Assembly: GCF_025384765.1 (NCBI RefSeq)
Contig: NZ_VHLL01000001.1
Span: 372,001 to 436,000 of the forward strand
DNA from: Methanoculleus formosensis
Lineage (GTDB): Archaea > Halobacteriota > Methanomicrobia > Methanomicrobiales > Methanoculleaceae
Length of the DNA: 64,000 bases
Direction of reading: 5' to 3'
Part shown: positions 1 through 64,000 of the stretch, one piece after another
Layout of the letters: each line of letters starts with the position of its first letter
How positions within the stretch are numbered: the first letter of the stretch is position 1
Program-made: the position numbers and the translations under genes
Notes under the pieces: generated by a model
Told to the model about the DNA's origin: nothing
What the model saw: the letters and a program-made list of their open reading frames with translations, nothing else
Database searches by the model: none

Positions 1-776
1 AGCACCTCGCCGAGGTCGCGGACGATATCGGCGGTGTAGTCCCGCGTCCCGGCGGAAGACCCCGCCGAGACGAGGAGGATCTCGTTCTCCGCGACGCCGC
101 GCCGGACCGCCTCCCGGATCTGGTCGTAGTCGTCCACAACGATCCCGTAGCGGTGCGTCTCCACGCCCGCCTCCGCGAGGACGGACGCGGCCATCAGGGT
201 GTTGCTCTCCACGACCTTCCCCGGCGGGGGCATCTCGCCCGCCGGCACGAGTTCGCTCCCGGTGGGGATCAGGCCGGCGCGGAGATTGATGACCGCAACC
301 TCCGTGACGCCGTAGTTCGCAAGCGCCCCGAGGTCATGCGGCCGGATCCGGTGCCCCCTCGGGAGGATCATCTCCGTCTCGCCGATGTCCTCGCCGACCG
401 GGCGGACGTGCTGCCAGGGGCTGACCGGTTTTCGGACGGTGTAGGTCTCGCCGTCGACCCAGACGTCCTCGATCATGATCACTGCGTCGTAGCCGGGCGG
501 GACGATGTTTCCCGTGTTGACCCGCGCCGCGTCCGGGAGGGTCACCGGGTGCTGCTCGCTCGCGCCGACGGTATCGGCGCTTCTCGCTGCGATACCATCC
601 ATCGCCGAGAGGTGAATGGCGGGGACGGAGAACCGGGCGAATATCGGCTCTGCGGTGATCCTTCCTACCGCCCCGGCGTCCACCGGGACGCGGACGATGC
701 CCGGAACCGCCGGGAAAGAGGTCTCAACGAGCGCCCGCGCCTCCGCGAGCGATATGACCGAGAGGTAACGTCTCAC
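1..776 (-). CDS. moeA: Molybdopterin molybdenumtransferase MoeA, first copy (3' part outside the window)
   Basis: Inserts Mo or W into adenylylated molybdopterin, the last step of Mo/W-cofactor synthesis. The reverse-strand reading frame is open from the window edge to a GTG at 774-776. The product shows the MoeA N-terminal pattern (PAIHLSAMDGIAARS), an NTGNIVPPGYDAVIMIE segment, the IPTGSELV motif that opens the MogA-like domain, and the VSSGSSAGTRDY motif near the edge, so the C-terminus is missing. The GTG overlaps the stop of the upstream moeA in GTGA, so the two are translationally coupled. Archaea often carry two MoeA paralogues, one with an extra C-terminal substrate-binding domain; which one this is cannot be seen here. 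Confidence 0.93.
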   Translation of the reverse strand, partial: MRRYLSVISLAEARALVETSFPAVPGIVRVPVDAGAVGRITAEPIFARFSVPAIHLSAMDGIAARSADTVGASEQHPVTLPDAARVNTGNIVPPGYDAVIMIEDVWVDGETYTVRKPVSPWQHVRPVGEDIGETEMILPRGHRIRPHDLGALANYGVTEVAVINLRAGLIPTGSELVPAGEMPPPGKVVESNTLMAASVLAEAGVETHRYGIVVDDYDQIREAVRRGVAENEILLVSAGSSAGTRDYTADIVRDLGEV

Positions 777-1975
777 CACAGGATCACCTCGACCTCTTCG
801 CCGACCTCGAACCCCTCGCTCGATGCCGGGATCCGCACCAGTCCCTCGCTCCGCACCAGGGTGTTGAGGAGCCCCGACTTCCCGAAGACCGGTGTCGCCT
901 CCCCGTTGCCGAGACTGACCCGGACGTAGTCCTCCCGCCCGCGGGTGGAAGGGATGTTCTGGGTCAGCCGTGCGCGGACGGTTCGCCGGGAGACGGTGGT
1001 CTCGCGCATCGCCGCGAGGAGGTGGTCGACGATGGCGACGAGGACGACGAAGGCCGAGGCCGGGTGCCCGGGGAGCCCGATGACCGGTTTGCCCCGTGCC
1101 GTCCCGATGATGGTGGGTTTTCCGGGCGCGAGGGCGATCCCGTGGACCAACACCTCGCCGAGTTCCGCGATGACCGCGGCGGTGTTGTCCCGCTCGTCTT
1201 TCGACGAGCCTCCCGAGACCAGGACCGCGTCGCACCGGTCAACCGCGGAAGAGACCGCCCGCTTCAGCACCGCCCGTTCGTCCCTGACGATCCCGAAGTA
1301 GACCGGGTGGCAGCCCCGTTCGGTCACGAAGGCGCCGGCGAGGTAGGAGTTCGCGTCCCGCACCTCGCCCGGCCCGGGGGTCTCGACGACGGGGACGAGT
1401 TCGTTCCCCGTAGAGATGATCCCGATCTTCGGCACCTGCACCACGCTGACCCGGTCGGCGCCGATCGCCGCGGCAACCCCGATCTCGCGGGGGGTCAGCA
1501 CGCGCCCCCGTTCCAGGGCGACCTTCCCCGCCCTGAAATCTTCGCCGCGAACGACCACGTTCTCACCGGGCGCCACCGGGCGATGCACCAGGATGTCGTC
1601 CCCGATCTGCTCGGCGTGCTCGATCATCACCGCCGCGTCCGCGCCCGTTGGGAGCGCTCCGCCGGTGGGGACGTAGAGACAAGACCCCGGGGAGATGCTC
1701 CCGGCATCCGCGCTCCCCATCCCGACCCGGCCCCGGCACTGGAGCATCGCCGGAATGGCCTCGGATGCCCCGGTGGTCTCGGCCGCGGCGACCGCGTAGC
1801 CGTCGACCGTCGAGCGGTCGAACCCCGGGATATCGATATCGGCATGGACGTCCTTCGCGAGAACCCGGGCGAGGGCGTCTTCGAGCGGCACGTCCTCGTA
1901 CCCGAGCGGCGGCGCGATCTTCTGCACCGCCCTTACGGCCTCGGCGACGGATACGACCTCGAGGAAGAGGCTCAT
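773..1975 (-). CDS. moeA: Molybdopterin molybdenumtransferase MoeA, second copy
   Basis: A 400-residue full-length MoeA. Visible features are the N-terminal FDRSTVDGYAV substrate loop, the ISTGNEL motif opening the MogA-like nucleotide/molybdopterin-binding domain (about residues 185-195), VSGGSSKDERD (about 255-265), LAPGKPT and the GLPGHPASAF loop. The C-terminal beta domain ends with the VRIPASSEGFEVGEEVEV pattern typical of domain IV. It overlaps the next moeA downstream (GTGA) and the 60-residue protein upstream (ATGA), so the three form one tightly packed transcript. Two divergent MoeA paralogues may differ in metal (Mo versus W) preference; that is inference. Confidence 0.95.
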   Translation of the reverse strand: MSLFLEVVSVAEAVRAVQKIAPPLGYEDVPLEDALARVLAKDVHADIDIPGFDRSTVDGYAVAAAETTGASEAIPAMLQCRGRVGMGSADAGSISPGSCLYVPTGGALPTGADAAVMIEHAEQIGDDILVHRPVAPGENVVVRGEDFRAGKVALERGRVLTPREIGVAAAIGADRVSVVQVPKIGIISTGNELVPVVETPGPGEVRDANSYLAGAFVTERGCHPVYFGIVRDERAVLKRAVSSAVDRCDAVLVSGGSSKDERDNTAAVIAELGEVLVHGIALAPGKPTIIGTARGKPVIGLPGHPASAFVVLVAIVDHLLAAMRETTVSRRTVRARLTQNIPSTRGREDYVRVSLGNGEATPVFGKSGLLNTLVRSEGLVRIPASSEGFEVGEEVEVILW

Positions 1976-2154
1976 CTGAAGCAGCCCAGCTGACAGTTGT
2001 GGATCTTTATCCTCGGCTCGCGCTGGTTGCAGTACCGGGCGATATCCATCTTCGGGATTCCATACTTCTCCGATATCTCGAAGGCCTGCGGGCAGGTTAT
2101 CTCGTCTTCTATGCCGTATGCCTCGAACGCTTTGCGTATCTTCTCTTCATCCAT
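1972..2154 (-). CDS. Small conserved-looking protein with C-terminal Cys motif, unknown function
   Basis: A 60-residue soluble protein whose stop codon overlaps the moeA start (ATGA). The first 45 residues look like a small helical, HTH-like fold. The tail ends in NCQLGCFR, a CxxxC-type pair that could bind a metal or accept sulfur. No family function is known to me. Its position as first gene of a moeA-moeA operon suggests a role linked to the Mo/W cofactor, either regulatory (a small DNA- or metal-binding protein) or in delivery. That link rests only on coupling. Confidence 0.75.
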   Translation of the reverse strand: MDEEKIRKAFEAYGIEDEITCPQAFEISEKYGIPKMDIARYCNQREPRIKIHNCQLGCFR

Positions 2155-2248
2155 AGTACAACATGGTATGCCGCAAGGATGATAGGATTTACTATCACGC
2201 CCGGTCGAGCAGTATCATTTAGCAGCCTCACGCCCCACAGTGTACCCG

Positions 2249-3562
2249 ATGCGGATCGCGTTGATCAATTCAGAACAGGACGTTGCAGGGGTGACCATCA
2301 GGCACCACCTCGATACCCTGCTCGCGGCGGGCGGACGGTGGCCGCTTGCCGAACGGCACGACCTGTTGTTTCATGAGGTCGCAGGAAGGCTGATCCACCA
2401 GGACGGGATCGACCGGGAGGTCGATGCCGATCTCATCCTCTTCATATCCCGGCACGCGAGCGTGCACCAGACGCCCGCCCTGACCGTGCATGTCACCGGT
2501 AACTACGAGGCCGCCGACCTCGGCGGCGAACCGGGCAGACTCGCTCCGGCAGCTCCCGCCTGGATGCACGCAATCCTCGGCAACCTCGCCGCCCGTGCCC
2601 CCGAGGGCTACCGGGTCTCCTACGAGGTGACGCACCACGGCCCGACGGAACTCTCGACCCCCTCGCTCTTCGTCGAGATCGGGTCGACCGCGACCGAATG
2701 GGGCGACCCGGCCGCCGGGAGAGCGGTGGCGGAGAGCATCCTCGCTGCGGAGCCGCAGGAGACGATCAACCTCATCGGTTTCGGCGGCACCCACTACGCC
2801 GTGCGACAGACCGAGATCGCCCTCTCCTCCCGGGGAGCCTTCGGGCACATCGTCCCGACCCGGCAGGTCGGCGCGGTCGACCCTGCTCTCCTCCGGGTGA
2901 TGCAGGAGGCGAGCGGCGCCGTGGCGGGCTACATAGACCGAAAATCCCTCGCCAGAGATGAAGTTGCGCGGGTCGAGCGGATGCTCGGCGATGCCGGACT
3001 CCTCCTCCTCTCCGAGTCAGAGATCCAGGAGGCGTCCGGCCTTGCGTGGGCCACCTACCTCCGGGTCCGGTCTCTCGCCGAAGAGGTCGCTCCCGGGTCA
3101 CGCGTTCGCATCCATGATCTCAAAGGAGAGGGGAATCCCGCTGTGGTGCGGATTGTTCCCGATCTGATTGAAGAAACGATCAAATCCGATAAATCGCGTT
3201 TTCTCAACGACCTTGACCGGTTGCCCGTCGCCCATCTATCTTCCGGGTCTGCAGAGGTTTTATCGACGTTTATCGGCTTTGAACACGAGTCGTCCCGACT
3301 CGCAAGAGATATAACTACCCTGTGCGCAAAACTCATACTTATCTGTGAAGATGCTGTTATCGACGGTGATCACCTCGTCCTCCGGAAGGTGCGCTTCGAC
3401 CCTGAGAAGGCGCGCAGGCACGGGGTGCCGGAAGGGCCGCTCTTCGCCATGCTTGCCGGCGGAAAGGCGGTCGAGTTCGAGGGCCGGAGGATCTCACCCG
3501 ATGCAGTGCAGACAACCAGCGTGAAGCGGATACATATCCCGGGATTGGAGAGACACATATGA
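2249..3562 (+). CDS. dtdA: D-aminoacyl-tRNA deacylase, DTD2 type with C-terminal extension
   Basis: Hydrolyses D-aminoacyl-tRNA, keeping D-amino acids out of protein; the archaeal/plant DTD2 family also clears N-ethyl-type adducts. Family motifs are SRHAS (near residue 70), THHGPTEL (near 130) and the GGTHYA metal/active-site segment (near 180). At about 437 residues it is much longer than classical DTD2 (about 275). The last 160 residues form an extra, more variable domain, an arrangement I believe occurs in other Methanomicrobiales. The start at 2249 gives [11 protein letters not shown]; a GTG three codons upstream is possible. Its stop overlaps ftsZ (ATGA). Confidence 0.9.
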
Positions 3563-4656
3563 AATCCATCGTAGAAGAGGCACTTTCACGGGCGCGAGAG
3601 GAGCAGCGTTTTGCTGAGCCCACGGAGGTCGACAAAGAGCTTGAAGAGCTCCTCATGGAACTCCGGACTGAGATCGCAGTCGTCGGATGTGGAGGCGGCG
3701 GTTCGAACACGGTGACCCGGATGACCGATGAAGGGATCAACGGGGCGCGTATGATCGCTCTCAACACCGATGCGCAGCACCTGGTCAGGACACGGGCGGA
3801 TACCCGCATCCTCATCGGAAGGCAGAGGACTCGCGGTCTCGGCGCTGGCTCGATCCCCCAGGTCGGCGAAGAGGCGGCGATCGAGACCGAGGATGAGATC
3901 AAGCGCGCCGTCGAGGGGTGCGATATGGTCTTCATCACAACCGGGCTCGGGGGCGGCACCGGTACCGGTTCCGCACCCGTGGTCGCGAAGGCTGCCCGGG
4001 AAGAGGGCGCACTGACCATTGCGGTGGTCACCCTGCCGTTCACGGTGGAAGGGGCTATCCGGGGCCAGAACGCGGAGGCCGGCCTCGAGCGGCTCCGTGA
4101 GGTGGCGGACACCGTCATCGTCGTCCCGAACGACCGGCTGCTCGAGGTCGTGCCCCGGCTTCCGCTCCACGCCGCGTTCAAGGTCTCGGACGAGGTGCTG
4201 ATGCGGGCGGTCAAAGGCATCACCGAGCTTATCACGATGCCCGGTCTCGTGAACCTGGACTTCGCTGATGTCCGGACGGTCATGGAGCGCGGAGGCGTCG
4301 CGATGATCGGGATGGGCGAGAGTGACAGCGAGGACAAAGCCGCCGACTCGGTCAAGAAGGCGCTGCGTTCTCCGCTGCTCGACGTCGACATCTCCGGGGC
4401 GACCGCCGCCCTCGTCAACGTGGTCGGCGGGCCCGATATGACCATGTCCGAGGCGGAAGGCGTCATCCAGGAGGTCTACGACCGCATCGATCCCGATGCC
4501 CGGATAATCTGGGGTGCCCAGGTCGACCCCGACATGCAGGGCAAGATGCGGACGCTGCTTGTGGTCACCGGCGTCCGGTCACCACAAATATATGGGAGAA
4601 ACGAGAAGAGTATGCCGCGCATGATGAAACAGTTTGAGATCGACTTCCTGAAGTGA
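3559..4656 (+). CDS. ftsZ: Cell division protein FtsZ
   Basis: Tubulin-like GTPase that polymerises into the archaeal Z-ring. It has a Gly-rich nucleotide loop (GCGGGGSN, about 43-50), the tubulin signature GGGTGTGSA (131-139), NDRLLEV and a helix with the DFADVRTVM synergy loop. At 365 residues it is a normal archaeal FtsZ1-type length, and about 35 N-terminal residues precede the core. It overlaps dtdA by ATGA. Next downstream are secE and spt5, a conserved archaeal ftsZ-secE-spt5-L11 order. Confidence 0.97.
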
Positions 4657-4662
4657 GCCAAG

Positions 4663-4872
4663 ATGATGGATTACAAAGAGACGTTAGCGGAAGTAAAGTC
4701 GTTCAAGATCGAGGAAGAACTCTTCAAGAAGTACTGGCGGGTGCTGAAACTGGCACGGACGCCGACCCGCGACGAGTTCTCCAAGATCGCTGTCGTGGCG
4801 GCGGCCGGGATCATGCTCATCGGCCTCGTCGGCTTTATCATATACGAGATCATGCTGGTACTGCCCAAATGA
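4663..4872 (+). CDS. secE: Preprotein translocase subunit SecE (Sec61 gamma)
   Basis: A 69-residue clamp subunit of the SecYE-beta translocon. An amphipathic N-terminal helix (residues about 1-35, with the KYWRVLKLARTPTRDEF pattern typical of archaeal SecE) is followed by one transmembrane helix (about 45-65). It lies six bases after ftsZ, and its stop overlaps the spt5 start (ATGA). The length and topology match the family. Confidence 0.95.
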   Translation: MMDYKETLAEVKSFKIEEELFKKYWRVLKLARTPTRDEFSKIAVVAAAGIMLIGLVGFIIYEIMLVLPK

Positions 4873-5351
4873 TGGATATGGTTGAGAGCGCAAACCGGAT
4901 ATACGCGATAAAGACGACCGCAAAGCAGGAGCGGACGGTAGCCGACAACATCGAGAAGGTGACGAGGGAGCAGAAGGACATCCATGTAGTGGCCGTTATG
5001 GTTCCCGAAGAACTGAAAGGCTACGTCCTCGTGGAGAGCCCTGACGCCATCGCCCGTATAGAGCAGCTGGTGGAGTTGATCCCCCACGCGCGCGCGGTGG
5101 TACAGGGTTCGACGGCTCTCTCCGAGGTGGCGCATTTCCTGGTGCCGAAGAAGGCGGTCACCGGCATCACCGAGGGCACCATCGTCGAGATCATCGCCGG
5201 CCCGTTCAAGGGAGAGAAGGCGGTCGTCAAGCGCGTCGACACCGGAAAGGAAGAGATCACGGTCGAACTCTACGAGAGTATGATCCCCATCCCGATCACC
5301 GTCCGCGGCGACTCCGTTCGCGTCGTGGAGCGGTCGGACGAGATGTCCTGA
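4869..5351 (+). CDS. spt5: Transcription elongation factor Spt5 (NusG homologue)
   Basis: A 160-residue archaeal Spt5. The NGN domain (about 1-85, with RIYAIKTTAKQER and a KGYVLVES strand) binds the RNA polymerase clamp together with Spt4. A KOW domain follows (about 98-150, EGTIVEIIAGPFKGEKAVVKR). The ATG at 4869 is chosen because it overlaps the secE stop and gives the family N-terminus; the frame is open further upstream but that part is out-of-frame ftsZ/secE sequence. Confidence 0.96.
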   Translation: MMDMVESANRIYAIKTTAKQERTVADNIEKVTREQKDIHVVAVMVPEELKGYVLVESPDAIARIEQLVELIPHARAVVQGSTALSEVAHFLVPKKAVTGITEGTIVEIIAGPFKGEKAVVKRVDTGKEEITVELYESMIPIPITVRGDSVRVVERSDEMS

Positions 5352-5363
5352 AGAATATCTCCA

Positions 5364-5375
5364 TCTTCTTTTTTT
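5364..5375 (+). terminator. T-rich terminator after spt5
   Basis: A pyrimidine-rich stretch ending in seven T residues lies 13 bases after the spt5 stop, with no strong hairpin. This is the usual archaeal oligo-T termination signal and separates the ftsZ-secE-spt5 transcript from the ribosomal operon. Confidence 0.6.
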
Positions 5376-5459
5376 CCCGCCGCGTCCCGCTACACCGGCG
5401 GCGATAGAACCCCCGGCGACCGGGCGTCACGCACTGATGCGCGGCCCGGGCACATGTAC

Positions 5460-5466
5460 TTTAAAT
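5460..5466 (+). promoter_or_regulatory. TATA box of the L11-L1-L10-L12 operon
   Basis: TTTAAAT is an archaeal TATA element in the 182-base gap before uL11. A start about 25 bases downstream would give a leader of roughly 45 bases. This fits a separate promoter for the ribosomal operon after the upstream oligo-T terminator. Confidence 0.55.
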
Positions 5467-5533
5467 CCTCTCACGTAGACCTTAGGTAACCCAGGCAACT
5501 ATTCCCCTGAGGAATAACAGCTGGTGAACTTGT

Positions 5534-6010
5534 ATGGCAGAAACGGTCGAGGTATTGGTACCCGGGGGCAAGGCAACAGCAGGCCCACCTCTGGGGCCCG
5601 CGCTCGGACCTCTCGGTATCAACGTGAAGGCTGTCGTCGACGAGATCAACAAGAAAACAGCCGAATTCAACGGCATGCAGGTGCCGGTGACGGTTACGGT
5701 CGACGATAAGAAGAACTTCACGATTGAAGTGGGCATCCCGCCCACGACGGCGCTCGTCATGAAAGAGGCCGGTATCGCGAAAGGTTCGGCAGAGCCGGGT
5801 ACTTTGGTGGCGGGAGATCTGCCACTGGAGGCCGCCGTCCGTATTGCCCGTATGAAGTTTGATGGCATGCTCTCGTACGATCTGAAGTCCGCGGTCAAAG
5901 AGGTCATTGGAACGTGCGTCAGTGTCGGTGTCACCATCGAGGGGAAGAGTCCCCGCGAGATGATCCGGGCCATCAACGACGGGGAACACGACGGCGTACT
6001 CGTCGCATAG
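5534..6010 (+). CDS. rpl11: Large ribosomal subunit protein uL11
   Basis: A 158-residue archaeal uL11, part of the GTPase-associated stalk base. Family landmarks are the Pro/Gly-rich [20 protein letters not shown] loop near the N-terminus and the [15 protein letters not shown] region in the rRNA-binding domain. First gene of the stalk operon; uL1, uL10 and P1 follow with short gaps. Confidence 0.98.
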
Positions 6011-6061
6011 ATGTCAGACAACCATAGAAGATCGTGAGGTCGTGTACTATGGAGGCAAAGG

Positions 6062-6703
6062 ATGGTTGATAAAACCAGTATACAGAAAGCCGTGGTAACG
6101 GCGCTGGAGAAGGCTCCGGAACGGAAGTTCAAGGAGAGCGTGGATATCACCGTCAACCTCAGGAATATCGACATGTCCCAGCCCAAGAATCGTATTGATG
6201 AGACGATTCTCCTCCCGCATGGTCTTGACAACGTCAAGATCGCAGTTCTCGGGAAGGGCGATATCACCACGCAGGCAAAAGAGGTGAACGTGGACCTCAT
6301 CATCGGACCTGAGGAGATCGAGCGGCTCGGGGGAGAACCCCGCGAAGCACGCAAGGTGGCGGATGAGTACCGGTTCTTCCTTGCCGAGACGGCAATGATG
6401 CCTCTCGTCGGGCGGTACCTTGGTGTCAGGCTCGGTCCGCGTGGACGGATGCCGATGCCGGTTCCGCAGGGAATGGATATTCGGCCTGTCGTTCAGCGTC
6501 TCCGGAGCTCCGTGAAGATCCGGACGAAGGACAAGAAGGTCTTCCACGCGAAGGTTGGAACCTCCGGGATGGACACCGAGGAGATCGCCGAGAACATCGA
6601 TACGGTTCTGCGGCGGGTCGAGTCCGTCCTCGAGAGCGGCGCGATGAATATCCACTCGGTCTACGTGAAGACGACCATGGGGCCGGCAGTGAGGGTGATC
6701 TGA
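6062..6703 (+). CDS. rpl1: Large ribosomal subunit protein uL1
   Basis: A 213-residue archaeal uL1. It has the PRGRMPMP loop, the KVGTSGMDTEEIAENI segment and a two-domain alpha/beta architecture. In Methanococcus, L1 represses its own operon by binding mRNA near the start of its gene; a similar site is likely here but I could not identify one by eye. The stop shares one base with the uL10 ATG (TGATG). Confidence 0.98.
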   Translation: MVDKTSIQKAVVTALEKAPERKFKESVDITVNLRNIDMSQPKNRIDETILLPHGLDNVKIAVLGKGDITTQAKEVNVDLIIGPEEIERLGGEPREARKVADEYRFFLAETAMMPLVGRYLGVRLGPRGRMPMPVPQGMDIRPVVQRLRSSVKIRTKDKKVFHAKVGTSGMDTEEIAENIDTVLRRVESVLESGAMNIHSVYVKTTMGPAVRVI

Positions 6704-7731
6704 TGGCGCTCTATACGCAGCACCTGCCCCGGTGGAAGAAGGATGAAGTAGAGGAGATCAAGCGCGGTATCGAGGAGCACTCGCTCGTCGGCGTCGTGGA
6801 CATGTACGGCATTCCTGCCTCGCAGGTCCAGCAGATCCGGCGGAACCTCCGCGGCACGGCGAGGGTGAAGATGGCACGGAACACGCTGATCGAGCACGCC
6901 TTAAACGAGCTCGGCGGCAGCGTTGCGTCCCTGAACGACCACGCCGAAGGCCAGAGCGCCCTGATCTTCACGAACGAGAATCCGTTCAAGCTCTTCAAGC
7001 TGCTCGAGCGGACCAAGACGAAGATGGCGGCGAAGCCCGGCGAGACTGCGCCGGAGGACATCGTCATCCCGAAGGGTCCGACCAGCTTCAAGCCCGGCCC
7101 GATCGTGGGCGAGCTCCAGCAGGTGGGTATTCCCGCAGCTATCGAGGGTGGAAAGGTCAAGATCCGCGAGACGAAGACGGTCGTGAAGAAGGGCGAGGTC
7201 ATCAACAAGAAGGTTGCCGACGCTCTCGTGAAACTCGGTGTCAAGCCGATGGATGTCGGTCTCATTCTACAGGCCGCATACTACAGGAACACCATCTTCA
7301 CGCCGGACCTCCTCGCTATCGATGAGGATGCCTACGCGAACAACATCGTGCTCGCGGCCCAGCAGGCGTTCAACCTCTCGGTCAACGCCGTCATCCCGAC
7401 CCGGCTTACCGTCGCGGCCATCATCGGCAAGGCGGTTCGCGAGGCCCGGAACGTGGGCGTCGAGGCGACCATCTACGAGAAGGATATCGTCGACCTGATC
7501 ATCGGGCGGGCTCAGCGCGAGATGCTGGCCGTCGCGCTGGCAGCACAGGGCCAGGGCTTCGAGCTCGATGAGGCGACCCTGAAAGCCGCGTCGGCTGCGA
7601 CCGCTGCGGCACCCGCGGCAGCAGCCCCGGCGGCAGCCGAGGAGAAGCCCGAGGAAGAGGAGTCTGAAGAGGAGAATAAGGAAGAGGAAGAAGAGAGCGG
7701 CATGGCCGGTCTTGGTGCCCTCTTCGGCTAA
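6703..7731 (+). CDS. rpl10: Large ribosomal subunit protein uL10 (P0)
   Basis: A 342-residue archaeal P0. It has an N-terminal rRNA-binding domain (SLVGVVDMYGIPASQ), helical spine segments that hold P1 dimers, an Ala-rich hinge and an acidic tail ending [16 protein letters not shown]. The same tail is found on the neighbouring P1/L12 and recruits translation factors. One-base overlap with uL1. Confidence 0.98.
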   Translation: MALYTQHLPRWKKDEVEEIKRGIEEHSLVGVVDMYGIPASQVQQIRRNLRGTARVKMARNTLIEHALNELGGSVASLNDHAEGQSALIFTNENPFKLFKLLERTKTKMAAKPGETAPEDIVIPKGPTSFKPGPIVGELQQVGIPAAIEGGKVKIRETKTVVKKGEVINKKVADALVKLGVKPMDVGLILQAAYYRNTIFTPDLLAIDEDAYANNIVLAAQQAFNLSVNAVIPTRLTVAAIIGKAVREARNVGVEATIYEKDIVDLIIGRAQREMLAVALAAQGQGFELDEATLKAASAATAAAPAAAAPAAAEEKPEEEESEEENKEEEEESGMAGLGALFG

Positions 7732-7757
7732 TATCATTTCAAAAAGGTGAATGAATC

Positions 7758-8072
7758 ATGGAGTATATCTACGCTGCACTGCTCCTGCACAACGCAGGCA
7801 AAGACGTAACTGAAGAGAATGTGACTGCTGTCCTGAACGCGGCCGGTGTCGAGGTCCAGGACGCCCGCGTGAAGGCGCTCGTCGCCGCACTCGAGGACGT
7901 GAACATCGAGGAGGCCATCAGCAAGGCCGCCGTCGCCCCGGTCGCCGCTGCACCCGCAGCCGCCGCCCCTGCAGCCGCCGCGGCCGCTGCCGAGGAGGAG
8001 CCCGAGGAAGAGTCCAAGAAGGAAGAGGAAGAAGAGAGCGGCATGGCCGGTCTCGGTGCCCTCTTCGGCTAA
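7758..8072 (+). CDS. rpl12: Ribosomal stalk protein P1 (archaeal L12)
   Basis: A 104-residue P1 protein with an N-terminal helical dimerisation domain ([21 protein letters not shown]), an Ala/Pro hinge and an acidic C-terminus identical to that of uL10 over the last 16 residues. Last gene of the operon; an oligo-T terminator follows within ten bases. Confidence 0.98.
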
Positions 8073-8076
8073 ACCC

Positions 8077-8083
8077 TTTTTTT
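8077..8083 (+). terminator. Oligo-T terminator of the ribosomal operon
   Basis: Seven T residues begin five bases after the P1 stop, a typical archaeal intrinsic terminator. About 195 further bases without a gene lie before the end of the convergent hypF. Confidence 0.65.
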
Positions 8084-8278
8084 CTTTCGCCTTTAACGAA
8101 CCGGGCGGGCCGGTTATTCTCGCGGATCGCGTGACGTCTCACTCTCCGTGCCGGATCTCTCAGGATGCTTCCCGGGTTGATCGTGCTGTTTCTGTCCCGG
8201 TACTGCGTCGCCTTATAATGGAATTTATGCGAAAAAGAGGGTCTTTGTTCGACTACAGCCCGGTGGATACGGGGAGTC

Positions 8279-10486
8279 TCACTCCTCCACGCTCCCGCCG
8301 TAGATGACCTGCCCAAAGCTGATGCACCCGTCCCCGAGCGGGTAGTCCTTGTTCATGATGAACTCGAGCCCGGCGGCGAGCACGCTGTCCCGGATCGTCT
8401 CCCGGATCGCCTTATTATACGCCACCCCGCCCGAGAGCGCCACCCGGGGGATCCCCCGCTCCTCTGCCGCCCGGACGGCCATCGTGGCGACGCCTCTTGC
8501 GAGGTTGTGCTGGATCGATGCGGCGAGATCTTCGGCCCGCTCCCCGGCTGCGGCCCGGCGGTATGCCTCAGCGAGGAGGGAACGGGTCGAGAGAACCTCG
8601 CAATCACCGTCGCGGAGGAACTCGAGATCCCAGGCCGAGGCCTTCCCGGCATGCGCCGCCGACTCGAGTTTCATCGCCGGCTCGCCGTCGTAGGTCCGCT
8701 CCCGGCAGATCCCGAGGAGGGCTGCGGCGGCATCCAGCACCCTCCCCGTGCTCGAGGTCGCGGCGACGTTCAACCCCCGCTCCACCTGCCGGACGAGGAC
8801 GGCGAGCTCGATATCGCTCCACCCCCGCGATGCAAGGAGATCCCGGACTTCGGCGGTGGGGAGGATGCCGTAGAGCATCCGTTCCGGGAACCGGGTGGCG
8901 AGGTCGCCGCCCGGCATCGGGACGGCCTCGAGATGGGCGACCCGGTCGAGATAGGGAACCTCCCCGGCAAATACCTCGCCGCCCCAGATTGTCCCATCAT
9001 CGCCGTAGCCCACCCCGTCGATCGCGATCCCGACGCACTCCTCCCGGGTTGCTGCGGCGATGTGCGCCCGGTGGTGCTGGACGGCGAGGAGTTGTGCCCC
9101 TGTCGCATCGGCAACCTCCCTCGCGTAGCGGGTCGAGAGGAACTGCGGGTGGAGGTCGTGGACGATCCGGTCGTAGCGTGCGCCGGTGAGGCCTCCGAGT
9201 CTCTCCGCCGTCTCCTGCAGGTAGGCAAGCGTCTGGGGGTTCCTGACGTTTCCGACGTGGGGAGAGGTGATGCAGAAGCCATTTTTATAGATGGAGATGT
9301 TTGCGTTCAGTTCCGGGCCGACGCCGAGGATGCATCCTTTGCCGAGGTCTATCGCCTCTCTCTTCGGGGCGAGGCCGCGGGAGAGCCGGATGATGTAACC
9401 GTCCCGGACGACGGAGTCGTCGCACCGGTTGACGATCCGGCGGTCGTGGGTGAGGATATAGTCCGCCTGCCCGGGAAGCCGCTCAAGAGCGGTTGCGAGA
9501 TCGGTGGTCATCGGGTAGCCCGGCAGGTTCGCGCTCGTCATGATGAGGAGCGGGTGGGCGAGTTCTGCGAAGAGGAGGTGGTGCAGCCCGGTGTAGGGGA
9601 GCATGCACCCGATGGTGTGGAGATCCGATATCCCCGGGTGGGACGCGGGATCGCGCTTCTCGAGCACGACGATCGGGCGGGCCCGGGAATGGAGGATCTG
9701 CCGCTCTTCGTCCGGGACGATCGCGATCCGCTCCACCTCCTCTGCGGTCGCCATCACCGCGAGGGGCTGCTCCGTCCGGCCGAGGCGGCGTTTCAGAACC
9801 CCTGCCGCTTCTTCGATGCAGGCGATATGAAATCCCCCGATCCCGTGGATGGCGACGATCGAGCCTGCATCAAGGAGGGCCGCCGCTTTCCGGATGGGGT
9901 CCCCCGCGACCGGCGTTCCGTCGGCCAGAAGAAGGGCGAGGCGCGGTCCGCAGGTCGCACAGGCGATCGTCTGGGCGTGGTGGCGGCGGCACGACGGGTC
10001 GGTGTACTCGCTCTCGCATGCGGGGCAGACCGGGAACTCCGTCATCGACGTCCGCTCCCGGTCGTAGGGGATGGTGTTGATGATGCTGTACCGGGGGCCG
10101 CAGTTGACGCAGGACGTTGCCCAGTAGCCCTCGTATCGGCCTCCTTTCGTGAAAACATCGGTGATGCAGTCGTCGCAGATGGCAACATCGGTCGGGATGA
10201 ACCCCGAGAGGCTCCCGGTGTTACTCTCGAGGATGGTAAACCCTTCGGTCACTTTCCCGCGCAGATTCTGGACATCTACAGAATCTATCTGGGATAATGG
10301 CGTCCCTCTGGAAACCGCCTCCAGGAACTCCTCGAAGCGGTCGCCGGACGCATGGATCTCGACCTCGCTCCCGAGGTTTTTGACCGTCCCCGTGATCCCG
10401 AATTCCCGCGCTTTTGCATAGACGAAGGGGCGAAACCCGACTCCCTGGACGATGCCCCGGATGGTGATTGTGCCACTGGTACGCAT
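8279..10486 (-). CDS. hypF: Hydrogenase maturation carbamoyltransferase HypF
   Basis: Makes the carbamoyl-AMP-derived thiocarboxamide on HypE that becomes the CN ligands of [NiFe] hydrogenases. The 735 residues show all domains: acylphosphatase (residues about 5-90, VGFRP near 16-20), two zinc fingers (Cys104/107 with 126/129, and 154/157 with 176/179), a YrdC-like domain (about 195-370) and a Kae1/TobZ-like C-terminal domain with HHRAHIAA and DGVGYGDDG. It stands alone, divergent from an HTH gene. It would serve the F420-reducing, membrane-bound and heterodisulfide-linked hydrogenases. Confidence 0.97.
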   Translation of the reverse strand: MRTSGTITIRGIVQGVGFRPFVYAKAREFGITGTVKNLGSEVEIHASGDRFEEFLEAVSRGTPLSQIDSVDVQNLRGKVTEGFTILESNTGSLSGFIPTDVAICDDCITDVFTKGGRYEGYWATSCVNCGPRYSIINTIPYDRERTSMTEFPVCPACESEYTDPSCRRHHAQTIACATCGPRLALLLADGTPVAGDPIRKAAALLDAGSIVAIHGIGGFHIACIEEAAGVLKRRLGRTEQPLAVMATAEEVERIAIVPDEERQILHSRARPIVVLEKRDPASHPGISDLHTIGCMLPYTGLHHLLFAELAHPLLIMTSANLPGYPMTTDLATALERLPGQADYILTHDRRIVNRCDDSVVRDGYIIRLSRGLAPKREAIDLGKGCILGVGPELNANISIYKNGFCITSPHVGNVRNPQTLAYLQETAERLGGLTGARYDRIVHDLHPQFLSTRYAREVADATGAQLLAVQHHRAHIAAATREECVGIAIDGVGYGDDGTIWGGEVFAGEVPYLDRVAHLEAVPMPGGDLATRFPERMLYGILPTAEVRDLLASRGWSDIELAVLVRQVERGLNVAATSSTGRVLDAAAALLGICRERTYDGEPAMKLESAAHAGKASAWDLEFLRDGDCEVLSTRSLLAEAYRRAAAGERAEDLAASIQHNLARGVATMAVRAAEERGIPRVALSGGVAYNKAIRETIRDSVLAAGLEFIMNKDYPLGDGCISFGQVIYGGSVEE

Positions 10487-10543
10487 TGAGATTTCAGCAA
10501 AAATTTATGGAGTTATACCACCATATAATAATAGGGTATCGCA
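10487..10543. promoter_or_regulatory. Divergent promoter between hypF and the HTH pair
   Basis: Only 57 AT-rich bases separate the two start codons. TTATA at 10514-10518 lies about 27 bases before the GTG of the rightward gene, as for a leaderless transcript; CATATAATAAT follows at 10523-10533. For hypF, the complement of AAAATTTATG (10501-10510) is a possible TATA. The two promoters must overlap, so they probably affect each other. Confidence 0.4.
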
Positions 10544-11056
10544 GTGACGGGACATATTAAAATTCTTAACGATCCGGTGGAACTGGTTCCTCTTCTCATA
10601 ACGTTCAATAATGCCAATTACAAGAAGATCTACGAACTCCTGAACAAAGCCTGGCTGACCGAGGAAGACCTTGCGGCGCATGCCGACCCCTCTACAGTGG
10701 CCGAGTGCCTCTCTATCCTCAAGAAGGGAAACCTGATCGAAGAGCAGTGGCGGATGCCGAAACCCGGGGAAAAGCCGACGAAGGAGTACCGGGCGACATA
10801 CAGCAAGTTCCGGGCCAGTTTCCAGTGTTCCATGGGCGATATCGGGGATCTGTTGCACATCGCCGTCTCGAACGACGAGGGTCTCCGCACGATCGTGGAC
10901 TCGGTGGAACAGGAGATCGTTGCCGGGACCACCTCCATCGGTGATATCTCCCGAAAATATGGGGTCAGTTCTACCTTCATCAAGGGGCTGGCGAAGAGGA
11001 TCCCCGGTCTCGACGTGAAAGGGCAGGGGATGGTGCTGCTTGACCGACTTCAGTGA
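10544..11056 (+). CDS. Winged-helix (ArsR-like) regulator
   Basis: A 170-residue protein. The N-terminal half is a winged-helix fold (NNANYKKIYELLNKAWLTEEDLAAH...ECLSILKKGNLIEEQW) preceded by a short strand. The C-terminal part contains a second HTH-like unit (TSIGDISRKYGVSSTFIKGLAKRIPGL). GTG start. It overlaps the next gene by 17 bases, so the pair is probably co-translated with the COG1497 regulator. The target is unknown; the divergent hypF promoter is an obvious candidate. Family assignment is by pattern only. Confidence 0.75.
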   Translation: MTGHIKILNDPVELVPLLITFNNANYKKIYELLNKAWLTEEDLAAHADPSTVAECLSILKKGNLIEEQWRMPKPGEKPTKEYRATYSKFRASFQCSMGDIGDLLHIAVSNDEGLRTIVDSVEQEIVAGTTSIGDISRKYGVSSTFIKGLAKRIPGLDVKGQGMVLLDRLQ

Positions 11057-11849
11057 CGATCCTCTTTACGTAATCCTGCGCAGCAAACGGGAGGCCACCC
11101 GATTTCAGATCCTCGTAGAGATCGCTGAACACCAGCCGGCCGTCCGCCAGCAGGAGATCGCGGCGAAACTCGGCGTGACGCCCCAGGCCGTCTCCGAGTA
11201 CATCCGGGAACTGGCGGACGAGGGCCTGGTCACTGCTCACGGCCGGGGCCGCTATGAGGTGACGAAAAGCGGGATCGAGTGGGTTCTCCGCCACGCCGAG
11301 GCGCTTGAGGCGTATGCCCGCCACGTCAACCGGGATATCATCCAGCAGGTGGCGGTCTGGACGGCCATTGCCCGGGATGAGATCCAGAAGGGGGATACGG
11401 TCGGCGTCGTCATGCAGGACGGGTGGCTGTATGCGACGAAAGAAGAGCAGAGCGCCACCGGCCTCGCTACCATGGACGCGATACCGGGAGAAGACCTCGG
11501 CGTCGCCCGACTGAACGGCATCATCCAGCACGAAGAGGGGCTCGTTCACGTCTGCAAGGTGCCGCGGGTGGAGCGGGGCGGCTCAAGGCAGGTCAGCATC
11601 GATCTTCTCCGGGAGGCCATCCAGAATGTCGAGATGGTGGGCGCCGTCGGCCTCGAATCTTACGTTGCCCTCAGGAAGGCGGGTATCGAGCCGGATATGT
11701 TCTTCGGCTCAAGAGAAGGTGTCGTCGAAGCGGCATTTCACGGCCGGGAGTGCGCAATTTTTATCGTCGATGAGGAGTTTACTGATTTCCTCAAGCGTCT
11801 GGAGACGGTGGGGCTCACCTACACGATCCACGACCTGATCTCGTCATGA
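11040..11849 (+). CDS. Winged-helix transcriptional regulator, COG1497 type
   Basis: A 269-residue archaeal regulator. The N-terminal winged helix (residues about 15-75) has a clear recognition-helix segment (QQEIAAKLGVTPQAVSEYIRELADEGLV). A C-terminal domain follows, with a DTVGVVMQDGWLYA strand and an AIFIVDEEFTDFLKRL tail, and may sense a ligand. Its stop overlaps the helicase start (ATGA). A COG1497 gene next to the COG1202 helicase is a recurring archaeal pair, suggesting joint work in DNA repair or its control. Confidence 0.82.
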   Translation: MTDFSDDPLYVILRSKREATRFQILVEIAEHQPAVRQQEIAAKLGVTPQAVSEYIRELADEGLVTAHGRGRYEVTKSGIEWVLRHAEALEAYARHVNRDIIQQVAVWTAIARDEIQKGDTVGVVMQDGWLYATKEEQSATGLATMDAIPGEDLGVARLNGIIQHEEGLVHVCKVPRVERGGSRQVSIDLLREAIQNVEMVGAVGLESYVALRKAGIEPDMFFGSREGVVEAAFHGRECAIFIVDEEFTDFLKRLETVGLTYTIHDLISS

Positions 11850-13855
11850 AAGTCATCGTCCAGCCCCAGAAAGGCACGTATAAACTGTTGTTCGTCGAAG
11901 GCGGCCGCGTCGAAGGCTCGGGGTTCGTCGACCTGAGCGCGACCCCGAAGGGTCAGCGGCCGAAGAACTTCAAGATGCGCCGGCGCGGCAAGCAGCTCAA
12001 GCCAACCCCGACCCGGGACCTCATCACCCTGCTCCGCCGTTCCTCGGTGCTCCTTGCGGCGAAGAGCCCTGAGTTCGAGTCGTTCCTCGCCGATCTCCAG
12101 ATTTCTTCTTCGAGGATCAACATCTGCCGGTTCTGCCAGCTGGAGGACCGGTTCGTGCCGGTCGATAAGACGACCGGAGTCCGGTACGGCGGCGAGTGGA
12201 TCTGCATGGAGTGCGCAAAGCGGGAGATGCGCCGGGAACTCGGTTACCTGGGGCGGTTCGGCGGCTCGGTGCTCGTCCACCTGGAGAAACTCCTTACCCA
12301 GGTCCGCGATCTCGACCGGGTGCTGGCGTCGGTGGGGCCCGAGAACCCCGACCGGAAGCGGACGCTCTTTGATCGGCTCGAGGCGCACGAGGTCCAGAAG
12401 ACCGCCCATATCACTGAACTCCCGCTCCCTCCTGCGTTTACAAAGGCCGCCGGGGTCGAGTACCTGATGCCCGTCCAGCAACTCGCCGTCCAGAACGGCC
12501 TCCTCGAAGGGCAGCACCTCCTGGTCGTCTCGGCCACCGCGAGCGGCAAGACCTTCATCGGGGAGATGGCCGGGATGAAGAACTTCCTCGAAGGCCGGGG
12601 GAGGATGCTCTTCCTGGTTCCGCTGGTCGCGCTCGCGAACCAGAAGTACCAGCGGTTCCGCGACCGTTACGGCCACCTGGTCCGGGTCACCCTCCAGACG
12701 GGGGTGAGCCGTCTCAACCTCCCTGAGACCCGGTCGGCAGGGGATCGGGATGTCAACGCTCCCGTGGTAGTCGGAACCTACGAGGGGATCGACCACGCTC
12801 TTCGGACGGGGCGATCCTTAAAGGACATCGGAACCGTTGTCATCGACGAGGTGCAGATGCTCGAAGACCCGGAGCGCGGCCACCGTCTCGACGGGCTGAT
12901 CGCCCGGCTCAAACACGTCGCACCCGAGGCGCAGTTCCTCTACCTCTCGGCCACGATCGGGGCTCCCGGGCTGCTTGCGGATAAACTCCGGGCGAACCTT
13001 GTCCGCTACGCGGACCGGCCGGTTCCGCTCGAACGCCACCTCATCTTCATCGAGCGGGCGAAGAAGATCAGCTTTATCAAGCAGATGGTCGCCGAGGAGT
13101 TCAAGATACGGTCGTCGAAGGGTTACCGCGGCCAGACGATCATCTTTACGAACTCCCGCGCCCGCTGCCACGTCATCGCCGACGCCCTCGGAAATATTGC
13201 CGCTCCCTACCACGCGGGGCTCTCCGCCCAGGAACGCCGCGACGTCGAGCGGCGGTTCGCGAACGGGGAACTTGGCGCCGTCGTGACCACGGCGGCGCTT
13301 GCCGCCGGTGTCGACTTCCCGGCATCCCAGGTGATCTTCGACGCCCTTGCGATGGGCATCCAGTGGCTCACCGTCCAGGAGTTCCACCAGATGATGGGGC
13401 GGGCCGGCCGGCCGGACTACCACGACCTCGGCCGGGTGGTCATCATGGCAGAGCCCGGGGGATCATACTCACGGACGTCCGGGAAGACCGAGGAGGAGGT
13501 CGCCGTCGGGCTCCTGCGGGGCGAGATGGAGGAGGTCGCGCCCGAGTACGACATGGAGCAGAGCACGGAGGAGTTCGTCGCGAACGCGGTGGTCTCGAAC
13601 GGCGACGAGCAGCAGGTCATCGGGATGACCCACGCGATGGTCGGGACGCTGGAGCCCGCCCTCCCCACTCTCCTCGACTATGGGCTGGTCCGGCGGCGGG
13701 GCGGGCGCATCGAACTCACTGATATGGCCCGGGTGATGGCCGAGCACTTCATCGGCGCCGAGCGGTTGATGGAGATCAAGGATCTCGTCCGGCGCATGGA
13801 CGACGCGGCCGAGATCGTCGCGGAACTCGAGTGCGCCGAAGAGACGACGCCGTAG
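11846..13855 (+). CDS. Archaea-specific superfamily II helicase, COG1202 (ASH-Ski2) type
   Basis: A 669-residue ATP-dependent helicase. A unique N-terminal domain carries a zinc ribbon (CRFC at 94-97 and CMEC at 120-123). The helicase core follows: Walker A as SATASGKT (229-236), DEVQ Walker B (334-337), the SAT motif III (LYLSATIG) and motif VI (QMMGRAGRPDY, about 515-525). A C-terminal winged-helix/helical region ends the protein. It is related to Hel308/Ski2 helicases and probably acts in DNA repair or replication restart. Coupled to the COG1497 regulator. Confidence 0.9.
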   Translation: MKVIVQPQKGTYKLLFVEGGRVEGSGFVDLSATPKGQRPKNFKMRRRGKQLKPTPTRDLITLLRRSSVLLAAKSPEFESFLADLQISSSRINICRFCQLEDRFVPVDKTTGVRYGGEWICMECAKREMRRELGYLGRFGGSVLVHLEKLLTQVRDLDRVLASVGPENPDRKRTLFDRLEAHEVQKTAHITELPLPPAFTKAAGVEYLMPVQQLAVQNGLLEGQHLLVVSATASGKTFIGEMAGMKNFLEGRGRMLFLVPLVALANQKYQRFRDRYGHLVRVTLQTGVSRLNLPETRSAGDRDVNAPVVVGTYEGIDHALRTGRSLKDIGTVVIDEVQMLEDPERGHRLDGLIARLKHVAPEAQFLYLSATIGAPGLLADKLRANLVRYADRPVPLERHLIFIERAKKISFIKQMVAEEFKIRSSKGYRGQTIIFTNSRARCHVIADALGNIAAPYHAGLSAQERRDVERRFANGELGAVVTTAALAAGVDFPASQVIFDALAMGIQWLTVQEFHQMMGRAGRPDYHDLGRVVIMAEPGGSYSRTSGKTEEEVAVGLLRGEMEEVAPEYDMEQSTEEFVANAVVSNGDEQQVIGMTHAMVGTLEPALPTLLDYGLVRRRGGRIELTDMARVMAEHFIGAERLMEIKDLVRRMDDAAEIVAELECAEETTP

Positions 13856-14322
13856 GGTTTTTTTGGGACTGTCGGGGAGCCGCCTGGAAAAAGTGGCTCT
13901 CCCAAAAATCCGCGATCATTTGTGTTTTCAAGTTCCTTTGCCTCCGGTTTCACGTTTCGGGACGTTGCAAACTCCATGCATGGATATCCACCGGATATCG
14001 CCACGTAGGGGTGGGGCTGACGGGGAGGGGGGAACTCCCCCCTCCCCTGTCTCTACCTCATAAGGCTAACCTGTAACCCCCACCCCGCCCGGCCTCCGGC
14101 CTCCTCCCCCGCCCCTTGGGGACGGGGGCAGTGCATGGCGATAGGCGGTATCCTGTAGGGGTATCGCTTGAGAAAACCGAAGGTCTTAGACGTTCGGTGG
14201 ACGGAATGTCCGGAGCATGAGCACTTCCAGATGTACAGTCCACTGAAAATCCGTACATGAGGTATTGCAATCACCTGACCGTGAATCGGATCCTGCGGGA
14301 GACAAATGGTGGTGAAACCTCC
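13856..14322. other. Gene-free GC-rich intergenic stretch
   Basis: I see no convincing gene in these 467 bases. A T6 run after the helicase stop (13857-13864) can terminate transcription. The middle holds a long G/C hairpin (listed separately), then a C-rich purine/pyrimidine-skewed tract and short low-complexity runs. Frames across it lack start signals and protein-like composition. Confidence 0.6.
14022..14047. repeat. Perfect 12-bp G/C hairpin
   Basis: Left arm GGGGAGGGGGGA (14022-14033), two-base loop AC, right arm 14036-14047. The stem almost extends into flanking GAC/GTC with one bulged T. It lies in an intergenic gap between converging genes. It could act as a bidirectional terminator or be a copy of a dispersed intergenic element; a related G/C hairpin occurs at 33428-33452. 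Confidence 0.75.
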
Positions 14323-15420
14323 CTACCGATACCTCTCCAGGTACTCGCGCACCTTCTCCGACTCCACCCACCCTTCGTCGAGCTGCTTGAGGATTGCCTT
14401 GATCTGGCTGACCTGCTCCTGGATCTTCTCCGCCCGCGGATCGTCGATGAGGTCGGCCATCCCCTGGACGACCTGGAGGGGGTTTCGGATGTGGTCGGTC
14501 AGGACCGCGAACTGCTCGATGTTCCTCTCGATCTGCCGGTATGCCTCGATTCTCTCCCGCTCGATCCTCTCCCGCTCTCTCATCTCGCGCTTGAGGCTCT
14601 CGTTTGCCGCCCGGAGTTCGTCGGTCCGCTGCGTCACCAGTTCCTCAAGGTGATAGCGGTATTCCATCAGTTCCTGCTCGATCCGCCGCCTCTCCGTCAC
14701 GTCCCGGGCGATGATGAGGGTGGCCGGCGTACCCCCGAGGGTGATGCGGTGGATGCTCGCCTCGACAGGGATCCGGTTGCCCTCCCGGGGGATCAGATCG
14801 GCGGAGTGCAGGTGGTGGTTGCCTTTCTTGAAGTCGCTCCGGACGATGATGACCGATCCGGGGGCGAGGGCGAAGAGTTCGTCCCGGGTATACCCGAGGC
14901 ACCGGCAGGCGAGCGCGTTCGCATCCAGTATCCGGTAGGGCGTTCCTTCCCTGCCGACGGCACAGACCAGCAGAAAATCGTTCCCGCTCTCGAAGAGGAG
15001 GCGGTATCGGTCCCTGCTCTCCTGGAGATCCCGCCGGGAGCGTTCCAGTTCACCGAGCACCAGGTTGACCTCGTCGACAAACCGTGAGACAGGGTCGCTC
15101 CTGACAGCAAGGGGACGATGCGGAGCACCCTTCACCGTCTTGATGCCCTCTATGCTTGCATCCATGCCGGCGATGCGGGCGGCTACCTCCCGCTCCTTGA
15201 GCCAGACGCCGAGCAGCCCGAAAACGATGCCGGCGAGGATGAGTCCGAAGACCGGGATATACGGGGAGGCCAGTACCTCCTGCGGAATGCCGATCGGCAC
15301 GAGGAAAAATGCCGAATACGGCGCTTGAGTGTGGGCAGACGGCGTATGCAGGACTGAAGAGCGAGGGGCCGGGAACCGGGACGCGTCTTTGCAGGGGGCC
15401 ATGCCGTTGTAACATCTCAT
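14323..15420 (-). CDS. Membrane PAS-domain protein with histidine-kinase H-box but no ATPase domain
   Basis: 365 residues. A variable N-terminus precedes one transmembrane helix (about 50-72, IPVFGLILAGIVFGLLGVW). Then come a linker, a PAS domain with a PAC-like end (about 135-245, ending IIARDVTERRRIEQEL), a coiled coil (about 245-300, YHLEELVTQRTDELRAANES) and a DHp-like H-box (AVLTDHIRNPLQVVQGMADL). The protein then ends in KVREYLERY with no HATPase domain. It could be phosphorylated in trans or act as a dimeric signalling scaffold. The true start is uncertain, since the first 35 residues look non-protein-like. Confidence 0.8.
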   Translation of the reverse strand: MRCYNGMAPCKDASRFPAPRSSVLHTPSAHTQAPYSAFFLVPIGIPQEVLASPYIPVFGLILAGIVFGLLGVWLKEREVAARIAGMDASIEGIKTVKGAPHRPLAVRSDPVSRFVDEVNLVLGELERSRRDLQESRDRYRLLFESGNDFLLVCAVGREGTPYRILDANALACRCLGYTRDELFALAPGSVIIVRSDFKKGNHHLHSADLIPREGNRIPVEASIHRITLGGTPATLIIARDVTERRRIEQELMEYRYHLEELVTQRTDELRAANESLKREMRERERIERERIEAYRQIERNIEQFAVLTDHIRNPLQVVQGMADLIDDPRAEKIQEQVSQIKAILKQLDEGWVESEKVREYLERYR

Positions 15421-15697
15421 TCGCCGGGCGGCTACCCGCCCGCGACCCGCGAGGTGTACCAGGGGGTTGCCCGATCACCCGGCAGGAACCTATCGTGGCG
15501 ATTCCGACGCGCTTTTCAACTGCGCGCCACTGTAACCCATGATAGTGAAATGATTATATAAAGTTTCCCCTCGTAGAGGAGAGATTCTCTGCCATAATCA
15601 CCGTTTTCACTCGGAAGTGTGAACGCTTCCCGGCATCGGAGGTGTATCGAGCCTCACTCACCGGTAGCGCGGAAAGGCGGTGCGGGGTGAGAGTCGC

Positions 15698-16885
15698 CTA
15701 CGCCTGGCCTGATCTGCCGGCGGCCGTGCGGGCGCTCCTCTGCATCATCACCGCGAAGATCACGGTTCCGAGGAGGCTTACCGCGCCGCCAACGTAGAAG
15801 ACGGCGTCGATGCCGATATAGTCCATGAAGACGCCTCCCATCAGCGGTGCGATGATCATGCCTATCCCGAAGACGGTGTTGTAGGCGCCCATCGATGTCC
15901 CCATCCCGATAGTCCGGCCCGCGTCGACCGTCAGGGCCATGATGGCCGGCTGCTGGATGGCCCCGCCGATGCCGACGACGGAGGTGATCACGAGTAGGGG
16001 CAGAAACGATCCCGACAATGGGATCGCAGCGATCGCCAGCGCCGTTATCGCCGAACCTACGACGATCAGGACGACTTTGTCCCCGGCGTCGGTGATCTTC
16101 CCCACCGGGACCTGGAGAAGCGCCATCAGGAAGGTGTTCGCGGAGAGGACGACGCCCACCTCGAAGGGGGTGATCGCGATGAGCGGGCCGAAGACCGGGA
16201 TGAAGACCATCATGCCTCCGCGCCCGAGGGCGCTGATGAAGGAGAAGACCATGACCCCCCGCATCACCGGCAGCCTGAAGATCTCCCGGAGCGGGACGGC
16301 ATCCCCTTCCGGAACCGTGAACGTGCTGCTTTTTGCCTCGGGAAGAGAGACGCCGACGAGGAGGGTGGCGAACGCCGAGAGGGCGGCCATGACGTAGAAG
16401 ACCGAATCCAACCCGAACGCATCGTTCAGGAACCCGCCGAGCAGCGGCCCCATCCCCATGCCGAGGAACATCGAGATGGAGAAGTTCCCCATATGGCTCC
16501 CCTCCCTCCCCTTCTCCGAGAGGTCGGCGACGTAGGCCATGGCTATCGGGACGACCATGGCCGAGGCGATCCCGTGGGCGAAGCGGACCGCCGTGAGTGA
16601 GTAGACGCTGTCGGCGACGATGTATGCAAGCGAGAGGACGGCGTAAGCGAACATGCCGATGAGGATGATCCATTTCCTCCCCCGGCGGTCTGATATCCGG
16701 CCGATGATGGGCATGAAGACCGAGCGGGAGAGTGAGAAGGCCGAGAAGATGATGCCGAGCCAGATGCCGGTCGCGCCCAGGTTCTCTGCGTAGATCGGGA
16801 GCAGCGGGCTGACGATGCCGAGCCCGAGCATGGTGGCGAAGACGGAGATGAATAAGACGTTATAGATGCGTTTAGCGGTGTTCAT
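15698..16885 (-). CDS. Major facilitator superfamily exporter
   Basis: 395 residues with twelve predicted transmembrane segments. The loop 2-3 signature GRISDRRGRKW fits the drug:proton antiporter-like MFS branch, and a second-half counterpart (PVGKITDAGDKV) is present. The GMGMGPLLGGFL motif (helix 5, antiporter motif C-like) indicates export. The substrate is unknown. A promoter with an ATATATA element is visible near 16978-16985. The gap 15421-15697 downstream holds nothing I can recognise. Confidence 0.88.
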   Translation of the reverse strand: MNTAKRIYNVLFISVFATMLGLGIVSPLLPIYAENLGATGIWLGIIFSAFSLSRSVFMPIIGRISDRRGRKWIILIGMFAYAVLSLAYIVADSVYSLTAVRFAHGIASAMVVPIAMAYVADLSEKGREGSHMGNFSISMFLGMGMGPLLGGFLNDAFGLDSVFYVMAALSAFATLLVGVSLPEAKSSTFTVPEGDAVPLREIFRLPVMRGVMVFSFISALGRGGMMVFIPVFGPLIAITPFEVGVVLSANTFLMALLQVPVGKITDAGDKVVLIVVGSAITALAIAAIPLSGSFLPLLVITSVVGIGGAIQQPAIMALTVDAGRTIGMGTSMGAYNTVFGIGMIIAPLMGGVFMDYIGIDAVFYVGGAVSLLGTVIFAVMMQRSARTAAGRSGQA

Positions 16886-16994
16886 GCGGGTTACACTCGA
16901 TAAGGATCAGGTCCCGGGGATCGGGTCCGTTGGTCTGTTCTACAGTTGCGGGGAAAAAAGTTGGCGACACTGCGGCATATATATTGGGCCGCAA

Positions 16995-17831
16995 TCATCT
17001 CCGTTGCGCGACGCAGCACCACCGGTCGTAGAGCGGATCGCGGCGGTTCTCGAAGACCTCGGTCGTTCTCCCCTCCCGCGTGCACCACTCCTCCACCCTT
17101 GCCGCCTCCTCATCTGTGCCGACGGTGATCAGCGTCTCATCGGTGAGGGCGAGGAGGTTCGCGACGATCGCTCTCCAGAGGGCCGTATTGTAGGAGTAGA
17201 TCTCCCCGACCATGAAGGCCGTGCCGAGGGGCACCGGAGCAACGTAGCGGGACGCTTCCCGCGCGTCGATGCACATGGTGTCGGGGGGGGCGAGGCGTCC
17301 TTTCGAGAGGCCGAGCGCGAGGAGCGCGGGGTCGTTGTCGTAGGCGAGCGCCCGCACCCCTCCCGCCCGGAGGGCCGCGGTGCCGACCCCCGACCCGCAG
17401 CAGCAGTCGAGGCAGGGAGTTCCCGCACGGTCGCCCCAGACCTCGTCGAGGAGGTCGCGGATCTTCCCCTGGCGATCGGGGCGCAGGTCTTCGAGGGCGG
17501 GGAAGGTGGTCTTCGAGAGTTCCGCACTATAATACTCGCGGACCGCCGAGAGCCATCCCTCCCGGCTCTCCTGGTAGATGTCGCCGCCGACCGCCTCGAA
17601 GCACTTGATGGCGGCGAGCGTCGGCTCCCGGAAGAGGAACGAGGCGGCGTGCCACCCCTCCTCGTCGTGGAGGGCGAGAGCAATCGGCTCCTCCTCCTCG
17701 TCGACCAGCAGCCGGGCCTCGTCGGGTGTAGCCTGGAGCAGCAGGATCGTGCATGCGTCTGCCGTCAGTTCCGCAAACGACGGTTCGACCAGCCGACATC
17801 CTTCGACATCGAGGATCTCTGCAATCTTCAT
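16995..17831 (-). CDS. SAM-dependent methyltransferase-like protein
   Basis: 278 residues starting at the ATG that overlaps the upstream gene (ATGA, 17828-17831). The core Rossmann motif is unusual but clear: PCLDCCCGSGVGTAALRAGG (about residues 137-156) followed by ALAYDNDPALLALG as motif II. The N-terminal 125 residues are a separate domain without known motifs. The three Cys in the glycine loop are notable; no substrate can be named. Translational coupling to the bactofilin-like protein suggests a shared process. Confidence 0.72.
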   Translation of the reverse strand: MKIAEILDVEGCRLVEPSFAELTADACTILLLQATPDEARLLVDEEEEPIALALHDEEGWHAASFLFREPTLAAIKCFEAVGGDIYQESREGWLSAVREYYSAELSKTTFPALEDLRPDRQGKIRDLLDEVWGDRAGTPCLDCCCGSGVGTAALRAGGVRALAYDNDPALLALGLSKGRLAPPDTMCIDAREASRYVAPVPLGTAFMVGEIYSYNTALWRAIVANLLALTDETLITVGTDEEAARVEEWCTREGRTTEVFENRRDPLYDRWCCVAQRR

Positions 17832-18676
17832 GCCGCTCGCCTCTCGATCTTCATGCCGCCCGGCGCCCGGATGACCCCGTCCACGCGCGCGTCCTCGTGC
17901 AGGGTGAGGCGTTTGCAGGAGACGTTCCCGAGGATATGCGCCTCCTGCTCGATCGTCACGTCGCCGTCGCTCTGGACGTCGCCGTGGACGACCGTACCAC
18001 TCGCGACACTCGCATCTTCGCGCGCATGGAGGCTCCCGAAGACCGTCGTCCCCTCCCGGACGGCGATCGAGCCGGCACGGATGTTCCCGTGCAGGCGGCA
18101 CCCCGCCCCGACGGCCATCTTCTCCGGGACGGAGAACGTCTGCATGTTGAGGACGGCGCCGGACGGGATCATCAGCGGCGTGGCATAGGGAGTCTCGTCA
18201 TCGCCGAAGAGTTTTTCGAGGACGGAGTTTAGTTCTTCTTCCTTCTCGATCCCGAGGACGGCCACCAGGTACATCATGATGTAGATGATGACCGGCATCG
18301 GGTTCCGTATGGAGATCCAGCCTTTCGCCTCGAACCCGCGCTCTATCTGGACGTTGTCGCCGATATCGAGGTCGCCCTTGACGACCAGTTTGCCCAGGAT
18401 CCTCACCCCTTCGCCGAGGTAGGCGTCCTCCTCGACGACGACGTCCCCGGCGATCTCGCACCAGTTGTCTATTCTGGCGTCGCCATTCGCAACGATGTTG
18501 CCGTTGATCTTGCTGAATTCACAGACCACGACGTCGTTACCGAGGAGGCCGTAATCGATCCGGCACCGTTCGCCGATGACGATGTCCTGCTCGGTCTTGA
18601 GCGTCCTCTCCTGGAGCTCGGTGTTGTCCGGGAGGGTGCAGCCCTTGATCCAGTCGTGATCTCCTGTTGATTCCAT
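17828..18676 (-). CDS. Bactofilin-like polymer-forming protein
   Basis: 282 residues. Two blocks of repeating short beta strands (about 25-115 and 165-275) follow a pattern of G.I.....A.I......G.V typical of right-handed beta-helix shells (bactofilin/polymer-forming cytoskeletal). A hydrophobic segment (PVIIYIMMYLVAVLGI, about 125-142) lies between them and may insert in or touch the membrane. Related proteins are common in methanogens; their role is probably structural, perhaps organising envelope enzymes. Coupled downstream to the methyltransferase. Confidence 0.75.
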   Translation of the reverse strand: MESTGDHDWIKGCTLPDNTELQERTLKTEQDIVIGERCRIDYGLLGNDVVVCEFSKINGNIVANGDARIDNWCEIAGDVVVEEDAYLGEGVRILGKLVVKGDLDIGDNVQIERGFEAKGWISIRNPMPVIIYIMMYLVAVLGIEKEEELNSVLEKLFGDDETPYATPLMIPSGAVLNMQTFSVPEKMAVGAGCRLHGNIRAGSIAVREGTTVFGSLHAREDASVASGTVVHGDVQSDGDVTIEQEAHILGNVSCKRLTLHEDARVDGVIRAPGGMKIERRAA

Positions 18677-18692
18677 TTACCTGGTATAATCT

Positions 18693-19928
18693 TCATGCGC
18701 CATACTTATGACTCTTATTAATTAGATCCAGGATGATCGGCATGAGGTCGCGGCCGCGGATACGGTGCAGCCCCCCCTCCGCGCACGAGACCTCGTCGAA
18801 CCGGTTCGTCCGGTCGACCCGGACGCCGGGGCCCCTGATGACGACGGGGACCGGGTCGGCGCTGTGGTCTTTGACCGAGCAGGGCGTGCTGTGGTCGGCG
18901 CAGACGACGATCAGGGTGCTCTCGAGATCGAGCAGCGGCGCGAGAGCCTTATCGATCACCTCGATGAAGTCGCGTTTCTGGATCCCTTTGCCGTCGTGGC
19001 CGGCCTCGTCTGCGCCCTTGATGTTCATCAGCACGAAGTCCTTTCGGCCGAGTTCCCCTATCGCCGCCCTCACCTTGGCATCGAGATCGGAGTCGACCGA
19101 TCCGGTCGTCCCCGGCACCGGGATGTGTTCGAGCCCCACGGCCTTCCCGATCCCGGAGATGAGGGTGGCCGCCGAGATGACGCTCCCGGAGATCCCGTAG
19201 CGCTCGGAGAACTGCGGAAACGAGCCCATGTTCCCGGCTCCCCGGATAAGGAGGAGATTTCCCGGCGGGAGCCCTTCCTTCACCCGCCGGACGTTCAACG
19301 GGTGGTTCTGGAGTATCTCGCCGGACTGGCGGATGAACTCGTTGCAGGCAGCGGCGGTCTTTGCATCCGCCGGGTCGGCGGTGCACGGCCGGACCGTGAG
19401 CGGTCGCACCCCCTCCTTCTTCGGATCGTTCGAGGAGACCTTATCGCCGAGCCCCTCCCCGACGAGGGCGAGAGCCGCCCGGTGGCCGGCGCCCGCCTCG
19501 AACCTGAACCCGACGCCGAGTTCCGAGAGGTCGACGCCGTCCCGGACGGCCTCTGCAAGCGGTTCCGTCCCGGAGATCCGGCCGGCCCGGCGGTCGGTGA
19601 CGAGGCCGGCCGCGTCCACGGTGGCGAAGTTGCACCGGAACCCGATCATCCCGGCGGTCATGTGGATGCCGGTTCCTTCGGCTTCGAGCGGGCCGCGGCC
19701 GGTGTAGAACTCCCGCGGCGGGTAGCCGAGCAGGGCGAGGTGGGAGGTGTCGGACCCGGGCCGTATCCCGGGCGCGACGGTATCCATGATCCCGGATATG
19801 CCTTCAGCGACGATCCGATCAAGAACCGGAGTCCGTGCAGCGGCAAGCGGGGTCAATCCACCCAGCGCTTCACAGGGGCGGTCGGAGATCCCGTCCAGTA
19901 CCAGGAAGAGAACCTTCTCAGCAATCAT
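18693..19928 (-). CDS. apgM: 2,3-bisphosphoglycerate-independent phosphoglycerate mutase, archaeal type
   Basis: Interconverts 3- and 2-phosphoglycerate in gluconeogenesis/glycolysis. At 411 residues it has the aPGAM/alkaline-phosphatase fold: the N-terminal metal site LVLDGISDRP, the nucleophile region GSDTSHLALLGY, ATVD near the substrate site, NIKGADEAGHDG and the C-terminal metal site VCADHSTPC. Reverse strand, 16 bases upstream of the bactofilin-like gene, so possibly the first gene of that transcript. Confidence 0.95.
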   Translation of the reverse strand: MIAEKVLFLVLDGISDRPCEALGGLTPLAAARTPVLDRIVAEGISGIMDTVAPGIRPGSDTSHLALLGYPPREFYTGRGPLEAEGTGIHMTAGMIGFRCNFATVDAAGLVTDRRAGRISGTEPLAEAVRDGVDLSELGVGFRFEAGAGHRAALALVGEGLGDKVSSNDPKKEGVRPLTVRPCTADPADAKTAAACNEFIRQSGEILQNHPLNVRRVKEGLPPGNLLLIRGAGNMGSFPQFSERYGISGSVISAATLISGIGKAVGLEHIPVPGTTGSVDSDLDAKVRAAIGELGRKDFVLMNIKGADEAGHDGKGIQKRDFIEVIDKALAPLLDLESTLIVVCADHSTPCSVKDHSADPVPVVIRGPGVRVDRTNRFDEVSCAEGGLHRIRGRDLMPIILDLINKSHKYGA

Positions 19929-19955
19929 CGAGAACAGATGCGATCCAGAACCTGA

Positions 19956-20420
19956 TTATTCTTCCCGGTGAGCGGTGGTGTCCCGGGTTGCCGGGCAGCC
20001 CGTCCCCTTCTGGACGAGTGCCAGGCACCGCTCGATCCGGAGAAACGCCTCCGTCGCGAGGGTCTCGCTCCTCTCGCGGCACTCCTCGGCGCACCCGAGC
20101 ATGATGAGGATGTTGGCCGTCTTGATCGTCTCGGCCGCGAGGCACCGGAGTTCTCCGGCGAGTTCTTCGCCGAGGACGGTTCTCATCTCGCATGCGGTGT
20201 TGTAGATCTGGTGCGAGCACCGCTCAAGCATCGCGTTCGAGGAGAGGACCAGGGCGTTGCCGCTCTCCTTCTCCCTGAGTTCGTCCCATTCCCGGCGGAA
20301 CCGGACGATCATCCTCATGACGATCCCCCGTGTCACCATCTCTCGTTCATCGAAGTCCCGGTGATCGAGCGAGACCCCGCTGATCCGCCGGACCTTCACC
20401 TGCTGCCCTTCTGCCGCCAT
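19956..20420 (-). CDS. Helical protein of unknown function
   Basis: 154 residues from the ATG at 20420, preferred over an upstream ATG at 20471 because GAGGTGA lies just before it. After a basic N-terminus (VKVRRISG) the sequence is nearly all helix, with a pattern (LSSNAMLERCSHQIYNTACEM...RCLAAETIKTANILIM) vaguely like four-helix-bundle proteins. Several Cys are spread through it. I do not recognise a family. Confidence 0.65.
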   Translation of the reverse strand: MAAEGQQVKVRRISGVSLDHRDFDEREMVTRGIVMRMIVRFRREWDELREKESGNALVLSSNAMLERCSHQIYNTACEMRTVLGEELAGELRCLAAETIKTANILIMLGCAEECRERSETLATEAFLRIERCLALVQKGTGCPATRDTTAHREE

Positions 20421-20530
20421 CGCCGTCACCTCTCTTGTATTCCGGCGGAGGTATACCCCGTCATAGGGCATATACCCTTCGTGCCGTTCCCCTCCGGTGT
20501 TTGATGGGGCGCGAAAGGCACGGAGGTTTT

Positions 20531-20540
20531 AAAAAAAGCG
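20531..20540 (-). terminator. Oligo-T terminator after eS1
   Basis: Read on the reverse strand, CGC followed by seven T residues begins about twelve bases after the eS1 stop, closing the uS15-DHH-Pcc1-eS1 operon. Confidence 0.6.
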
Positions 20541-20552
20541 AGCAGTTGAGCC

Positions 20553-21146
20553 TTATACGGCTGCAACCTGCTCGAGTTTGGACTTGGTGATCTCGACCCG
20601 GCGGATCGGGTAGATCGTCTTGACGACCTTGAAGATGTCCCGGGCCATGTCGCCGGAGACGATCTCCTTGACCAGGGTCTCGAAGTCGCTTTCGGCTGCC
20701 TTGGCGGCGAGAGCCTGGGAGATCGCCTGCCGCACGGCGTGGACCTGGCTCTGCTCGGCCCTCGATAGGGTGAGACAGACGACCGTCACCCGCAGGAGTT
20801 TCTTGTCCTTGCTGACAACCGGGTGGATGGTGTCGATGCGGGATGCCCGCCGCTTGACCATCGACCGGAGGTAGTCCCGGGTCACTTCGTGCCCGACGAA
20901 CTCGGTGTACGCGGCGTCGCCGGCCACGTTGTTGATCTTGAATCTCATCTTGATGTGGGACTTCGAGTAGTCCTGCACGACTTCGCCGAGCGTCGCGGTC
21001 ATGACGCGGCCGACCATGTTCTCGGGGTCGGCGGAGATGGCGTCGCCGATCTCGGTCTTGCCGAAGGCATCGGGTACGTAGACACGGTACCACTTCTTGG
21101 CCTTCCAGCCCTCGAGCCTTCTTCCAACCTGTTTCTTCTTTGCCAT
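20553..21146 (-). CDS. rps3ae: Small ribosomal subunit protein eS1 (S3Ae)
   Basis: 197 residues, normal for archaeal eS1. It opens with a basic N-terminus (MAKKKQVGRRLEGWKAKKWY) and contains FKINNVAGDAAYTEFVGHEVTRDYLRS and VVCLTLSRAEQSQ. It binds near the 30S platform/mRNA exit. Last gene of a four-gene operon, 31 bases after Pcc1. Confidence 0.97.
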   Translation of the reverse strand: MAKKKQVGRRLEGWKAKKWYRVYVPDAFGKTEIGDAISADPENMVGRVMTATLGEVVQDYSKSHIKMRFKINNVAGDAAYTEFVGHEVTRDYLRSMVKRRASRIDTIHPVVSKDKKLLRVTVVCLTLSRAEQSQVHAVRQAISQALAAKAAESDFETLVKEIVSGDMARDIFKVVKTIYPIRRVEITKSKLEQVAAV

Positions 21147-21177
21147 GGTATCACTTCTCTCTGTTATTATCGCTTTT

Positions 21178-21453
21178 TTATCCGTTTGATCCTGATTCCA
21201 CTCCGGAGCTCCCTCTCTCGCTCTCCCGCCGTTCTGAGGCGGCGGTGCATACGTCCTCCGCTATCGCCAGGTTCATGAGGTAGTCGTCCACCGACGCGGT
21301 GATCGACCGGAGCCTGGTCCCCTCGATCTCGGCCCGCACCCCGCCCTCGGTCGCGGTTGTCCGGATCAGGGTGAGGTTGTCGGGTTCGAGTGCCGCGGCC
21401 ACGCATTCGGGGTGGCCGTGCGGCGTCTCGATGGCGCCCTCGATCCGGATCAT
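21178..21453 (-). CDS. pcc1: KEOPS complex subunit Pcc1
   Basis: 91 residues. The beta-alpha-beta-beta-alpha dimer subunit of KEOPS, which makes t6A37 on ANN-decoding tRNAs. Diagnostic pattern: ALEPDNL near the N-terminus, then the EIEGTRLRSITASVDDYLMNLAIAE helix. The ATG at 21451-21453 overlaps the DHH gene stop (ATGA). The C-terminal 20 residues are low-complexity. Sua5, the enzyme acting one step earlier, lies at 30.2 kb. Confidence 0.9.
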   Translation of the reverse strand: MIRIEGAIETPHGHPECVAAALEPDNLTLIRTTATEGGVRAEIEGTRLRSITASVDDYLMNLAIAEDVCTAASERRESERGSSGVESGSNG

Positions 21454-22667
21454 GCGGGAACCGCCTCCAGGAGCGTCTGCCTGAACCGGTCGACCTGGTC
21501 GACGGCGATCCGGCCGCCGGCACGACGGCGGTGTCCGCCGCCCCGGCCGCCGCACGCTTCCGCGACCGTTCGCATCACCGCGTCGAGGTCGAGGTCGATC
21601 CCCGGCGGGCAGCGTGCCGAGACGGAACAGTGGTCGCCGCTCATGCCGATGACGAAGACGGGGCCGTTCTGGACGAGGTCGTTTGCAAGCGCGTCCGCGA
21701 CGTCGCTCGCGACTCCCCCGTCGTCCACGCTGAAGAGGGCGACGCGCTCGTCGAGACGGCGCGCCCCCTGGATGCCGGCGACGACCGCCTGCCGGTAGCG
21801 GGCGGTTATCTCCCAGGCGTCCTGGACTGCGTGGCTCGAGCGGAGACAGAGCGATGCGCCGATATCCCCGTTCCCGGCCTTGCCGCAGGCATCGACGACG
21901 GTGGCGAGATTCAGGGCCTCGTCGATCACCTCGCGGCCGAGGCTGTAGGTGGTACCCCAGATCCCCGAGAGCGCGGAGACCGAGGCGTTCGGGGCGGCCG
22001 TGAGGACGACCCGGGTGAGGAGCGACTCGGTGTCCAGGTCGTCCTCGTCGGTGACTTCCGCGACGAGCGCCCTCGCCGCGTCGGGAACTCCCGAGAACCC
22101 CGTGAGGTAGGGGTCGACGGCGAGCGCGAGCTGCTCGACGAGCCCTCGTCCCGGGAGGCGGAGGCCGCGGCGGGGGGTTATGAACCCGTTCGCGATGCCG
22201 TCGTTCACGATCTCTCGGTTCGGGCCGTCGAGCGGCTGGCCGTCCCCGATGATACCGAGGAGCGCGAGCCCCACGAGATCCCGGTTGTCTCCCATATGCT
22301 GGGCGACGATGTAGGCTGTTCCGGCCGCCGAGAGGTTCCGGTCGCCGTCGATCCCGGCGAGGTGCGGGTTGACGTGATAGTCTCCCTCGAAGCGGGGCAG
22401 GTGGTGGTCCACCACCATGACGTCGCCGGGGAGGTCCGTGAGTGCCGATCCGAAGTCGCAGAGAAGCACGCTGCCGTCGCCGGGGAGGTCGGCCGTGGTG
22501 ATGCCGGGGCGGATCCTCAGCCGGAACCGTCCGCCCTTGCGGAACATGGCGTGGCAGAGGATGGATGCGGCGGCTATACCGTCGGCATCGTGGTGCGCCA
22601 GCACCTCCACGAACTCCTGCTTGAGCAGGCGGTCGGCCAGGCTTGCAGCAGCGGCGTCAAGCGACAT
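21450..22667 (-). CDS. DHH-family phosphoesterase (archaeal RecJ-like)
   Basis: 405 residues. Motif I HHDADGIAAASI (about 25-36), CDFGSAL as motif II, VVDHHLP (DHH motif III, about 85) and the C-terminal DHHA1 nucleic-acid-binding motif GGRGGGHRRRAGG. These proteins are Mn-dependent exonucleases related to RecJ/GAN, possibly part of the CMG helicase (Cdc45/GAN-like). The uS15-RecJ-like-Pcc1-eS1 order is a known archaeal neighbourhood. It overlaps pcc1 by ATGA. Confidence 0.9.
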   Translation of the reverse strand: MSLDAAAASLADRLLKQEFVEVLAHHDADGIAAASILCHAMFRKGGRFRLRIRPGITTADLPGDGSVLLCDFGSALTDLPGDVMVVDHHLPRFEGDYHVNPHLAGIDGDRNLSAAGTAYIVAQHMGDNRDLVGLALLGIIGDGQPLDGPNREIVNDGIANGFITPRRGLRLPGRGLVEQLALAVDPYLTGFSGVPDAARALVAEVTDEDDLDTESLLTRVVLTAAPNASVSALSGIWGTTYSLGREVIDEALNLATVVDACGKAGNGDIGASLCLRSSHAVQDAWEITARYRQAVVAGIQGARRLDERVALFSVDDGGVASDVADALANDLVQNGPVFVIGMSGDHCSVSARCPPGIDLDLDAVMRTVAEACGGRGGGHRRRAGGRIAVDQVDRFRQTLLEAVPA

Positions 22668-22673
22668 GGATCA

Positions 22674-23132
22674 TCAGCGGGTGAGCAGGATCTCCGCGGT
22701 CTCCGGTTTGTATGTCCAGCCTTCCGGCATCCGTCCGGACTTGACGTAGTACTTGACCAGTCTGCGCACCTTGGACTCGGCGATCTGCAGCTGCCGCACG
22801 TTGTGCACGTCTTTCTTGTTCTCCACCAGGTGTTTCCTGATCCCGAGCGCTTTCTGCATCAGGTTCCGGAGATCCTCGGGGATCTCGGATTCAAGCCCCT
22901 TCTCGCGAAGGATCTCGTTTATGCGCTTGCCGGTAGCGAGCTTGACGTCGGGTACGGCGTACCGGTCCCGCAGCACAAGGCCGATCTGGCTGGTCGACAT
23001 GCCGTCTTTACGGAGATCGACGATGATCTTCTCGATCTCTGCTTTGTCCGTGTTGGACCACTCGGGTGCCTCCTTACGGTAGGGCCGGACGGAACTGCTG
23101 GTTCCGCGACGCCGAGCGTACATTCTTGCCAT
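22674..23132 (-). CDS. rps15: Small ribosomal subunit protein uS15
   Basis: 152 residues, the archaeal/eukaryal long form with an N-terminal extension (MARMYARRRGTSSSVRPYRKE). It has GLVLRDRYAVPDVKLATGKRI and the helical C-terminus RRLVKYYVKSGRMPEGW. A strong Shine-Dalgarno GGAGGTG lies just before the ATG. First gene of the operon, six bases before the DHH gene. Confidence 0.98.
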   Translation of the reverse strand: MARMYARRRGTSSSVRPYRKEAPEWSNTDKAEIEKIIVDLRKDGMSTSQIGLVLRDRYAVPDVKLATGKRINEILREKGLESEIPEDLRNLMQKALGIRKHLVENKKDVHNVRQLQIAESKVRRLVKYYVKSGRMPEGWTYKPETAEILLTR

Positions 23133-23585
23133 TCATGCACCTCCGATAGATATACTATGTTAAGTCCAGAAAAGAGTCCTTTTACTGACTAATCTCTGTA
23201 ATCCCGAGCCCTTGCGGGCAGTGCTTCCGGGAGCACGTCGGACTTACCACAGCCAGCACGTGATCGTGCTGCATCATATTCTCCGGGAAGAATCTTAAGG
23301 GTATCGGAGGTGTCCCGCCCCGGAACGGAACCTGCAGGATCGCACCCCTCCTGACTCAATGATGCCCACCCCGTCGGGCTCCACCCCACTCATATCCCGG
23401 TCCCTCCTCGTTTTGAGGTTGCCGTCCCGGTACCCGGATACAGCTGTCATCGATCGTGCCGCATTTTCACGAGATTTCTAGAGATCCGGGAAAAGAAGTT
23501 CGTTATACCGGAAAACCCTGATCCGGTGTTTTCCGGTGAGGAATAATTTGAGAATGTTTATTATACCCACGGTAGCATTTGTTCT
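23133..23585. other. Intergenic region between uS15 and a histidine kinase
   Basis: 453 bases between divergent genes. I see the uS15 ribosome binding site and an AT-rich promoter zone at the left, AT-rich sequence before the kinase at the right (about 23530-23580), and no gene or clear repeat between them. Confidence 0.55.
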
Positions 23586-25871
23586 ATGCAAGGAGGATCC
23601 CCGGGATCTCGTCCCCCTCGTGCGTTCACAAAAAAGCGTCTTCTTGACGCCAGCATCATCATCTCTGCTCTGGTTGCCCTGAGCGCCGCACTGTACTGTT
23701 TCTCCATCGGATTCTTCATCATCGTCCCGCACCTCTTCTACATCCCGATTATTCTTGTGGCCTACCAGTATCCGAAGCGGGCCGTTGTGTTTGTCGGCGT
23801 GCTCGCTGCCGGCTACTTTGCGGAGGTGTTGTTCTTCTCCCCGGGCAATGGGATAGAGATCGCAAACGCCCTGCTCCGCATCATGATTTTCTTCATTGTC
23901 GCTATCGTCATATCGAACCTCTCCAGCCGCCTGCAGGTTCGCGAGAGTCGGTACCGGGGGATCTTTGAGACGTCAGGGGCGGGCATCTTCCTCTTCTCGC
24001 CCCGGACCGGAGAGGTCGAGGAGATGAACCAGCAATGCGCTGCGATGCTCGGGTATTCGGAAAATGAGGGTCTGTCGCTTAAAGTGCCCACGATCTGGCC
24101 CGGGTATACCGGACTCACCGGAGCCCTTGAGGCGGGCAGGCTCGATGGCCTGGACTGTAACCTCGTTGCCCGGGATGGAACGTCATCTGCAGTGCTCCTC
24201 TCGGCAAATCTTCTCCCCGATCAACAGGAGGGCTGTGTGGTGGTCACCGGAACGGCGGAACTGAAGCGGATGGAGAATCACCTCCGCCGTTCAGAGGAGA
24301 CGCTCCGGGTCATCCTCGACACCACCGATGTCGGGATCCTTCTGACCGATCCGGGCAGGGTGATCGTGGATGTGAATGCGGCCGCGATTCGGTTTTTCGG
24401 TGGGGCGGGCCGGGAGGATCTGATTGGGCTAAACCCGTATGATCTGGTTGTCGAGAGGGATCGGGAGGCCTGGGTAGCCTACCAGGAACGCGCCCTGCAC
24501 GGGGAGGCGCATGTCTCTGGAGAGTGCATGTTCTACAGGCTCGACAGCCCCGAATGGCCCGCGGAGATCACGATTACCCACTTCGCACAGGACGGAACTG
24601 CCCCGGGAAGGCTGGTTATCTCGCTCCGGGATATCACCGAACGGCGTCGGGCGGAGAAGGAGATGCGGGAGGAAAACCGGCGTCTTTTCATCACGAACGA
24701 AGTTATAGCCGCAGCCGCCGCGTCCCATCGCCTTGACGATCTCCTCCCAGCCACGCTGGAAAAGGCTCTGGCGTTGCTGAATCTCGATATCGGTGCCGTA
24801 CACCTGATGTACCCGGGGGACGATCTTGCGCGCCTGCGTGCCTCTGTGGGTACGGAGAACTTCCCGCTCAGCGTGCAGCGGGATGAACCGCCCTACCGGC
24901 ATGTGCTCGTCGACGGAGAGGCCCGATTCGTCGACCGGTTCCGCGAGAGATACCCGGGGCATGACAATCCTGGTATCCAGTCGTTTGCGGCGGTCCCCAT
25001 CCCGGGCGATGCCGGGCCGGTGGGGTGCATCACTGCCGCGAGCAGGATACGGGAGACGATCCCGGAGAGCGAGCGCCTGATCCTTGCGGCAATCGGTGAA
25101 GAGCTCGGCAACGCGGTCGTGAAAGGGATGCTCCACGAGGATATCGAGGCGGCGCTCGCGTCCGCCAACCGTTACCTCGGCGAGGCGAATGCCGCGACCG
25201 AGGCGGCAAACCTCTACGTGGATATCCTCATGCACGATATCAACAATGCAAACACCGCGGCGATGGGCTACCTGCAGATGGCCCTCGAGTCGACAGGCGA
25301 ACCGCCCCGTGATATCGTCAGGAAGTCGTTTGCCGCCATCTACCAGAGCAACGAGATCATCAGGAACGTCAGCACGATCCGAAAGCTGAAGATTGAACCG
25401 GCCTCGCTTCGCCCGGTGCGCCTTGATCCCGTTATCCGGGGGATGCGCAACTACTACGTCGATACCAGCATCACCTGGGAGGGGCCGGATGCAACGGTTC
25501 TCGCCGACGACCTCATCGGCGAGGTCTTCACGAACCTCATCGGCAACGCCGCGAAGTTCGGGGGGGCGGGCGTGGAGATCACCATCAGCGCCCGGGAGGA
25601 AGGGGATGCGGTCCTGGTGACGGTTGCGGACACCGGCCCGGGGATCCCCGACGCCCTCAAACCGCACATCTTTGAGCGCTACCAGCGCGGAGAGACGAGG
25701 AAGAGCGGGAAGGGCCTCGGCCTCTACATCGTCTGGATGCTCGTCGACCGCTACGGGGGGAGCATCCTCGTCGGCGACCGGGTCTCCGGTCGTCCCGGGG
25801 AGGGAGCGGCCTTCATGCTCACCCTGCCCCGTTACCACCCTGCTGTGGCTGCGGGTGAGCCGAATGATTAA
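23586..25871 (+). CDS. Membrane sensor histidine kinase with PAS and GAF domains
   Basis: 761 residues. The N-terminus has about three to four transmembrane segments (residues 20-115; SIIISALVALSAALYCF, FIIVPHLFYIPIILVAY, ALLRIMIFFIVAIVIS). Two PAS domains follow (about 120-225 and 232-360, ending LRDITERRRAEKEM), then a GAF-like domain (about 370-520). The H-box is ILMHDINNANTAAMGYL (about 553). The HATPase domain has NLIGNAAKFG (N box), DTGPGIP and GKGLGLYIV. The N-terminal set resembles MASE-type sensors. No receiver domain or regulator is adjacent, as is common in methanogens. Confidence 0.92.
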   Translation: MQGGSPGSRPPRAFTKKRLLDASIIISALVALSAALYCFSIGFFIIVPHLFYIPIILVAYQYPKRAVVFVGVLAAGYFAEVLFFSPGNGIEIANALLRIMIFFIVAIVISNLSSRLQVRESRYRGIFETSGAGIFLFSPRTGEVEEMNQQCAAMLGYSENEGLSLKVPTIWPGYTGLTGALEAGRLDGLDCNLVARDGTSSAVLLSANLLPDQQEGCVVVTGTAELKRMENHLRRSEETLRVILDTTDVGILLTDPGRVIVDVNAAAIRFFGGAGREDLIGLNPYDLVVERDREAWVAYQERALHGEAHVSGECMFYRLDSPEWPAEITITHFAQDGTAPGRLVISLRDITERRRAEKEMREENRRLFITNEVIAAAAASHRLDDLLPATLEKALALLNLDIGAVHLMYPGDDLARLRASVGTENFPLSVQRDEPPYRHVLVDGEARFVDRFRERYPGHDNPGIQSFAAVPIPGDAGPVGCITAASRIRETIPESERLILAAIGEELGNAVVKGMLHEDIEAALASANRYLGEANAATEAANLYVDILMHDINNANTAAMGYLQMALESTGEPPRDIVRKSFAAIYQSNEIIRNVSTIRKLKIEPASLRPVRLDPVIRGMRNYYVDTSITWEGPDATVLADDLIGEVFTNLIGNAAKFGGAGVEITISAREEGDAVLVTVADTGPGIPDALKPHIFERYQRGETRKSGKGLGLYIVWMLVDRYGGSILVGDRVSGRPGEGAAFMLTLPRYHPAVAAGEPND

Positions 25872-25905
25872 TCTCCTCCCGGGTCAACGTGTACTGGTAC
25901 CAGGT

Positions 25906-25976
25906 GCGATAGTAGTCTAGCGGTAGGACAGGGGCTTCCCAAGCCTCTAGCCCGGGTTCGATTCCCGGCTATCGCA
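25906..25976 (+). tRNA. tRNA-Gly (anticodon CCC)
   Basis: Full cloverleaf: acceptor GCGATAG/CTATCGC with discriminator A, D arm with TAGCGGTAGGA, anticodon stem GGGGC/GCCTC with loop TTCCCAA (anticodon CCC, reads GGG), T arm CCGGGTTCGATTCCCGG. No intron, CCA not encoded. It lies 34 bases after the kinase gene. Confidence 0.96.
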
Positions 25977-26017
25977 TGCCGTTTTTTTCTCGTCTTTCTC
26001 CCGGTTGGACGACGCTC

Positions 26018-26806
26018 TTATTCGTCGACGACGATCTCGAACCGGCAGTGATCGGACCCCATCGAGTAACACCGGGTCTCGACCGCTTCTGCCTGCCGGC
26101 CGTAGTGGCGGGAGAAGAGCGCCCGGAGGATGCCCGAGTCGAACGCACACGCGGGCTTTCCCGTCACCGGCAGGTCGACGCATTCGAAGCAGTCGTAGAC
26201 GAGGAGGACGAGCGGCTCCGTCTCCGCGACCTCGGTCCTTCCCAGACGGTGCTCTTCCCAGAACCGGGCGATATTCGTGCAGAACGCTCCCGTATCCGGG
26301 TCGGCAACCGCCGGGTAGAGTTCCTCGCCCAGCCATTCTCCGGACCGGGTGAGGAGCGGGTCGAGGAGGACTCCCTCCTGCATGAGCGCCACCCGGATCG
26401 TCCGGAACGCGAGCCGGTAGAATGCATTGGGGTCGCCGGACCCGGGCCGGTACATCCCTGCATAGGCGGCAAGGTCATCAGCCACCCGCTCCTCGGGCGA
26501 GACGCTTGCGACGAGGTCGCCGGTGAGGGAGAAGATCTTCCTCCGGGAGTCCTCCGGGTCGGGCCGCGACCCGATCACGCCCGCTGCTGCGAGGTCCTGG
26601 AGGTGCACCGAGATCGTCGATTTCGCCCGCCCTGCGAGCACGACGAGTTCTTCGAAGGTACGCTCGCGCTCCCTGAGTGCGGCGAGGATCGTACGCCGCA
26701 CCGGGTTCCCGACCGCCCGCGTCCCGCCCGGTGTCGAGTAGAGATCTATCTCGTGGTCCGGCCTCGGCCTGCCTGCCTTCCCCCTGCCGGCCCCCCTCTG
26801 TTCCAT
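26018..26806 (-). CDS. ArsR-type winged-helix regulator with V4R ligand domain
   Basis: 262 residues from the ATG at 26806. The N-terminal winged helix (about 30-95) has PVRRTILAALRERERTFEELV and a recognition segment with KSTISVHLQDLAAAGVI. The C-terminal V4R (4-vinyl reductase) domain (about 115-262) contains the CFECVDLPVTGKPACAFDSGILRALFSRH pattern; the Cys residues could bind a metal or small molecule. Divergent from fprA with a 75-base shared promoter holding an 18-bp palindrome, so it probably controls fprA and itself. Confidence 0.85.
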   Translation of the reverse strand: MEQRGAGRGKAGRPRPDHEIDLYSTPGGTRAVGNPVRRTILAALRERERTFEELVVLAGRAKSTISVHLQDLAAAGVIGSRPDPEDSRRKIFSLTGDLVASVSPEERVADDLAAYAGMYRPGSGDPNAFYRLAFRTIRVALMQEGVLLDPLLTRSGEWLGEELYPAVADPDTGAFCTNIARFWEEHRLGRTEVAETEPLVLLVYDCFECVDLPVTGKPACAFDSGILRALFSRHYGRQAEAVETRCYSMGSDHCRFEIVVDE

Positions 26807-26855
26807 AGGTACACATCGAAAGGATGATATATCAATTGTTCGGATATATTGGAAC

Positions 26856-26873
26856 GTTCGTATTGGTACGAAC
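26856..26873. promoter_or_regulatory. Palindromic operator in the V4R-regulator/fprA promoter
   Basis: GTTCGTATTGGTACGAAC is a perfect inverted repeat with 7-bp arms and a 4-bp centre. It lies nine bases before the fprA ATG and just downstream of TATA-like GGATATATT (26842-26850). A dimeric regulator bound here would block fprA transcription or initiation. GTTCG also occurs once more upstream (26838-26842). Confidence 0.6.
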
Positions 26874-26881
26874 AAGGTGTG

Positions 26882-28102
26882 ATGACAATGATGGCTACGG
26901 AACTTGCCCCCGGCGTCCACTGGGTCGGGGCTATCGACTGGAATCTCCGGGAGTACCATGGCTACACCCTCCCCGGGACGACCTACAACGCCTACCTCGT
27001 CCGGGGTGAGAAGACGGCGCTCATCGACGGCGCCTACCACGGGTTCGAGGGAGAGGTCCTCGGCCGCATCGGGTCCGTCTGCGACCCCGGCACGATCGAC
27101 TACATCGTCGTGAACCACATCGAGATGGACCACTCCGGCACTCTGCCCGCGTTCGTGAAGAAGATGCCCGAAGTCCCGATCTACTGCACGGAACGGGCGA
27201 AGGCCGGCCTTGCCCGCCACTACGATATCAGCGGCTGGAAGATCAAGGTCGTGAAGACCGGCGACACCCTCGATCTCGGGGGAAAGACGCTCACCTTCCT
27301 TGAGGCGCCGATGCTCCACTGGCCCGACTCGATGTTCACCTACCTCGCCGAGGATGCCATTCTCTTCCCGAACGACGCCTTCGGGCAGCATCTCGCAAGC
27401 GCCGCCCGGTTCGACGATCAGCTCGGAAAGGATGCAGCGCTTGCCCACGCGCAGAAGTTCTTTGCGAACCTGATCATCCCTCTCGCGCCGAAGGTCCTGA
27501 AGAAACTCGACGAGGTCGGGGGGCTCGGGATCGATATCAGGATGATCGCGCCGAGCCACGGCATCATCTGGCGGTCCTACGCCGGGGATATCCTCAAGGC
27601 CTACACCGACTGGAGCCGGGGCGTATCGAAGAACAAGGTCACGATCGTCTACGACACCATGCACGGCTCGACCACCATGATGGCGAAGGCGATCGCCGAG
27701 GGTGTCATGGCTGAAGGCGCCGACGTCCGGGTCTGCCTGCTGCGGGACGGGCGCTACGAAGGGACACACCGTAGCGACATCGTCACGGAGGTGCTCGACT
27801 CGAAGGCGGTCATCGTCGGGTCGCCGACGCTTCAGGACGAGGTTCTCCCCACGGTGGCGGGGTTCCTCAGTTACCTCCGCGGCCTATCGCCCGGCCGCCT
27901 TACCGCAAAGAAGATCGGGTGCGCGTTCGGGTCCCACGGTGGCATGGGCGGAGCGGTCGCTCAGGCGGAGGAAGCCCTGAAGGCGGCCGGGCTCGAGGTG
28001 ATCGACGGCGGGTTCCACGTGAACTACCGACCGGACGCCGATGAGGTTGCCCGGGCATATGAACTCGGCCGGACGGTGGCGCGGGAGATCCGCGCTCGCT
28101 GA
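26882..28102 (+). CDS. fprA: Flavodiiron protein, F420H2 oxidase type
   Basis: 406 residues. Reduces O2 to water using F420H2, an oxygen defence in methanogens. The metallo-beta-lactamase domain holds the di-iron ligands HIEMDHSG (about 80-87), later His/Asp residues (LHWPDSM, NDAFGQH) and PSHG. The flavodoxin domain starts near residue 255 (TIVYDTMHGSTTMMAKAI binds FMN phosphate) and runs to the end. The ATG at 26882 is chosen over one at 26849 because it follows AAGGTG and lies downstream of the operator. No rubredoxin gene is adjacent. Confidence 0.93.
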   Translation: MTMMATELAPGVHWVGAIDWNLREYHGYTLPGTTYNAYLVRGEKTALIDGAYHGFEGEVLGRIGSVCDPGTIDYIVVNHIEMDHSGTLPAFVKKMPEVPIYCTERAKAGLARHYDISGWKIKVVKTGDTLDLGGKTLTFLEAPMLHWPDSMFTYLAEDAILFPNDAFGQHLASAARFDDQLGKDAALAHAQKFFANLIIPLAPKVLKKLDEVGGLGIDIRMIAPSHGIIWRSYAGDILKAYTDWSRGVSKNKVTIVYDTMHGSTTMMAKAIAEGVMAEGADVRVCLLRDGRYEGTHRSDIVTEVLDSKAVIVGSPTLQDEVLPTVAGFLSYLRGLSPGRLTAKKIGCAFGSHGGMGGAVAQAEEALKAAGLEVIDGGFHVNYRPDADEVARAYELGRTVAREIRAR

Positions 28103-28361
28103 TCCCGCCTCTTCGCACGCACCCTCCAGATCCCATATACACCCGGCGTGCATGAATCGCCGGGTGCCCCAATACGCCAGACAGATCGTCCCACATCCCC
28201 CCGGAAAGTTGCCGGGGGCGCATACCCTTTTTCGTCCCCTCCGTGCCGGTGCAGCAGAGACGGACCTCGTTCTCATGCGGGGGAAGGTGTAACCGTGATG
28301 AACGGCATCTACCTGCCGTGATGCCGAACCAGGAGAGCGGTCGGCCGGGAGGGGAGCGGAC

Positions 28362-29420
28362 ATGAGGCGCCGCCTCTGGATCGCGCTCTCGCTTCTGGTC
28401 AGCGGCGCAGTCCTCGCAGGCCTGCTCGCGGCGACCTTCACCCCTGAGACGCGGGCCTATCTCGGAGAGATCAGCATCGCCCCCCTTCTCCTTGCCTTCG
28501 CGCTCCGGGCAGGATCGATCTTCTGCCGGGTGGTGCGGATCGGCGTCATCTGCCGCGGCCTCGGCTACACCGTGCCGTTATCGAGCCTCGCGGTCACCCA
28601 GAGCCTCTCGCTCTTCGCCGGCTCGCTCACCCCCGGTCAGGTGGGCGGCGAACCCGTTCGGATCCACCGTCTCTCGCGTGCCGGGCTCGCCGTCGGGGAC
28701 GCCGCCACCGTCGTCGTCGCGGAGCGGGTGCTCGACCTCGCGGTCTTTACCTCCCTCACCTTCACAGCCCTTCTCGCCGTCCGGCACCTCTGGGGTTACC
28801 TCGCCGCGACCGTCCTCTACCCGGTGGCGGCCTTTCTCATCCTCGTCCTCGTTCTTCTGCTCGCGCTCGTCGTCCTGGTCCGCCGCCCATCCCTTGCGAA
28901 CCGGGTCATCGGCGGCGCTGCCGTCCGGGTGCTCGACCGGTGCGGCCGGAGCCGTCGCTGGCTCCGGTTCTGTCCGGGCTCGGATGGTGCGGAGAGACTC
29001 GCTGAGTGGATTGCCCGCGAGACCGAGCTCTTTGCCGCGAGTTCCTCCCGGTTTGTGAGAACCGATCCCCGGGCACTCGGCGGCGCGATCCTGGCGAGCA
29101 TCATCGACTGGGTCTTCCTCTTCTCCACGGCGTCGGCGCTGCTCGTCGCTCTCAATCTCCCGCCGTCCTTTCCCGAGTCGTTCCTCTTCCAGGGCATCCT
29201 CCAGATGATCGCAGCCGTCCCGCTCATCCCCGGTGCGGCCGGGATCGCGGAACTCGGCGCTGCCACGCTGTACAGCCGGGTCGTGCCCACTTACCTCCTC
29301 GGCCTCTTCGTCGTCCTCTGGCGGCTGATTCTCTACTTCCTCAATATCCCGCTCGGCCTCCTCGCGGCGGCTCTTGCAGCGAGGGAGGAGGGAGATCCGC
29401 GGGTCGGCGAAAACCTATAA
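28362..29420 (+). CDS. Flippase-like membrane protein (UPF0104 / LPG-synthase TM domain family)
   Basis: 352 residues with about eight transmembrane helices. The family signature is visible: SLFAGSLTPGQVGGEPVRIHRLSRAGL near residue 85-110 (the S..PG..G..... motif), AERVLDL (about 125) and a C-terminal PLIPGAAGIAELGAATLYS. Family members are membrane proteins thought to move or make lipid-linked glycans; archaeal ones are untested. The 259-base gap before it (28103-28361) holds nothing recognisable. Confidence 0.85.
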   Translation: MRRRLWIALSLLVSGAVLAGLLAATFTPETRAYLGEISIAPLLLAFALRAGSIFCRVVRIGVICRGLGYTVPLSSLAVTQSLSLFAGSLTPGQVGGEPVRIHRLSRAGLAVGDAATVVVAERVLDLAVFTSLTFTALLAVRHLWGYLAATVLYPVAAFLILVLVLLLALVVLVRRPSLANRVIGGAAVRVLDRCGRSRRWLRFCPGSDGAERLAEWIARETELFAASSSRFVRTDPRALGGAILASIIDWVFLFSTASALLVALNLPPSFPESFLFQGILQMIAAVPLIPGAAGIAELGAATLYSRVVPTYLLGLFVVLWRLILYFLNIPLGLLAAALAAREEGDPRVGENL

Positions 29421-29521
29421 CCCTTGTGAGACCAAAATCTATTCATTAGCGCGGATATGACGAAAAATGCCCTGTTCGTGAAACGATTGAAGGACGTTTC
29501 GCTATCCTGCCGGAGAGGGTC

Positions 29522-30199
29522 ATGATCACCGATACTGAAATGTATGCCCTGAGTATCATCACCGAGAACAGGGCCGGCGTGCTTCGCGACGTGGCCACGG
29601 TGATGGCGGATTACCGGGCAAACATCCAGATGATCCAGCAGTCGATCATCACCACCGGCCCGAACACCGGGAGGGCCTACCTTTACTTTGAGTTCGAGGA
29701 GTGCGGGAACCGTCCCGAGCTCGTCGCCGACCTGGCGAAGGTGCCGTCCGTCGTCGACGTCACCACCTACCCGCCGTTCTCCCGGATATTCGGGTCGAGG
29801 GTGATCATCATCGGCGGCGGCGCGCAGGTGGCGCAGGTGGCGATGGGTGCCGTGAACGAGGCGGACCGGCACAACATCCGCGGCGAGCGGATATCGGTGG
29901 ACACGATCCCGCTCGTCGGGGAGCAGAACCTGGCGCTCGCCGTCGACGCGGTGGCGCGGCTTCCTCGGGCATCGATCCTGGTGCTCGCCGGGTCGCTGAT
30001 GGGCGGCGAGGTCTCGCGGGCGGTGGATCGGGTCCGGGCGGCGGGCATCCCGGTGATCGCCCTCAAGATGGCCGGGAGCGTTCCCGCACACGCCGACCTG
30101 GTCGTGACCGACCCGATCCAGGCCGGGGTCTTTGCTGTGATGCACGTCAGCGGCAAGGCCGTCTTCGATATCAACCGCGTGCGGGGTCGGGAGTTCTGA
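29522..30199 (+). CDS. ACT-domain protein (DUF5612-like)
   Basis: 225 residues. The N-terminal ACT domain (about 7-80, YALSIITENRAGVLRDVATVMADYRANIQMIQQS) is a small-ligand (amino-acid) sensor. The rest (about 90-225) has a FGSRVIIIGGGAQVAQVAMGAVNEADRHNIRGERIS segment. The GGGAQVAQVA loop looks like a nucleotide- or phosphate-binding turn. I recall a methanogen family named DUF5612 with this layout, function unknown. GAGAGGGTC just precedes the ATG; the stop overlaps sua5. Confidence 0.75.
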   Translation: MITDTEMYALSIITENRAGVLRDVATVMADYRANIQMIQQSIITTGPNTGRAYLYFEFEECGNRPELVADLAKVPSVVDVTTYPPFSRIFGSRVIIIGGGAQVAQVAMGAVNEADRHNIRGERISVDTIPLVGEQNLALAVDAVARLPRASILVLAGSLMGGEVSRAVDRVRAAGIPVIALKMAGSVPAHADLVVTDPIQAGVFAVMHVSGKAVFDINRVRGREF

Positions 30200-30771
30200 T
30201 GGACCCGATCGATATGGCCGTCCGGGTGCTCTCGCGCGACGGGCTCGTCGTCTACCCCACCGAGACGGTCTACGGCCTCGGGGCGGACGCCCTCTCGGAG
30301 GACGCGGTGATGCGTGTCTACGAGGCGAAGAACCGGCCGGTGAGTAAACCGATATCGGTCGCGGTCTCGGATATGGAGATGCTCGATGCCGTCGCGGTGG
30401 TGGACGATGCTGCCCGGGCGTTCATCAAGCGGTTCCTGCCCGGCCCGGTGACGGTGGTCCTCCCGGCGAAGTCCTGCCTGCCGGAGATTCTCACGGGCGG
30501 AACCGGGCTTATTGGGGTCCGGTGGCCCGACCACGAGATCGCGCTTGCCATCATCTCAAGGCTTGATTCTCCCATCACCTCGACCAGCGCGAACATCTCG
30601 GACGATATCGCGCCGACCCGTCCCGAGGAGGTCTCCGTCCCCCATGACTACCTGGTCGACGGCGGGGAACTCCGCGGGACGCCGAGCACGGTGGTGGACC
30701 TCTCCACCCGGCGCATCCTGCGCAAGGGCGCGGAATGGGAATCGGTGGAAGCGTTCCTGGAGTCCCTGTAA
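30199..30771 (+). CDS. sua5: L-threonylcarbamoyladenylate synthase, Sua5/YrdC
   Basis: 190 residues, a single YrdC domain. It makes threonylcarbamoyl-AMP, the precursor KEOPS uses for t6A37. Motifs: VVYPTETVYGLGADA near the N-terminus, KNRPVSKPISV, LPGPVTVVL and ITSTSANIS. ATG at 30199 overlaps the preceding stop by one base (TGATG). It lacks the extra Sua5 C-terminal domain. Confidence 0.94.
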   Translation: MDPIDMAVRVLSRDGLVVYPTETVYGLGADALSEDAVMRVYEAKNRPVSKPISVAVSDMEMLDAVAVVDDAARAFIKRFLPGPVTVVLPAKSCLPEILTGGTGLIGVRWPDHEIALAIISRLDSPITSTSANISDDIAPTRPEEVSVPHDYLVDGGELRGTPSTVVDLSTRRILRKGAEWESVEAFLESL

Positions 30772-30773
30772 CC

Positions 30774-31700
30774 ATGAACGCCATACGACTCCGTGACTTC
30801 ATCGAGGACCGTGAGGGTTGCCTCTATGCGGTCTCGAACTACGACAACGCCGGGCGCATCGGGTGCATCCTCCGTTACGTCCCCGACGCGGACGGGGAGC
30901 GGACGAACCGCGCCGGCCGGCGATACCGTAAATACGATTTTGTCGAGTCTTTCGACTGGATCCGGGAGCACAGGCCCGCTTACCTGGACAACGTCCACCG
31001 GGTGCCCTGCTCCGACGTGGTCCGGGTCTACAAGCCCGAGGAAGAGATCGCCGGTGTGGCGGCCCGGAATGCCCGGGTGGCACGGCTCCTCGCTCACCTC
31101 TCCCTCCCGGCGGGCTCGTTCGGGTGCACGGGCTCGCTCCTCTGCGGCCTCGAGAACGAGGCATCGGATATCGATCTCGTGGTCTACGGCGAGACCTGGT
31201 TCGTCGCGCAGCGCCGGCTCCGTCGCCTGGTGGAGACGGGAGTGATCCCGGGGATGAGCACCGCGATGTGGCGGAAGGTCTACGATAAAAGGGTGCCCGA
31301 GATATCCTTCGACGCCTTCGTCCTGCACGAACAGCGGAAGTGGAACCGCGGCGAGTTCGAGGGGACCTACTTCGATCTCCTCTACACCCGCGCCTACGAT
31401 AACCTGGACGCGGTCCCGGCCGGGAAAGGGAGGGTTCTCGGCCGGACGATGATCGAGGCGACAGTCACCGATGCGTCGCTCTCCTTCGACAGTCCGGCGG
31501 TCTACGCGGTGGATCACGACGATATATCGCGGATTCTCTCCTTCACCCACACCTACTCGGGGCAGGCGCTCGCGGGGGAGGTCGTCGAGGCGAAGGGCGT
31601 CGTGGAGGAGCACGGCGACGAGCGGTGGCTGATCGTCGGGACGACCCGCGAGGCGCAGGGCGAGTACATCGTCTCGAAGACGCTGCTCGAGAGCGTTTAG
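30774..31700 (+). CDS. Predicted nucleotidyltransferase, COG1665 type
   Basis: 308 residues from the ATG two bases after the sua5 stop. The central nucleotidyltransferase motif is GCTGSLLCGLENEASDIDLVVYG (about 118-140), with the GS...DxD pattern of polymerase-beta-like enzymes. N-terminal and C-terminal extensions are archaeal-specific. Function unproven; a COG1665 gene linked to Sua5 suggests RNA-related work. It overlaps the reverse-strand Cas4-like gene by four bases at the tail. Confidence 0.82.
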   Translation: MNAIRLRDFIEDREGCLYAVSNYDNAGRIGCILRYVPDADGERTNRAGRRYRKYDFVESFDWIREHRPAYLDNVHRVPCSDVVRVYKPEEEIAGVAARNARVARLLAHLSLPAGSFGCTGSLLCGLENEASDIDLVVYGETWFVAQRRLRRLVETGVIPGMSTAMWRKVYDKRVPEISFDAFVLHEQRKWNRGEFEGTYFDLLYTRAYDNLDAVPAGKGRVLGRTMIEATVTDASLSFDSPAVYAVDHDDISRILSFTHTYSGQALAGEVVEAKGVVEEHGDERWLIVGTTREAQGEYIVSKTLLESV

Positions 31701-32359
31701 AAGAGGTCGGAGAGCCGCCGCGGCCCGGCGGTGCACCGTTCGAGGTGCGGGCACCCCTCGCAGGGCGCCCTGAGGGGGCGGGGCGGGAGTTCGCCCGCGA
31801 CCACCCGTTTTGCCGCCCGGATCGCCCTGATCATCACGCGCCGGTCCCGGGGCTGCGGTTCGACGTAGCGGCAGACGCCGCTTGCGACGTACTCGACGTA
31901 GCCGCCGGCGACGGGGCTGCCCAGGGTCTCGGTGAGGCAGGCAACGTAGCAGGCGATCCGGAGCCGGTCGGTGCCGTAGGCTCCGGCTTTCGGGGCGGGG
32001 CTCGACCGGGCGATGGCGAACGTGCCGTCCTCGAAGATCTTATCGATCCTCCCCCGGATGCCGAGGGTGTCGGACTCGACGGCGAGGTCGGTCTGGACGG
32101 GTCGCTGCCAGGCGGTCTCGCGGCAGGCGGTGATGCACTCCTCGAAGAGTTCTTCTACGTCCTCCGGTGCTTCGGGGAGGACGCAGAGGATCTCCTGCCA
32201 GATCTGATCGGCCTCCAGGAGCTCCCCGAGGTGCATGGAGACCTGTTTGCAGACGGTGTAGCGCGGCAACTCCGGGTGCTCCTCCGAGCGCTCGAAGTAG
32301 TAGCGCCGGGGGCAGGTGTGGCAGGCGACGACGCCGGATACCGGGATGTAGTCGGTCAT
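31697..32359 (-). CDS. Cas4/RecB-like Fe-S nuclease family protein with altered active site
   Basis: 220 residues. Cysteines fit the Cas4 Fe-S cluster: CHTCPRRYYFE near residue 13-23, and CEGCPHLERC close to the C-terminus. The expected PD-(D/E)XK core is only partly present: GIRGRIDKIFEDGTFAIARSS (about 97-118) keeps the first Asp, but where E-x-K is expected it reads AIARSS. DRLRIACYVACL occupies the place of the QxxxY motif. No CRISPR array or other cas gene is nearby, so a role in repair or a non-nuclease DNA-binding role is more likely. Confidence 0.75.
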   Translation of the reverse strand: MTDYIPVSGVVACHTCPRRYYFERSEEHPELPRYTVCKQVSMHLGELLEADQIWQEILCVLPEAPEDVEELFEECITACRETAWQRPVQTDLAVESDTLGIRGRIDKIFEDGTFAIARSSPAPKAGAYGTDRLRIACYVACLTETLGSPVAGGYVEYVASGVCRYVEPQPRDRRVMIRAIRAAKRVVAGELPPRPLRAPCEGCPHLERCTAGPRRLSDLF

Positions 32360-32472
32360 GCGTGGGGTTTCCGTTTGAGAGGAAGTACGTTCTCCCGCTA
32401 TTTAGGGGGTATGCTCCGCACCGGCGGCGAGCCGGCCAAGACCAACTCTTATGCCGGAGCGGGTCATAGAAG

Positions 32473-32775
32473 ATGGGTATGGCAAACCGCGAGATATCGG
32501 TCAACATCCCCGGCAATCTCGACCCGGTCTACTCCAACCGCATCCAGATCGCCTACAAGGAGGACGAGTTCACGTTCCTCTTCCTGCACGAGATCCCCGG
32601 CATGAACCAGGCGCGAGGGAAGGCAATCGTCTCGATCAGTCCCCGGCACGCGAAGAACCTGGTGGAGGTGCTCACGAAGAGCGTCGCCGATTACGAGCAG
32701 AAGTTTGGGAAGATTACCTCCCCCGGGGCCGCCGCAGAGCAGGAGAGCAACGTCACCATCCGGGGGTACTCCTGA
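32473..32775 (+). CDS. DUF3467 domain protein
   Basis: 100 residues. The pattern DPVYSNRIQIAYKEDEFTFLFLH...ISPRHAKNLVEVLTKSVADYEQKFG is typical of the small DUF3467 family found in bacteria and archaea. Function unknown; the sequence looks like a compact beta-alpha protein. The true start may be the second ATG (32479). Monocistronic, between the Cas4-like gene and tRNA-Thr. Confidence 0.82.
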   Translation: MGMANREISVNIPGNLDPVYSNRIQIAYKEDEFTFLFLHEIPGMNQARGKAIVSISPRHAKNLVEVLTKSVADYEQKFGKITSPGAAAEQESNVTIRGYS

Positions 32776-32851
32776 ACGGGGCCGGGCCGGCGGACCCCCC
32801 CCGGCGGGTGATACCTTTTTAATTCCGGACGTACAATGTTGTAAGGCAGTT

Positions 32852-32923
32852 GCCGCTGTGGCTTAGTGGTATAGCGGCTGATTCGTAATCAGCAGGCCGG
32901 GGGTTCGAATCCCTCCAGCGGCT
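32852..32923 (+). tRNA. tRNA-Thr (anticodon CGT)
   Basis: Acceptor GCCGCTG/CAGCGGC with discriminator T, D arm GCTTAGTGGTATAGC, anticodon stem GCTGA/TCAGC with loop TTCGTAA (anticodon CGT, reads ACG), T arm GGGGTTCGAATCCCT. No intron, no encoded CCA. TATA-like CCTTTTTAATT lies about 30 bases upstream. An AT-rich stretch starts immediately after the gene. Confidence 0.95.
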
Positions 32924-33635
32924 CTTCTTCATTTTCAATTTTAGTTGTCCCTTTAAGACTTTTATCGGTCTAAAACGGTTTAAACTCCTGATTATCTTGT
33001 TGCGCATTGATAACATCATCAGAGGCCTGTTTGAATGGCTTAAACTCTTTAAATTTCTCCATCTCTGTTATCAAAATCAGGCCATAATCAGTTCTATAGC
33101 TATGTACTGCTTGCCTATCAGGCGGCGCTCCCTGTTCCGAGGTAGCCTGCTACCATATGGCGCGACATATTTCCTGTTTTGGTCGCATCTGTTTAAAGGT
33201 GATTTGAGTTACAAATTCTATAATTCAGCATAGGGGGTGGGGTTATTAACTCGTCTAACATGCCAAAACCAATAGTTTTTGTTAAATCATAACTAGATTA
33301 GCCCGCATACCGGGCGCCAAATTCGCTTTTTTCACCACGGTTCGCGGTCACGATATGGGTTGACCTAGGACTCCGTGAGATGATGCCTCAAGATAGTTGA
33401 TGATGAAGTTGTCCCAAAACGCTGTTACCGGGAGGGAGTGTCCCCCTCCCGGACCCTCCCCCGAGTGGCGATATCTAACGGGAAGCCGTTTCATTCCCCT
33501 GGCTCAGGATGTGGCTCAGATGGCGGATACCTGAGAATTAAGGGCTCCAGTTAGGGTATACCGAAGGTTCACAGATCTTTTTGGGATGACCTCTGTCATA
33601 AGAACTTCGCCGTTCTGCACGTCATACCGAGCTTT
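32924..33635. other. AT-rich intergenic stretch after tRNA-Thr
   Basis: About 710 bases, clearly richer in A/T than the surroundings. Short frames exist (for example 33000-33233 forward, 78 residues) but none looks like a known protein. The stretch includes a G/C hairpin at 33428-33452. I looked for a second copy of the tRNA 3' end, as left by integrases, and did not see one. It could be the remains of an integrated element. Confidence 0.5.
33428..33452. repeat. G/C hairpin CCGGGAGGG...CCCTCCCGG
   Basis: Perfect 9-bp arms (33428-33436 and 33444-33452) with a 7-base loop, followed by C-rich sequence. It resembles the hairpin at 14022-14047 in composition and gene-free setting; it may be a terminator or a dispersed element. 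Confidence 0.6.
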
Positions 33636-34244
33636 TCAGAACAACCACTCCCAGATCCTCATCCTGTAGTACTTATTTATACTGATATTGGGCTCCTCGT
33701 CGAGCATCCGGCTCACCCGCGTCTTCATCTTATACGATTTCTTAACCTTCAGGAACGTCTTGCTGAAGAGCGTATTGGAGGACATCACCTGGTTGAGGTA
33801 ACTGTACTGCTCCTTTATCGACTCCAGCTTCAGGCCGGCCGAAATATCGTCGCAGTCCTTCGATCCCACATCCCGAAACGTATGACAGTCCCGTATGAAG
33901 TCCGTGAAGATCTTCACCCCCTGCTCATTCCTGTTCATGGTCGCGGTCAGGTTCAGTATCTTATCGGAGAATGAGATCACGAAGATCAGGAAACCGAGAA
34001 ACGCAATCACGTTTCTTGTGTCCTGCTGATCATGGAAGGGAAGCGACAGTGAAATCAGAATGTCCGGATCTACGATGCTCAAGAACGCGATGGATGCCGA
34101 GAATAGCAGAATGGCTAATGACAGGCTGGTAGAGATCCATTTATATTTTCTATATTGGTACGCACAGATCTCCCTGGACAGACCGGCCTTGTCCGCTAAA
34201 TTGTTAACCTCGTTAATGCAGTCTTCTACGGTTTTCCCGCTCAT
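33636..34244 (-). CDS. Two-helix membrane protein resembling SLATT effectors
   Basis: 202 residues from the ATG preceded by GAGGAAC (an upstream ATG at 34265 lacks a ribosome site). A short cytoplasmic helix (1-35) precedes two transmembrane helices (about 38-60, WISTSLSLAILLFSASIAFLSIV; and 80-98, NVIAFLGFLIFVISFSD). About 100 residues of cytoplasmic helix follow. This layout matches the SLATT family of membrane effectors linked to nucleotide-signal defence systems. No partner SMODS or SLOG gene is seen, so the family call is tentative. Its lower G+C than neighbours suggests transfer. Confidence 0.6.
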   Translation of the reverse strand: MSGKTVEDCINEVNNLADKAGLSREICAYQYRKYKWISTSLSLAILLFSASIAFLSIVDPDILISLSLPFHDQQDTRNVIAFLGFLIFVISFSDKILNLTATMNRNEQGVKIFTDFIRDCHTFRDVGSKDCDDISAGLKLESIKEQYSYLNQVMSSNTLFSKTFLKVKKSYKMKTRVSRMLDEEPNISINKYYRMRIWEWLF

Positions 34245-34596
34245 TGAAGTTCCTCGCAGTTGCAATTAATCGTCGACGAATACGTTTTTGATTCTTTCAG
34301 GTGCACTCTATCTGGAATCAGTATACAGAGGCGTAACGGCAAATCCTGCTGAGAAAAAACTGTGTAAACAAGCGGTGGGATCGATACCTCCGCCGGGAAG
34401 AAGCAGGCAGTGTTTTGACATCGTCTGGTCATGTACAGAGAACAATTAATCGGATATATACGTTTCGGAACACCGTTTGCTCTGAATCGTTCTGGAAACG
34501 GTTATCCGCCGCACCGGGCCCGGCAGAGTTCGACCTCGACCGGCAAACAGCCAAAAAACGGATAACCGATCCTCGCCCACGTCTATTCCGAGAACC
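34245..34596. other. Intergenic stretch upstream of the SLATT-like gene
   Basis: About 350 bases, AT-rich at the left and returning to normal composition near 34490. It presumably holds the promoter of the reverse gene. I see no gene. Confidence 0.5.
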
Positions 34597-34788
34597 ATGG
34601 GAAACGACACCGGCACACTGGCAATCGCCATCTCCCTCCTCGGCGTCGCGTTCGTGCTGCATTTCTCGGCGGCACCATACTACTTCATCGGCTCGGCGCC
34701 GACGGGGTTCGGCACCGGGACGCTCGGCCTGCTCATCTGCGTCCTCGGGGTAATCCTCGCCGGTCTTGCCGCTGCGAGAAAGGAGTGA
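34597..34788 (+). CDS. Small two-helix membrane protein, unknown
   Basis: 63 residues, two transmembrane helices (about 8-26 and 38-58) separated by a Gly-rich loop, ending in a basic AARKE tail. Composition and codon usage look coding. No strong Shine-Dalgarno. Function unknown. It ends 12 bases before the stop of the convergent RibD-like gene. Confidence 0.55.
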   Translation: MGNDTGTLAIAISLLGVAFVLHFSAAPYYFIGSAPTGFGTGTLGLLICVLGVILAGLAAARKE

Positions 34789-34799
34789 AGGCCGACCCC

Positions 34800-35465
34800 T
34801 CACTTCTTCACGGCGTAGACCAGATGCACCGTCCCCTGCTCCATCGGCACGGCCTTCTGGAGTTCGAGCGTCGTCCGCCCCCCGGCCCGGCCGAAGAGTT
34901 TCTTCTCTCCTTCACCGGCGATGACTGGATAGACGATCAGGCTGATCGTGTCCGCGATCCCTTCCCGGATCAGGACGTCGTTTAAGTCGGGGCCGGAGTC
35001 CGAGACCACCCGCGTGATCCCGAACCGTTCCCCGAGTTCCCGGAGAGCCCCCTGGAGGTCTACCCTCTCGCTCCCGCACCGGATGAACGGGTAACCCCGC
35101 GTGCGGAGGTAGTCGAGATAGTCCACCGGCGTCGCCTCCGAGACGAGGACGACGACGTCTTTCGTGTGCTCCATGTTCCGGTAGAAGTGGAGCAGATCTT
35201 TGAGTATGCCCCTGCTGTCGACGAGGATAAAGATGGGGCGTGGATCGTCCGGCCGGACCTCGGGCCGGTGCCGGTCGGCCTCCGTCTCAGGCTCGTTGAT
35301 ATCCATGAAGAGCTCGATCCCGGTCTTTGCCGTAGCCGAACCCGCGAGGACCGCGCCCGCCTCGAAGGCCAGGAGCGCACCGTAGTGCAACCCGAGATCG
35401 ACCTCAAAGCCTCGTACCGCGTGATCCAGGCTCACGCTGTTGTGGATGATGACTTCCGGACGCAT
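34800..35465 (-). CDS. RibD C-terminal-domain reductase (dihydrofolate-reductase-like)
   Basis: 221 residues. It starts MRPEVIIHNSVSLD, the N-terminal strand of the RibD/DHFR-like fold, and has FILVDSRG, VVLVSEATPVDYLDYL, RVVSDSGPDLNDVLIREGIADTISLIVYPVIAGEGEKKLFG, which closely follows the archaeal riboflavin reductase (2,5-diamino-6-ribosylaminopyrimidinone 5'-phosphate reductase) pattern. The expected SxDG..... loop reads SLDHAVRGFE, so substrate specificity may differ. Divergent from the HD gene. Confidence 0.8.
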   Translation of the reverse strand: MRPEVIIHNSVSLDHAVRGFEVDLGLHYGALLAFEAGAVLAGSATAKTGIELFMDINEPETEADRHRPEVRPDDPRPIFILVDSRGILKDLLHFYRNMEHTKDVVVLVSEATPVDYLDYLRTRGYPFIRCGSERVDLQGALRELGERFGITRVVSDSGPDLNDVLIREGIADTISLIVYPVIAGEGEKKLFGRAGGRTTLELQKAVPMEQGTVHLVYAVKK

Positions 35466-35577
35466 GCAGGATGGATACGCGCGTCCGGGATATAGCCTGC
35501 GCGGGTCCGCGCCCCTCTGGCCGATACAGAAAGCCCTATCCCCTTCCCCGGCCGAGAACACTTCACTGGATGATACC

Positions 35578-36780
35578 ATGGAGATCCCGCCCCATATCGC
35601 CGACCGGATGGCCCGGAGGATGGCCGACCGCGAATCGCTCCTCTCGCCCCGGGCGACCCGGAACGCCGATTACCTCAGGCGGTCCGGCCGCAAACCCGAG
35701 GACCCGGTCATCCGGCCGCCGTTCTTCCGGGACGCCGACCGGATCGTCCACTCGAAGGCCTACTCGCGCTACATCGACAAGACCCAGGTCTTCTACCTCG
35801 TCGAGAACGACCACATCACCCACCGCGTCCTCCACGTTCAGCTCGTCTCGAAGATTGCAAGGACGATCGGGCGTGCCCTCGGCCTGAACGAGGACCTGAT
35901 CGAGGCGATCGCCCTCGGCCACGACATCGGGCACGTGCCCTACGGCCACCTCGGGGAGAAGTTCCTCGACGAGCTCTGCGCCGAGCACGGGCTCGGGGGG
36001 TTCCGGCACAACGTCCAGAGCGTCCGGTTCCTCGACGTCGTCGAGGACTGCGACCTCACGCTTCAGGTGCTGGATGGGATCCTCTGCCACAACGGCGAGG
36101 TCCACGACCAGAGCCTCGTGGTCGAGGGCGAGGCCAACTGGGACTCGTTCGCGGAGAAACTGCGAAAGATCGAGAACGGGACCGACGCCCTCCCCCTCAC
36201 CGCCGAGGGGTGCGTGGTGCGGATCGCCGACAGCATCTCCTACCTCGGCCGGGACCTTGCGGACGCCCTCGAGGTCGAGGTGATTGGCGATGACGACCTC
36301 GCGGAGTTCCCCGGGAACTGCATGCACCTCTTCGGTATCGCCGGACGCAACAGGGAAGCGTTCTCCGATATCAACCATAAAGTGCTCGACGTCCTGATCC
36401 GCGACATCGTCTCCGGGAGTTGCGATGCCGACTGCATCTCGTTCTCGGCGGAGGCGTCGGCCTCTGTCGCGGCCTTCAAGGAGTTCAACATGCGCCACAT
36501 CTACAACAACGAACGGCTTATCAAGAGCCAGACGAAGATCCGGTTCATGTTCCGCTACCTCTTCGACCGCATCCTCGAGGATATCGAGAACGCCCGGATG
36601 GACTCGCCGGTCTATCCTGACCTGATCGACGCCCCGTGGGCATCCCGCCCCTACGTCGATGCCGCGGCGCCGGCGGAGATTGCGCGGGATTTCATCGCCG
36701 GGATGACCGACCGCTACTTCGAGTGGGTCTTCCAGCAGAGCATCCTCCCGGAGCGGGTCCGGTCGCGGTACCGGGGGTAG
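35578..36780 (+). CDS. HD-domain phosphohydrolase (dGTPase-like)
   Basis: 400 residues. Metal site of the HD superfamily: THRVLHVQLVSKIARTIGRALGLN, then ALGHDIGHVPYGHLGEKFLDEL (H..HD, about 120-140) and a later RIADSISYLGRDLADAL Asp. The pattern AYSRYIDKTQVF matches dGTP triphosphohydrolases, which cleave dNTP to nucleoside and triphosphate; these act in dNTP balance and in some phage defence. It starts at the ATG 35578, 112 bases from the divergent RibD-like gene. Confidence 0.87.
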   Translation: MEIPPHIADRMARRMADRESLLSPRATRNADYLRRSGRKPEDPVIRPPFFRDADRIVHSKAYSRYIDKTQVFYLVENDHITHRVLHVQLVSKIARTIGRALGLNEDLIEAIALGHDIGHVPYGHLGEKFLDELCAEHGLGGFRHNVQSVRFLDVVEDCDLTLQVLDGILCHNGEVHDQSLVVEGEANWDSFAEKLRKIENGTDALPLTAEGCVVRIADSISYLGRDLADALEVEVIGDDDLAEFPGNCMHLFGIAGRNREAFSDINHKVLDVLIRDIVSGSCDADCISFSAEASASVAAFKEFNMRHIYNNERLIKSQTKIRFMFRYLFDRILEDIENARMDSPVYPDLIDAPWASRPYVDAAAPAEIARDFIAGMTDRYFEWVFQQSILPERVRSRYRG

Positions 36781-36914
36781 TGAGCCCGTGAACGGCATCT
36801 GGAAAGGGAAATTTCTGCTACCACCTCGACATTTTCGAGGATTCCATGTTAAACCGATAGATGTAGTCTGATGGATTATACACAATTATATGGTCCTCCG
36901 GGCAATTTCTACGT

Positions 36915-37256
36915 ATGAGCAGGCAAATCTTCATTCTCGGCCTGGTTGCGGCGCTTGTCCTGGCAGCCGGTTGCATGGGGCTTGGCGGTCCCAACCCGAA
37001 GGTCGTGGAGGACTCAATGGTCCCGGATATCAGTCTCTCCAAAGGGCTTGGATATACCGTGAACGCGATGATACAGAACGATGGAGCCGAAGGCGACGTC
37101 ACCGTGACGATGAAATTGATCGACAAGGAGAAAGGTTTTGTCCGGGATGAGGCATCGACGGTGATCTCCATCCCCTCAGGGGAGACAAAGAAGGTCAGCC
37201 TCACGCTGGACGGGGATCTCGGCCGGGATTACGATTACAGGATCGAACTGAGCTGA
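36915..37256 (+). CDS. Lipoprotein with a CARDB-like domain
   Basis: 113 residues. A signal peptide with lipobox LAAGC (Cys about residue 20) predicts a lipid-anchored extracellular protein. The mature part is a single beta-sandwich with the VNAMIQNDGAEGDVTVTMKL...ISIPSGETKKVSLTL pattern typical of CARDB/FixG-like domains. TATA-like sequence (ATACACAATTATATGG) lies just upstream, so the leader is short. Confidence 0.75.
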   Translation: MSRQIFILGLVAALVLAAGCMGLGGPNPKVVEDSMVPDISLSKGLGYTVNAMIQNDGAEGDVTVTMKLIDKEKGFVRDEASTVISIPSGETKKVSLTLDGDLGRDYDYRIELS

Positions 37257-37265
37257 ACTGACCCA

Positions 37266-37356
37266 TCTCCCAGAATGGGAGACCCCCCTCCCCGGCCCGA
37301 TACGGTGAGGCCGGAGGACACCGGAGCCATTTTTAACCCTTCTCCCAAATGGGAAG
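37266..37356. promoter_or_regulatory. Promoter of the PLD-helicase gene with two related palindromes
   Basis: TCTCCCAGAATGGGAGA (37266-37282, 7-bp arms) and TCTCCCAAATGGGAAG (37341-37356, imperfect) bracket a TATA-like TTTTTAA (37330-37336). The second copy lies between the TATA box and the start ATG at 37358, which sits about 25 bases after the TATA box as in a leaderless transcript. The repeats look like an operator pair; the first could also help end the lipoprotein transcript. Confidence 0.55.
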
Positions 37357-37357
37357 T

Positions 37358-40300
37358 ATGGAACTGTTCCCGGGGATCTACGAGCAGGTGATCAGCGAAT
37401 ACCTTGCATCGAAACTCTCCGGCCCTGAAGGAGAAGGGAGGGTTTTTAAAGACCCTCTTGCACGTTTTGATCCGCAGACCGCCCTCTCACGATATCTCTC
37501 GAAGATTCTCAGAACGGCTCTTATCTCTGCTGATGAGGCAGGGGCCTCGATTGAAGAGCAGGTCCTGATCTGCAACCGCCTCATCGAACACCTCAGTAGC
37601 GAACTACAGGACAAGACTCTTGAACAGTGTAAGATCACGCCAGAAGCAAAGGTCTTGCTCGCCCTTGTAGATCGTGATCACCTCCCTGCACTTAAGGTCG
37701 CTGCACCCATCCGCCCCGAGACCTCTATCGCGCAGAGCAGCCTATTCACCGGGTCTCCTGGAGAGCCCGGGCTTGTGGATGAACTGAGAAAGGAGATCCG
37801 GACCGCCGATCGTGTCGATCTCCTCATCTCGTTCATCAAGTGGAGCGGGCTTCGCCTGATTCTCGATGACTTGAAAGAGTTTGTCAAGCACGGCCAGCTT
37901 CGGGTGATCACGACCTCGTACACCGGGGCAACCGACATCAAGGCGGTGGAGGCCCTTTCCTCCCTTCGGAACACCACCGTCCGGATATCCTACGATACCG
38001 ACAGAACTCGACTTCACGCGAAGACCTACACATTCCATCGGAACAACGGCTTCTCCACATCGTATATCGGGTCATCTAATCTCTCGAACCCCGCGATAAC
38101 GAGCGGCCTTGAATGGAATGTCAAGATCACTGAGCAGGACTCATATGATATCACCCGGAGGATCGAGAAGACGTTTGAGACCTACTGGGAAGACCCCGAG
38201 TTCGTCGAATACACGCCGGAGAGCCGGGAGCGGTTGCAGCGTGCACTCTCAAAGGAGAGGCGGAGCGAGATAGACCTCCGCCCGGTCTTCGACATCAAAC
38301 CCTACTATTACCAGAAAGAGATCCTCGAGCGGCTCAAGGCAGAGCGGGAGTTGCACAACAACTACAAGAACCTCATCGTTGCTGCAACCGGGACGGGGAA
38401 GACGGTCATATCTGCGTTTGATTACAGGGGCCTCATCCAGAGGCCTGGAGATTACCCGCGGCTGCTCTTCGTTGCTCACCGTGAGGAGATCCTGAAACAG
38501 AGCATCCAGGTCTTCCGGGGGGTTCTCAAAGATCAGAACTTCGGGGATCTCCTAGTCGGAGGGAGCGAACCTGCGCAGATTGAACACCTGTTCACCTCAA
38601 TCCAGAGCCTGAACAGCAGAAACCTCCCGGAGATCACGCCTTCCGACTATTATGACATGATCATCATCGACGAGTTCCATCATGCCGCTGCACCTTCATA
38701 CCGGAAGGTGCTCACCCACTACACCCCGAAGGTTCTCCTCGGGCTCACCGCAACACCGGAGCGCATGGACAACCTGAACATCCTTGAATACTTCAACGAT
38801 AAGATCTCTGCTGAGATCCGGCTCCCCGAGGCGATCAACCGGAAATTGCTCGCCCCATTCCATTACTTCGGTGTCACCGATGTTGTAGACCTTGATACCG
38901 TGCCCTGGAAGCGGGGGACCTACGATCCCGCCGAACTCTCCAGGATCTACACCGGGAGTCAGGAGCGGGCGGATCTGATCATCAGGGCTGTGCAGGACTA
39001 CACAACTGATCTCCACGATATCATCGGGCTCGGGTTCTGTGTCTCCGTTGAGCACGCTGAGTACATGGCTGCAGCATTCCAGGAGGCCGGTATCCCTGCA
39101 GCCTGCCTTCACAGCGGGAGTTCTCGGGATGAGCGTTCTACCATCCGGAACCGATTGGTCGCTCGGGAGATCCACTTCATCTTCGTCGTCGACCTCTACA
39201 ATGAAGGCGTCGATATCCCGGAGGTGAACACCATCCTCTTCCTGCGCCCCACCGAGAGTCTCACGGTCTTTATCCAGCAGTTTGGACGGGGACTCCGCCT
39301 CTCGGATGGGAAAGAGTGCCTGACAGTCCTTGACTTTGTTGGAAGTCACAACAAAAACTTCCCGTTCGGTGAGAGGGTTGCAGCGCTTCTCTCTCCTGGT
39401 GGGAGAACTCTGGTAGAACAGGTCTCTCGCGACTCCTATTCGCTCCCGAAGGGTTGTTATATCCACTTCGAGGAGAAAGCCCGGGAGAGGGTTCTTGAAA
39501 ACATCAGGGCAAATATAGCGAATAGGGCCACGCTCATCCGCAAGATCCGTTCGTTTGAAGATGAGACCGGCGAACCTCTCACGTTCAAAAGATTTCTCCA
39601 GCGTTACAGCCTGCGGCCTCGTGATATATATCGAAGGGGTACGTTCTGTTCATTGGCCGCAGAGGCCGGTGTATATCCGGAAGTTTACGCGGATGAACGT
39701 CTCTTTCCCAGGACTGCCGCAATCAGGCTGGCGACACTGAATTCGCCGAAAGCGATCCGCTTCATCAGGGCCGTGCTCTCCAGGTCCTGTGATTACCCGC
39801 CACCAACCCTCTCGGAGCGCGAGAAGAACATACTGGCCCTGTTCCATTACTCGCTCAACGACACACCTCTTCGTGACAAGAATACGAGTATTGAAGAGAT
39901 CTTCTCCGATCTCTTTGCGTATGATGAAATCCGGCACGAGATCTGCGATCTCCTGGAGTATAACGAGGCAGATATTAGGTTCCTCCCGAGATCTCTCAAC
40001 CTCGGTTTCGAGAACGCCCTCGAACTCCACTCTACGTACACCCGGGCTCAGGCATTTGCAGCACTTGGCCACTATACTCTGACCCGGAGACCGGCAGGGG
40101 GCAGCCGGGAGGGGGTTGTGTACCTGGAGGATAAGATGGCCGACGTCTTCCTGGTCACCCTGAACAAGACCGAAGAGCACTACTCGCCCACAACGATGTA
40201 TAAAGACTACGCGGTCAACGAGACCCTCTTCCACTGGCAGTCTCAGAGCACCACTTCTGCGTCATCGCCGACCGGCAGGCGCTACATCGAGCATGAACAA

Positions 40301-40492
40301 CAGGGGAGCAAGGTCCTCCTCTTCGTCCGCGAGTACAACAAGGTCGACGGTGTCACACAGCCGTATATCTTCCTCGGGCCCGCCCGGTACCTCTCCCACG
40401 AAGGGAGCCGGCCGATGAGTATCACCTGGGAACTCGACCACCCGATGCCGCCGGGCTTCTTCCTGAAGGCGAACAAGATGGTGGTCGGCTAG
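37358..40492 (+). CDS. PLD-helicase-DUF3427 protein
   Basis: 1044 residues. Order: N-terminal helical region, a phospholipase-D-like nuclease domain (about 130-280, with TRLHAKTYTF and YIGSSNLSNPA, the HxK...SxN motif), an SF2 helicase core (TGTGKT near 345, DEFHH near 435, TATPERMD, and QFGRGLRLSDGK as motif VI near 645), and a C-terminal DUF3427 domain (about 730-1044, ending PRYLSHEGSRPMSITWELDHPMPPGFFLKANKMV). Enzymes of this layout are restriction-like or DNA-repair helicase-nucleases. The ATG at 37358 is preferred over 37349, which lies inside a palindrome. No methylase is adjacent. Confidence 0.9.
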   Translation: MELFPGIYEQVISEYLASKLSGPEGEGRVFKDPLARFDPQTALSRYLSKILRTALISADEAGASIEEQVLICNRLIEHLSSELQDKTLEQCKITPEAKVLLALVDRDHLPALKVAAPIRPETSIAQSSLFTGSPGEPGLVDELRKEIRTADRVDLLISFIKWSGLRLILDDLKEFVKHGQLRVITTSYTGATDIKAVEALSSLRNTTVRISYDTDRTRLHAKTYTFHRNNGFSTSYIGSSNLSNPAITSGLEWNVKITEQDSYDITRRIEKTFETYWEDPEFVEYTPESRERLQRALSKERRSEIDLRPVFDIKPYYYQKEILERLKAERELHNNYKNLIVAATGTGKTVISAFDYRGLIQRPGDYPRLLFVAHREEILKQSIQVFRGVLKDQNFGDLLVGGSEPAQIEHLFTSIQSLNSRNLPEITPSDYYDMIIIDEFHHAAAPSYRKVLTHYTPKVLLGLTATPERMDNLNILEYFNDKISAEIRLPEAINRKLLAPFHYFGVTDVVDLDTVPWKRGTYDPAELSRIYTGSQERADLIIRAVQDYTTDLHDIIGLGFCVSVEHAEYMAAAFQEAGIPAACLHSGSSRDERSTIRNRLVAREIHFIFVVDLYNEGVDIPEVNTILFLRPTESLTVFIQQFGRGLRLSDGKECLTVLDFVGSHNKNFPFGERVAALLSPGGRTLVEQVSRDSYSLPKGCYIHFEEKARERVLENIRANIANRATLIRKIRSFEDETGEPLTFKRFLQRYSLRPRDIYRRGTFCSLAAEAGVYPEVYADERLFPRTAAIRLATLNSPKAIRFIRAVLSRSCDYPPPTLSEREKNILALFHYSLNDTPLRDKNTSIEEIFSDLFAYDEIRHEICDLLEYNEADIRFLPRSLNLGFENALELHSTYTRAQAFAALGHYTLTRRPAGGSREGVVYLEDKMADVFLVTLNKTEEHYSPTTMYKDYAVNETLFHWQSQSTTSASSPTGRRYIEHEQQGSKVLLFVREYNKVDGVTQPYIFLGPARYLSHEGSRPMSITWELDHPMPPGFFLKANKMVVG

Positions 40493-40541
40493 TCCCGTCG
40501 AAACCTACATCCTATCCAACATCAGATCATGAAGGAATGAA

Positions 40542-41405
40542 CTGCTGCCGGCACAGAAGGAGCGTGCTGCCATTCTGACGAACCCACGCTGCCCGGCCGT
40601 CCTGGTCCACGGGTGGCGGAGCCACCCCGGCATCTGGAACCGTCTCGCCCCCACGCTCTCGGACGCCGCGGTGCCCTTCTGGAGTTTCGACCACACCGCG
40701 ATGCAGGACGAAGGGACGAAGGCGATCGCTCTTGCCCTCCAGGACTACATCCACAAAAAGCGGAGAGAGACCGGCTACTCCGGCCCGGTCGACATCGTCT
40801 GCCACTCGATGGGAACCTGCATCGCCCGCTACCTCCTCGAGGTTCTCGACGGCGACGACCGTGAGGAGGATGTCCGGCTGCTCGTCGGGATCGGCCCCCC
40901 GAACAACGGCTCGGCGATGGCCGAGCTCTTCAACGACCCCGAGCGGGGGCCGGAGGTGATCCGGCGGCTTAGCGGGGTCTTCGTGCCGCAGGACTACGAC
41001 CCCGGGGAGGATACCATCGTCCAGGAGTTCCGCCCCCGGAGCAGGACGGTTGCGGCGCTCCGGGCCGCCGGGACCCGCGACGACATCGACTACCGGATCG
41101 TCCTCGGCGCGAACCTCACCGGGACCCCGGCGTTCTTCCCGGTCTTCGACGGCCGGACCTGGGCGATCGACCCGGACGGCGGTTGGCGGACGACGTATGC
41201 CGGCGACGGCATCGTCCCCCACATCGACTCCTACCTCCCCGGGGCCCGGATGGACGTCCTCCCGGCCGACCCCGGGAACCTCGCCCGGGACCCGGAACAC
41301 TACTGCCACATCCGGCTGCCGAGGAACCCCGAGGTCGTCGCCCGCGTCAGGGACTACCTTACTCTCTCTGCAGGGCCCGCCGCGCGGACTCCGCCCAGGC
41401 GTTGA
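40542..41405 (+). CDS. Alpha/beta hydrolase (lipase-like), start codon unclear
   Basis: The alpha/beta-hydrolase core is complete: VLVHGW oxyanion segment, VCHSMGTCIARYLLE nucleophile elbow (GxSxG variant CHSMG), later Asp and His (GDGIVPHIDS and HCHIR-like EHYCHIR). But the frame has no ATG or TTG before the HGW motif: a stop ends at 40532, and the first ATG-family codon, GTG at 40671, would remove it. I start at CTG 40542, a few bases after AAGGA. The gene may use this rare start or carry an upstream frameshift. It overlaps the reverse-strand gene by 47 bases. Confidence 0.7.
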   Translation: MLPAQKERAAILTNPRCPAVLVHGWRSHPGIWNRLAPTLSDAAVPFWSFDHTAMQDEGTKAIALALQDYIHKKRRETGYSGPVDIVCHSMGTCIARYLLEVLDGDDREEDVRLLVGIGPPNNGSAMAELFNDPERGPEVIRRLSGVFVPQDYDPGEDTIVQEFRPRSRTVAALRAAGTRDDIDYRIVLGANLTGTPAFFPVFDGRTWAIDPDGGWRTTYAGDGIVPHIDSYLPGARMDVLPADPGNLARDPEHYCHIRLPRNPEVVARVRDYLTLSAGPAARTPPRR

Positions 41406-41691
41406 TCGCCCGCTCGAGATCCTCGCCTGCCTTCCGCGCCGCCTGCTGGATATGCTCGTGTCCTTCAGGCGTCCCGAAGAGGTGCTGGCCTGTGCTCACC
41501 ACGTTGTTGACCGCCTTCCGGACCGACTCCGATGTCTCCTGCATCTGCTTCTCGATGGTAGGGGCGGCCTGCTCTGACGTTGCTCCGGCTTCGGGCTCAA
41601 TTTTCACCGTCGGCTCGGGTTTTACCTCCACCACGGGGTCGGGATCCAGGACCCACCGCCCCATCTCAAAGTGACCTTTTGTCTCGTTCAT
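41359..41691 (-). CDS. Small acidic-linker protein, unknown
   Basis: 110 residues. A variable N-terminus is followed by a Pro/Glu-rich linker (DPDPVVEVKPEPTVKIEPE) and a helical C-terminus (about 55-110, SVRKAVNNVVSTGQHLFGTPEGHEHIQQAARKAGEDLERAINAW). It looks like a soluble apolipoprotein/phasin-like helical protein. Tail-to-tail overlap with the hydrolase. I do not recognise the family. Confidence 0.6.
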   Translation of the reverse strand: MNETKGHFEMGRWVLDPDPVVEVKPEPTVKIEPEAGATSEQAAPTIEKQMQETSESVRKAVNNVVSTGQHLFGTPEGHEHIQQAARKAGEDLERAINAWAESARRALQRE

Positions 41692-42003
41692 ATGCGTGGT
41701 GTATGTCCACCCTGGATAAAAATCAGGCGCTTTTGCATCAGCGCTTCCGCTGCTCGACCTCTCCCGGCAACCTTTCCTCATTATATGGGCATGGCGCAAC
41801 TTCTATCCCCGAGAACCACGCTTCTCCGGATAACCGTGGGCGATACCGCGCACCTGAACTCACCATGGGCCGTCAGGGGTTCCGGGAGCCTGGATGAGGT
41901 CGTGTCTGCGCATTCGTCACTGCGAGGCCCACTTCGTCGACCCGGGATCGCTGGCGACACGGTCGATTCAAGTACCTGAATGACAAGAAGGAGACCGATA
42001 GTG

Positions 42004-42933
42004 ATGGGACGGATATACCACGATATCACCTGGACGATCGGGGACACGCCGCTCGTCCGGCTGAATCGGGTGACGGAAGGCTCCCGGGCGACGGTCCTCG
42101 CCAAGGTCGAGTCGTTCAACCCGATGGGGAGCGTGAAGGACCGGATCGGGGTCGCGATGATCGACGAGGCCGAGCGGACCGGCAAGATCCGGGAAGGCAC
42201 GACGATCATCGAGGCGACGAGCGGGAACACCGGGATCGCGCTCGCGTTCGTCTGTGCGGCCCGCGGCTACCGGCTCATGCTCGCGATGCCCGAGACGATG
42301 AGCGTGGAACGGCGAAAACTCCTCGCGGCGCTGGGCGCTGAGGTGGTCCTCACGCCCGGACCCGAGGGCATGAAGGGGGCGGTCGATCATGCCGCCCGGC
42401 TCGCCGCCGAAGATCCGAACGCCTACTTCATACCCCAGCAGTTCGAGAACCCGGCGAACCCCGCCGTTCACCGCAGGACGACGGCCGAGGAGATCTGGCG
42501 GGACACCGACGGAACCGTCGACGCCGCCGTCGCCGGTGTCGGGACGGGCGGGACGATCACCGGGATCGCGGAGGTCATCAAGGCACGAAGACCCACATTT
42601 ACGGCGATAGCCGTCGAGCCGGCGGAATCTCCCGTCCTCTCCGGCGGGGCGGCCGGGTCGCACCGTATCCAGGGGATCGGGGCCGGGTTCGTGCCGGGCG
42701 TCCTCCGGACCGATCTCATCGACGAGGTCGTCCGGGTCACCTCCGCAGACGCCTTTGCGATGAGCCGCCGCCTCGCCCGAAAAGAGGGTATCCTCGCCGG
42801 CATCTCGTCCGGGGCGGCGGTCCACGCGGCCTGCGATCTCGCCCGCCGGCCGGAGTTCGAGGGGAAGGTGATCGTCGTGATCCTCCCGGACACCGGCGAG
42901 CGTTACTTATCGACCGATCTCTTTGAAGGGTGA
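42004..42933 (+). CDS. cysK: Cysteine synthase (O-acetylserine sulfhydrylase)
   Basis: 309 residues. PLP fold-type II. PLP lysine in [12 protein letters not shown] (about residue 40), substrate loop [11 protein letters not shown], glycine phosphate loop [10 protein letters not shown] and SSGAA. Forms L-cysteine from O-acetylserine and sulfide. The start at 42004 gives the family N-terminus; GTG 42001, seven bases after GGAG, is equally possible. cysE follows four bases later, so one operon. Confidence 0.95.
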
Positions 42934-42937
42934 CGCG

Positions 42938-43891
42938 GTGACCATCAGGGAAGATATCCAGATGGTCTTCGAGAAAGACCCGGCAGCCCGGTCGACGCTG
43001 GAGGTTCTCCTCTGCTACCCGGGCCTCCACGCCATCTGGGCGCACCGGATCGCGCACGCCTTCTACCGCCGCCGGCTCTACTTTCCGGCACGTCTCGTCT
43101 CTCATATATCGCGTGCGCTGACCGGGGTCGAGATCCACCCCGGCGCGAAGATCGGCCGCCGGGTCTTCATCGACCACGGCTCGGGGGTCGTGATCGGCGA
43201 GACGGCGGAGGTCGGCGACGACGTCCTGATCTACATGGGCGTGGTGCTCGGCGGCACCGCGCTCGAGCGGAAAAAACGACACCCGACGATCGAGGACGGC
43301 GTCATCATCGGGTCGGGGGCGAGCGTCCTTGGCCCCATCACCGTCGGGCGCGGGGCGAAGATCGGGGCGGGTTCGGTCGTCGTCCACCCCGTCCCCCCCG
43401 GCGCGACGGTCGTCGGGGTTCCGGGCAGGCTTGCCGGCCCCAAGTGCCGGAAGGGCCAGGAGAAACTCGATCGTGGCGACCTCCCCGACCCGATGCTCCG
43501 GGTGGTCAGCCGGATGCTCGATCGGCAGAACCGGATCGAGGAGCGGCTCCGGGCGGTGGAGCGGTCAGGATTGGTCCCCGGTAAGCGCCAGCAGGAGATC
43601 ATGCTTGAGGAGGTGATCCGGGCGGCGCTCAGGGATGTGATCGACCCGGAGGTCGGGATCGACGTCGTCGACCTCGGCCTGATCCGGGGGCTCACCGTCC
43701 GGGACTCCTCGGTGCTGGTGGAGATGGTCCTGACCACCGCCGCTTGCCCGCTCGTCGACCACCTCACCGAGCAGGTCCGGCATCGGGTGCTCGACGTGAG
43801 CGGCGTCCGGGACGTCGAGGTCCGGGTGCTCGACGAACCCTGGGACTGGGACCGGTTCTTCGGGCAGAGAGACGTTCTCGGGGAACCCTGA
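42938..43891 (+). CDS. cysE: Serine O-acetyltransferase fused to a MIP18/DUF59 domain
   Basis: 317 residues from GTG 42938, preceded by GGGTGA. Residues 1-165 are the hexapeptide-repeat CysE ([31 protein letters not shown], then [19 protein letters not shown]). After a linker (about 165-205) comes a MIP18/DUF59 domain (about 210-300, [28 protein letters not shown]...[13 protein letters not shown]), which normally helps Fe-S cluster assembly and carries the conserved Cys in the TTAACP motif. The fusion links cysteine supply to Fe-S assembly. The C-terminus ends [18 protein letters not shown]. Confidence 0.92.
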
Positions 43892-43898
43892 AGGCGGT

Positions 43899-44864
43899 CT
43901 ACCGCGGCAGGTTCAGCATCCGCTCTATTGCCGTCCGTGCCCGGGCGGCGGTCTCCTCCGGGACCGTCACCCGCGGCTCGCACCGCTCGAGGGCCACGAG
44001 CACCTTCGCCGGATCGGTCTTCTTCATGTTGACGCAGACCGCCTTCTTCGAGAGGGGGTAGAAGACCTTCCCCGGGCACTTCTTCTCGAGCTGGTGGAGG
44101 ATCCCGACCTCGGTGCCGATGACGAACTCCCGGCAGGAACTCGCACAGGCGTGCCGCACCATCCCCGATGTCGAGAAGACATGATCGGCACGGTCGATCA
44201 CCCCGGGCCGGCACTCGGGGTGGACGAGCACCTCGGCGTCCGGATGAGCGCGGCGGGCTGCCGTGACCTCGTCGGCCGTCATCCGGTCGTGGACGATGCA
44301 GTAGCCGTCCCAGGGGAGGATCTCCTTCTTCGTGAACCGGGCGACGTAGTGGGCGAGGTTTCTGTCGGGGAGGAAGATCACCTGCTCCGCGTCGAGCGAC
44401 TCGACGACGGCGACGGCGTTTGCGGAGGTGCAGCAGATGTCGCTCTCCGCCTTCACTTCGGCCGAGGTGTTGACGTAGGCGACGACGGCGGCCTCCGGGA
44501 ACCGCTCGCGCAGCACCCGGACCTCGCCGGCGGTGACCATCTCCGCCATCGGGCAGCAGGCATCGGTCGCGGGGAGAAGGACGATCTTTTCCGGCGAGAG
44601 GATCGCCGCCGTCTCGGCCATGAAGTCGACGCCGGCAAAGACGATGACGTCGGCATCGATCGTCGCCGCCGCCCGTGCGAGTTCGAGTGAGTCCCCGACG
44701 AGATTGGCGACCTCCTGCACTGCCGGGACCTGGTAGTTGTGCGCGAGTATGACGGCGCTCCGCTCTTCTTTCAGTTCGGCTATCCGTTCAGCGAGGGTCT
44801 GGTCGGGACTGGTGGACGGGATGATATCACAACCTCTACGGTCAACGATGCGGGCCTTGTTCAC
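43899..44864 (-). CDS. nadA: Quinolinate synthase NadA
   Basis: Condenses iminoaspartate and dihydroxyacetone phosphate to quinolinate for NAD. 321 residues. Three Cys ligands of the [4Fe-4S] cluster fit ATDACCPMAEM (about 103), HPECRPG (about 217) and KKAVCVNMKKTD (about 290). GTG start 44864. No nadB or nadC is beside it. The TTAAC...GTTAA palindrome lies about 22 bases before its start, and the adjacent HTH protein probably regulates it. Confidence 0.95.
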   Translation of the reverse strand: MNKARIVDRRGCDIIPSTSPDQTLAERIAELKEERSAVILAHNYQVPAVQEVANLVGDSLELARAAATIDADVIVFAGVDFMAETAAILSPEKIVLLPATDACCPMAEMVTAGEVRVLRERFPEAAVVAYVNTSAEVKAESDICCTSANAVAVVESLDAEQVIFLPDRNLAHYVARFTKKEILPWDGYCIVHDRMTADEVTAARRAHPDAEVLVHPECRPGVIDRADHVFSTSGMVRHACASSCREFVIGTEVGILHQLEKKCPGKVFYPLSKKAVCVNMKKTDPAKVLVALERCEPRVTVPEETAARARTAIERMLNLPR

Positions 44865-44885
44865 AAATGTTATTCCCCGGTACTC

Positions 44886-44899
44886 TTAACAATGGTTAA
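44886..44899. promoter_or_regulatory. Palindrome TTAAC-AATG-GTTAA upstream of nadA
   Basis: TTAACAATGGTTAA, 5-bp arms, sits 22 bases before the nadA GTG. It closely matches GTTAACAATTGTTAAC in the divergent promoter of the HTH gene, which lies between the two sites. The same spacing and arms make a shared regulator likely. Confidence 0.6.
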
Positions 44900-44991
44900 T
44901 GCGCGACGCGGCTCCATCCCGGGCCCCGCAGAGACGATCACCGGGACTTCTCCTCGAGCGTCCTGATGACTGCCGTTCTGGTGCTTCTTCC

Positions 44992-45315
44992 TTATGTCTC
45001 CCTGGCACACGAACTGCCCGGACCGTCTTCCTCGCGGATCTCTGCACAGATCCCGCATATCCGGGCGGCGAGGTCACCCACCTCGCCGGCCTTGAGATCC
45101 CGTGCGAGCCGGTTGAGCGATTCCTTCACCTCGCCCTCAAAGACGATCCGGTACCCCCGCTTCCCGGTGCGGTACTGGGAGATCGCCGACGGCGTCATAT
45201 CGAGAAGGCGGGCGGCCTCCAGCTGGGAGACGCCCATGGCATTCAGTTCTTCCGCGATGGCGGCACGGATCGCGGGCAGCACATTCCATACTATCGACTG
45301 GCAGGGGAGTTTCAT
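44992..45315 (-). CDS. HTH regulator, COG2522 type
   Basis: 107 residues. The N-terminal helix-turn-helix (about 20-58) has VSQLEAARLLDMTPSAISQYRTGKRGY, an XRE-like recognition helix. The C-terminal part ends with a Cys-rich tail (LAARICGICAEIREEDGPGSSCARE) that may bind a metal or cluster. It lies between nadA and the ThiF cluster, with matching palindromes on both sides. It probably represses nadA and its own promoter, possibly sensing NAD or Fe-S status. Confidence 0.82.
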   Translation of the reverse strand: MKLPCQSIVWNVLPAIRAAIAEELNAMGVSQLEAARLLDMTPSAISQYRTGKRGYRIVFEGEVKESLNRLARDLKAGEVGDLAARICGICAEIREEDGPGSSCARET

Positions 45316-45349
45316 CAGACCACAACGTTTAATGGTTTCTGAGCAGATC

Positions 45350-45375
45350 TAACAATAATGTTAACAATTGTTAAC
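45350..45375. promoter_or_regulatory. Double palindromic operator in the HTH/ThiF divergent promoter
   Basis: GTTAACAATTGTTAAC (45360-45375) is a perfect 16-bp palindrome. Overlapping it to the left is TAACA-ATAA-TGTTA (45350-45363). It sits just upstream of a possible TATA for the HTH gene (complement of CGTTTAATGG, 45326-45335), and 55 bases before the NifS remnant, so it may control both directions. Confidence 0.65.
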
Positions 45376-45430
45376 TTTGGCGCCGGAGAACAAATACCTT
45401 TTTGCGGGGCCGGATTACGGTGTGAGTCTC

Positions 45431-45586
45431 ATGACTGACGGAGGACGACGGTCGGTCTACATGGACCACGTGGCGACGATACCGGTGCGGCAGGAGGTCG
45501 CCGGGGCGATGCTCCCCTCCTCGCTCTACGCCCTCGCCCGCGAGGCGAAGGGGTCAGTCGAGGAGGCCCGGGAGAAGGGAGGATAA
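45431..45586 (+). pseudogene. Cysteine desulfurase (NifS/IscS) N-terminal remnant
   Basis: 51 residues. VYMDHVATIPVRQEVAGAMLP matches the NifS opening (VYMDHAATTPVRxEV.xAMLP), and SSLYALAREAKGSVEEAREK matches the next conserved block, but the roughly 10 residues between (usually YFTE..GNP) are missing and the frame ends where a full enzyme would have 330 residues more. The PLP lysine and the catalytic cysteine are absent. It lies four bases before the thiF start, so it may still be transcribed or translated. Confidence 0.75.
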
Positions 45587-45590
45587 CAAG

Positions 45591-46325
45591 ATGCTCACCG
45601 AACAGGAACGGGAGCGCTACGCCCGGCAGATCCCCCTCTTCGGCGAGGAGGGGCAGGATCGGCTGAAAGGTGCGAAGGTCTTCATCGCCGGGGCCGGTGG
45701 TCTCGGCTGCCCGATCGCTCTCTATCTCGCCGTCGCCGGTGTCGGGGAGATCCGCATCGCGGATCGGGACACCGTGGAGCGGACCAACCTGAACCGGCAG
45801 GTCCTCCACCGGGAGAGCGATATCGGCGAACTGAAGGCCAGGTCCGCGGAGGCGAAACTCCGAGAAGCAAACCCGGATATCCACGTCAAGGCCTTCGCGA
45901 CGACCATCGACGAGACGAACGTCCGGCACCTCGTGGACGATGCCGACCTGATCGTGGATGCGATGGACAACTTCCCGACCCGCTACCTCCTGAACCGGGA
46001 AGCGCTCCAGAGCGGCGTGCCGCTCGTCCACGGTGCCATCCGGGGGTTCGATGGGCAGGCGACGACGATCATCCCAGGCCGGACGGCCTGCCTCGAGTGC
46101 ATCTTCCCTGAGGCACCACCCGCCGAGGTCTGCCCGGTCGTCGGGACGACCCCGGGGGTGATCGGCCTCATCCAGGCGAACGAGGTGATCAAGTATCTCC
46201 TCGGTAAGGAGGACCTCCTCGCCGGCCGGCTCCTCCTCTGGGACGGGCTGGCGACGACGCTTGAGACATACACCGTCGAGCGGCGACCGGACTGCCCCGC
46301 CTGCTCTCCGGGGGTGAGGTCATGA
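45591..46325 (+). CDS. ThiF/MoeB/HesA-family adenylyltransferase
   Basis: 244 residues. E1-like enzyme that adenylates the C-terminal Gly-Gly of a MoaD/ThiS-like partner. Motifs: GAGGLGCPIALYLAVAGVG nucleotide loop (about 34-52), RTNLNRQVLH, DAMDNFPTRYLLN (about 120-132). Zinc-type Cys pairs appear as CLECIFPE and CPACSPG near the C-terminus. It overlaps moaD (ATGA), so it is likely MoeB. Confidence 0.92.
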   Translation: MLTEQERERYARQIPLFGEEGQDRLKGAKVFIAGAGGLGCPIALYLAVAGVGEIRIADRDTVERTNLNRQVLHRESDIGELKARSAEAKLREANPDIHVKAFATTIDETNVRHLVDDADLIVDAMDNFPTRYLLNREALQSGVPLVHGAIRGFDGQATTIIPGRTACLECIFPEAPPAEVCPVVGTTPGVIGLIQANEVIKYLLGKEDLLAGRLLLWDGLATTLETYTVERRPDCPACSPGVRS

Positions 46326-46600
46326 AGGTCCGGGTGAAGGCGTTCGCCCGGTTCCGGGAGATCCTCGGGAGCGACCTCTCGATCGACCTCCCCGACGGGG
46401 CAGTGATGGCAACGGCCCTTTCCGCGCTCCGCGACATCGCCGGGGACGAGAGCGGCATCATCTTCGATGAGGACGGGGCGCTCCGGGCGCACGTTATCCT
46501 GATGCGGAACGGCAAACGGGTGAAGAGAAGCGACCTCGATACGCTCGTCCTTGCGGACGGGGATGAGGTCGCCATATTCCCGCCGGTCGCGGGAGGATGA
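46322..46600 (+). CDS. moaD: MoaD-like ubiquitin-fold sulfur carrier
   Basis: 92 residues, beta-grasp fold, ending in ADGDEVAIFPPVAGG with the C-terminal Gly-Gly that is thiocarboxylated. FARFREILG is a typical MoaD N-terminal segment. Between the E1-like gene and moaE; supplies the dithiolene sulfur of molybdopterin. Confidence 0.93.
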   Translation: MKVRVKAFARFREILGSDLSIDLPDGAVMATALSALRDIAGDESGIIFDEDGALRAHVILMRNGKRVKRSDLDTLVLADGDEVAIFPPVAGG

Positions 46601-46614
46601 GGAGGATATAGACC

Positions 46615-47028
46615 ATGATCAGCATTACTCGGGATGTCATCGACGCTGGTGCGATGATCGAGGCGGCGAAGCGGCCGGGCATGGGAGCCCTGGTCACTTT
46701 CTGTGGTGCAGTTCGGGACGACGGCGGGATAGAACGGATTGAACTGGAAGCCTACGAAGAGGTGGCAGTCCGTGAACTGGAGAAGATCCGTGACGAGGCG
46801 ATGCGAGAGTTCCCGATCGAGTCGGTGGATATCGTCCACCGGATAGGGTCTCTTTTTGTCGGCGAGACTATCCTCCTCGTCATCGTCGGAGCCGGGCACA
46901 GAAAAGAGGCGTTTGCTGCCAGCGAGTTTATCATCGACCGGCTCAAGCAGACCGTCCCGATCTGGAAGAAGGAGTTTTACCGGGACGGCGAGCGGTGGGT
47001 GCCGGGGGAGGCCGGAGGTCAGGGGTGA
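46615..47028 (+). CDS. moaE: Molybdopterin synthase catalytic subunit MoaE
   Basis: 137 residues. Motifs GALVTFCGAVRDDGG, LEAYEEVAVRELEKI, VDIVHRIGSLFVGETILLVIVGAGHRKEAF and VPIWKKEFYRDGERW, the latter holding the catalytic Lys residues. Works with MoaD. The ATG lies 14 bases after moaD. Confidence 0.96.
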   Translation: MISITRDVIDAGAMIEAAKRPGMGALVTFCGAVRDDGGIERIELEAYEEVAVRELEKIRDEAMREFPIESVDIVHRIGSLFVGETILLVIVGAGHRKEAFAASEFIIDRLKQTVPIWKKEFYRDGERWVPGEAGGQG

Positions 47029-47064
47029 ACCTTTTCTCCCGCCGGGGAGAAGAGATCGATAGCC

Positions 47065-47856
47065 ATGAGCGACGACCTGAAGGCTGCCGTCATCGAGCGG
47101 TGCCGGAGGATGGAGATCCCGCTCGTCGGGGTCGCGACAACGGAGCGGTGGGAGAACCCGCCGTTTCTGCCCTGGATGCCGGAGGAGTTCTACCCGCAGT
47201 CGATCTTTCCCGAGGCGCGGTCGGTGATCGTCATCGGTCTTCCCGTCCACCTCCCGGTGCTCGAGACCTCCCCCTCGATCTACTACCACGAGTTGTATAA
47301 GACCGTCAACACCCTGCTCGACCAGTACACCTACCGGCTCGCCTCCTTCCTCAATGACTGCGGCTACCCCTCGGTCTTCGTCCCCCGCGACGGCTACGGA
47401 TCCATCGAGGTGCTCCTGAAGAACCCCGTCGCCTTCTTCTCGCACCGCCACGCCGCCCTCCTCGCGGGGCTCGGGACATTCGGTGTCAACAACACCCTCC
47501 TCACGCGCGAGTACGGCCCCCGGGTCCGGTTCGGCTCGGTCTTCACCGCCGCGGACCTCCCGCCCGATCCCCTGCTCGCGGACGACCTCTGCACCCGGTG
47601 CATGCTCTGCGTCGAGGCCTGCCCCGCGGGTGCGCTCGTTGAGGAGGATTATCCCGAGGGCCTCACCGACAAGGCCGCCTGCGCGCGAAACAGCGCCGAC
47701 CTCGCCCGCCGCCACATCTCCCCCTGCGGGATCTGCATCAAGGTCTGCCCGGTAGGAGAGGATCGGCGGCATTACGGCCGGGGCGTCCCCGCCGGCGGCG
47801 AAGACCCGCGTCACCGCCGGGCCGACGAGCATGTTCGGAGGTACGGCGGGCTGTAA
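47065..47856 (+). CDS. QueG-like protein with two 4Fe-4S ferredoxin motifs
   Basis: 263 residues. The N-terminal domain (about 1-165, ARSVIVIGLPVHLPVLE and FSHRHAALLAGLGTFGVNNTLLTREYGPRVRFGSVFT) resembles the DUF1730/cobalamin-binding part of epoxyqueuosine reductase. Then two CxxCxxCxxxCP clusters: CTRCMLCVEACPAG and CGICIKVCPVG (the second with an upstream Cys). Archaea lack queuosine, so the substrate must differ. The last 10 residues are encoded inside a 38-bp direct repeat. Confidence 0.78.
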   Translation: MSDDLKAAVIERCRRMEIPLVGVATTERWENPPFLPWMPEEFYPQSIFPEARSVIVIGLPVHLPVLETSPSIYYHELYKTVNTLLDQYTYRLASFLNDCGYPSVFVPRDGYGSIEVLLKNPVAFFSHRHAALLAGLGTFGVNNTLLTREYGPRVRFGSVFTAADLPPDPLLADDLCTRCMLCVEACPAGALVEEDYPEGLTDKAACARNSADLARRHISPCGICIKVCPVGEDRRHYGRGVPAGGEDPRHRRADEHVRRYGGL

Positions 47857-47909
47857 GCCCGCCAACCAAAGCGAGCATGTTCGGAGGTACGGCGGGCTGT
47901 AAGCCCGCC
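47826..47909. repeat. Two 38-bp direct repeats, each with an 8-bp hairpin; terminator
   Basis: The same 38 bases occur at 47826-47863 and 47872-47909. Each ends in GGCGGGCT-GTA-AGCCCGCC, a perfect hairpin. After the second copy GGCC and seven A's follow, so read on either strand this is a stem with oligo-U, ending the QueG-like gene and the convergent MscS-like gene. The first copy is inside the coding sequence. Confidence 0.8.
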
Positions 47910-47922
47910 GGCCAAAAAAAGG

Positions 47923-48621
47923 TTATTCTCTTCTCACTCTGCCCATCAACCGGTCCATCATCTCCGGCGCCCGGTCCCGGAGGCCGAACCCGACGATGAT
48001 GGCGATCGCCGCGCCGAGGCCGAGCCCCGCTCCCCAGGCGATCGGGACGACGAAGACGTAGATGATCGAGAGGTCGATCAGGAGCTGCTGAAGTGCGAGG
48101 ATGGCGACGACGAAGTAGAGGAACGCCCTAAGCAGCGTTGTGATCAGCCCGAAGCCCTGGATGCTCTGCACCTCCCCCATATTCTGGAGGATGTCCATCA
48201 GCCAGTCAATCAGGATGAACCCGACGACAAGGATCAGGATGAACGCGACGACGTTCGGGATATAGGCTACGATTGCCGCGACCGCCGCTGTCAGGGCCGG
48301 GATCTGGAGGACGCTGACCGCTGCGAGGATCGCGATGAGGTAGATGAACCAGCGGACGATGAGGTCGAAGAGACGGCTGATGTTCATCGTGGACCGTTCG
48401 ATCTGCTTGCCGACAGACGTCTTCCGGAGCGCGTCGTCGACGCCGAGCCGATCGAGGACTTCGGCAACGACCCGCCCAAGGATGCGTCCGAGGATCCAGC
48501 CGATGATCAGGATGATGATCGCAGCTATTAGGTTCGGGAGAAAGAGAATGACATTACGGGCCAGTTCTTCAACCGGCTCAAATGGCGCCAGAACTTGCGC
48601 CGTGAGGTCTCCATTTGCCAC
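47923..48621 (-). CDS. MscS-related membrane protein (conserved TM-helix repeat)
   Basis: 232 residues with about five transmembrane helices: LILFLP-NLIAAIIILIIGWILGRILG, LFDLIVRWFIYLIAILAAVSVL, IPNVVAFILILVVGFILIDWL, and a C-terminal VPIAWGAGLGLGAAIAIIVGFG. The helix/Gly-zipper repeats and RTILGRVVAEVLDRL-like segments match mechanosensitive-channel-type TM-helix proteins, but it lacks the MscS beta domain. Confidence 0.8.
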   Translation of the reverse strand: MANGDLTAQVLAPFEPVEELARNVILFLPNLIAAIIILIIGWILGRILGRVVAEVLDRLGVDDALRKTSVGKQIERSTMNISRLFDLIVRWFIYLIAILAAVSVLQIPALTAAVAAIVAYIPNVVAFILILVVGFILIDWLMDILQNMGEVQSIQGFGLITTLLRAFLYFVVAILALQQLLIDLSIIYVFVVPIAWGAGLGLGAAIAIIVGFGLRDRAPEMMDRLMGRVRRE

Positions 48622-48729
48622 GGTATACCACCGGGGGAAGGATCTGGCAGGTACTATATAAAGTTTGATGTCGCCCCCGCGCCCCGGGGTGCAGAGGTGC
48701 AGTTGCCAGAAGTGGGGGCGGTGGAGGGG

Positions 48730-50988
48730 TTACTCCGGGACTACGGCCGCCGCCGGGGCCCGGGAGCGGCCGCCGAAGCGGTGCGCCAGCGAAAGAACCG
48801 CCGGCATCACGACGATCGCACCTAAGAGCGAGAACCCGACAGTGATGACCGTCACAATCCCGAAGTTACTGATGATGTTGAACGTCGAGATGGTGAGCGC
48901 CGCAAATCCGAAGACCGTCGTCATCCCGGATGCGGTGATGGCCGTCCCGATCTTCTGGACGGCGATCTGGATGGCGTCGAGGAACTCCATGCCCCGGGCG
49001 AGTTCCTCCTCGCACCGCTCCATGATCAGGATGGTGTACTCGGACGCGACCCCGATCGTCATCGACCCGAGGACGGCCGTCAGCGGCGTGTAGTCGAGGC
49101 CGAGGAGGTACATGATCCCCCCGTTCCAGCCCACGATGAAGACGATCGGGATGACCGGCGCGATGGCGCCGAATTTCCGGTAGACGAGGAGCATGAACCC
49201 GAGGATGAAAGCGAACCCGAGCAGGGTCATGTACGTCTTGGACTCAGCGATATCGTCCATGAGGGCAGCGAACATCTCCAGGCTGCCGGTGATCTTCACC
49301 GTCACGCCTGCCGGCGGACTGTTCCAGACCGCGTCGCCCTGCATCCTCACCACGAGGTCGCGGGCGACGCTCATCTCCATGTCGACCGTCGAGAACTCGA
49401 GGACCGCCTCCATGTTTCCGTTGAGGTAACGCTTCAGGGTCGATTCCGGGATCCGGGCGACGACACTCTCGACCTCCCTCTCAGTCGATGGCAGGACCCC
49501 GTCGTTGTATTGCCGGATCAGGGTAGCGATGCTCGTCACACCGGTGATCTTGTCGTTATGTTCCTGCTCGTAGACCCCGAACTGATCTATCCATTCGAGC
49601 GTCTCCGGGGAGAGGACGTCGTCCGCGAGCACGATGACCGGGATGGTGCTCGTCGATCCCATCGTCCGGGTAACTTTCTCCAGGTCCTGAAGGGCCGGCA
49701 TATCCCCCGGGACGAAGGTCTTCTCGTCAGAACTGATGGGGACCTTCTCGTCGAGATAGTATCCGCCTCCCGCGACCACCGCAAAGAGCAGAATGACCGG
49801 GATCGGGTATTTTGCGATCGTATAGGCCAGCCTGCCGAGAAAGCGGTCGTACCGCTCCATGATGGGAGCCCCTGACTTCTGAGCGGAATCGGCAGCGGGA
49901 GCCTCATGCTTTGGCCGGTAGCGGGTGACGATCGCAAAGACCGGGACGATGACGAGCGCTGCGACGTAACAGCAGACCACCCCGATGGTGCAGACGATCC
50001 CGAAATCGGCAACCATCGGCACCGGGGCGAAGAACATCGCGATGAACCCGAGAGCCGTCGCCGTCATCGCGATCAGGACCGAAGGACCCATCTGCGTGAC
50101 GGTGGCCCACACCGCCTCCGGGATCGTGCTGTTTCGGATCTCCTCGTCGAACCGTGCGTGGAACTGAATTGCATAGTCGATCCCGATCCCGATCATCACC
50201 GGGAACGCCCCGATCACCACCATGCTGATCGGGATGCCGAAGATGCCCATGAACCCGAAGGTCATGATGAGCCCGACGGCCACGATCCCGACAGGGAGGA
50301 GACTGTAGCGGACGTGGGAGAAGAGGAGCATCACGGCGAGGACCATCAGAAGCATGGCTGCAAGGATCAGCATGCCCATCTGCTCCCCCATCGCCTCCGT
50401 CATCTCCTTCGAGAACGCCGGGTTTCCCGAGACCGTGACCGAGATGCCCGGTGGGGGTTCCGATATGCTGATGGCGGACTCGATGTTCTCGACGACCCGC
50501 ATCTGGGTCTCCAGGCCGACGCCTGTCTCAAGGGCGATGACGCTGATCGTCATCAGGTCCGAGGGCAGCATCCGCTCGACCATCTCGGGAGGAGCCTGTG
50601 CGATGATCGCGTTGATCTCCGCCGTGGACGACGGCAAGGTGCCGCTGTTCGCCTGTTTCAGGAGGTCGACGATGCCGGAGACTTCGTCGACGTAGCGTTC
50701 GTTCCGGAGGTCTTCCTGGAGGTGATCGATGTATCTGAGCGCATCGGGGTTCCTGACGCTGTCCGCCTCATAGATGATCATGATCGCGTCGGAACCGTAG
50801 GTGTCCTTGTAATGGGCAAGGAGCGCGCCGCGGGGCGTGGTCTTGTCGATGTAGGTGTCGTCGCCGGTCTGCATCGTCACCATCGTGAGGCCGAAGCACG
50901 CCAGGACGAATATAGCGGCGGCAACCCCGGCGACGGTCCAGGTGTGGTTGTTGATGGCAGCGGCGAGCCATTCATAGGGGTTCTTCAT
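48730..50988 (-). CDS. RND/MMPL-family transporter, copy 1
   Basis: 752 residues, two repeats, each of one N-terminal TM helix, an extracytoplasmic loop domain and five more TM helices (12 total). HAE3/MMPL-type motif: FGIGIDYAIQFHARFDEE (first half) and VLGSMTIGVASEYTILIMERCEEE (second half) with Asp and Glu in the fourth-helix proton path. Proton- or sodium-driven export, perhaps of lipid or hydrophobic compounds. Closely related to the gene at 51350, about 2.4 kb away. Confidence 0.93.
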   Translation of the reverse strand: MKNPYEWLAAAINNHTWTVAGVAAAIFVLACFGLTMVTMQTGDDTYIDKTTPRGALLAHYKDTYGSDAIMIIYEADSVRNPDALRYIDHLQEDLRNERYVDEVSGIVDLLKQANSGTLPSSTAEINAIIAQAPPEMVERMLPSDLMTISVIALETGVGLETQMRVVENIESAISISEPPPGISVTVSGNPAFSKEMTEAMGEQMGMLILAAMLLMVLAVMLLFSHVRYSLLPVGIVAVGLIMTFGFMGIFGIPISMVVIGAFPVMIGIGIDYAIQFHARFDEEIRNSTIPEAVWATVTQMGPSVLIAMTATALGFIAMFFAPVPMVADFGIVCTIGVVCCYVAALVIVPVFAIVTRYRPKHEAPAADSAQKSGAPIMERYDRFLGRLAYTIAKYPIPVILLFAVVAGGGYYLDEKVPISSDEKTFVPGDMPALQDLEKVTRTMGSTSTIPVIVLADDVLSPETLEWIDQFGVYEQEHNDKITGVTSIATLIRQYNDGVLPSTEREVESVVARIPESTLKRYLNGNMEAVLEFSTVDMEMSVARDLVVRMQGDAVWNSPPAGVTVKITGSLEMFAALMDDIAESKTYMTLLGFAFILGFMLLVYRKFGAIAPVIPIVFIVGWNGGIMYLLGLDYTPLTAVLGSMTIGVASEYTILIMERCEEELARGMEFLDAIQIAVQKIGTAITASGMTTVFGFAALTISTFNIISNFGIVTVITVGFSLLGAIVVMPAVLSLAHRFGGRSRAPAAAVVPE

Positions 50989-51068
50989 GCGTATTCCTCC
51001 GGCGTCTTCTCCCCGTGCTCCGCGATGATCGCCGGGGTCACCGCACGAGCACTTTCGTCGTCATTCTG
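50985..51068 (-). pseudogene. CooS-like fragment upstream of MMPL copy 1
   Basis: The 28 codons just before the MMPL ATG encode NDDESARAVTPAIIAEHG and then EKTPEEYA, ending in GCATGA over the MMPL start. This aligns with SDGEIAHAVTMAIIAEYG at the matching place upstream of MMPL copy 2, which resembles the CooS segment. The further upstream part is lost or scrambled. Confidence 0.5.
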
Positions 51069-51236
51069 CCGACCGGACGCTGTAGGTTCCTTCTTCACGG
51101 GGGCACGAAGGAACGAAACTCCGAAACGGTCTCCTGGATATTCTTTCCCGGTATACAGGTCTCCACCCCGGGGTTTGCTGGAGTCACGGCAGGTTTCCGG
51201 CGCAACAGTGTGGTTGCGCGGTTGACGGCTCTCTGC

Positions 51237-51248
51237 GCTATATATAGC
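51237..51248 (-). promoter_or_regulatory. Palindromic TATA element of MMPL copy 1
   Basis: GCTATATATAGC is a perfect 12-bp palindrome and a strong TATA candidate 250 bases before MMPL copy 1. The flanking GGTTGACGGCTCTC matches AGTTCACGGCTCTC (54023-54036) upstream of copy 2, where the TATA is degraded. Confidence 0.5.
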
Positions 51249-51349
51249 TCATTTTCAGGGTATAGTTCTTATGGAGCCGATGTCGGCAACACTGCTTCTC
51301 GGGGCACACCAAAAAGGAGAATGAGGTACGGTCTGCAAAAAAAGGGGTA

Positions 51350-53611
51350 TCAGTCCGCTACGCCGGCCCCTGCCTGGGCTGGAACCCGGGTGCTCCCCGT
51401 ATAGCGATACATGATCGAGAGGACTGCCGGCAACGCGATGATCGCGCCCACGAGCGAGAACCCGATGGTGATGACCGTCACAATCCCGAAGTTGGAGATG
51501 ATGTTGAAGGTCGAGACGGTGAGCGCCGCAAACCCGGAGATCGTCGCCGCCCCTGAGACCGTGATGGCCATCCCGATCTTCTCGACGGCGGTCTGGATGG
51601 CTTCGAGGTAGCCGACGCCTTTTGCCAGCTCCTCCTCACACCGCTCCATGATCACGATGGTGTACTCCGAGGCCACGCCGATGCTCATCGATCCGAGGAC
51701 GGCGGTCAGCGGGGTGTAGTCGAGGCCGAGGAAGTACATGATCGCCCCGCACCAGCCTACGACGAAAGCGATCGGGATGAGCGGCGATACGGCCCCGATC
51801 CTCCGGTAGACGAGGAGCAGGAACCCGAAGATGAAGGCGAACCCGAGCAGGGTCATGAACGTCTTGGATTCGGCGATATCGTCCATGAGGGCGGTGAACA
51901 TCTCCCCGCTGCCGGTGATCTGTACCGTCGCCCCGGCGGGGGGATCGTTCCAGGCTATGTCGCTCTGGATCCCCTCGATGAACGACTTCTGAGCGTCCAT
52001 CTCCATCGCAACCGTCGAGAACTCAAGCACCGTCTCCATCCTCCCGTTGAGGTAACCCTTCAGGGTCGCCTCCGGGATCCGGGCGACGACGGCGTCAACC
52101 TCCGCGCTCGTTGCGGGCAGAACTCCGTTGTTGTATTGCCGGATCAGGGTTGCGACGCTTGTCACGCCGGTCATCTTGTCGTTCTGCTCGAGTTCGTACG
52201 TCCCGAACCGATCTATCCATTCGAGCATCTCGAGCGAGAGGACGTCGTCCCCGGCCACGATGATCGGGACGGAGGTCGTCGACCCCATCGTCCGGGTTAT
52301 CTTCTCCATGTCCTGGAGGGCGGGCATCGTGTCGGGAACGAACGTCTTCTCATCTGCGCTGATGGGGACCTTCTCGTCGAGGTAGTACCCGCCTACCGCA
52401 ACGACGCCGAAGATCAGGAGGACGGGAAGCGGGTATTTTGCAACGGTATGCGCCATCTTTCCGATGAGGTGCTCATACCGCTCGACGAGAGAATGCCCTG
52501 ATCCTGAGGTTGGATCGATGGCTTTTGCCTCTTTGGGCCGGTAGTTCGTTATGAGTCCGAAGACCGGGATGATGACGAGCGCCGCAACGTAACAGGAGGC
52601 GACTCCTATGGCGCAGACCTTCCCGAAGTCGGCTATCATCGGCACCGGGGCAAAAAACATCGCGATGAACCCGAGCGCCGTCGCCGTCATCGCGATCAGG
52701 ATCGACGGCCCCATCTGGGTGATGGTCGTCCAGACGGCCTTCGGAAGAGGAGAGCGCCGCGCCTCCTCGTCGAACCGGGCCTGAAACTGGATCGCGTAGT
52801 CGATCCCGACCCCGATCAGCACCGGGAACGCCGCAACCACCACCATGCTGACGGGAATCCCGAAGATGCCCATGAGCCCGAAGGTCAGGATGAGCCCGAC
52901 GGCCACGACCCCGACGGGAAGGAGGCGGTAGCGGACGTGGGAGAAGAGGAGCATCACCGCGATGGTCATGAAGACCATGGCTACAAGGATCAGCGTGCCC
53001 ATCTCCGCTCCCATCGCCTCGCCCATCTCCTTCGAGAACGCCGGGGTTCCTGAGACAATGACCGAGACGCCCGGCGGAGGTTCCGATATGCCGATGATCG
53101 TCTCGATATTTTCGAGGACCTGCCCCTGGACCTGTGTGGAGACGCCCGGTTCAAGGTTGATGACGCTGATCGTCATCAGATCCGAGGGCAGCATCCGCTC
53201 GACCATCGCCGGTGGGGCCTGTGCGATGATGGCGTCGATCTCCGCCGTGGACGACGGCAGGGTGCCGCTGTTCGCCTGTTTCAGGAGGTCGACGACGCCG
53301 GATACCCCATCGACATAGCGCTCGTTCCGGAGGTCTTCCTGGAGATGATCGATATAATCGAGGACCTCGGGATTTCGGACACTGTCCGCCTCGTAGATGA
53401 GCATGATCGCGTCGGAGCCGTAGGTGTCCTTGTAATGGGCAAGGAGCGCGCCGCGGGGGGTGTCTTTGTCGATGTAGGTGTCGTCGCCGGTCTGCATCGT
53501 CACCATCGTGAGGCCGAAGAGCGCCAGGAGGAAAACGGCCGCCGCGACCCCGGCGACGATCCAGGTATGGTTGTTGACGGCGTCTGCGAGCCGCTCGTAG
53601 GGGTTCTTCAT
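51350..53611 (-). CDS. RND/MMPL-family transporter, copy 2
   Basis: 753 residues, tandem paralogue of copy 1 with the same layout, loops and motifs (GVGIDYAIQFQARFDEE and SMSIGVASEYTIVIMERCEEE). The N-termini of the two are almost identical over the first 120 residues, which fits recent duplication or gene conversion. A reverse-strand oligo-T terminator (51336-51342) follows the stop. The ATG overlaps the CooS-like fragment (ATGA). Confidence 0.93.
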   Translation of the reverse strand: MKNPYERLADAVNNHTWIVAGVAAAVFLLALFGLTMVTMQTGDDTYIDKDTPRGALLAHYKDTYGSDAIMLIYEADSVRNPEVLDYIDHLQEDLRNERYVDGVSGVVDLLKQANSGTLPSSTAEIDAIIAQAPPAMVERMLPSDLMTISVINLEPGVSTQVQGQVLENIETIIGISEPPPGVSVIVSGTPAFSKEMGEAMGAEMGTLILVAMVFMTIAVMLLFSHVRYRLLPVGVVAVGLILTFGLMGIFGIPVSMVVVAAFPVLIGVGIDYAIQFQARFDEEARRSPLPKAVWTTITQMGPSILIAMTATALGFIAMFFAPVPMIADFGKVCAIGVASCYVAALVIIPVFGLITNYRPKEAKAIDPTSGSGHSLVERYEHLIGKMAHTVAKYPLPVLLIFGVVAVGGYYLDEKVPISADEKTFVPDTMPALQDMEKITRTMGSTTSVPIIVAGDDVLSLEMLEWIDRFGTYELEQNDKMTGVTSVATLIRQYNNGVLPATSAEVDAVVARIPEATLKGYLNGRMETVLEFSTVAMEMDAQKSFIEGIQSDIAWNDPPAGATVQITGSGEMFTALMDDIAESKTFMTLLGFAFIFGFLLLVYRRIGAVSPLIPIAFVVGWCGAIMYFLGLDYTPLTAVLGSMSIGVASEYTIVIMERCEEELAKGVGYLEAIQTAVEKIGMAITVSGAATISGFAALTVSTFNIISNFGIVTVITIGFSLVGAIIALPAVLSIMYRYTGSTRVPAQAGAGVAD

Positions 53612-54027
53612 GCGCGCTTCTCCGGCATGCCTGCCCCGTACTCCGCGATGATCGCCATGGTCACAGCGTGAGCGATCTCGCCATCGCTCCTGCCGCCGTG
53701 CTCGATTCCATAGTCTTCCGCCATGCCCCGGAGTCTTGCGGGGTCGAGGATCCGGTAACCTCGGCCGTTCTCCCCGGATTTAGCCGTTACCGTGAGAATG
53801 GACGAGAAGAGGGACGCTGCCGGCTCTTCCTCCATGGCGAGACGGTGCAGCAGGGCTACAGCCCGCCGGCTGTCCGGCGGGGGGTTGAATCCCGCCTCGA
53901 TCCAGACCTGGCCGGTCTCCTCGATATGCGATTCTTTGCAGGATGTTTTGTGGTAAACCGGCGTTCTGCACGGAGATACTCCGGTACCCCCACAGGATCC
54001 GGTATTGCAGGTGGTTGCGTAGTTCAC
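53608..54027 (-). pseudogene. CooS-like N-terminal fragment upstream of MMPL copy 2
   Basis: 139-codon frame. The last 66 residues (53608-53808) look like a piece of CooS after its N-terminal cluster domain: ILTVTAKSGENGRGYRILDP, ARLRGMAEDYGIEHGG and RSDGEIAHAVTMAIIAEYG match the HTLL..A.GKA..Y.I.D...L...A..LGI...G....EIA..V..A pattern. The first 73 residues do not match anything and look degraded. Catalytic domains are absent. The call rests on remembered family pattern, not on a search. Confidence 0.5.
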
Positions 54028-54787
54028 GGCTCTCCTCGTAACAAATGGCTCGTTTGCTGGTGTGATCTTTTGAGAGACAGAACATCAATCTGGTGCAACT
54101 CAGGCGGGGGCCAGAATCGGATCCGGGGCTCTCAGCGGGGTTTTCTGCAGCCGGTCCCTCTCATGCCGGCCGGTGCTGCAGGACCCGGGGGTTTACAGGG
54201 TTTATCGCGCAGGAATCGTTCACCTCCGGCGAGGTCCGCCATCTCATCATCGAGGAGGCAACCTCTTCCGGGAACGGGCTGCTCCCGGGTCTCAACCCGG
54301 AGAGTTCGGTCACGCGTGGCAAAGCACTGCGGGCATTTCTGAAGAACCGAAGTCGGCGGTTCGTAGAATAGTCGGGCACCAGCAGGATCGCGCGGTGAAC
54401 GCCTGCGCGGGGGCGAGCGGCGTCTGGGAGGTGTGTCGGGAAACGGACGGTTCGGGCGGCGGTTCAGCCGCGTCCGTCTGTTCCCGTCAGGTGATCCAGG
54501 GGAGCCGACGGCGGCTCCCCCGGTCTTCGGAGGGTGGATACATCCGAGCATCTGTTCAGGTGGTATCGCTCTTCTATGCTGCTCCCGTTCGCTCTTGTCG
54601 GAACGGTCTTTTTCTAAGGCGGGTATTCCCGATCTGGTGTTTCCAGATCGCTGAAGCCGGTATCCGGCCTCTAACAGGAGGCTGCTCCGGTTAAGGGCAG
54701 TCTTGCGAGGAGAGTCGAGCCCTCTCTCGCTGATCTATCTATATCCCGGCGTAAACCATAAGTTTGTTGCAACCCAATAGAGGTGCA
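54028..54787. other. Intergenic stretch before the TrmB regulator
   Basis: Apart from MMPL-unit promoter sequence at the left (to about 54070), I see no full gene. A forward frame ending at 54371 has a protein-like end (IAQESFTSGEVRHLIIEEA... to KALRAFLKNRSRRFVE) and may be a gene remnant, but no start or family is evident. The right 60 bases hold the TrmB promoter. Confidence 0.5.
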
Positions 54788-55543
54788 ATGGCTGCTGAGA
54801 TAGTCCCCGGGCTCCGCGCCCTCGGGATGAACGAGTACGAGGCGAGCGTCTACTCTACGCTTGTCGGGCTGCAGAAGGCGACCGCCCGGGATATTCACGA
54901 GATGAGCAGGGTTCCCCGGGGCCGGATCTACGACATCTTAAACGATCTGGCCCGGCGGGGTTTCATCGCCGTGGAAGAAGGTTCTCCGGCATCCTACTAC
55001 GTGCTCGACGTCGACGTGGTCTTCGACCGGCTCAAGGGCGATTACATCCGTTCTCTCGAAGAGACGCGCGAGGCGCTCAAGAGCCTCTCGGTCAAACCGC
55101 GCCTTCCCCCGGACTCGTTCTTCATCCTCCGGAGCGGGTGGGCGATTGAGAACCATATTTCTGCGCTCTTCCGGCGGGTGAAGGGGAGCATGGTGATCCT
55201 CTGCTACAACCCCGAGTTCCTCCGGAAGTATTACGCGACCATCAAGCCGCTGGAGAGGAAGATCGATCTCTACGTGGTCGTGCAAAAAGGGGAGGAATGT
55301 GTCGACATCAACCTCCCGATCTATGAGGCCAGGGGAACCGTGGCCGAGCTCCTGAATACCCGGCCGGTGAACGAGTCGGTGATGGAGGGCCGCAGGAAGG
55401 ATGAGTGCGCGATCCTGGTCGACAGCCGTGACTTCTTTGCGATCGCCACCGCGGGGTCCGGGCGGTATGCGGTGATCGGGTCGGACATGCCGATCATCGG
55501 ATACCTGCAGAAGACGATCGTCGAGCGGCTCAAGGAGGCGTGA
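54788..55543 (+). CDS. TrmB-family transcriptional regulator
   Basis: 251 residues from the ATG preceded by GAGGTG. N-terminal TrmB winged helix (about 10-75: LRALGMNEYEASVYSTLVGLQKATARDIHEMSRVPRGRIYDILNDLARRGFI). C-terminal effector domain with the PLD-like fold (about 105-251: FFILRSGWAIENHISALFRRVKGSMVILCYNPEFL). TrmB proteins sense sugars or small molecules. Convergent with the serpin gene; no sugar genes nearby, so the target is unknown. Confidence 0.9.
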   Translation: MAAEIVPGLRALGMNEYEASVYSTLVGLQKATARDIHEMSRVPRGRIYDILNDLARRGFIAVEEGSPASYYVLDVDVVFDRLKGDYIRSLEETREALKSLSVKPRLPPDSFFILRSGWAIENHISALFRRVKGSMVILCYNPEFLRKYYATIKPLERKIDLYVVVQKGEECVDINLPIYEARGTVAELLNTRPVNESVMEGRRKDECAILVDSRDFFAIATAGSGRYAVIGSDMPIIGYLQKTIVERLKEA

Positions 55544-55582
55544 GACGGCGGCCGGTCGCCGCCGTCTCTCCCCGACCGCCCC

Positions 55583-56887
55583 TTACGCGCTCTCCGGGTT
55601 CGCGACCCTTCCTGCAAAGAGGATCGTGCCGGAATCCTCCTCGACGATGAGGAAGACGAACGGGTGGTCCGCCCGGAAGACGGGCGTGGTGTCCCCGCCG
55701 GGCGCACTCTTTATGTTCATGATGACCCCGGTCGCCGCCGCGGCCTCGGTCCCCTCCTCGCTCACGTCGACGAACGCCTTATGGACGACGTCGCTGATGA
55801 AGAGCCTGTCTGTCCCGTCCATCCCCGCGAAGTCGGCATCGCCGGAGAACGCCGTCGGCATCCCCATCGCCGAAAGCGTCGAGGGGAGGCTGTACGTCGT
55901 CTCGAGCGTGAACTTCGGGAAGACGACCCTGACCCGCCGATCGGTCAGCGACTCCCGGAGGTCCGCGAGCGTCTCCGCATCCAGTACCTCTTCCGCCGCC
56001 GTCAGGTTGTCTTCCTTCGGGAGGAGGACGAGCATCGAGAGTTCTGTTCCGTTTCCGTGTGCGTACGGCATCCTGAGCACCTGGAGGTTGTCGGTCTCCG
56101 CGTACCCGTAGATCGCATCCTCGTCCGTGCGGTGCATCATCGGAACCCGGACCGCCTCGCCCGGAGCGACCCGGAACTCCTCCTCGGTCGTCTCGGCGGG
56201 GTCGAACTGCTTGACCCAGGTGCCCTTGAAGTAGATCGCGTTCGTGATCACGAGCCGGGTCATGGGGTCGACCGAACCGGCGGGGAGGAGGTCGCGGATC
56301 TTATCCTCGGTCTTCTCCTCCACCCAGCGGTTGATGGTCTCGCGCGACGCTTCAGCGTCGCCGGCGAAGTCGAGGTTCGTGACGTTTGCCGAGTACCACC
56401 GTGCGGCCGTATCGACATATGCCGGGAGGAACGGGTAGGCCTCCTCCGCCCAGAGGGCGTTTGCGGTGCGGAGAGTGTAGTTCTCGTCCCCGCGGTTCAG
56501 GACGGCATCGAGCCCGGCAAACCCGGATCTCCGAAGGGTCTCGTTCTGTGGGAGGTGAAGCACCGACCCGATCTCGTCGCCGGTCGCGCCCCGGGCGCCC
56601 TCGTAGGTGATCGCGAGGGCCGAGGAGATACTGTAGGGCGAGAAGAAGATGTTTTTACCCGCAGATCCCGGGTCGCCTGCAATCTGCCGGTAGAGGTCGA
56701 ACCCGAACTGGTTGTTCCCCGCCGAGACGTTGCCGACGCCTCCGGCATCCGGTCCCGGCGTCTCCTGCCCGGCGGGAGGGGCCGACTGCCCGGACGTCGT
56801 TTGCGGTACATCGGTGCATCCCGCGGCGATGCAGCCGATCGTGATGAGGCCTGCGAGGAGCAGCAGGCCGATGATCCTCCTGTTCAT
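55583..56887 (-). CDS. Serpin-family protease inhibitor, lipoprotein
   Basis: 434 residues. A signal peptide with lipobox ending AAGC (Cys about 24) anchors it outside the cell; a low-complexity linker (about 25-55) follows. The serpin core has NAIYFKGTWVKQFDPAET, the shutter motif and a reactive loop whose hinge is EEGTEAAAATGVIMNIK, with small residues typical of inhibitory serpins, then FRADHPFVFLIVEEDSGTILFAGRVANPE. The scissile P1 is probably near the M/N/K region. The target protease is unknown. Confidence 0.93.
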   Translation of the reverse strand: MNRRIIGLLLLAGLITIGCIAAGCTDVPQTTSGQSAPPAGQETPGPDAGGVGNVSAGNNQFGFDLYRQIAGDPGSAGKNIFFSPYSISSALAITYEGARGATGDEIGSVLHLPQNETLRRSGFAGLDAVLNRGDENYTLRTANALWAEEAYPFLPAYVDTAARWYSANVTNLDFAGDAEASRETINRWVEEKTEDKIRDLLPAGSVDPMTRLVITNAIYFKGTWVKQFDPAETTEEEFRVAPGEAVRVPMMHRTDEDAIYGYAETDNLQVLRMPYAHGNGTELSMLVLLPKEDNLTAAEEVLDAETLADLRESLTDRRVRVVFPKFTLETTYSLPSTLSAMGMPTAFSGDADFAGMDGTDRLFISDVVHKAFVDVSEEGTEAAAATGVIMNIKSAPGGDTTPVFRADHPFVFLIVEEDSGTILFAGRVANPESA

Positions 56888-57184
56888 GAAATGCGATATG
56901 GTGCATCGGATAGTTATACCTGGCGTTAACGACGATTCTTTTCGAATCCTTCCCCTCTCAGTGCAGCACCTGTTCGATGCGTCTCCTCCCGAGCGCCTCC
57001 CGGAACTCGATTGGGAGCATCTGCAGGTTCAGATAGACGTAGCGGTAGCCGCCCGGGGATGATCTCCTCAGAACGTTAGCGGGGTGCTGCACCGGAACAC
57101 CTATGAGCATGCCCGGGAAACAGTCCCGGGCCTGCACATAGTCCTGACATCGTCAGGGCGCAGTCGTTTCCGATGTGATGATCC

Positions 57185-57607
57185 ATGGTAGTAATGCCCG
57201 ATGCCCTCATTGCGCTCCTGAAGGAGTGGCATTCCGTCCCTGTCGCGACCACCGGGGCCGATGGGATGCCCAATGTTGCAGCCAAATCGGTCATGGTCAG
57301 GGATCCCGAGACTATCGTCTGGGGCGAACTCTATTTCATGCAGACCTACGAGAACCTCACGCGGCACCCGATTGCGTCGCTCTGTGTCTGGGAGTGGACC
57401 CCGCCGTTCACCGCGTACAAGGTGAAGGGTCGGGTCGTGATCCACAGGCATGATGAAGTGACAGCGGCGCTTGACAGGAGCGTCTGGGCCGGGCACACCG
57501 GGGAGTTTGCGGCTCGCATAGAAGGGATGGCGGCGGTCGTCCTCACGGTCGAAGAGATTTACGACCAGACCCCCCGGATCGAGGGAGCAGGAAAGCGAAT
57601 TGCGTAG
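57185..57607 (+). CDS. Pyridoxamine 5'-phosphate oxidase-like flavin-binding protein
   Basis: 140 residues. Split-barrel FMN-binding pattern: VPVATTGADGMPNVAAKSVMV, then YFMQTYENLTRHPIASLCVW and AYKVKGRVVIH. Small archaeal members often bind FMN or F420 and have no known substrate. An alternative start is ATG 57194. The 255 bases before it show nothing recognisable. Confidence 0.85.
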   Translation: MVVMPDALIALLKEWHSVPVATTGADGMPNVAAKSVMVRDPETIVWGELYFMQTYENLTRHPIASLCVWEWTPPFTAYKVKGRVVIHRHDEVTAALDRSVWAGHTGEFAARIEGMAAVVLTVEEIYDQTPRIEGAGKRIA

Positions 57608-57877
57608 GTCTTAGGGATGAACAGCCCCGCGCTCTCGGACGAGGATGGGTCAATCTTCAATTTTCGGTTCTGGTTTCCTGCCGATATACCCGGATGTATG
57701 CGGTAGCATCTTTGGTAAGCTGTTTCTCGGCGATCCCCTGCTGGATCGGTGCGCCGAAGCACCTCCTGTCCGGCGAGGTGCAGCGACCGCGATCCCCGGG
57801 TTGGTGCCGTGAACGCTTCTCCCGTGCAGACGAGGTTATGTAACGAGATAGATAGAGAATCGGAACAGAAATAGGAA
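57608..57877. other. Intergenic stretch before tRNA-His
   Basis: 270 bases without a clear gene. A reverse-strand segment at about 57660-57780 encodes IQQGIAEKQLTKDATAYIRV, which reads protein-like but has no start; it may be a remnant of an older gene. Confidence 0.4.
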
Positions 57878-57950
57878 GGCCAGGGCCGAGATTCGAACCC
57901 GGGTCGAGGGATCCACAGTCCCTTAGGATAACCGACTACCCCACCCTGGC
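57878..57950 (-). tRNA. tRNA-His (anticodon GTG)
   Basis: Acceptor GCCAGGG/CCCTGGC with discriminator C; anticodon stem AGGGA/TCCCT, loop CTGTGGA (anticodon GTG); T arm CCGGGTTCGAATCTCGG. The base before the 5' end is T, so the G-1 identity base is not encoded and must be added after transcription. Confidence 0.94.
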
Positions 57951-58265
57951 AAAGTACTCATAATAATTGGCAGTCGGATTTGATTAAGGTATCTCTCCGG
58001 TCTGCTCGACGCGCATCCTGCCGGGGCTCCCAGGCGGTGCCGGGAAACCCGGCTGCCATACCACCTCATTCGGCCGCCTTCGACCGCGGGAATACGCAGC
58101 GGGGCGAATTATTAATAGATGCCATGCTCTATAACGTACCAGTGTTCCGGGCGCCGAGCGACGCCCCGGAGGTGGGGGAATCACCCTTACACCGGCGTGA
58201 TTCAGGAAAGAACGGCTAATTTCTCAGAATTTTTCGGATCAGCCCGTCAATAAAAGATACCGAAG
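57951..58265. other. Intergenic stretch between tRNA-His and aIF5B
   Basis: 315 bases. It holds the tRNA promoter region on the reverse side and an AT-rich tract (about 58105-58135, TTATTAATAGATG) that may be the aIF5B promoter. A 79-codon frame at 57980-58219 has no family or convincing start. Confidence 0.45.
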
Positions 58266-60056
58266 GTGATTATCACGACAAAGCAATCAACGATCAGAAC
58301 CCCCATCGTCTGCGTGATGGGCCACGTCGACCACGGCAAGACCTCGCTCCTCGACAGGATCCGGGGCTCCTCCGTGGTCTCGACCGAGGAAGGCGCAATT
58401 ACGCAGCATATCGGCGCCACGCTCGTTCCCATCGACGCGATCACCCGCATGGGCGGAGCCCTGAGCAAGGTCAGCGTCAACGTCCCGGGTCTCCTCTTCA
58501 TCGACACCCCCGGGCACCACGCCTTCACCACGCTGCGTGCACGCGGCGGGGCGCTCGCCGACATGGCGATCGTCGTGGTGGACATCAACGAGGGGTTCCG
58601 CCCCCAGACGATCGAGGCGCTCCAGATCCTGCGCAACTACAAGACGCCGTTCGTCATCGCGGCAAACAAGGTCGATCGCATCCCCGGGTGGCGCGTCCAG
58701 CAGAATCAGCCGTTCTTAAAGACGTTTGCACAGCAGAATGAACGTGTCCAGGGCATGCTCGAGACGAAGGTGTATGAACTCGTCGGCAAACTCTCCGATC
58801 TCGGGTTCAACTCCGAGCGGTTCGACCGGGTCTCGGACTTCGCGCGAAACATCTGCATCGTGCCGACGAGCGCCATCACCGGCGAAGGTCTCCCCGACAT
58901 CCTGATAGTGCTGATCGGGCTTGCCCAGCGCTACATGACCGAGAGCCTCAAGGTCAGCGCCGAGGGTCCCGGCGTCGGCACCGTCCTCGAGGTGAAGGAG
59001 GAGCGGGGGCTCGGGATGACGCTCGACCTGATCCTCTACGACGGGAACCTGAAGGTCGGGGACGAGATCGTCGTCGCAGGAAACGACCAGATCATCGAGA
59101 CGAAAGTGCGCTCTCTCTTGAAACCCCGACCTATGAGCGAGATCCTGATCGAGGAGCGGTTCGAGCGGGTCAAGTCCGTCACCGCCGCTGCGGGTATCAA
59201 GGTCGCCGCCCCGAAACTCGACGGGGTCATCGCGGGCTCCCCCCTCCGCGTCGTCCGGGGCGGCAACCGGGAAGAGGTGATCGAGCGCGTCCGCCACGAG
59301 GTCCAGGACATCGAGGTGAACCTCTCCGATGTCGGGGTCATCATCCGGGCGGACACTATCGGTGCCCTCGAAGCGCTCTCAAAGGAACTCGAAGGCCACC
59401 AGATCCAGGTGATGCGGGCGACCGTGGGGCCGGTCACCCGCCACGACGTCCTTGAGGCGGGAACGATCCGTGACCCACTCTACAGCGCGATCGTCGCCTT
59501 CAACACTCCGGTCCTCCCCGACGCGGTCGACGCCCTGACAGATACGGCGACGTCCCACGTCAGCATATTCGAGGGCGGCGTCATCTACCAGCTCCTCGAC
59601 GACTACGTTGAGTGGAGGGAGGAGAAGAAGCAGGAGTTCGAGCGGCAGAAGTTCGAGAAGCTGATCATGCCCGCAAAGATCCGGATCCTCCCGAACTGCG
59701 TCTTCCGGCAGAGCAACCCTGCGGTGGTCGGCGTCAGGATCCTCGGCGGGAAACTCCAGAGCGGGGTCGACCTCGCCCTCCCGAACGGCAAGAAGATCGG
59801 CCGCATCAAGCAGATTCAGGCGAAGAACGAGTCGGTCCAGGAAGCGGAGGCGGGCAAGGAGGTGGCGATCTCGATCGAGGGGCCGACGGTCGGCCGCCAG
59901 ATCAACGTCGACGACGACCTCTACGTGGATATCCCGGAGCGGCACGTGAAGGTGATCGAGCGCGAGATGATCGACCAGTTGAGCCCGAGCCTGCGCGAGA
60001 CCCTGGAGGAGTTCACCATCCTCAAGCGTCGGGAAGACCCCTTCTGGGGGAAGTGA
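58266..60056 (+). CDS. infB: Translation initiation factor aIF5B (IF-2)
   Basis: 596 residues, typical archaeal length without the long bacterial N-terminus. G1 GHVDHGKT (19-26), G3 DTPGHH (about 80-85), G4 NKVD (134-137). Domain II-IV follow, ending with helix-rich domain IV (REMIDQLSPSLRETLEEFTILKRRE). GTG start, preceded by GAAG. No intein, unlike in some archaea. Promotes ribosome subunit joining and initiator-tRNA binding. Confidence 0.97.
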   Translation: MIITTKQSTIRTPIVCVMGHVDHGKTSLLDRIRGSSVVSTEEGAITQHIGATLVPIDAITRMGGALSKVSVNVPGLLFIDTPGHHAFTTLRARGGALADMAIVVVDINEGFRPQTIEALQILRNYKTPFVIAANKVDRIPGWRVQQNQPFLKTFAQQNERVQGMLETKVYELVGKLSDLGFNSERFDRVSDFARNICIVPTSAITGEGLPDILIVLIGLAQRYMTESLKVSAEGPGVGTVLEVKEERGLGMTLDLILYDGNLKVGDEIVVAGNDQIIETKVRSLLKPRPMSEILIEERFERVKSVTAAAGIKVAAPKLDGVIAGSPLRVVRGGNREEVIERVRHEVQDIEVNLSDVGVIIRADTIGALEALSKELEGHQIQVMRATVGPVTRHDVLEAGTIRDPLYSAIVAFNTPVLPDAVDALTDTATSHVSIFEGGVIYQLLDDYVEWREEKKQEFERQKFEKLIMPAKIRILPNCVFRQSNPAVVGVRILGGKLQSGVDLALPNGKKIGRIKQIQAKNESVQEAEAGKEVAISIEGPTVGRQINVDDDLYVDIPERHVKVIEREMIDQLSPSLRETLEEFTILKRREDPFWGK

Positions 60057-60172
60057 CCCGTTCCCGGAAAGCGCGGCCCGCTCCCGGCCGCCGCTCTCCT
60101 CTAACCCTGTAGAGGTAGTCTTTTAATACCATATTCTCAAATTGTATAGGTACTTTCGAAGGAGTCGTCAAC

Positions 60173-60571
60173 ATGGCAGATTTCAAGATCATCCTATCTG
60201 ACCCGGAGACCGGGCGTTCATATAAGATCGATGCGACCGGCCCCACCGCCGGAGCGTTCATCGGCAAGCGTATCGGCGAAGAGATCGACGGAAACGTCCT
60301 CGGCTTTGCGGGCTACACGATCAAGATCACCGGCGCCACGGACAAGACCGGTATTCCCTCCCGCCGCGACCTCCCCGGCCCGTCACGCCGGAGACTCCTC
60401 CTCTCCAAGGGCGTCGGGTTCCACCCGGTCATGGACGGGGAGCGCCGCAGGAAGTCGGTGCGTGGCAACGAGATCAGCGCCGATAGCGTTCAGATCAATG
60501 CTGCCGTGAAACAGAGCGGCGCAAAACCCCTGGCAGAATACTTCAGCCAGCCCGAGGCGGCGGCCGAATAA
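60173..60571 (+). CDS. rps6e: Small ribosomal subunit protein eS6
   Basis: 132 residues with the signature FIGKRIGEEIDGNVLGFAGYTIKITGATDKTGIPSR and SRRRLLLSKGVGFHP. It follows aIF5B by 116 bases; AAGGAG precedes the ATG. aIF5B-eS6 is a common archaeal neighbour pair. Confidence 0.97.
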   Translation: MADFKIILSDPETGRSYKIDATGPTAGAFIGKRIGEEIDGNVLGFAGYTIKITGATDKTGIPSRRDLPGPSRRRLLLSKGVGFHPVMDGERRRKSVRGNEISADSVQINAAVKQSGAKPLAEYFSQPEAAAE

Positions 60572-60811
60572 ATCAGCCCCCAATCTTTTCTACAGCATTA
60601 CTTCTCGGGGCTGATCCGCCCGTACCCTCATCGTTGTTCTACCGGCTGCGCCAGGGCTCCCTGAGCGTGGCGGGGCACCCGCATATCGCGGCGGTGAGCG
60701 CTGCTCCCGGGTCTCCCTCGCATGCCGGGGGCGAGCAGTGCCGCTTCGCGGTAGTAGCCGCTCCAGGCCGCGCCCTCAAGCCCGGCAGGTGTAAATCTAA
60801 AAAAGTGTCTT

Positions 60812-61279
60812 CTACCGTTTTTTCGCGACCGATCGCTCCAGGGCCGGCAGTTTGTCGTCGAACGCCACCCCGTACTTCTTCGCGAGGATGACCACCGCCG
60901 CCTCCACCCGGATGTTGCCGTCGAAGTTGTCGGCAACGATCCGGTGGAGCTCCGCGACGACCTCCTGGGGCGGCTTCTCCGTCGCGGCGGCGATCCGCCC
61001 GATCAGCTCCTCGTAGGGGCTCTCCGCCGATGCGAGGACGTCGGAGGTGGGCTTGAACCCGAGCGGTATCGAGACCTCGGCGAGATCGAAGAGCGGCCGG
61101 ATGGCTCCCCCGTCAACCTCGATGAGCCCCTCTGCCTTCGCCCGCTCCAGGAGCTGGTTTACCTGCTCCTTGTTCATCCACTTCCGGTCGATGGCGATGT
61201 AGAAGACAAACTCGCTCTTCTGCAGCCGATCTTTGCGCATGTGCTTGAACGGCGCGGCGACCGCTATCCTGACGCTCAC
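60812..61279 (-). CDS. DUF2240 protein
   Basis: 155 residues from GTG 61279, which overlaps the upstream stop (GTGA). Matches the DUF2240 opening (VRIAVAAPFKHMRKDRLQKSEFVFYIAIDRKWMNKEQVNQLLERAKAEGLI), then ALKPT-like GFKPTSDVLA and helices. Archaeal, probable nucleic-acid-linked helical protein of unknown role. The 240-base gap 60572-60811 before it holds no gene. Confidence 0.82.
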   Translation of the reverse strand: MSVRIAVAAPFKHMRKDRLQKSEFVFYIAIDRKWMNKEQVNQLLERAKAEGLIEVDGGAIRPLFDLAEVSIPLGFKPTSDVLASAESPYEELIGRIAAATEKPPQEVVAELHRIVADNFDGNIRVEAAVVILAKKYGVAFDDKLPALERSVAKKR

Positions 61280-61698
61280 TCGCAGGCACCCTTGAGCATC
61301 TTTCGCAGATCCATCGCGTCCATCTCCCCGAGCCGCCCCTCCTTCGCGACGTAGCACTCCGTCACCGCACCTCTGTCGACAAGCCGGAGGAAGAAGACGT
61401 TATCTGAGACCGGGAGCCTTTTTTCAGGGGTGAGCAGCGTCCTCTGGAGGTCGACCCGGAAGTCCGCCGTTTCCGTGACATTCTCGGCGAGCGGCACGAG
61501 ATCGTTCAGATCGAGGAACTGTGTCCGCCCGTCCGCGATCAGGACGAGTATCCGCTCCTTGACGAGCCCGTCGGCACCCCGTGCGGTGGTATGGGTGTCG
61601 TGCATCCGGGCTATACAGGCAAGGACGTCCCGGAACGGCCGGTTGATCTCAAAATCGAGGTCGATGGATTGGGGGAAACGATGGTATATCCTGCGCAT
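61276..61698 (-). CDS. Protein of unknown function coupled to DUF2240
   Basis: 140 residues from ATG 61698 (a GTG one codon earlier is possible). Mixed alpha/beta, with ADGRTQFLDLNDLVPLAENVTETADFRVDLQRTLLTPEK and TECYVAKEGRLGEMDAMDLRKML. The stop overlaps the DUF2240 start (GTGA). No family recognised. Divergent from the metallophosphatase gene, 89 bases away. Confidence 0.7.
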   Translation of the reverse strand: MRRIYHRFPQSIDLDFEINRPFRDVLACIARMHDTHTTARGADGLVKERILVLIADGRTQFLDLNDLVPLAENVTETADFRVDLQRTLLTPEKRLPVSDNVFFLRLVDRGAVTECYVAKEGRLGEMDAMDLRKMLKGACE

Positions 61699-61787
61699 CA
61701 CTAGAACTGAGATCCGCGGAACGTAAAAAGGATCTGATCGCGCCGGAGGCGCAAACGTTTTCTCCACATCCTGCCCTCCCTGCACCC

Positions 61788-63224
61788 ATGACCGACCTCA
61801 CGCTCCTGCAGATGAACGACTCGCACGGGTACCTGGAGCCGCACCAGGAACTCTTCTATGCCGGCGGGCCGCCGGTGTACCGGACGGCGGGCGGGTACGC
61901 CCGGATCGCCACGCTCCTCGAAGAAGCCCGCGACGAGCGGCCGGGCCGGGTGCTCGCGTTCGACTGCGGCGACACCATCCACGGGACCTACCCCGTCGTC
62001 CAATCGGAGGGCGAGGCGCTCGTCCCCATTCTGAACGCCCTCGCCTTCGATGCCATGACCGCCCACTGGGAGTTCGCTTACGGCCCGGAGCAGTTCAAGA
62101 GCGTGGCGGGGAGGCTCGACTACCCCGTCCTCGCCGACAACTGCTACGACGACGTGACCGGCGATCTGGTCTTTCCCCCGCATACCGTCTGCGAGACCGA
62201 CGACCTCATGGTGGGCGTCATCGGCATCGCCGCCACGATCGTCGACAAGGTGATGCCGGAATCGTTCTCGAAGGGGATCCGTTTCTCTCTCGGGAACGCC
62301 GAACTCCCCGGTCACATCACCCATCTCCGCGAAGAGGAGGGGGTGGATCTCGTCGTGGTGATCTCGCACCTCGGGTTTCCGCAGGAGGTGAGACTCGCCC
62401 GCGAGACGGACGGGATCGACGTCCTCCTCTCGGGGCACACCCACAACCGCCTCTTCGAGCCGGTGGTCGTGAACGAGACCATCATCATCCAGTCGGGCTG
62501 CCACGGTTCCTTCCTCGGGAGGCTCGGTCTCACGGTCGAGAACCGGCGGGTGAAGGGGTTCGACCACGACCTGATCGTCGTCGGCGAGGAGGTCCGGCCT
62601 CACCCGGAGGTCGAGGAGATGGTCGAGGTGGTCATGGAACCCCACCGGGAGTACCTCTCCCGGGTTGTCGGGGAGACCAGGACGGGTCTTAACCGGAACA
62701 CCGTCCTCGAGGCCACGATGGACAACTTCCTCCTGCAGGCGCTCATCGACGTCACGGGCGCAGAGATGGCCTTCTCGAACGGGTGGCGCTACGGCGCCCC
62801 GGTGCCTCCGGGGCCGGTGACGCAAAACGATCTCTGGAACATCATCCCGGTCAACCCTCCGGTCTCGACGGTCGAGATCATCGGCCGGGAGCTCAGGGCG
62901 ATGATGGAGGAGAACATGGAACGGACGTTCTCGCGCGATCCCTACCAGCAGATGGGCGGCTACGTGAAGCGGTGCATGGGGGTCAACCTCTACTGCAGGG
63001 TAGAGAACCCGGCAGGATACCGGATCCAGGAGTTCTTCGTCGGTGGACGGCGACTCGACCCGGACGCCGTCTACCGCGCGGCGTTCGTCACCGGCCAGGG
63101 CGTGCCGCCGAAGTACGGGCGGAACCGGGAGAACCTGGACCTCCCGGCGATCGAGGCGCTCGAACGCTACCTCTCAAAAGGGCCGGTCAGCGCCGAACTC
63201 CGCGGGAGCGTGACGGCGATATGA
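61788..63224 (+). CDS. SoxB-like 5'-nucleotidase-type metallophosphatase
   Basis: 478 residues. N-terminal calcineurin-like domain: LQMNDSHGYLEPH, FDCGDTIHGT, MTAHWEFAYG, ISHLGF and SGHTHNR supply the two metal sites. The AHWEF segment resembles SoxB (GHWEFTYG) rather than the GNHEFD of periplasmic 5'-nucleotidases. The C-terminal 5'-nucleotidase domain (about 280-478) has the VNPPVSTVEIIGRELRAMMEE pattern. No signal peptide, so it is cytoplasmic. It overlaps the DsrE gene (ATGA). Substrate unknown. Confidence 0.87.
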   Translation: MTDLTLLQMNDSHGYLEPHQELFYAGGPPVYRTAGGYARIATLLEEARDERPGRVLAFDCGDTIHGTYPVVQSEGEALVPILNALAFDAMTAHWEFAYGPEQFKSVAGRLDYPVLADNCYDDVTGDLVFPPHTVCETDDLMVGVIGIAATIVDKVMPESFSKGIRFSLGNAELPGHITHLREEEGVDLVVVISHLGFPQEVRLARETDGIDVLLSGHTHNRLFEPVVVNETIIIQSGCHGSFLGRLGLTVENRRVKGFDHDLIVVGEEVRPHPEVEEMVEVVMEPHREYLSRVVGETRTGLNRNTVLEATMDNFLLQALIDVTGAEMAFSNGWRYGAPVPPGPVTQNDLWNIIPVNPPVSTVEIIGRELRAMMEENMERTFSRDPYQQMGGYVKRCMGVNLYCRVENPAGYRIQEFFVGGRRLDPDAVYRAAFVTGQGVPPKYGRNRENLDLPAIEALERYLSKGPVSAELRGSVTAI

Positions 63225-63556
63225 CGCCGCCGAAGGTCGTCGTCCACCTGGACGAGCGCGAGAAGGTGCCTCTCGTCTTAAAGAACGTGAAGAACCTCAT
63301 CGACGAACTCGAAGGCGTCGAGGTCGAGGTGGTCGCCCATGCCAGCGGGGTGGAGGGGCTCCGCACCGTCACCTCTCACGCGGCGCTCGTGGAAGAGCTC
63401 GCGGAACGGGGGGTCCGGCTCATCGTCTGCGAGAACACTCTCCGCTCCCGGGGCATCCCGCGCGGTGATTTTCCCGGGTATATCGGGACCGTCCCGTCCG
63501 CGATCGTGGAACTGGTTGTCAGGCAGGCCGAAGGCTGGTGTTATCTGAGGCCGTGA
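63221..63556 (+). CDS. DsrE-family protein
   Basis: 111 residues, COG1416-type DsrE fold: KVVVHLDEREKVPLVLKNVKNLIDEL, EVVAHASGVEGL, then RLIVCENTLRSRGIPRGDFPG with the conserved Cys that carries sulfur in related proteins. Coupled by ATGA to the SoxB-like gene. Probably transfers or binds sulfur. Confidence 0.87.
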   Translation: MTPPKVVVHLDEREKVPLVLKNVKNLIDELEGVEVEVVAHASGVEGLRTVTSHAALVEELAERGVRLIVCENTLRSRGIPRGDFPGYIGTVPSAIVELVVRQAEGWCYLRP

Positions 63557-63565
63557 AAAAGAGTA

Positions 63566-63943
63566 TTATACGAGCAGGACGGCGTTTACGACACCGTCCT
63601 GGCTCGGTCTGCTGACGATCCGCGCGTTCCCCATCTCGGTCTTGATGACGGCGCCCTTCGTGAGAAGTTTCCGCCGGACGTAGTTCGGGTTGGCGCTGTT
63701 TGCCTCGACCGCCTCGATCTTCGCCTTTTTGGTCTCGCCGGTTGCGGGGTTCGAGACCGTCGCGTACTCCACCCGGAGTGCCCGGACCTTCTGGTTGCCG
63801 CCGAAGGTGCGGACGATTCTCCTGCGATCTTCACCGATATGCGTCTCTGCCGGAGCTCTTCCGATCTCCGTTCTCTTCTTGCCCTGGGAGGTGTGGTAGC
63901 GTCCGCCCGATGGCTTCCGTACTGATCTTCCTTGCCACTGCAT
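63566..63943 (-). CDS. rps8e: Small ribosomal subunit protein eS8
   Basis: 125 residues from the ATG at 63943, preceded by GGTGG; the family opens MQWQGRSVRKPSGGRYH. RVEYATVSNPATGETKKAKIEAVEANSANPNYVRRKLLTKGA is diagnostic. Its promoter is just inside the edge (AGTATATCGG complement). Convergent with the DsrE gene, ten bases apart. Confidence 0.97.
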   Translation of the reverse strand: MQWQGRSVRKPSGGRYHTSQGKKRTEIGRAPAETHIGEDRRRIVRTFGGNQKVRALRVEYATVSNPATGETKKAKIEAVEANSANPNYVRRKLLTKGAVIKTEMGNARIVSRPSQDGVVNAVLLV

Positions 63944-64000
63944 GTGACCACCGATATACTCTGCTGAGGACGCAGTCCCCTCAGGGGGTAGCAATCTCTC

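Follow-up and report, generated by a model that had tools for sequence, protein, structure and literature searches.

Little is known of oxygen sensing in strictly anaerobic methane makers, and MsvR, the methanogen V4R regulator (Isom 2013, PMC3729527), has been characterized in vitro in two species that disagree on fpaA control. A 64,000-nucleotide stretch of Methanoculleus formosensis DNA, here called the window, carries the gene for a V4R-domain regulator divergent from that for an F420H2 oxidase, and poses the question of whether the two constitute a redox switch and, if so, by which operator and which sensor. The locus is very probably an MsvR–fprA redox-switch module of a Methanoculleus-like methanogen, with its box also acting in trans on rubrerythrin, and its function in this organism is deduced from that of relatives. 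It is ordinary in kind and well supported; what the comparison appears to add, by inference from sequence, is a tandem operator, boxes acting in trans, a co-occurrence pattern, and a zinc-site match.

The regulator and oxidase genes

The regulator gene msvR (26018..26806, minus strand) encodes, by translation, a 262-residue protein that combines an ArsR-type HTH with a V4R domain (Pfam HTH_5 and V4R, PF02830). The protein passes the NCBIfam MsvR equivalog model NF053755 (score 288 bits; cut-off, 220), alone among the genes of its own 2.65-Mb genome, and its closest named relatives are from Methanoculleus, with 94% identity in M. chikugoensis. The preliminary description noted several cysteines in the ligand domain, and the protein indeed contains C176, C206, C209, C220, C246, and C254; the HTH and V4R domains and three conserved cysteines spaced 26 and 8 apart (C220, C246, and C254), the traits of MsvR, are all present. 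A PDB search with the single MsvR sequence gave HTH matches only, and the V4R relation emerged with profiles. The regulator is MsvR, an already described redox-sensing repressor, and the system is not new. A tRNA-Gly (CCC) gene at 25905–25977, on the opposite strand to msvR, ends 41 bases before the msvR stop codon.

The oxidase gene fprA (26888..28102, plus strand) may start at any of three in-frame ATGs, at 26882, 26888, and 26891. Its product has a metallo-beta-lactamase-like and a flavodoxin domain (Pfam ODP and Flavodoxin_1), and its best PDB matches, 6frm (E 1.3e-125) and 2ohh, are F420H2 oxidases of solved structure, so that, by homology, FprA would reduce O2 to water with F420H2. With the MsvR model and the FprA matches, the coordinates, gene identities, and divergent arrangement given in the preliminary description are borne out, and its prediction of an oxygen- or redox-responsive switch, made with the family unnamed, gains support from the MsvR identity and from the published relatives.

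In M. thermautotrophicus, according to the excerpts of Isom 2013 (PMC3729527) used here, which describe Karr 2010, msvR and the fpaA operon are divergently arranged, and reduced MsvR represses both. In that species the MsvR boxes extend over the start site of fpaA and the BRE/TATA of msvR; two of them together make up TTCGTAN4TACGAA, and the third is a partial direct repeat (PMC3729527). Because of this published layout and redox repression, the present locus is regarded as the known module. In M. acetivorans, MsvR fails to bind once its box is mutated (PMC3729527, same excerpts), and thioredoxin-dependent reactivation of MsvR is mentioned in the part of a review available here. Repression, box binding, and redox dependence have thus been established by others in relatives and would hold here by analogy; among the papers searched, none treats MsvR together with Methanoculleus.

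The operator and promoters in the msvR–fprA gap

The better of the two boxes in the 75-bp gap, box 2 (26856..26873), is a 7+4+7 inverted repeat with arms GTTCGTA/TACGAAC and centre TTGG; the arms are perfect and the centre is asymmetric, so that the "perfect" 18-bp palindrome of the preliminary description is not quite one. Box 2 contains the published box TTCGTAN4TACGAA at 26857–26872, upstream of msvR, as the single exact copy in the genome. As sole evidence for a site the palindrome was rejected, chance occurrence being too common: 7-4-7 repeats of this kind number 16 in the window, and among 2000 dinucleotide shuffles of the gap 98 hold some 7-bp-arm repeat (spacer 0–8) and 13 hold one with spacer 4. 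These same figures are what speaks for the repeat being a chance formation with no role, a reading whose probability is nonetheless close to nil, since box 2 is lifted above chance by its conservation across relatives.

That conservation was measured on 160 msvR genes above the family cut-off, 127 of them found among 199 genomes of the order and the other 33 elsewhere; matches within the order in G138, G122, G102, G134, and G091, and those in nine genomes of the phylum, fell below the cut-off. The core TTCG-N7-9-CGAA was found exactly upstream of 84/160 msvR genes, as against 2/159 equal-length downstream control stretches (one of the 160 loci had no control), and with 7 or 8 of its 8 letters in 145/160 upstream regions and 34/159 controls, which answers the question of conservation raised in the preliminary description. 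In the window's family (f1), the exact core accompanies 26 of 30 msvR genes at nearly one position, and 22 of 24 msvR–fprA pairs at a near-fixed place, with the inner 8 bases variable, a pattern that argues against chance. In families f2, f4, and f6, the core is mostly 7 of 8 or poorer, which weighs against the module reading.

An imperfect second box, box 1 (GTTCGGATATATTGGAAC, 26838..26855), abuts box 2 in exact 18-bp register, and the combined pattern GTTCG-N8-NGAA-N-GTTCG-N8-CGAA occurs once in the window. Across relatives, 73 fprA promoters were taken and two identical in sequence were dropped, leaving 71, of which 63 have a proximal box of 7–8 core letters; twelve of 22 fprA-type loci examined separately, namely eleven boxless ones and the fragment L232, were outside this count. 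In 52/63 of these promoters a second TTCG is found exactly 18 bp upstream, and in 56/63 the proximal CGAA is preceded, again at exactly 18 bp, by an NGAA, the next commonest distances being represented by 2 and 3 promoters, respectively; this fixed tandem, too, speaks against a chance repeat. The register suggests an operator of 36 bp, made of two abutting 18-bp boxes, which by inference would take up two MsvR dimers. The 18-bp operator proposed in the preliminary description is therefore a real site, to which the abutting box, then missed, is to be added as part of a larger operator. The exact 18-bp tandem register was not found described in the excerpts of Isom 2013 (PMC3729527).

The preliminary description also placed the site between a TATA-like sequence of fprA and its ATG. 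Two candidates were compared among 23 Methanoculleus pairs: the self-complementary GATATATC at 26826..26833 keeps a constant spacing to the msvR start in 21 of them, and the ATATA within box 1 is present in 13. The fprA TATA box is likely GATATATC rather than ATATA, which preserves the placement and changes the element, and this one TATA box is probably common to fprA and msvR. With the usual archaeal TATA-to-start spacing, fprA transcription is predicted to start near 26854, at the box junction, and msvR transcription at or next to its ATG. At four fprA promoters parted from msvR, two of them near-identical, the TATA-like element is, by eye, GATATGAG or GATATAGG, with the symmetry lost.

Linkage to fprA and boxes elsewhere

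As to whether the regulator stays with fprA, on which the preliminary description had staked its reading, msvR is divergent from fprA in 24/30 cases in f1, 20/52 in f5, 6/6 in f4, 6/11 in f2, and 0/28 in f6 (where 7 of 28 have fprA about 1 kb away), amounting to 56/127 in the order and 0/33 outside it. The linked cases include L093, whose fprA is interrupted by a stop codon, L095, where 473 bp separate the two genes, and L142, which has a misplaced start. The linkage is thus borne out in the window's family and in part of the order, and the 71/127 msvR genes of the order not divergent from fprA count against the module reading. On a 92-row tree, linkage takes about 10 changes as against 26 when shuffled, indicating that the neighborhood is clustered, yet was gained or lost repeatedly. 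Two MsvR paralogues were seen in the f5 genomes G125, G121, G168, and G166; G166 has neither copy divergent from fprA, and the remaining three each have one such copy and one that is not.

Irrespective of position, the two genes occur together. Among 199 Methanomicrobiales genomes, and with limits of E 1e-20 for msvR and 1e-90 for fprA, fprA is found in 84, of which 83 have msvR; 45 have msvR alone and 70 neither (Fisher p 1.5e-21, relatedness ignored although the genomes are not independent). The single genome with fprA and no msvR found (G141) is 79% complete.

Where the genes have parted, boxes persist at fprA. In G112 the two are separated by two genes (L280:1907-4930; Pfam amidohydrolase and molybdopterin oxidoreductase), which we take to resemble formylmethanofuran dehydrogenase subunits A and B, and an exact box lies at each of msvR and fprA; in G148 they are about 0.5 kb apart with one exact box each; and in G028, G052, and G128 fprA is distant from msvR with exact boxes retained. 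Among the 22 separately examined fprA-type loci, 7 have the exact core, 3 have 7 of 8 letters, and 12 neither, one of these last being the unreadable fragment L232. The second FprA-like gene of the present genome (35% identical, L060) is without an MsvR box. No MsvR box was found at any of seven fprA-type loci in family f8, which holds MsvR proteins with Methanosarcina-type traits, in agreement with the published failure of M. acetivorans MsvR to bind fpaA-type promoters.

These loci bear on whether the box serves msvR autoregulation only, with fprA a mere neighbor. The box does also occur at msvR genes without adjacent fprA, as in 22 of 23 f8 cases, and M. acetivorans MsvR bound the msvR promoter alone and not fpaA-type promoters, the box by itself being insufficient (PMC3729527, excerpts). 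Autoregulation alone is nevertheless improbable, given that the parted Methanoculleus fprA genes (L228, L229, L230, L231, and L233) carry exact boxes of their own and that fprA promoters in distant families preserve the tandem register. The comparison suggests that MsvR controls fprA in Methanomicrobiales, and supplies an exact operator for that control.

Further candidate targets were sought in the genome. A regulon based on the bare TTCGTAN4TACGAA with up to 2 mismatches was rejected, 22 sites against 26 in the reversed control showing the motif not to be specific. The stricter GTTCGN8CGAAC gave 8 sites as against 0 for its control: the msvR–fprA gap, a rubrerythrin gene, three belonging to a different, GC-rich repeat, and three that, by eye, seem to fall in coding sequence. 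The rubrerythrin gene (Pfam PF02915) is unlinked to msvR and has its exact box about 25 bases after a TATAAAT. In a comparison of 35 genus genomes covering 30 of 45 genus matches as loci, the 19 orthologues, which are at least 68% identical, come from 18 genomes, and include some near-identical pairs, show the exact core in 15/19 and 7 of 8 letters in 4/19, and the paralogue loci (52–55%) have the exact core in 0/11 and 7 of 8 letters in 2/11. Homologues in family f5, which are 56–62% identical and may not be orthologues, have the exact box in 0/30. The orthologue boxes suggest control of the unlinked rubrerythrin gene by MsvR in trans, against which stands the f5 result.

Two further observations concern boxes of this general kind. 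In one Methanoculleus genome only (G068), a hemerythrin gene (PF01814) has an exact GTTCGN8CGAAC box upstream (L279:1483-1500, G068:C1:573182-573199), and in that genome a rubrerythrin paralogue was found and no orthologue. Another palindrome, GTTCGGTTCYRGCCGAAC, occurs in three copies in apparently non-coding DNA of the present genome (L190–L192; G000:C1:162431, 168036, and 168188) and also in seven other genomes of the genus, and has the appearance of an operator for another regulator.

The V4R site and comparison with known systems

When a V4R profile of 34 MsvR sequences was aligned with MopR (7vqf), C220, E243, C246, and C254 fell on Cys, Glu, Cys, and Cys, the ligand set of V4R zinc sites of the MopR/DmpR type; the MopR positions, as counted here, are C155, E178, C181, and C189, and the DmpR zinc ligands are printed, in the excerpt used, as Cys151, Glu172, Cys177, and Cys185. 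In 160 MsvR rows these residues are kept in 158 (C220), 150 (E243), 149 (C246), and 157 (C254). The AlphaFold model of MsvR (pLDDT 92.9) has MopR and PoxR as its best folds and matches 5kbi with Z 15.8 and an rmsd of 2.4 over 134 residues. A zinc site with three Cys and one Gln is a demonstrated redox switch in V. cholerae H-NOX, as stated in the excerpt available. On the match to the MopR/DmpR ligands and this precedent, the published redox cysteines of MsvR are read as a zinc-thiolate site, and the conserved Cys3-Glu set suggests a zinc-thiolate redox sensor with zinc presumably bound. The excerpts of Isom 2013 (PMC3729527) were found to contain no zinc-site assignment of these residues, and a literature search on an MsvR zinc site found no further paper. 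Against this sensor, the zinc of the phenol sensors is described as structural (in the excerpt seen), and eight f8 rows (L181–L189 type) have Met and Lys or Asn for Glu and Cys246, with other cysteines nearby. The C206/C209 pair is widespread (146/160 and 153/160 rows); its absence from the redox-sensitive M. acetivorans MsvR implies that it is not an essential switch there.

The same structural matches—to the phenol sensors MopR and PoxR and to the acyl-binding Bet3—would fit an MsvR that senses a small ligand, aromatic or fatty acyl, like other V4R proteins, with redox secondary. This is unlikely, if a shade less so than autoregulation alone: M. acetivorans MsvR binds in its reduced form only, H2O2 releases it, and the C206A variant binds regardless of redox state (PMC3729527, excerpts); moreover, the three cysteines and the glutamate are nearly invariant in the 160 rows, and the target genes concern oxygen.

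In the redox-switch module favored here, reduced MsvR dimers would sit side by side on the 36-bp tandem operator, which would span the region where fprA transcription starts as well as the sequence immediately upstream of the TATA box of msvR, so that both fprA and msvR would be held off. Oxygen or oxidants would alter the V4R domain, most likely at the Cys3-Glu metal site; MsvR would be released, and FprA and MsvR would be made, with FprA turning O2 to water with F420H2. The same box would place the unlinked rubrerythrin gene under this control in trans. A broader proposal, to which we give somewhat less than an even chance, is that Methanomicrobiales MsvR is a dedicated, nearly obligate controller of FprA with a small trans regulon (fprA, rubrerythrin, and the one-genome hemerythrin), a 36-bp double box beside a single self-complementary bidirectional TATA, and, as sensor, the Cys3-Glu zinc site of the V4R domain, originally structural and since converted to redox switching. 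The comparison thereby names further candidate MsvR targets and a concrete candidate sensor.

Among known systems, MopR shares with the present MsvR the V4R fold and the Cys, Glu-x2-Cys-x7-Cys ligand set, but MopR, PoxR, and DmpR have other output domains and sense phenol. V. cholerae H-NOX resembles it, in the excerpt used, in having a redox-active zinc site whose ligands are three Cys plus either Gln or His, and differs in heme binding and in its output domain. M. acetivorans MsvR has the same domains, the same box, and three V4R cysteines with the spacings 26 and 8, the counterparts of C220, C246, and C254 being C206, C232, and C240; it differs in that its msvR is not adjacent to fpaA, in not binding fpaA-type promoters (PMC3729527, excerpts), and in lacking the Cys-x2-Cys pair. 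Closest is the MsvR–fpaA locus of M. thermautotrophicus, where, as excerpted, msvR is likewise divergent from an F420H2 oxidase gene, the box is the same, the boxes reach over both the start site of the oxidase gene and the BRE/TATA region of msvR, and three of the four half-sites of the 36-bp tandem have counterparts in kind among the published boxes. A gene called rub lies within the fpaA operon there, according to the title of Karr 2010 as cited, whereas here no rubrerythrin gene directly follows fprA and rubrerythrin is encoded elsewhere with a box of its own; and, unlike in M. thermautotrophicus, the gap here holds a regular 2 × 18-bp tandem and perhaps a single TATA box used by both genes.

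Follow-up and report, generated by a model that had tools for sequence, protein, structure and literature searches.

A small gene homologous to part of the carbon monoxide dehydrogenase CooS lies between a TrmB-family regulator gene and an HAE3-type exporter gene in Methanoculleus formosensis

We identified, directly before one of two tandem MMPL exporter genes of Methanoculleus formosensis, a complete gene whose 139-aa product is, on the evidence of sequence profiles, a stand-alone domain homologous to residues ~118-212 of the Ni,Fe carbon monoxide dehydrogenase (CODH) CooS. This stretch forms part of the N-terminal helical domain of the enzyme, and in the mini protein its two recognizable units are swapped, a circular permutation at the level of sequence, with a tryptophan-containing unit (W unit) preceding one that contains the motif YRI (YRI unit). 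The identity of the mini protein and the architecture of the cassette to which it belongs (regulator, mini-CooS, exporter) can be assigned with high confidence. The explanation that we favor overall, a regulator, mini-CooS and exporter cassette in which the mini protein would be a small cytoplasmic partner, we regard as reasonably probable.

Results

The window analyzed here is the whole stretch of 64,000 nucleotides from contig NZ_VHLL01000001.1 (positions 372,001 to 436,000). Its relevant features are as follows.

48730-50988, minus strand: MMPL copy 1, exporter of the HAE3 family, 752 aa (TIGR00921, 512.3 bits)
50985-51234, minus strand: mini pseudogene before MMPL copy 1, with its GTG start changed to GTC, a frameshift and the core lost (gap alignment with G003, G017, G018 and intact genes)
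51350-53611, minus strand: MMPL copy 2, exporter of the HAE3 family, 753 aa (TIGR00921, 495.7 bits)
53608-54027, minus strand: permuted mini-CooS gene, 139 aa, GTG start at 54027-54025, stop overlapping the start of MMPL copy 2 (ATGA)
53635-53766, minus strand: YRI unit (GYRIxDPxxLRxxAxEYGI...EIAxxVTxAIIxEYG), mini residues ~88-131, matching CooS ~120-163
53830-53922, minus strand: W unit (EETxQVWxEAGFxPP...AVALLHRLAM), mini residues ~36-66, matching CooS ~180-215
54032-54037, minus strand: Shine-Dalgarno site GAGGAG of the mini gene, kept in nearly all members of the genus, in the region of the GTTsACGGCTCTC block
54764-55543, plus strand: TrmB-family transcriptional regulator (PF01978, E 1.4e-20), divergent from the mini gene

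Both MMPL proteins score above the curated TIGR00921 (HAE3) cut-off of 351.9 bits and match the family over their full length. They are tandem copies with ~76% identity, and each gene overlaps the end of an upstream frame, these frames ending in AHAVTMAIIAEYG or ARAVTPAIIAEHG. The initial annotation had correctly recognized the paired overlaps with their matching ends, as well as a CooS similarity in the frame before copy 2. It had taken that frame for a decaying fragment of about 65 residues, whereas it is a complete and conserved gene under purifying selection. The gene is present in 29 of 35 Methanoculleus genomes, including all 24 of high quality, and has relatives in Methanofollis, Methanogenium and other Methanomicrobiaceae; such a conserved full-length small gene in other genomes is what the annotation itself had named as evidence against its model. 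All 29 mini genes of the genus share the start region GAGGAG-N4-GTGAAC or a close variant of it, and their products are about 129-142 aa long. Pooled dN/dS is 0.37 for the whole gene, 0.22 for the W unit and 0.29 for the YRI unit, while the tail, with a value of about 1, is unconstrained. An AF2 model of the mini protein reaches pLDDT 86-94 across most of both units, and the protein matches no family in Pfam, NCBIfam or PHROGs.

A GTTsACGGCTCTC block stands before both MMPL copies, at 51221-51233 and 54022-54034, as had been reported, with a TATA-like stretch just 5' of it in each case. Its earlier interpretation as a homologous promoter stands only in part, since the block is shared but its coding strand holds the start codon and the Shine-Dalgarno site of the mini gene; the wider region around it may still have a promoter role. 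Adjoining the TrmB gene is a serpin gene (55583-56887 of the window; PF00079, 2.3e-119) with homologues in the matching region genus-wide.

A profile of the mini family matches CODHs of solved structure (PDB) with E down to 1.3e-9 and archaeal CooS with E down to 1e-14, and the CooS similarity noted earlier is therefore real. Each half of the profile also finds CooS separately: the N-terminal half, with the W unit, matches CooS ~180-215 (E to 1.9e-9), and the C-terminal half, with the YRI unit, matches CooS ~120-163 (E to 2.6e-14). Among 1050 shuffled CooS sequences, the first half had no match and the second only matches with E>2. In whole-genome searches both half matches fell in real cooS genes, in the swapped order. 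When a 99-aa CooS segment was doubled, the family profile aligned once across the junction and gained 13.1-28.9 bits in 20 of 20 CooS sequences, compared with at most 5.0 bits in 1000 shuffles. This single alignment depends on trimming to 99 aa, as with wider segments of 137 aa it does not form and no bits are gained; the two separate half matches do not depend on it. Positions occupied by T, W, G, P, V and H are shared between the mini family and CooS.

The mini protein is not itself a CooS. At 139 aa it lacks the two Rossmann domains of the full-length, ~620-aa enzyme and reaches neither the TIGR01702 nor the PF03063 cut-off, and the conserved B/D-cluster cysteine motif of CooS, which lies upstream of the matched segment, is missing from it. 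The cysteines that do occur in its N terminus are not constant across the genus, and the ~100-aa sister forms described below have none of them. In AF2 models, the permuted form and the form with CooS order share their small secondary-structure elements, arranged in rotated order, the model of the CooS-order form being of low confidence. Structure searches with these models in Foldseek and VIA-align gave no significant match: CODH chains headed the first list, from Foldseek, with E of about 1 and stood lower in the second, and Z in VIA-align stayed below 5.

The native order of the helical segments, which the mini family of the window does not have, is kept only in sister mini genes of 92-112 aa. 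One of their products matches CooS collinearly over its full length (E 3.8e-9), with one internal gap in the alignment. Once the CooS-order minis were doubled, the profile of the permuted family aligned across the junction in a single match and scored 44.7-58.2 bits instead of 27.6-31.6 (gain 15-27). The native-order mini gene of G103 (L129:7035-7378) is split over two frames by a frameshift or an assembly error.

The neighborhood of the permuted form was compared at 52 loci from three families of Methanomicrobiales, all within one order. All 52 have a TrmB-family gene no more than 2.5 kb away, divergent at 47 and non-divergent at five, although the loci are related by descent, so that these counts are not independent events and overstate the independent evidence. 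An HAE3-type MMPL gene directly follows the mini gene at 48 of the 52, and no relative of the TetR query was found within 3 kb at any of them. Around the CooS-order minis the regulator is of another class: a divergent TetR-family gene lies within 184 bp at all 13 loci where the contig allows a view, a TrmB relative is near none of the 14 loci, and an MMPL gene is directly downstream at eight of 14. Both regulator classes were confirmed with Pfam. As the genome of the window has only three strong TrmB genes, the adjacency of TrmB and mini gene is not due to abundance. The regulator is thus a more constant partner of the mini genes than the MMPL gene, and mini genes with a regulator and without an MMPL gene nearby occur at L058, L062, L064 and L099 and at L105-L107, L125, L128 and L129. 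In G118 the mini gene (L101:6961-7851) is followed by an MMPL fragment only (hmm 630-743), apparently a truncated exporter.

The leader of MMPL copy 1 derives from a decayed mini gene, not from cooS. The last ~60 nt of the two MMPL leaders align well (MAFFT), and the core of the mini gene is missing from copy 1. The earlier view that both leaders had decayed thus holds for copy 1, which lost its start and its core and suffered a frameshift, and fails for the intact copy 2. The window genome and G003 share the decay pattern of a lost core and a shifted frame, with the GTC start found in the window genome. In G017 and G018 (L024:10549-11108 and L021:8627-9210), an in-frame core deletion leaves an open leader of ~65 codons before the second MMPL gene. 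Copy 1 falls among the genus-typical single copies in the MMPL tree, and copy 2 forms its own clade (100/100) with its counterparts in G003, G017 and G018. From this tree and the decay of the leader it follows that a unit of mini gene and MMPL gene was doubled or acquired, after which one mini gene decayed, in support of the duplication of leader gene and transporter proposed earlier. The mini genes that accompany MMPL copy 2 do not form a single clade of their own; in the small-gene tree they are interspersed with ordinary ones, perhaps owing to their short length or to recombination. A shortened permuted mini gene without the YRI strand, located before an MMPL gene in G099 (L108:6431-7249) and with no TrmB match nearby, is perhaps another decaying copy.

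The mini gene is independent of cooS, and several genomes that carry it, among them the single-contig G006, have no cooS match. No MMPL gene was found within about 2 kb at any of 20 cooS loci of the order. At 14 Methanoculleus cooS loci, viewed with about 4-5 kb of flank, one MMPL gene was seen, in G016 (L171:1-1266; 51% identical), about 3.9 kb from cooS. Because Methanoculleus cooS is a divergent type that lacks the LHRxxMG stretch resembled by the mini family, it is not likely to be the parent of the mini gene. A TrmB-family gene stands convergent beside this divergent-type cooS at 13 of the 14 loci (L134, from the genome of the window at C4:36000-48000, and L160-L171), echoing the TrmB gene by the mini gene. 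In the same genome, two ORFs 5' of cooS (L134:1561-4472) have cupredoxin-like domains, one of them also a glucose/sorbosone dehydrogenase domain, which is unexpected in a strict anaerobe.

Discussion

When these results are placed in the context of the cassette, a function for the mini protein can be proposed. It would be the first product of the operon, a small all-helical partner that resides in the cytoplasm and carries no cofactor; the lack of a cofactor is suggested by the position of the matched CooS segment, outside the preceding cysteine motif. Such a protein would most likely relay information between the exporter and a ligand-sensing regulator, which is TrmB in the window and TetR where the mini gene has CooS order, and could act as a co-sensor, an anti-repressor or an adaptor. 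Regulation of the mini and MMPL operon by the neighboring TrmB protein is predicted from the conserved divergent position of its gene. As the mechanism is read from gene order, we offer the specific assignment of the mini protein as a partner of the regulator tentatively.

It is also conceivable, if somewhat unlikely, that the mini protein is an accessory subunit of the exporter, binding MMPL as a cytoplasmic adaptor or substrate chaperone in an operon that the regulator merely controls. The ATGA overlap suggests coupled translation and would suit such a subunit, as would the MMPL gene directly downstream at most permuted and more than half of the CooS-order loci. Mini genes with a regulator and without an exporter nearby are harder to reconcile with it, and on this ground a role directed toward the regulator is slightly favored; in addition, MMPL copy 1 is retained next to a mini gene that is no longer intact, although the mini protein of copy 2 could serve both. 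The overlap might instead mean that the small frame serves only as a leader for translational coupling of MMPL, the protein itself being irrelevant. Its unconstrained tail, and the copy-1 leader frames of G017 and G018 that stay open despite the core deletion, fit this idea, but the core dN/dS of 0.22-0.29 and the core motifs conserved over three families, also in genes without MMPL, make it very improbable.

Descent from CooS raises the question of whether CODH itself is the target, with the mini domain mimicking a CooS surface to modulate assembly or activity of the enzyme. The TrmB gene beside most Methanoculleus cooS genes could be taken to point the same way. We nevertheless consider this quite unlikely, as the mini gene is kept in many genus genomes without a full-length cooS match, including G006, and the cooS type of the genus has no LHRxxMG stretch to be mimicked. 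A still smaller chance is left to the model of the initial annotation, in which decaying cooS remnants mark an ancestral CO dehydrogenase-transporter operon: the CooS homology is genuine and copy 1 is indeed a remnant, but it derives from a mini family distinct from cooS, in which two CooS segments have changed places, the full-length gene of this family is conserved in all good genomes of the genus with a constrained core, and among the 20 cooS loci of the order and the 14 further Methanoculleus loci the sole MMPL gene in view lies 3.9 kb from cooS. That the similarity to CooS is convergence of helical motifs appears hardly more credible. Short helical segments can match by chance, and the structure searches found no significant fold match; against this, the two profile halves are each significant against CooS and have no comparable counterpart in the shuffled sequences, a CooS-order mini is collinear with the enzyme over its full length, and invariant T, W, P and H positions are shared.

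Compared with known systems, the mini protein corresponds to two N-terminal helical segments of CooS (Prismane PF03063, TIGR01702), ~118-163 and ~178-212. Unlike the enzyme, the family consists of ~100 core residues in swapped order, has no C-cluster domains and has no conserved B/D-cluster cysteine pattern. Like cassettes in which a TetR or TrmB gene is divergent from an RND/MMPL pump gene, the arrangement described here combines a divergent ligand-sensing regulator with an exporter of the RND superfamily, but an extra mini-CooS gene precedes the pump and each of the two circular forms goes with its own class of regulator. The exporter itself shows no difference from the HAE3 family (TIGR00921) of MMPL/RND exporters; it is the accessory gene that differs. 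The cassette may be described as one of the regulator-exporter type, its third component being an unnamed derivative of CooS. A literature search returned nothing on CODH with MMPL, on circular permutation of CODH or on TrmB with CODH, and we found no prior report of a CooS piece reused as a separate protein.

It is plausible, at close to even chances, that a structural piece of CODH was turned into a non-enzymatic signaling or adaptor domain for exporter control, present in both circular orders within one archaeal order, with TrmB accompanying the permuted and TetR the native form. A metalloenzyme fold is rarely seen to serve anew as a separate partner protein that has no cofactor, and it is uncommon for both orders of a natural circular permutation to survive in one lineage; here a traceable series would run from the full enzyme through the native-order mini and the permuted mini to the decayed mini. 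Annotators gain a family for which none of the searched libraries holds a model, and a testable third component can be named for the regulator-exporter cassettes of methanogens that live in sediments and biogas plants.
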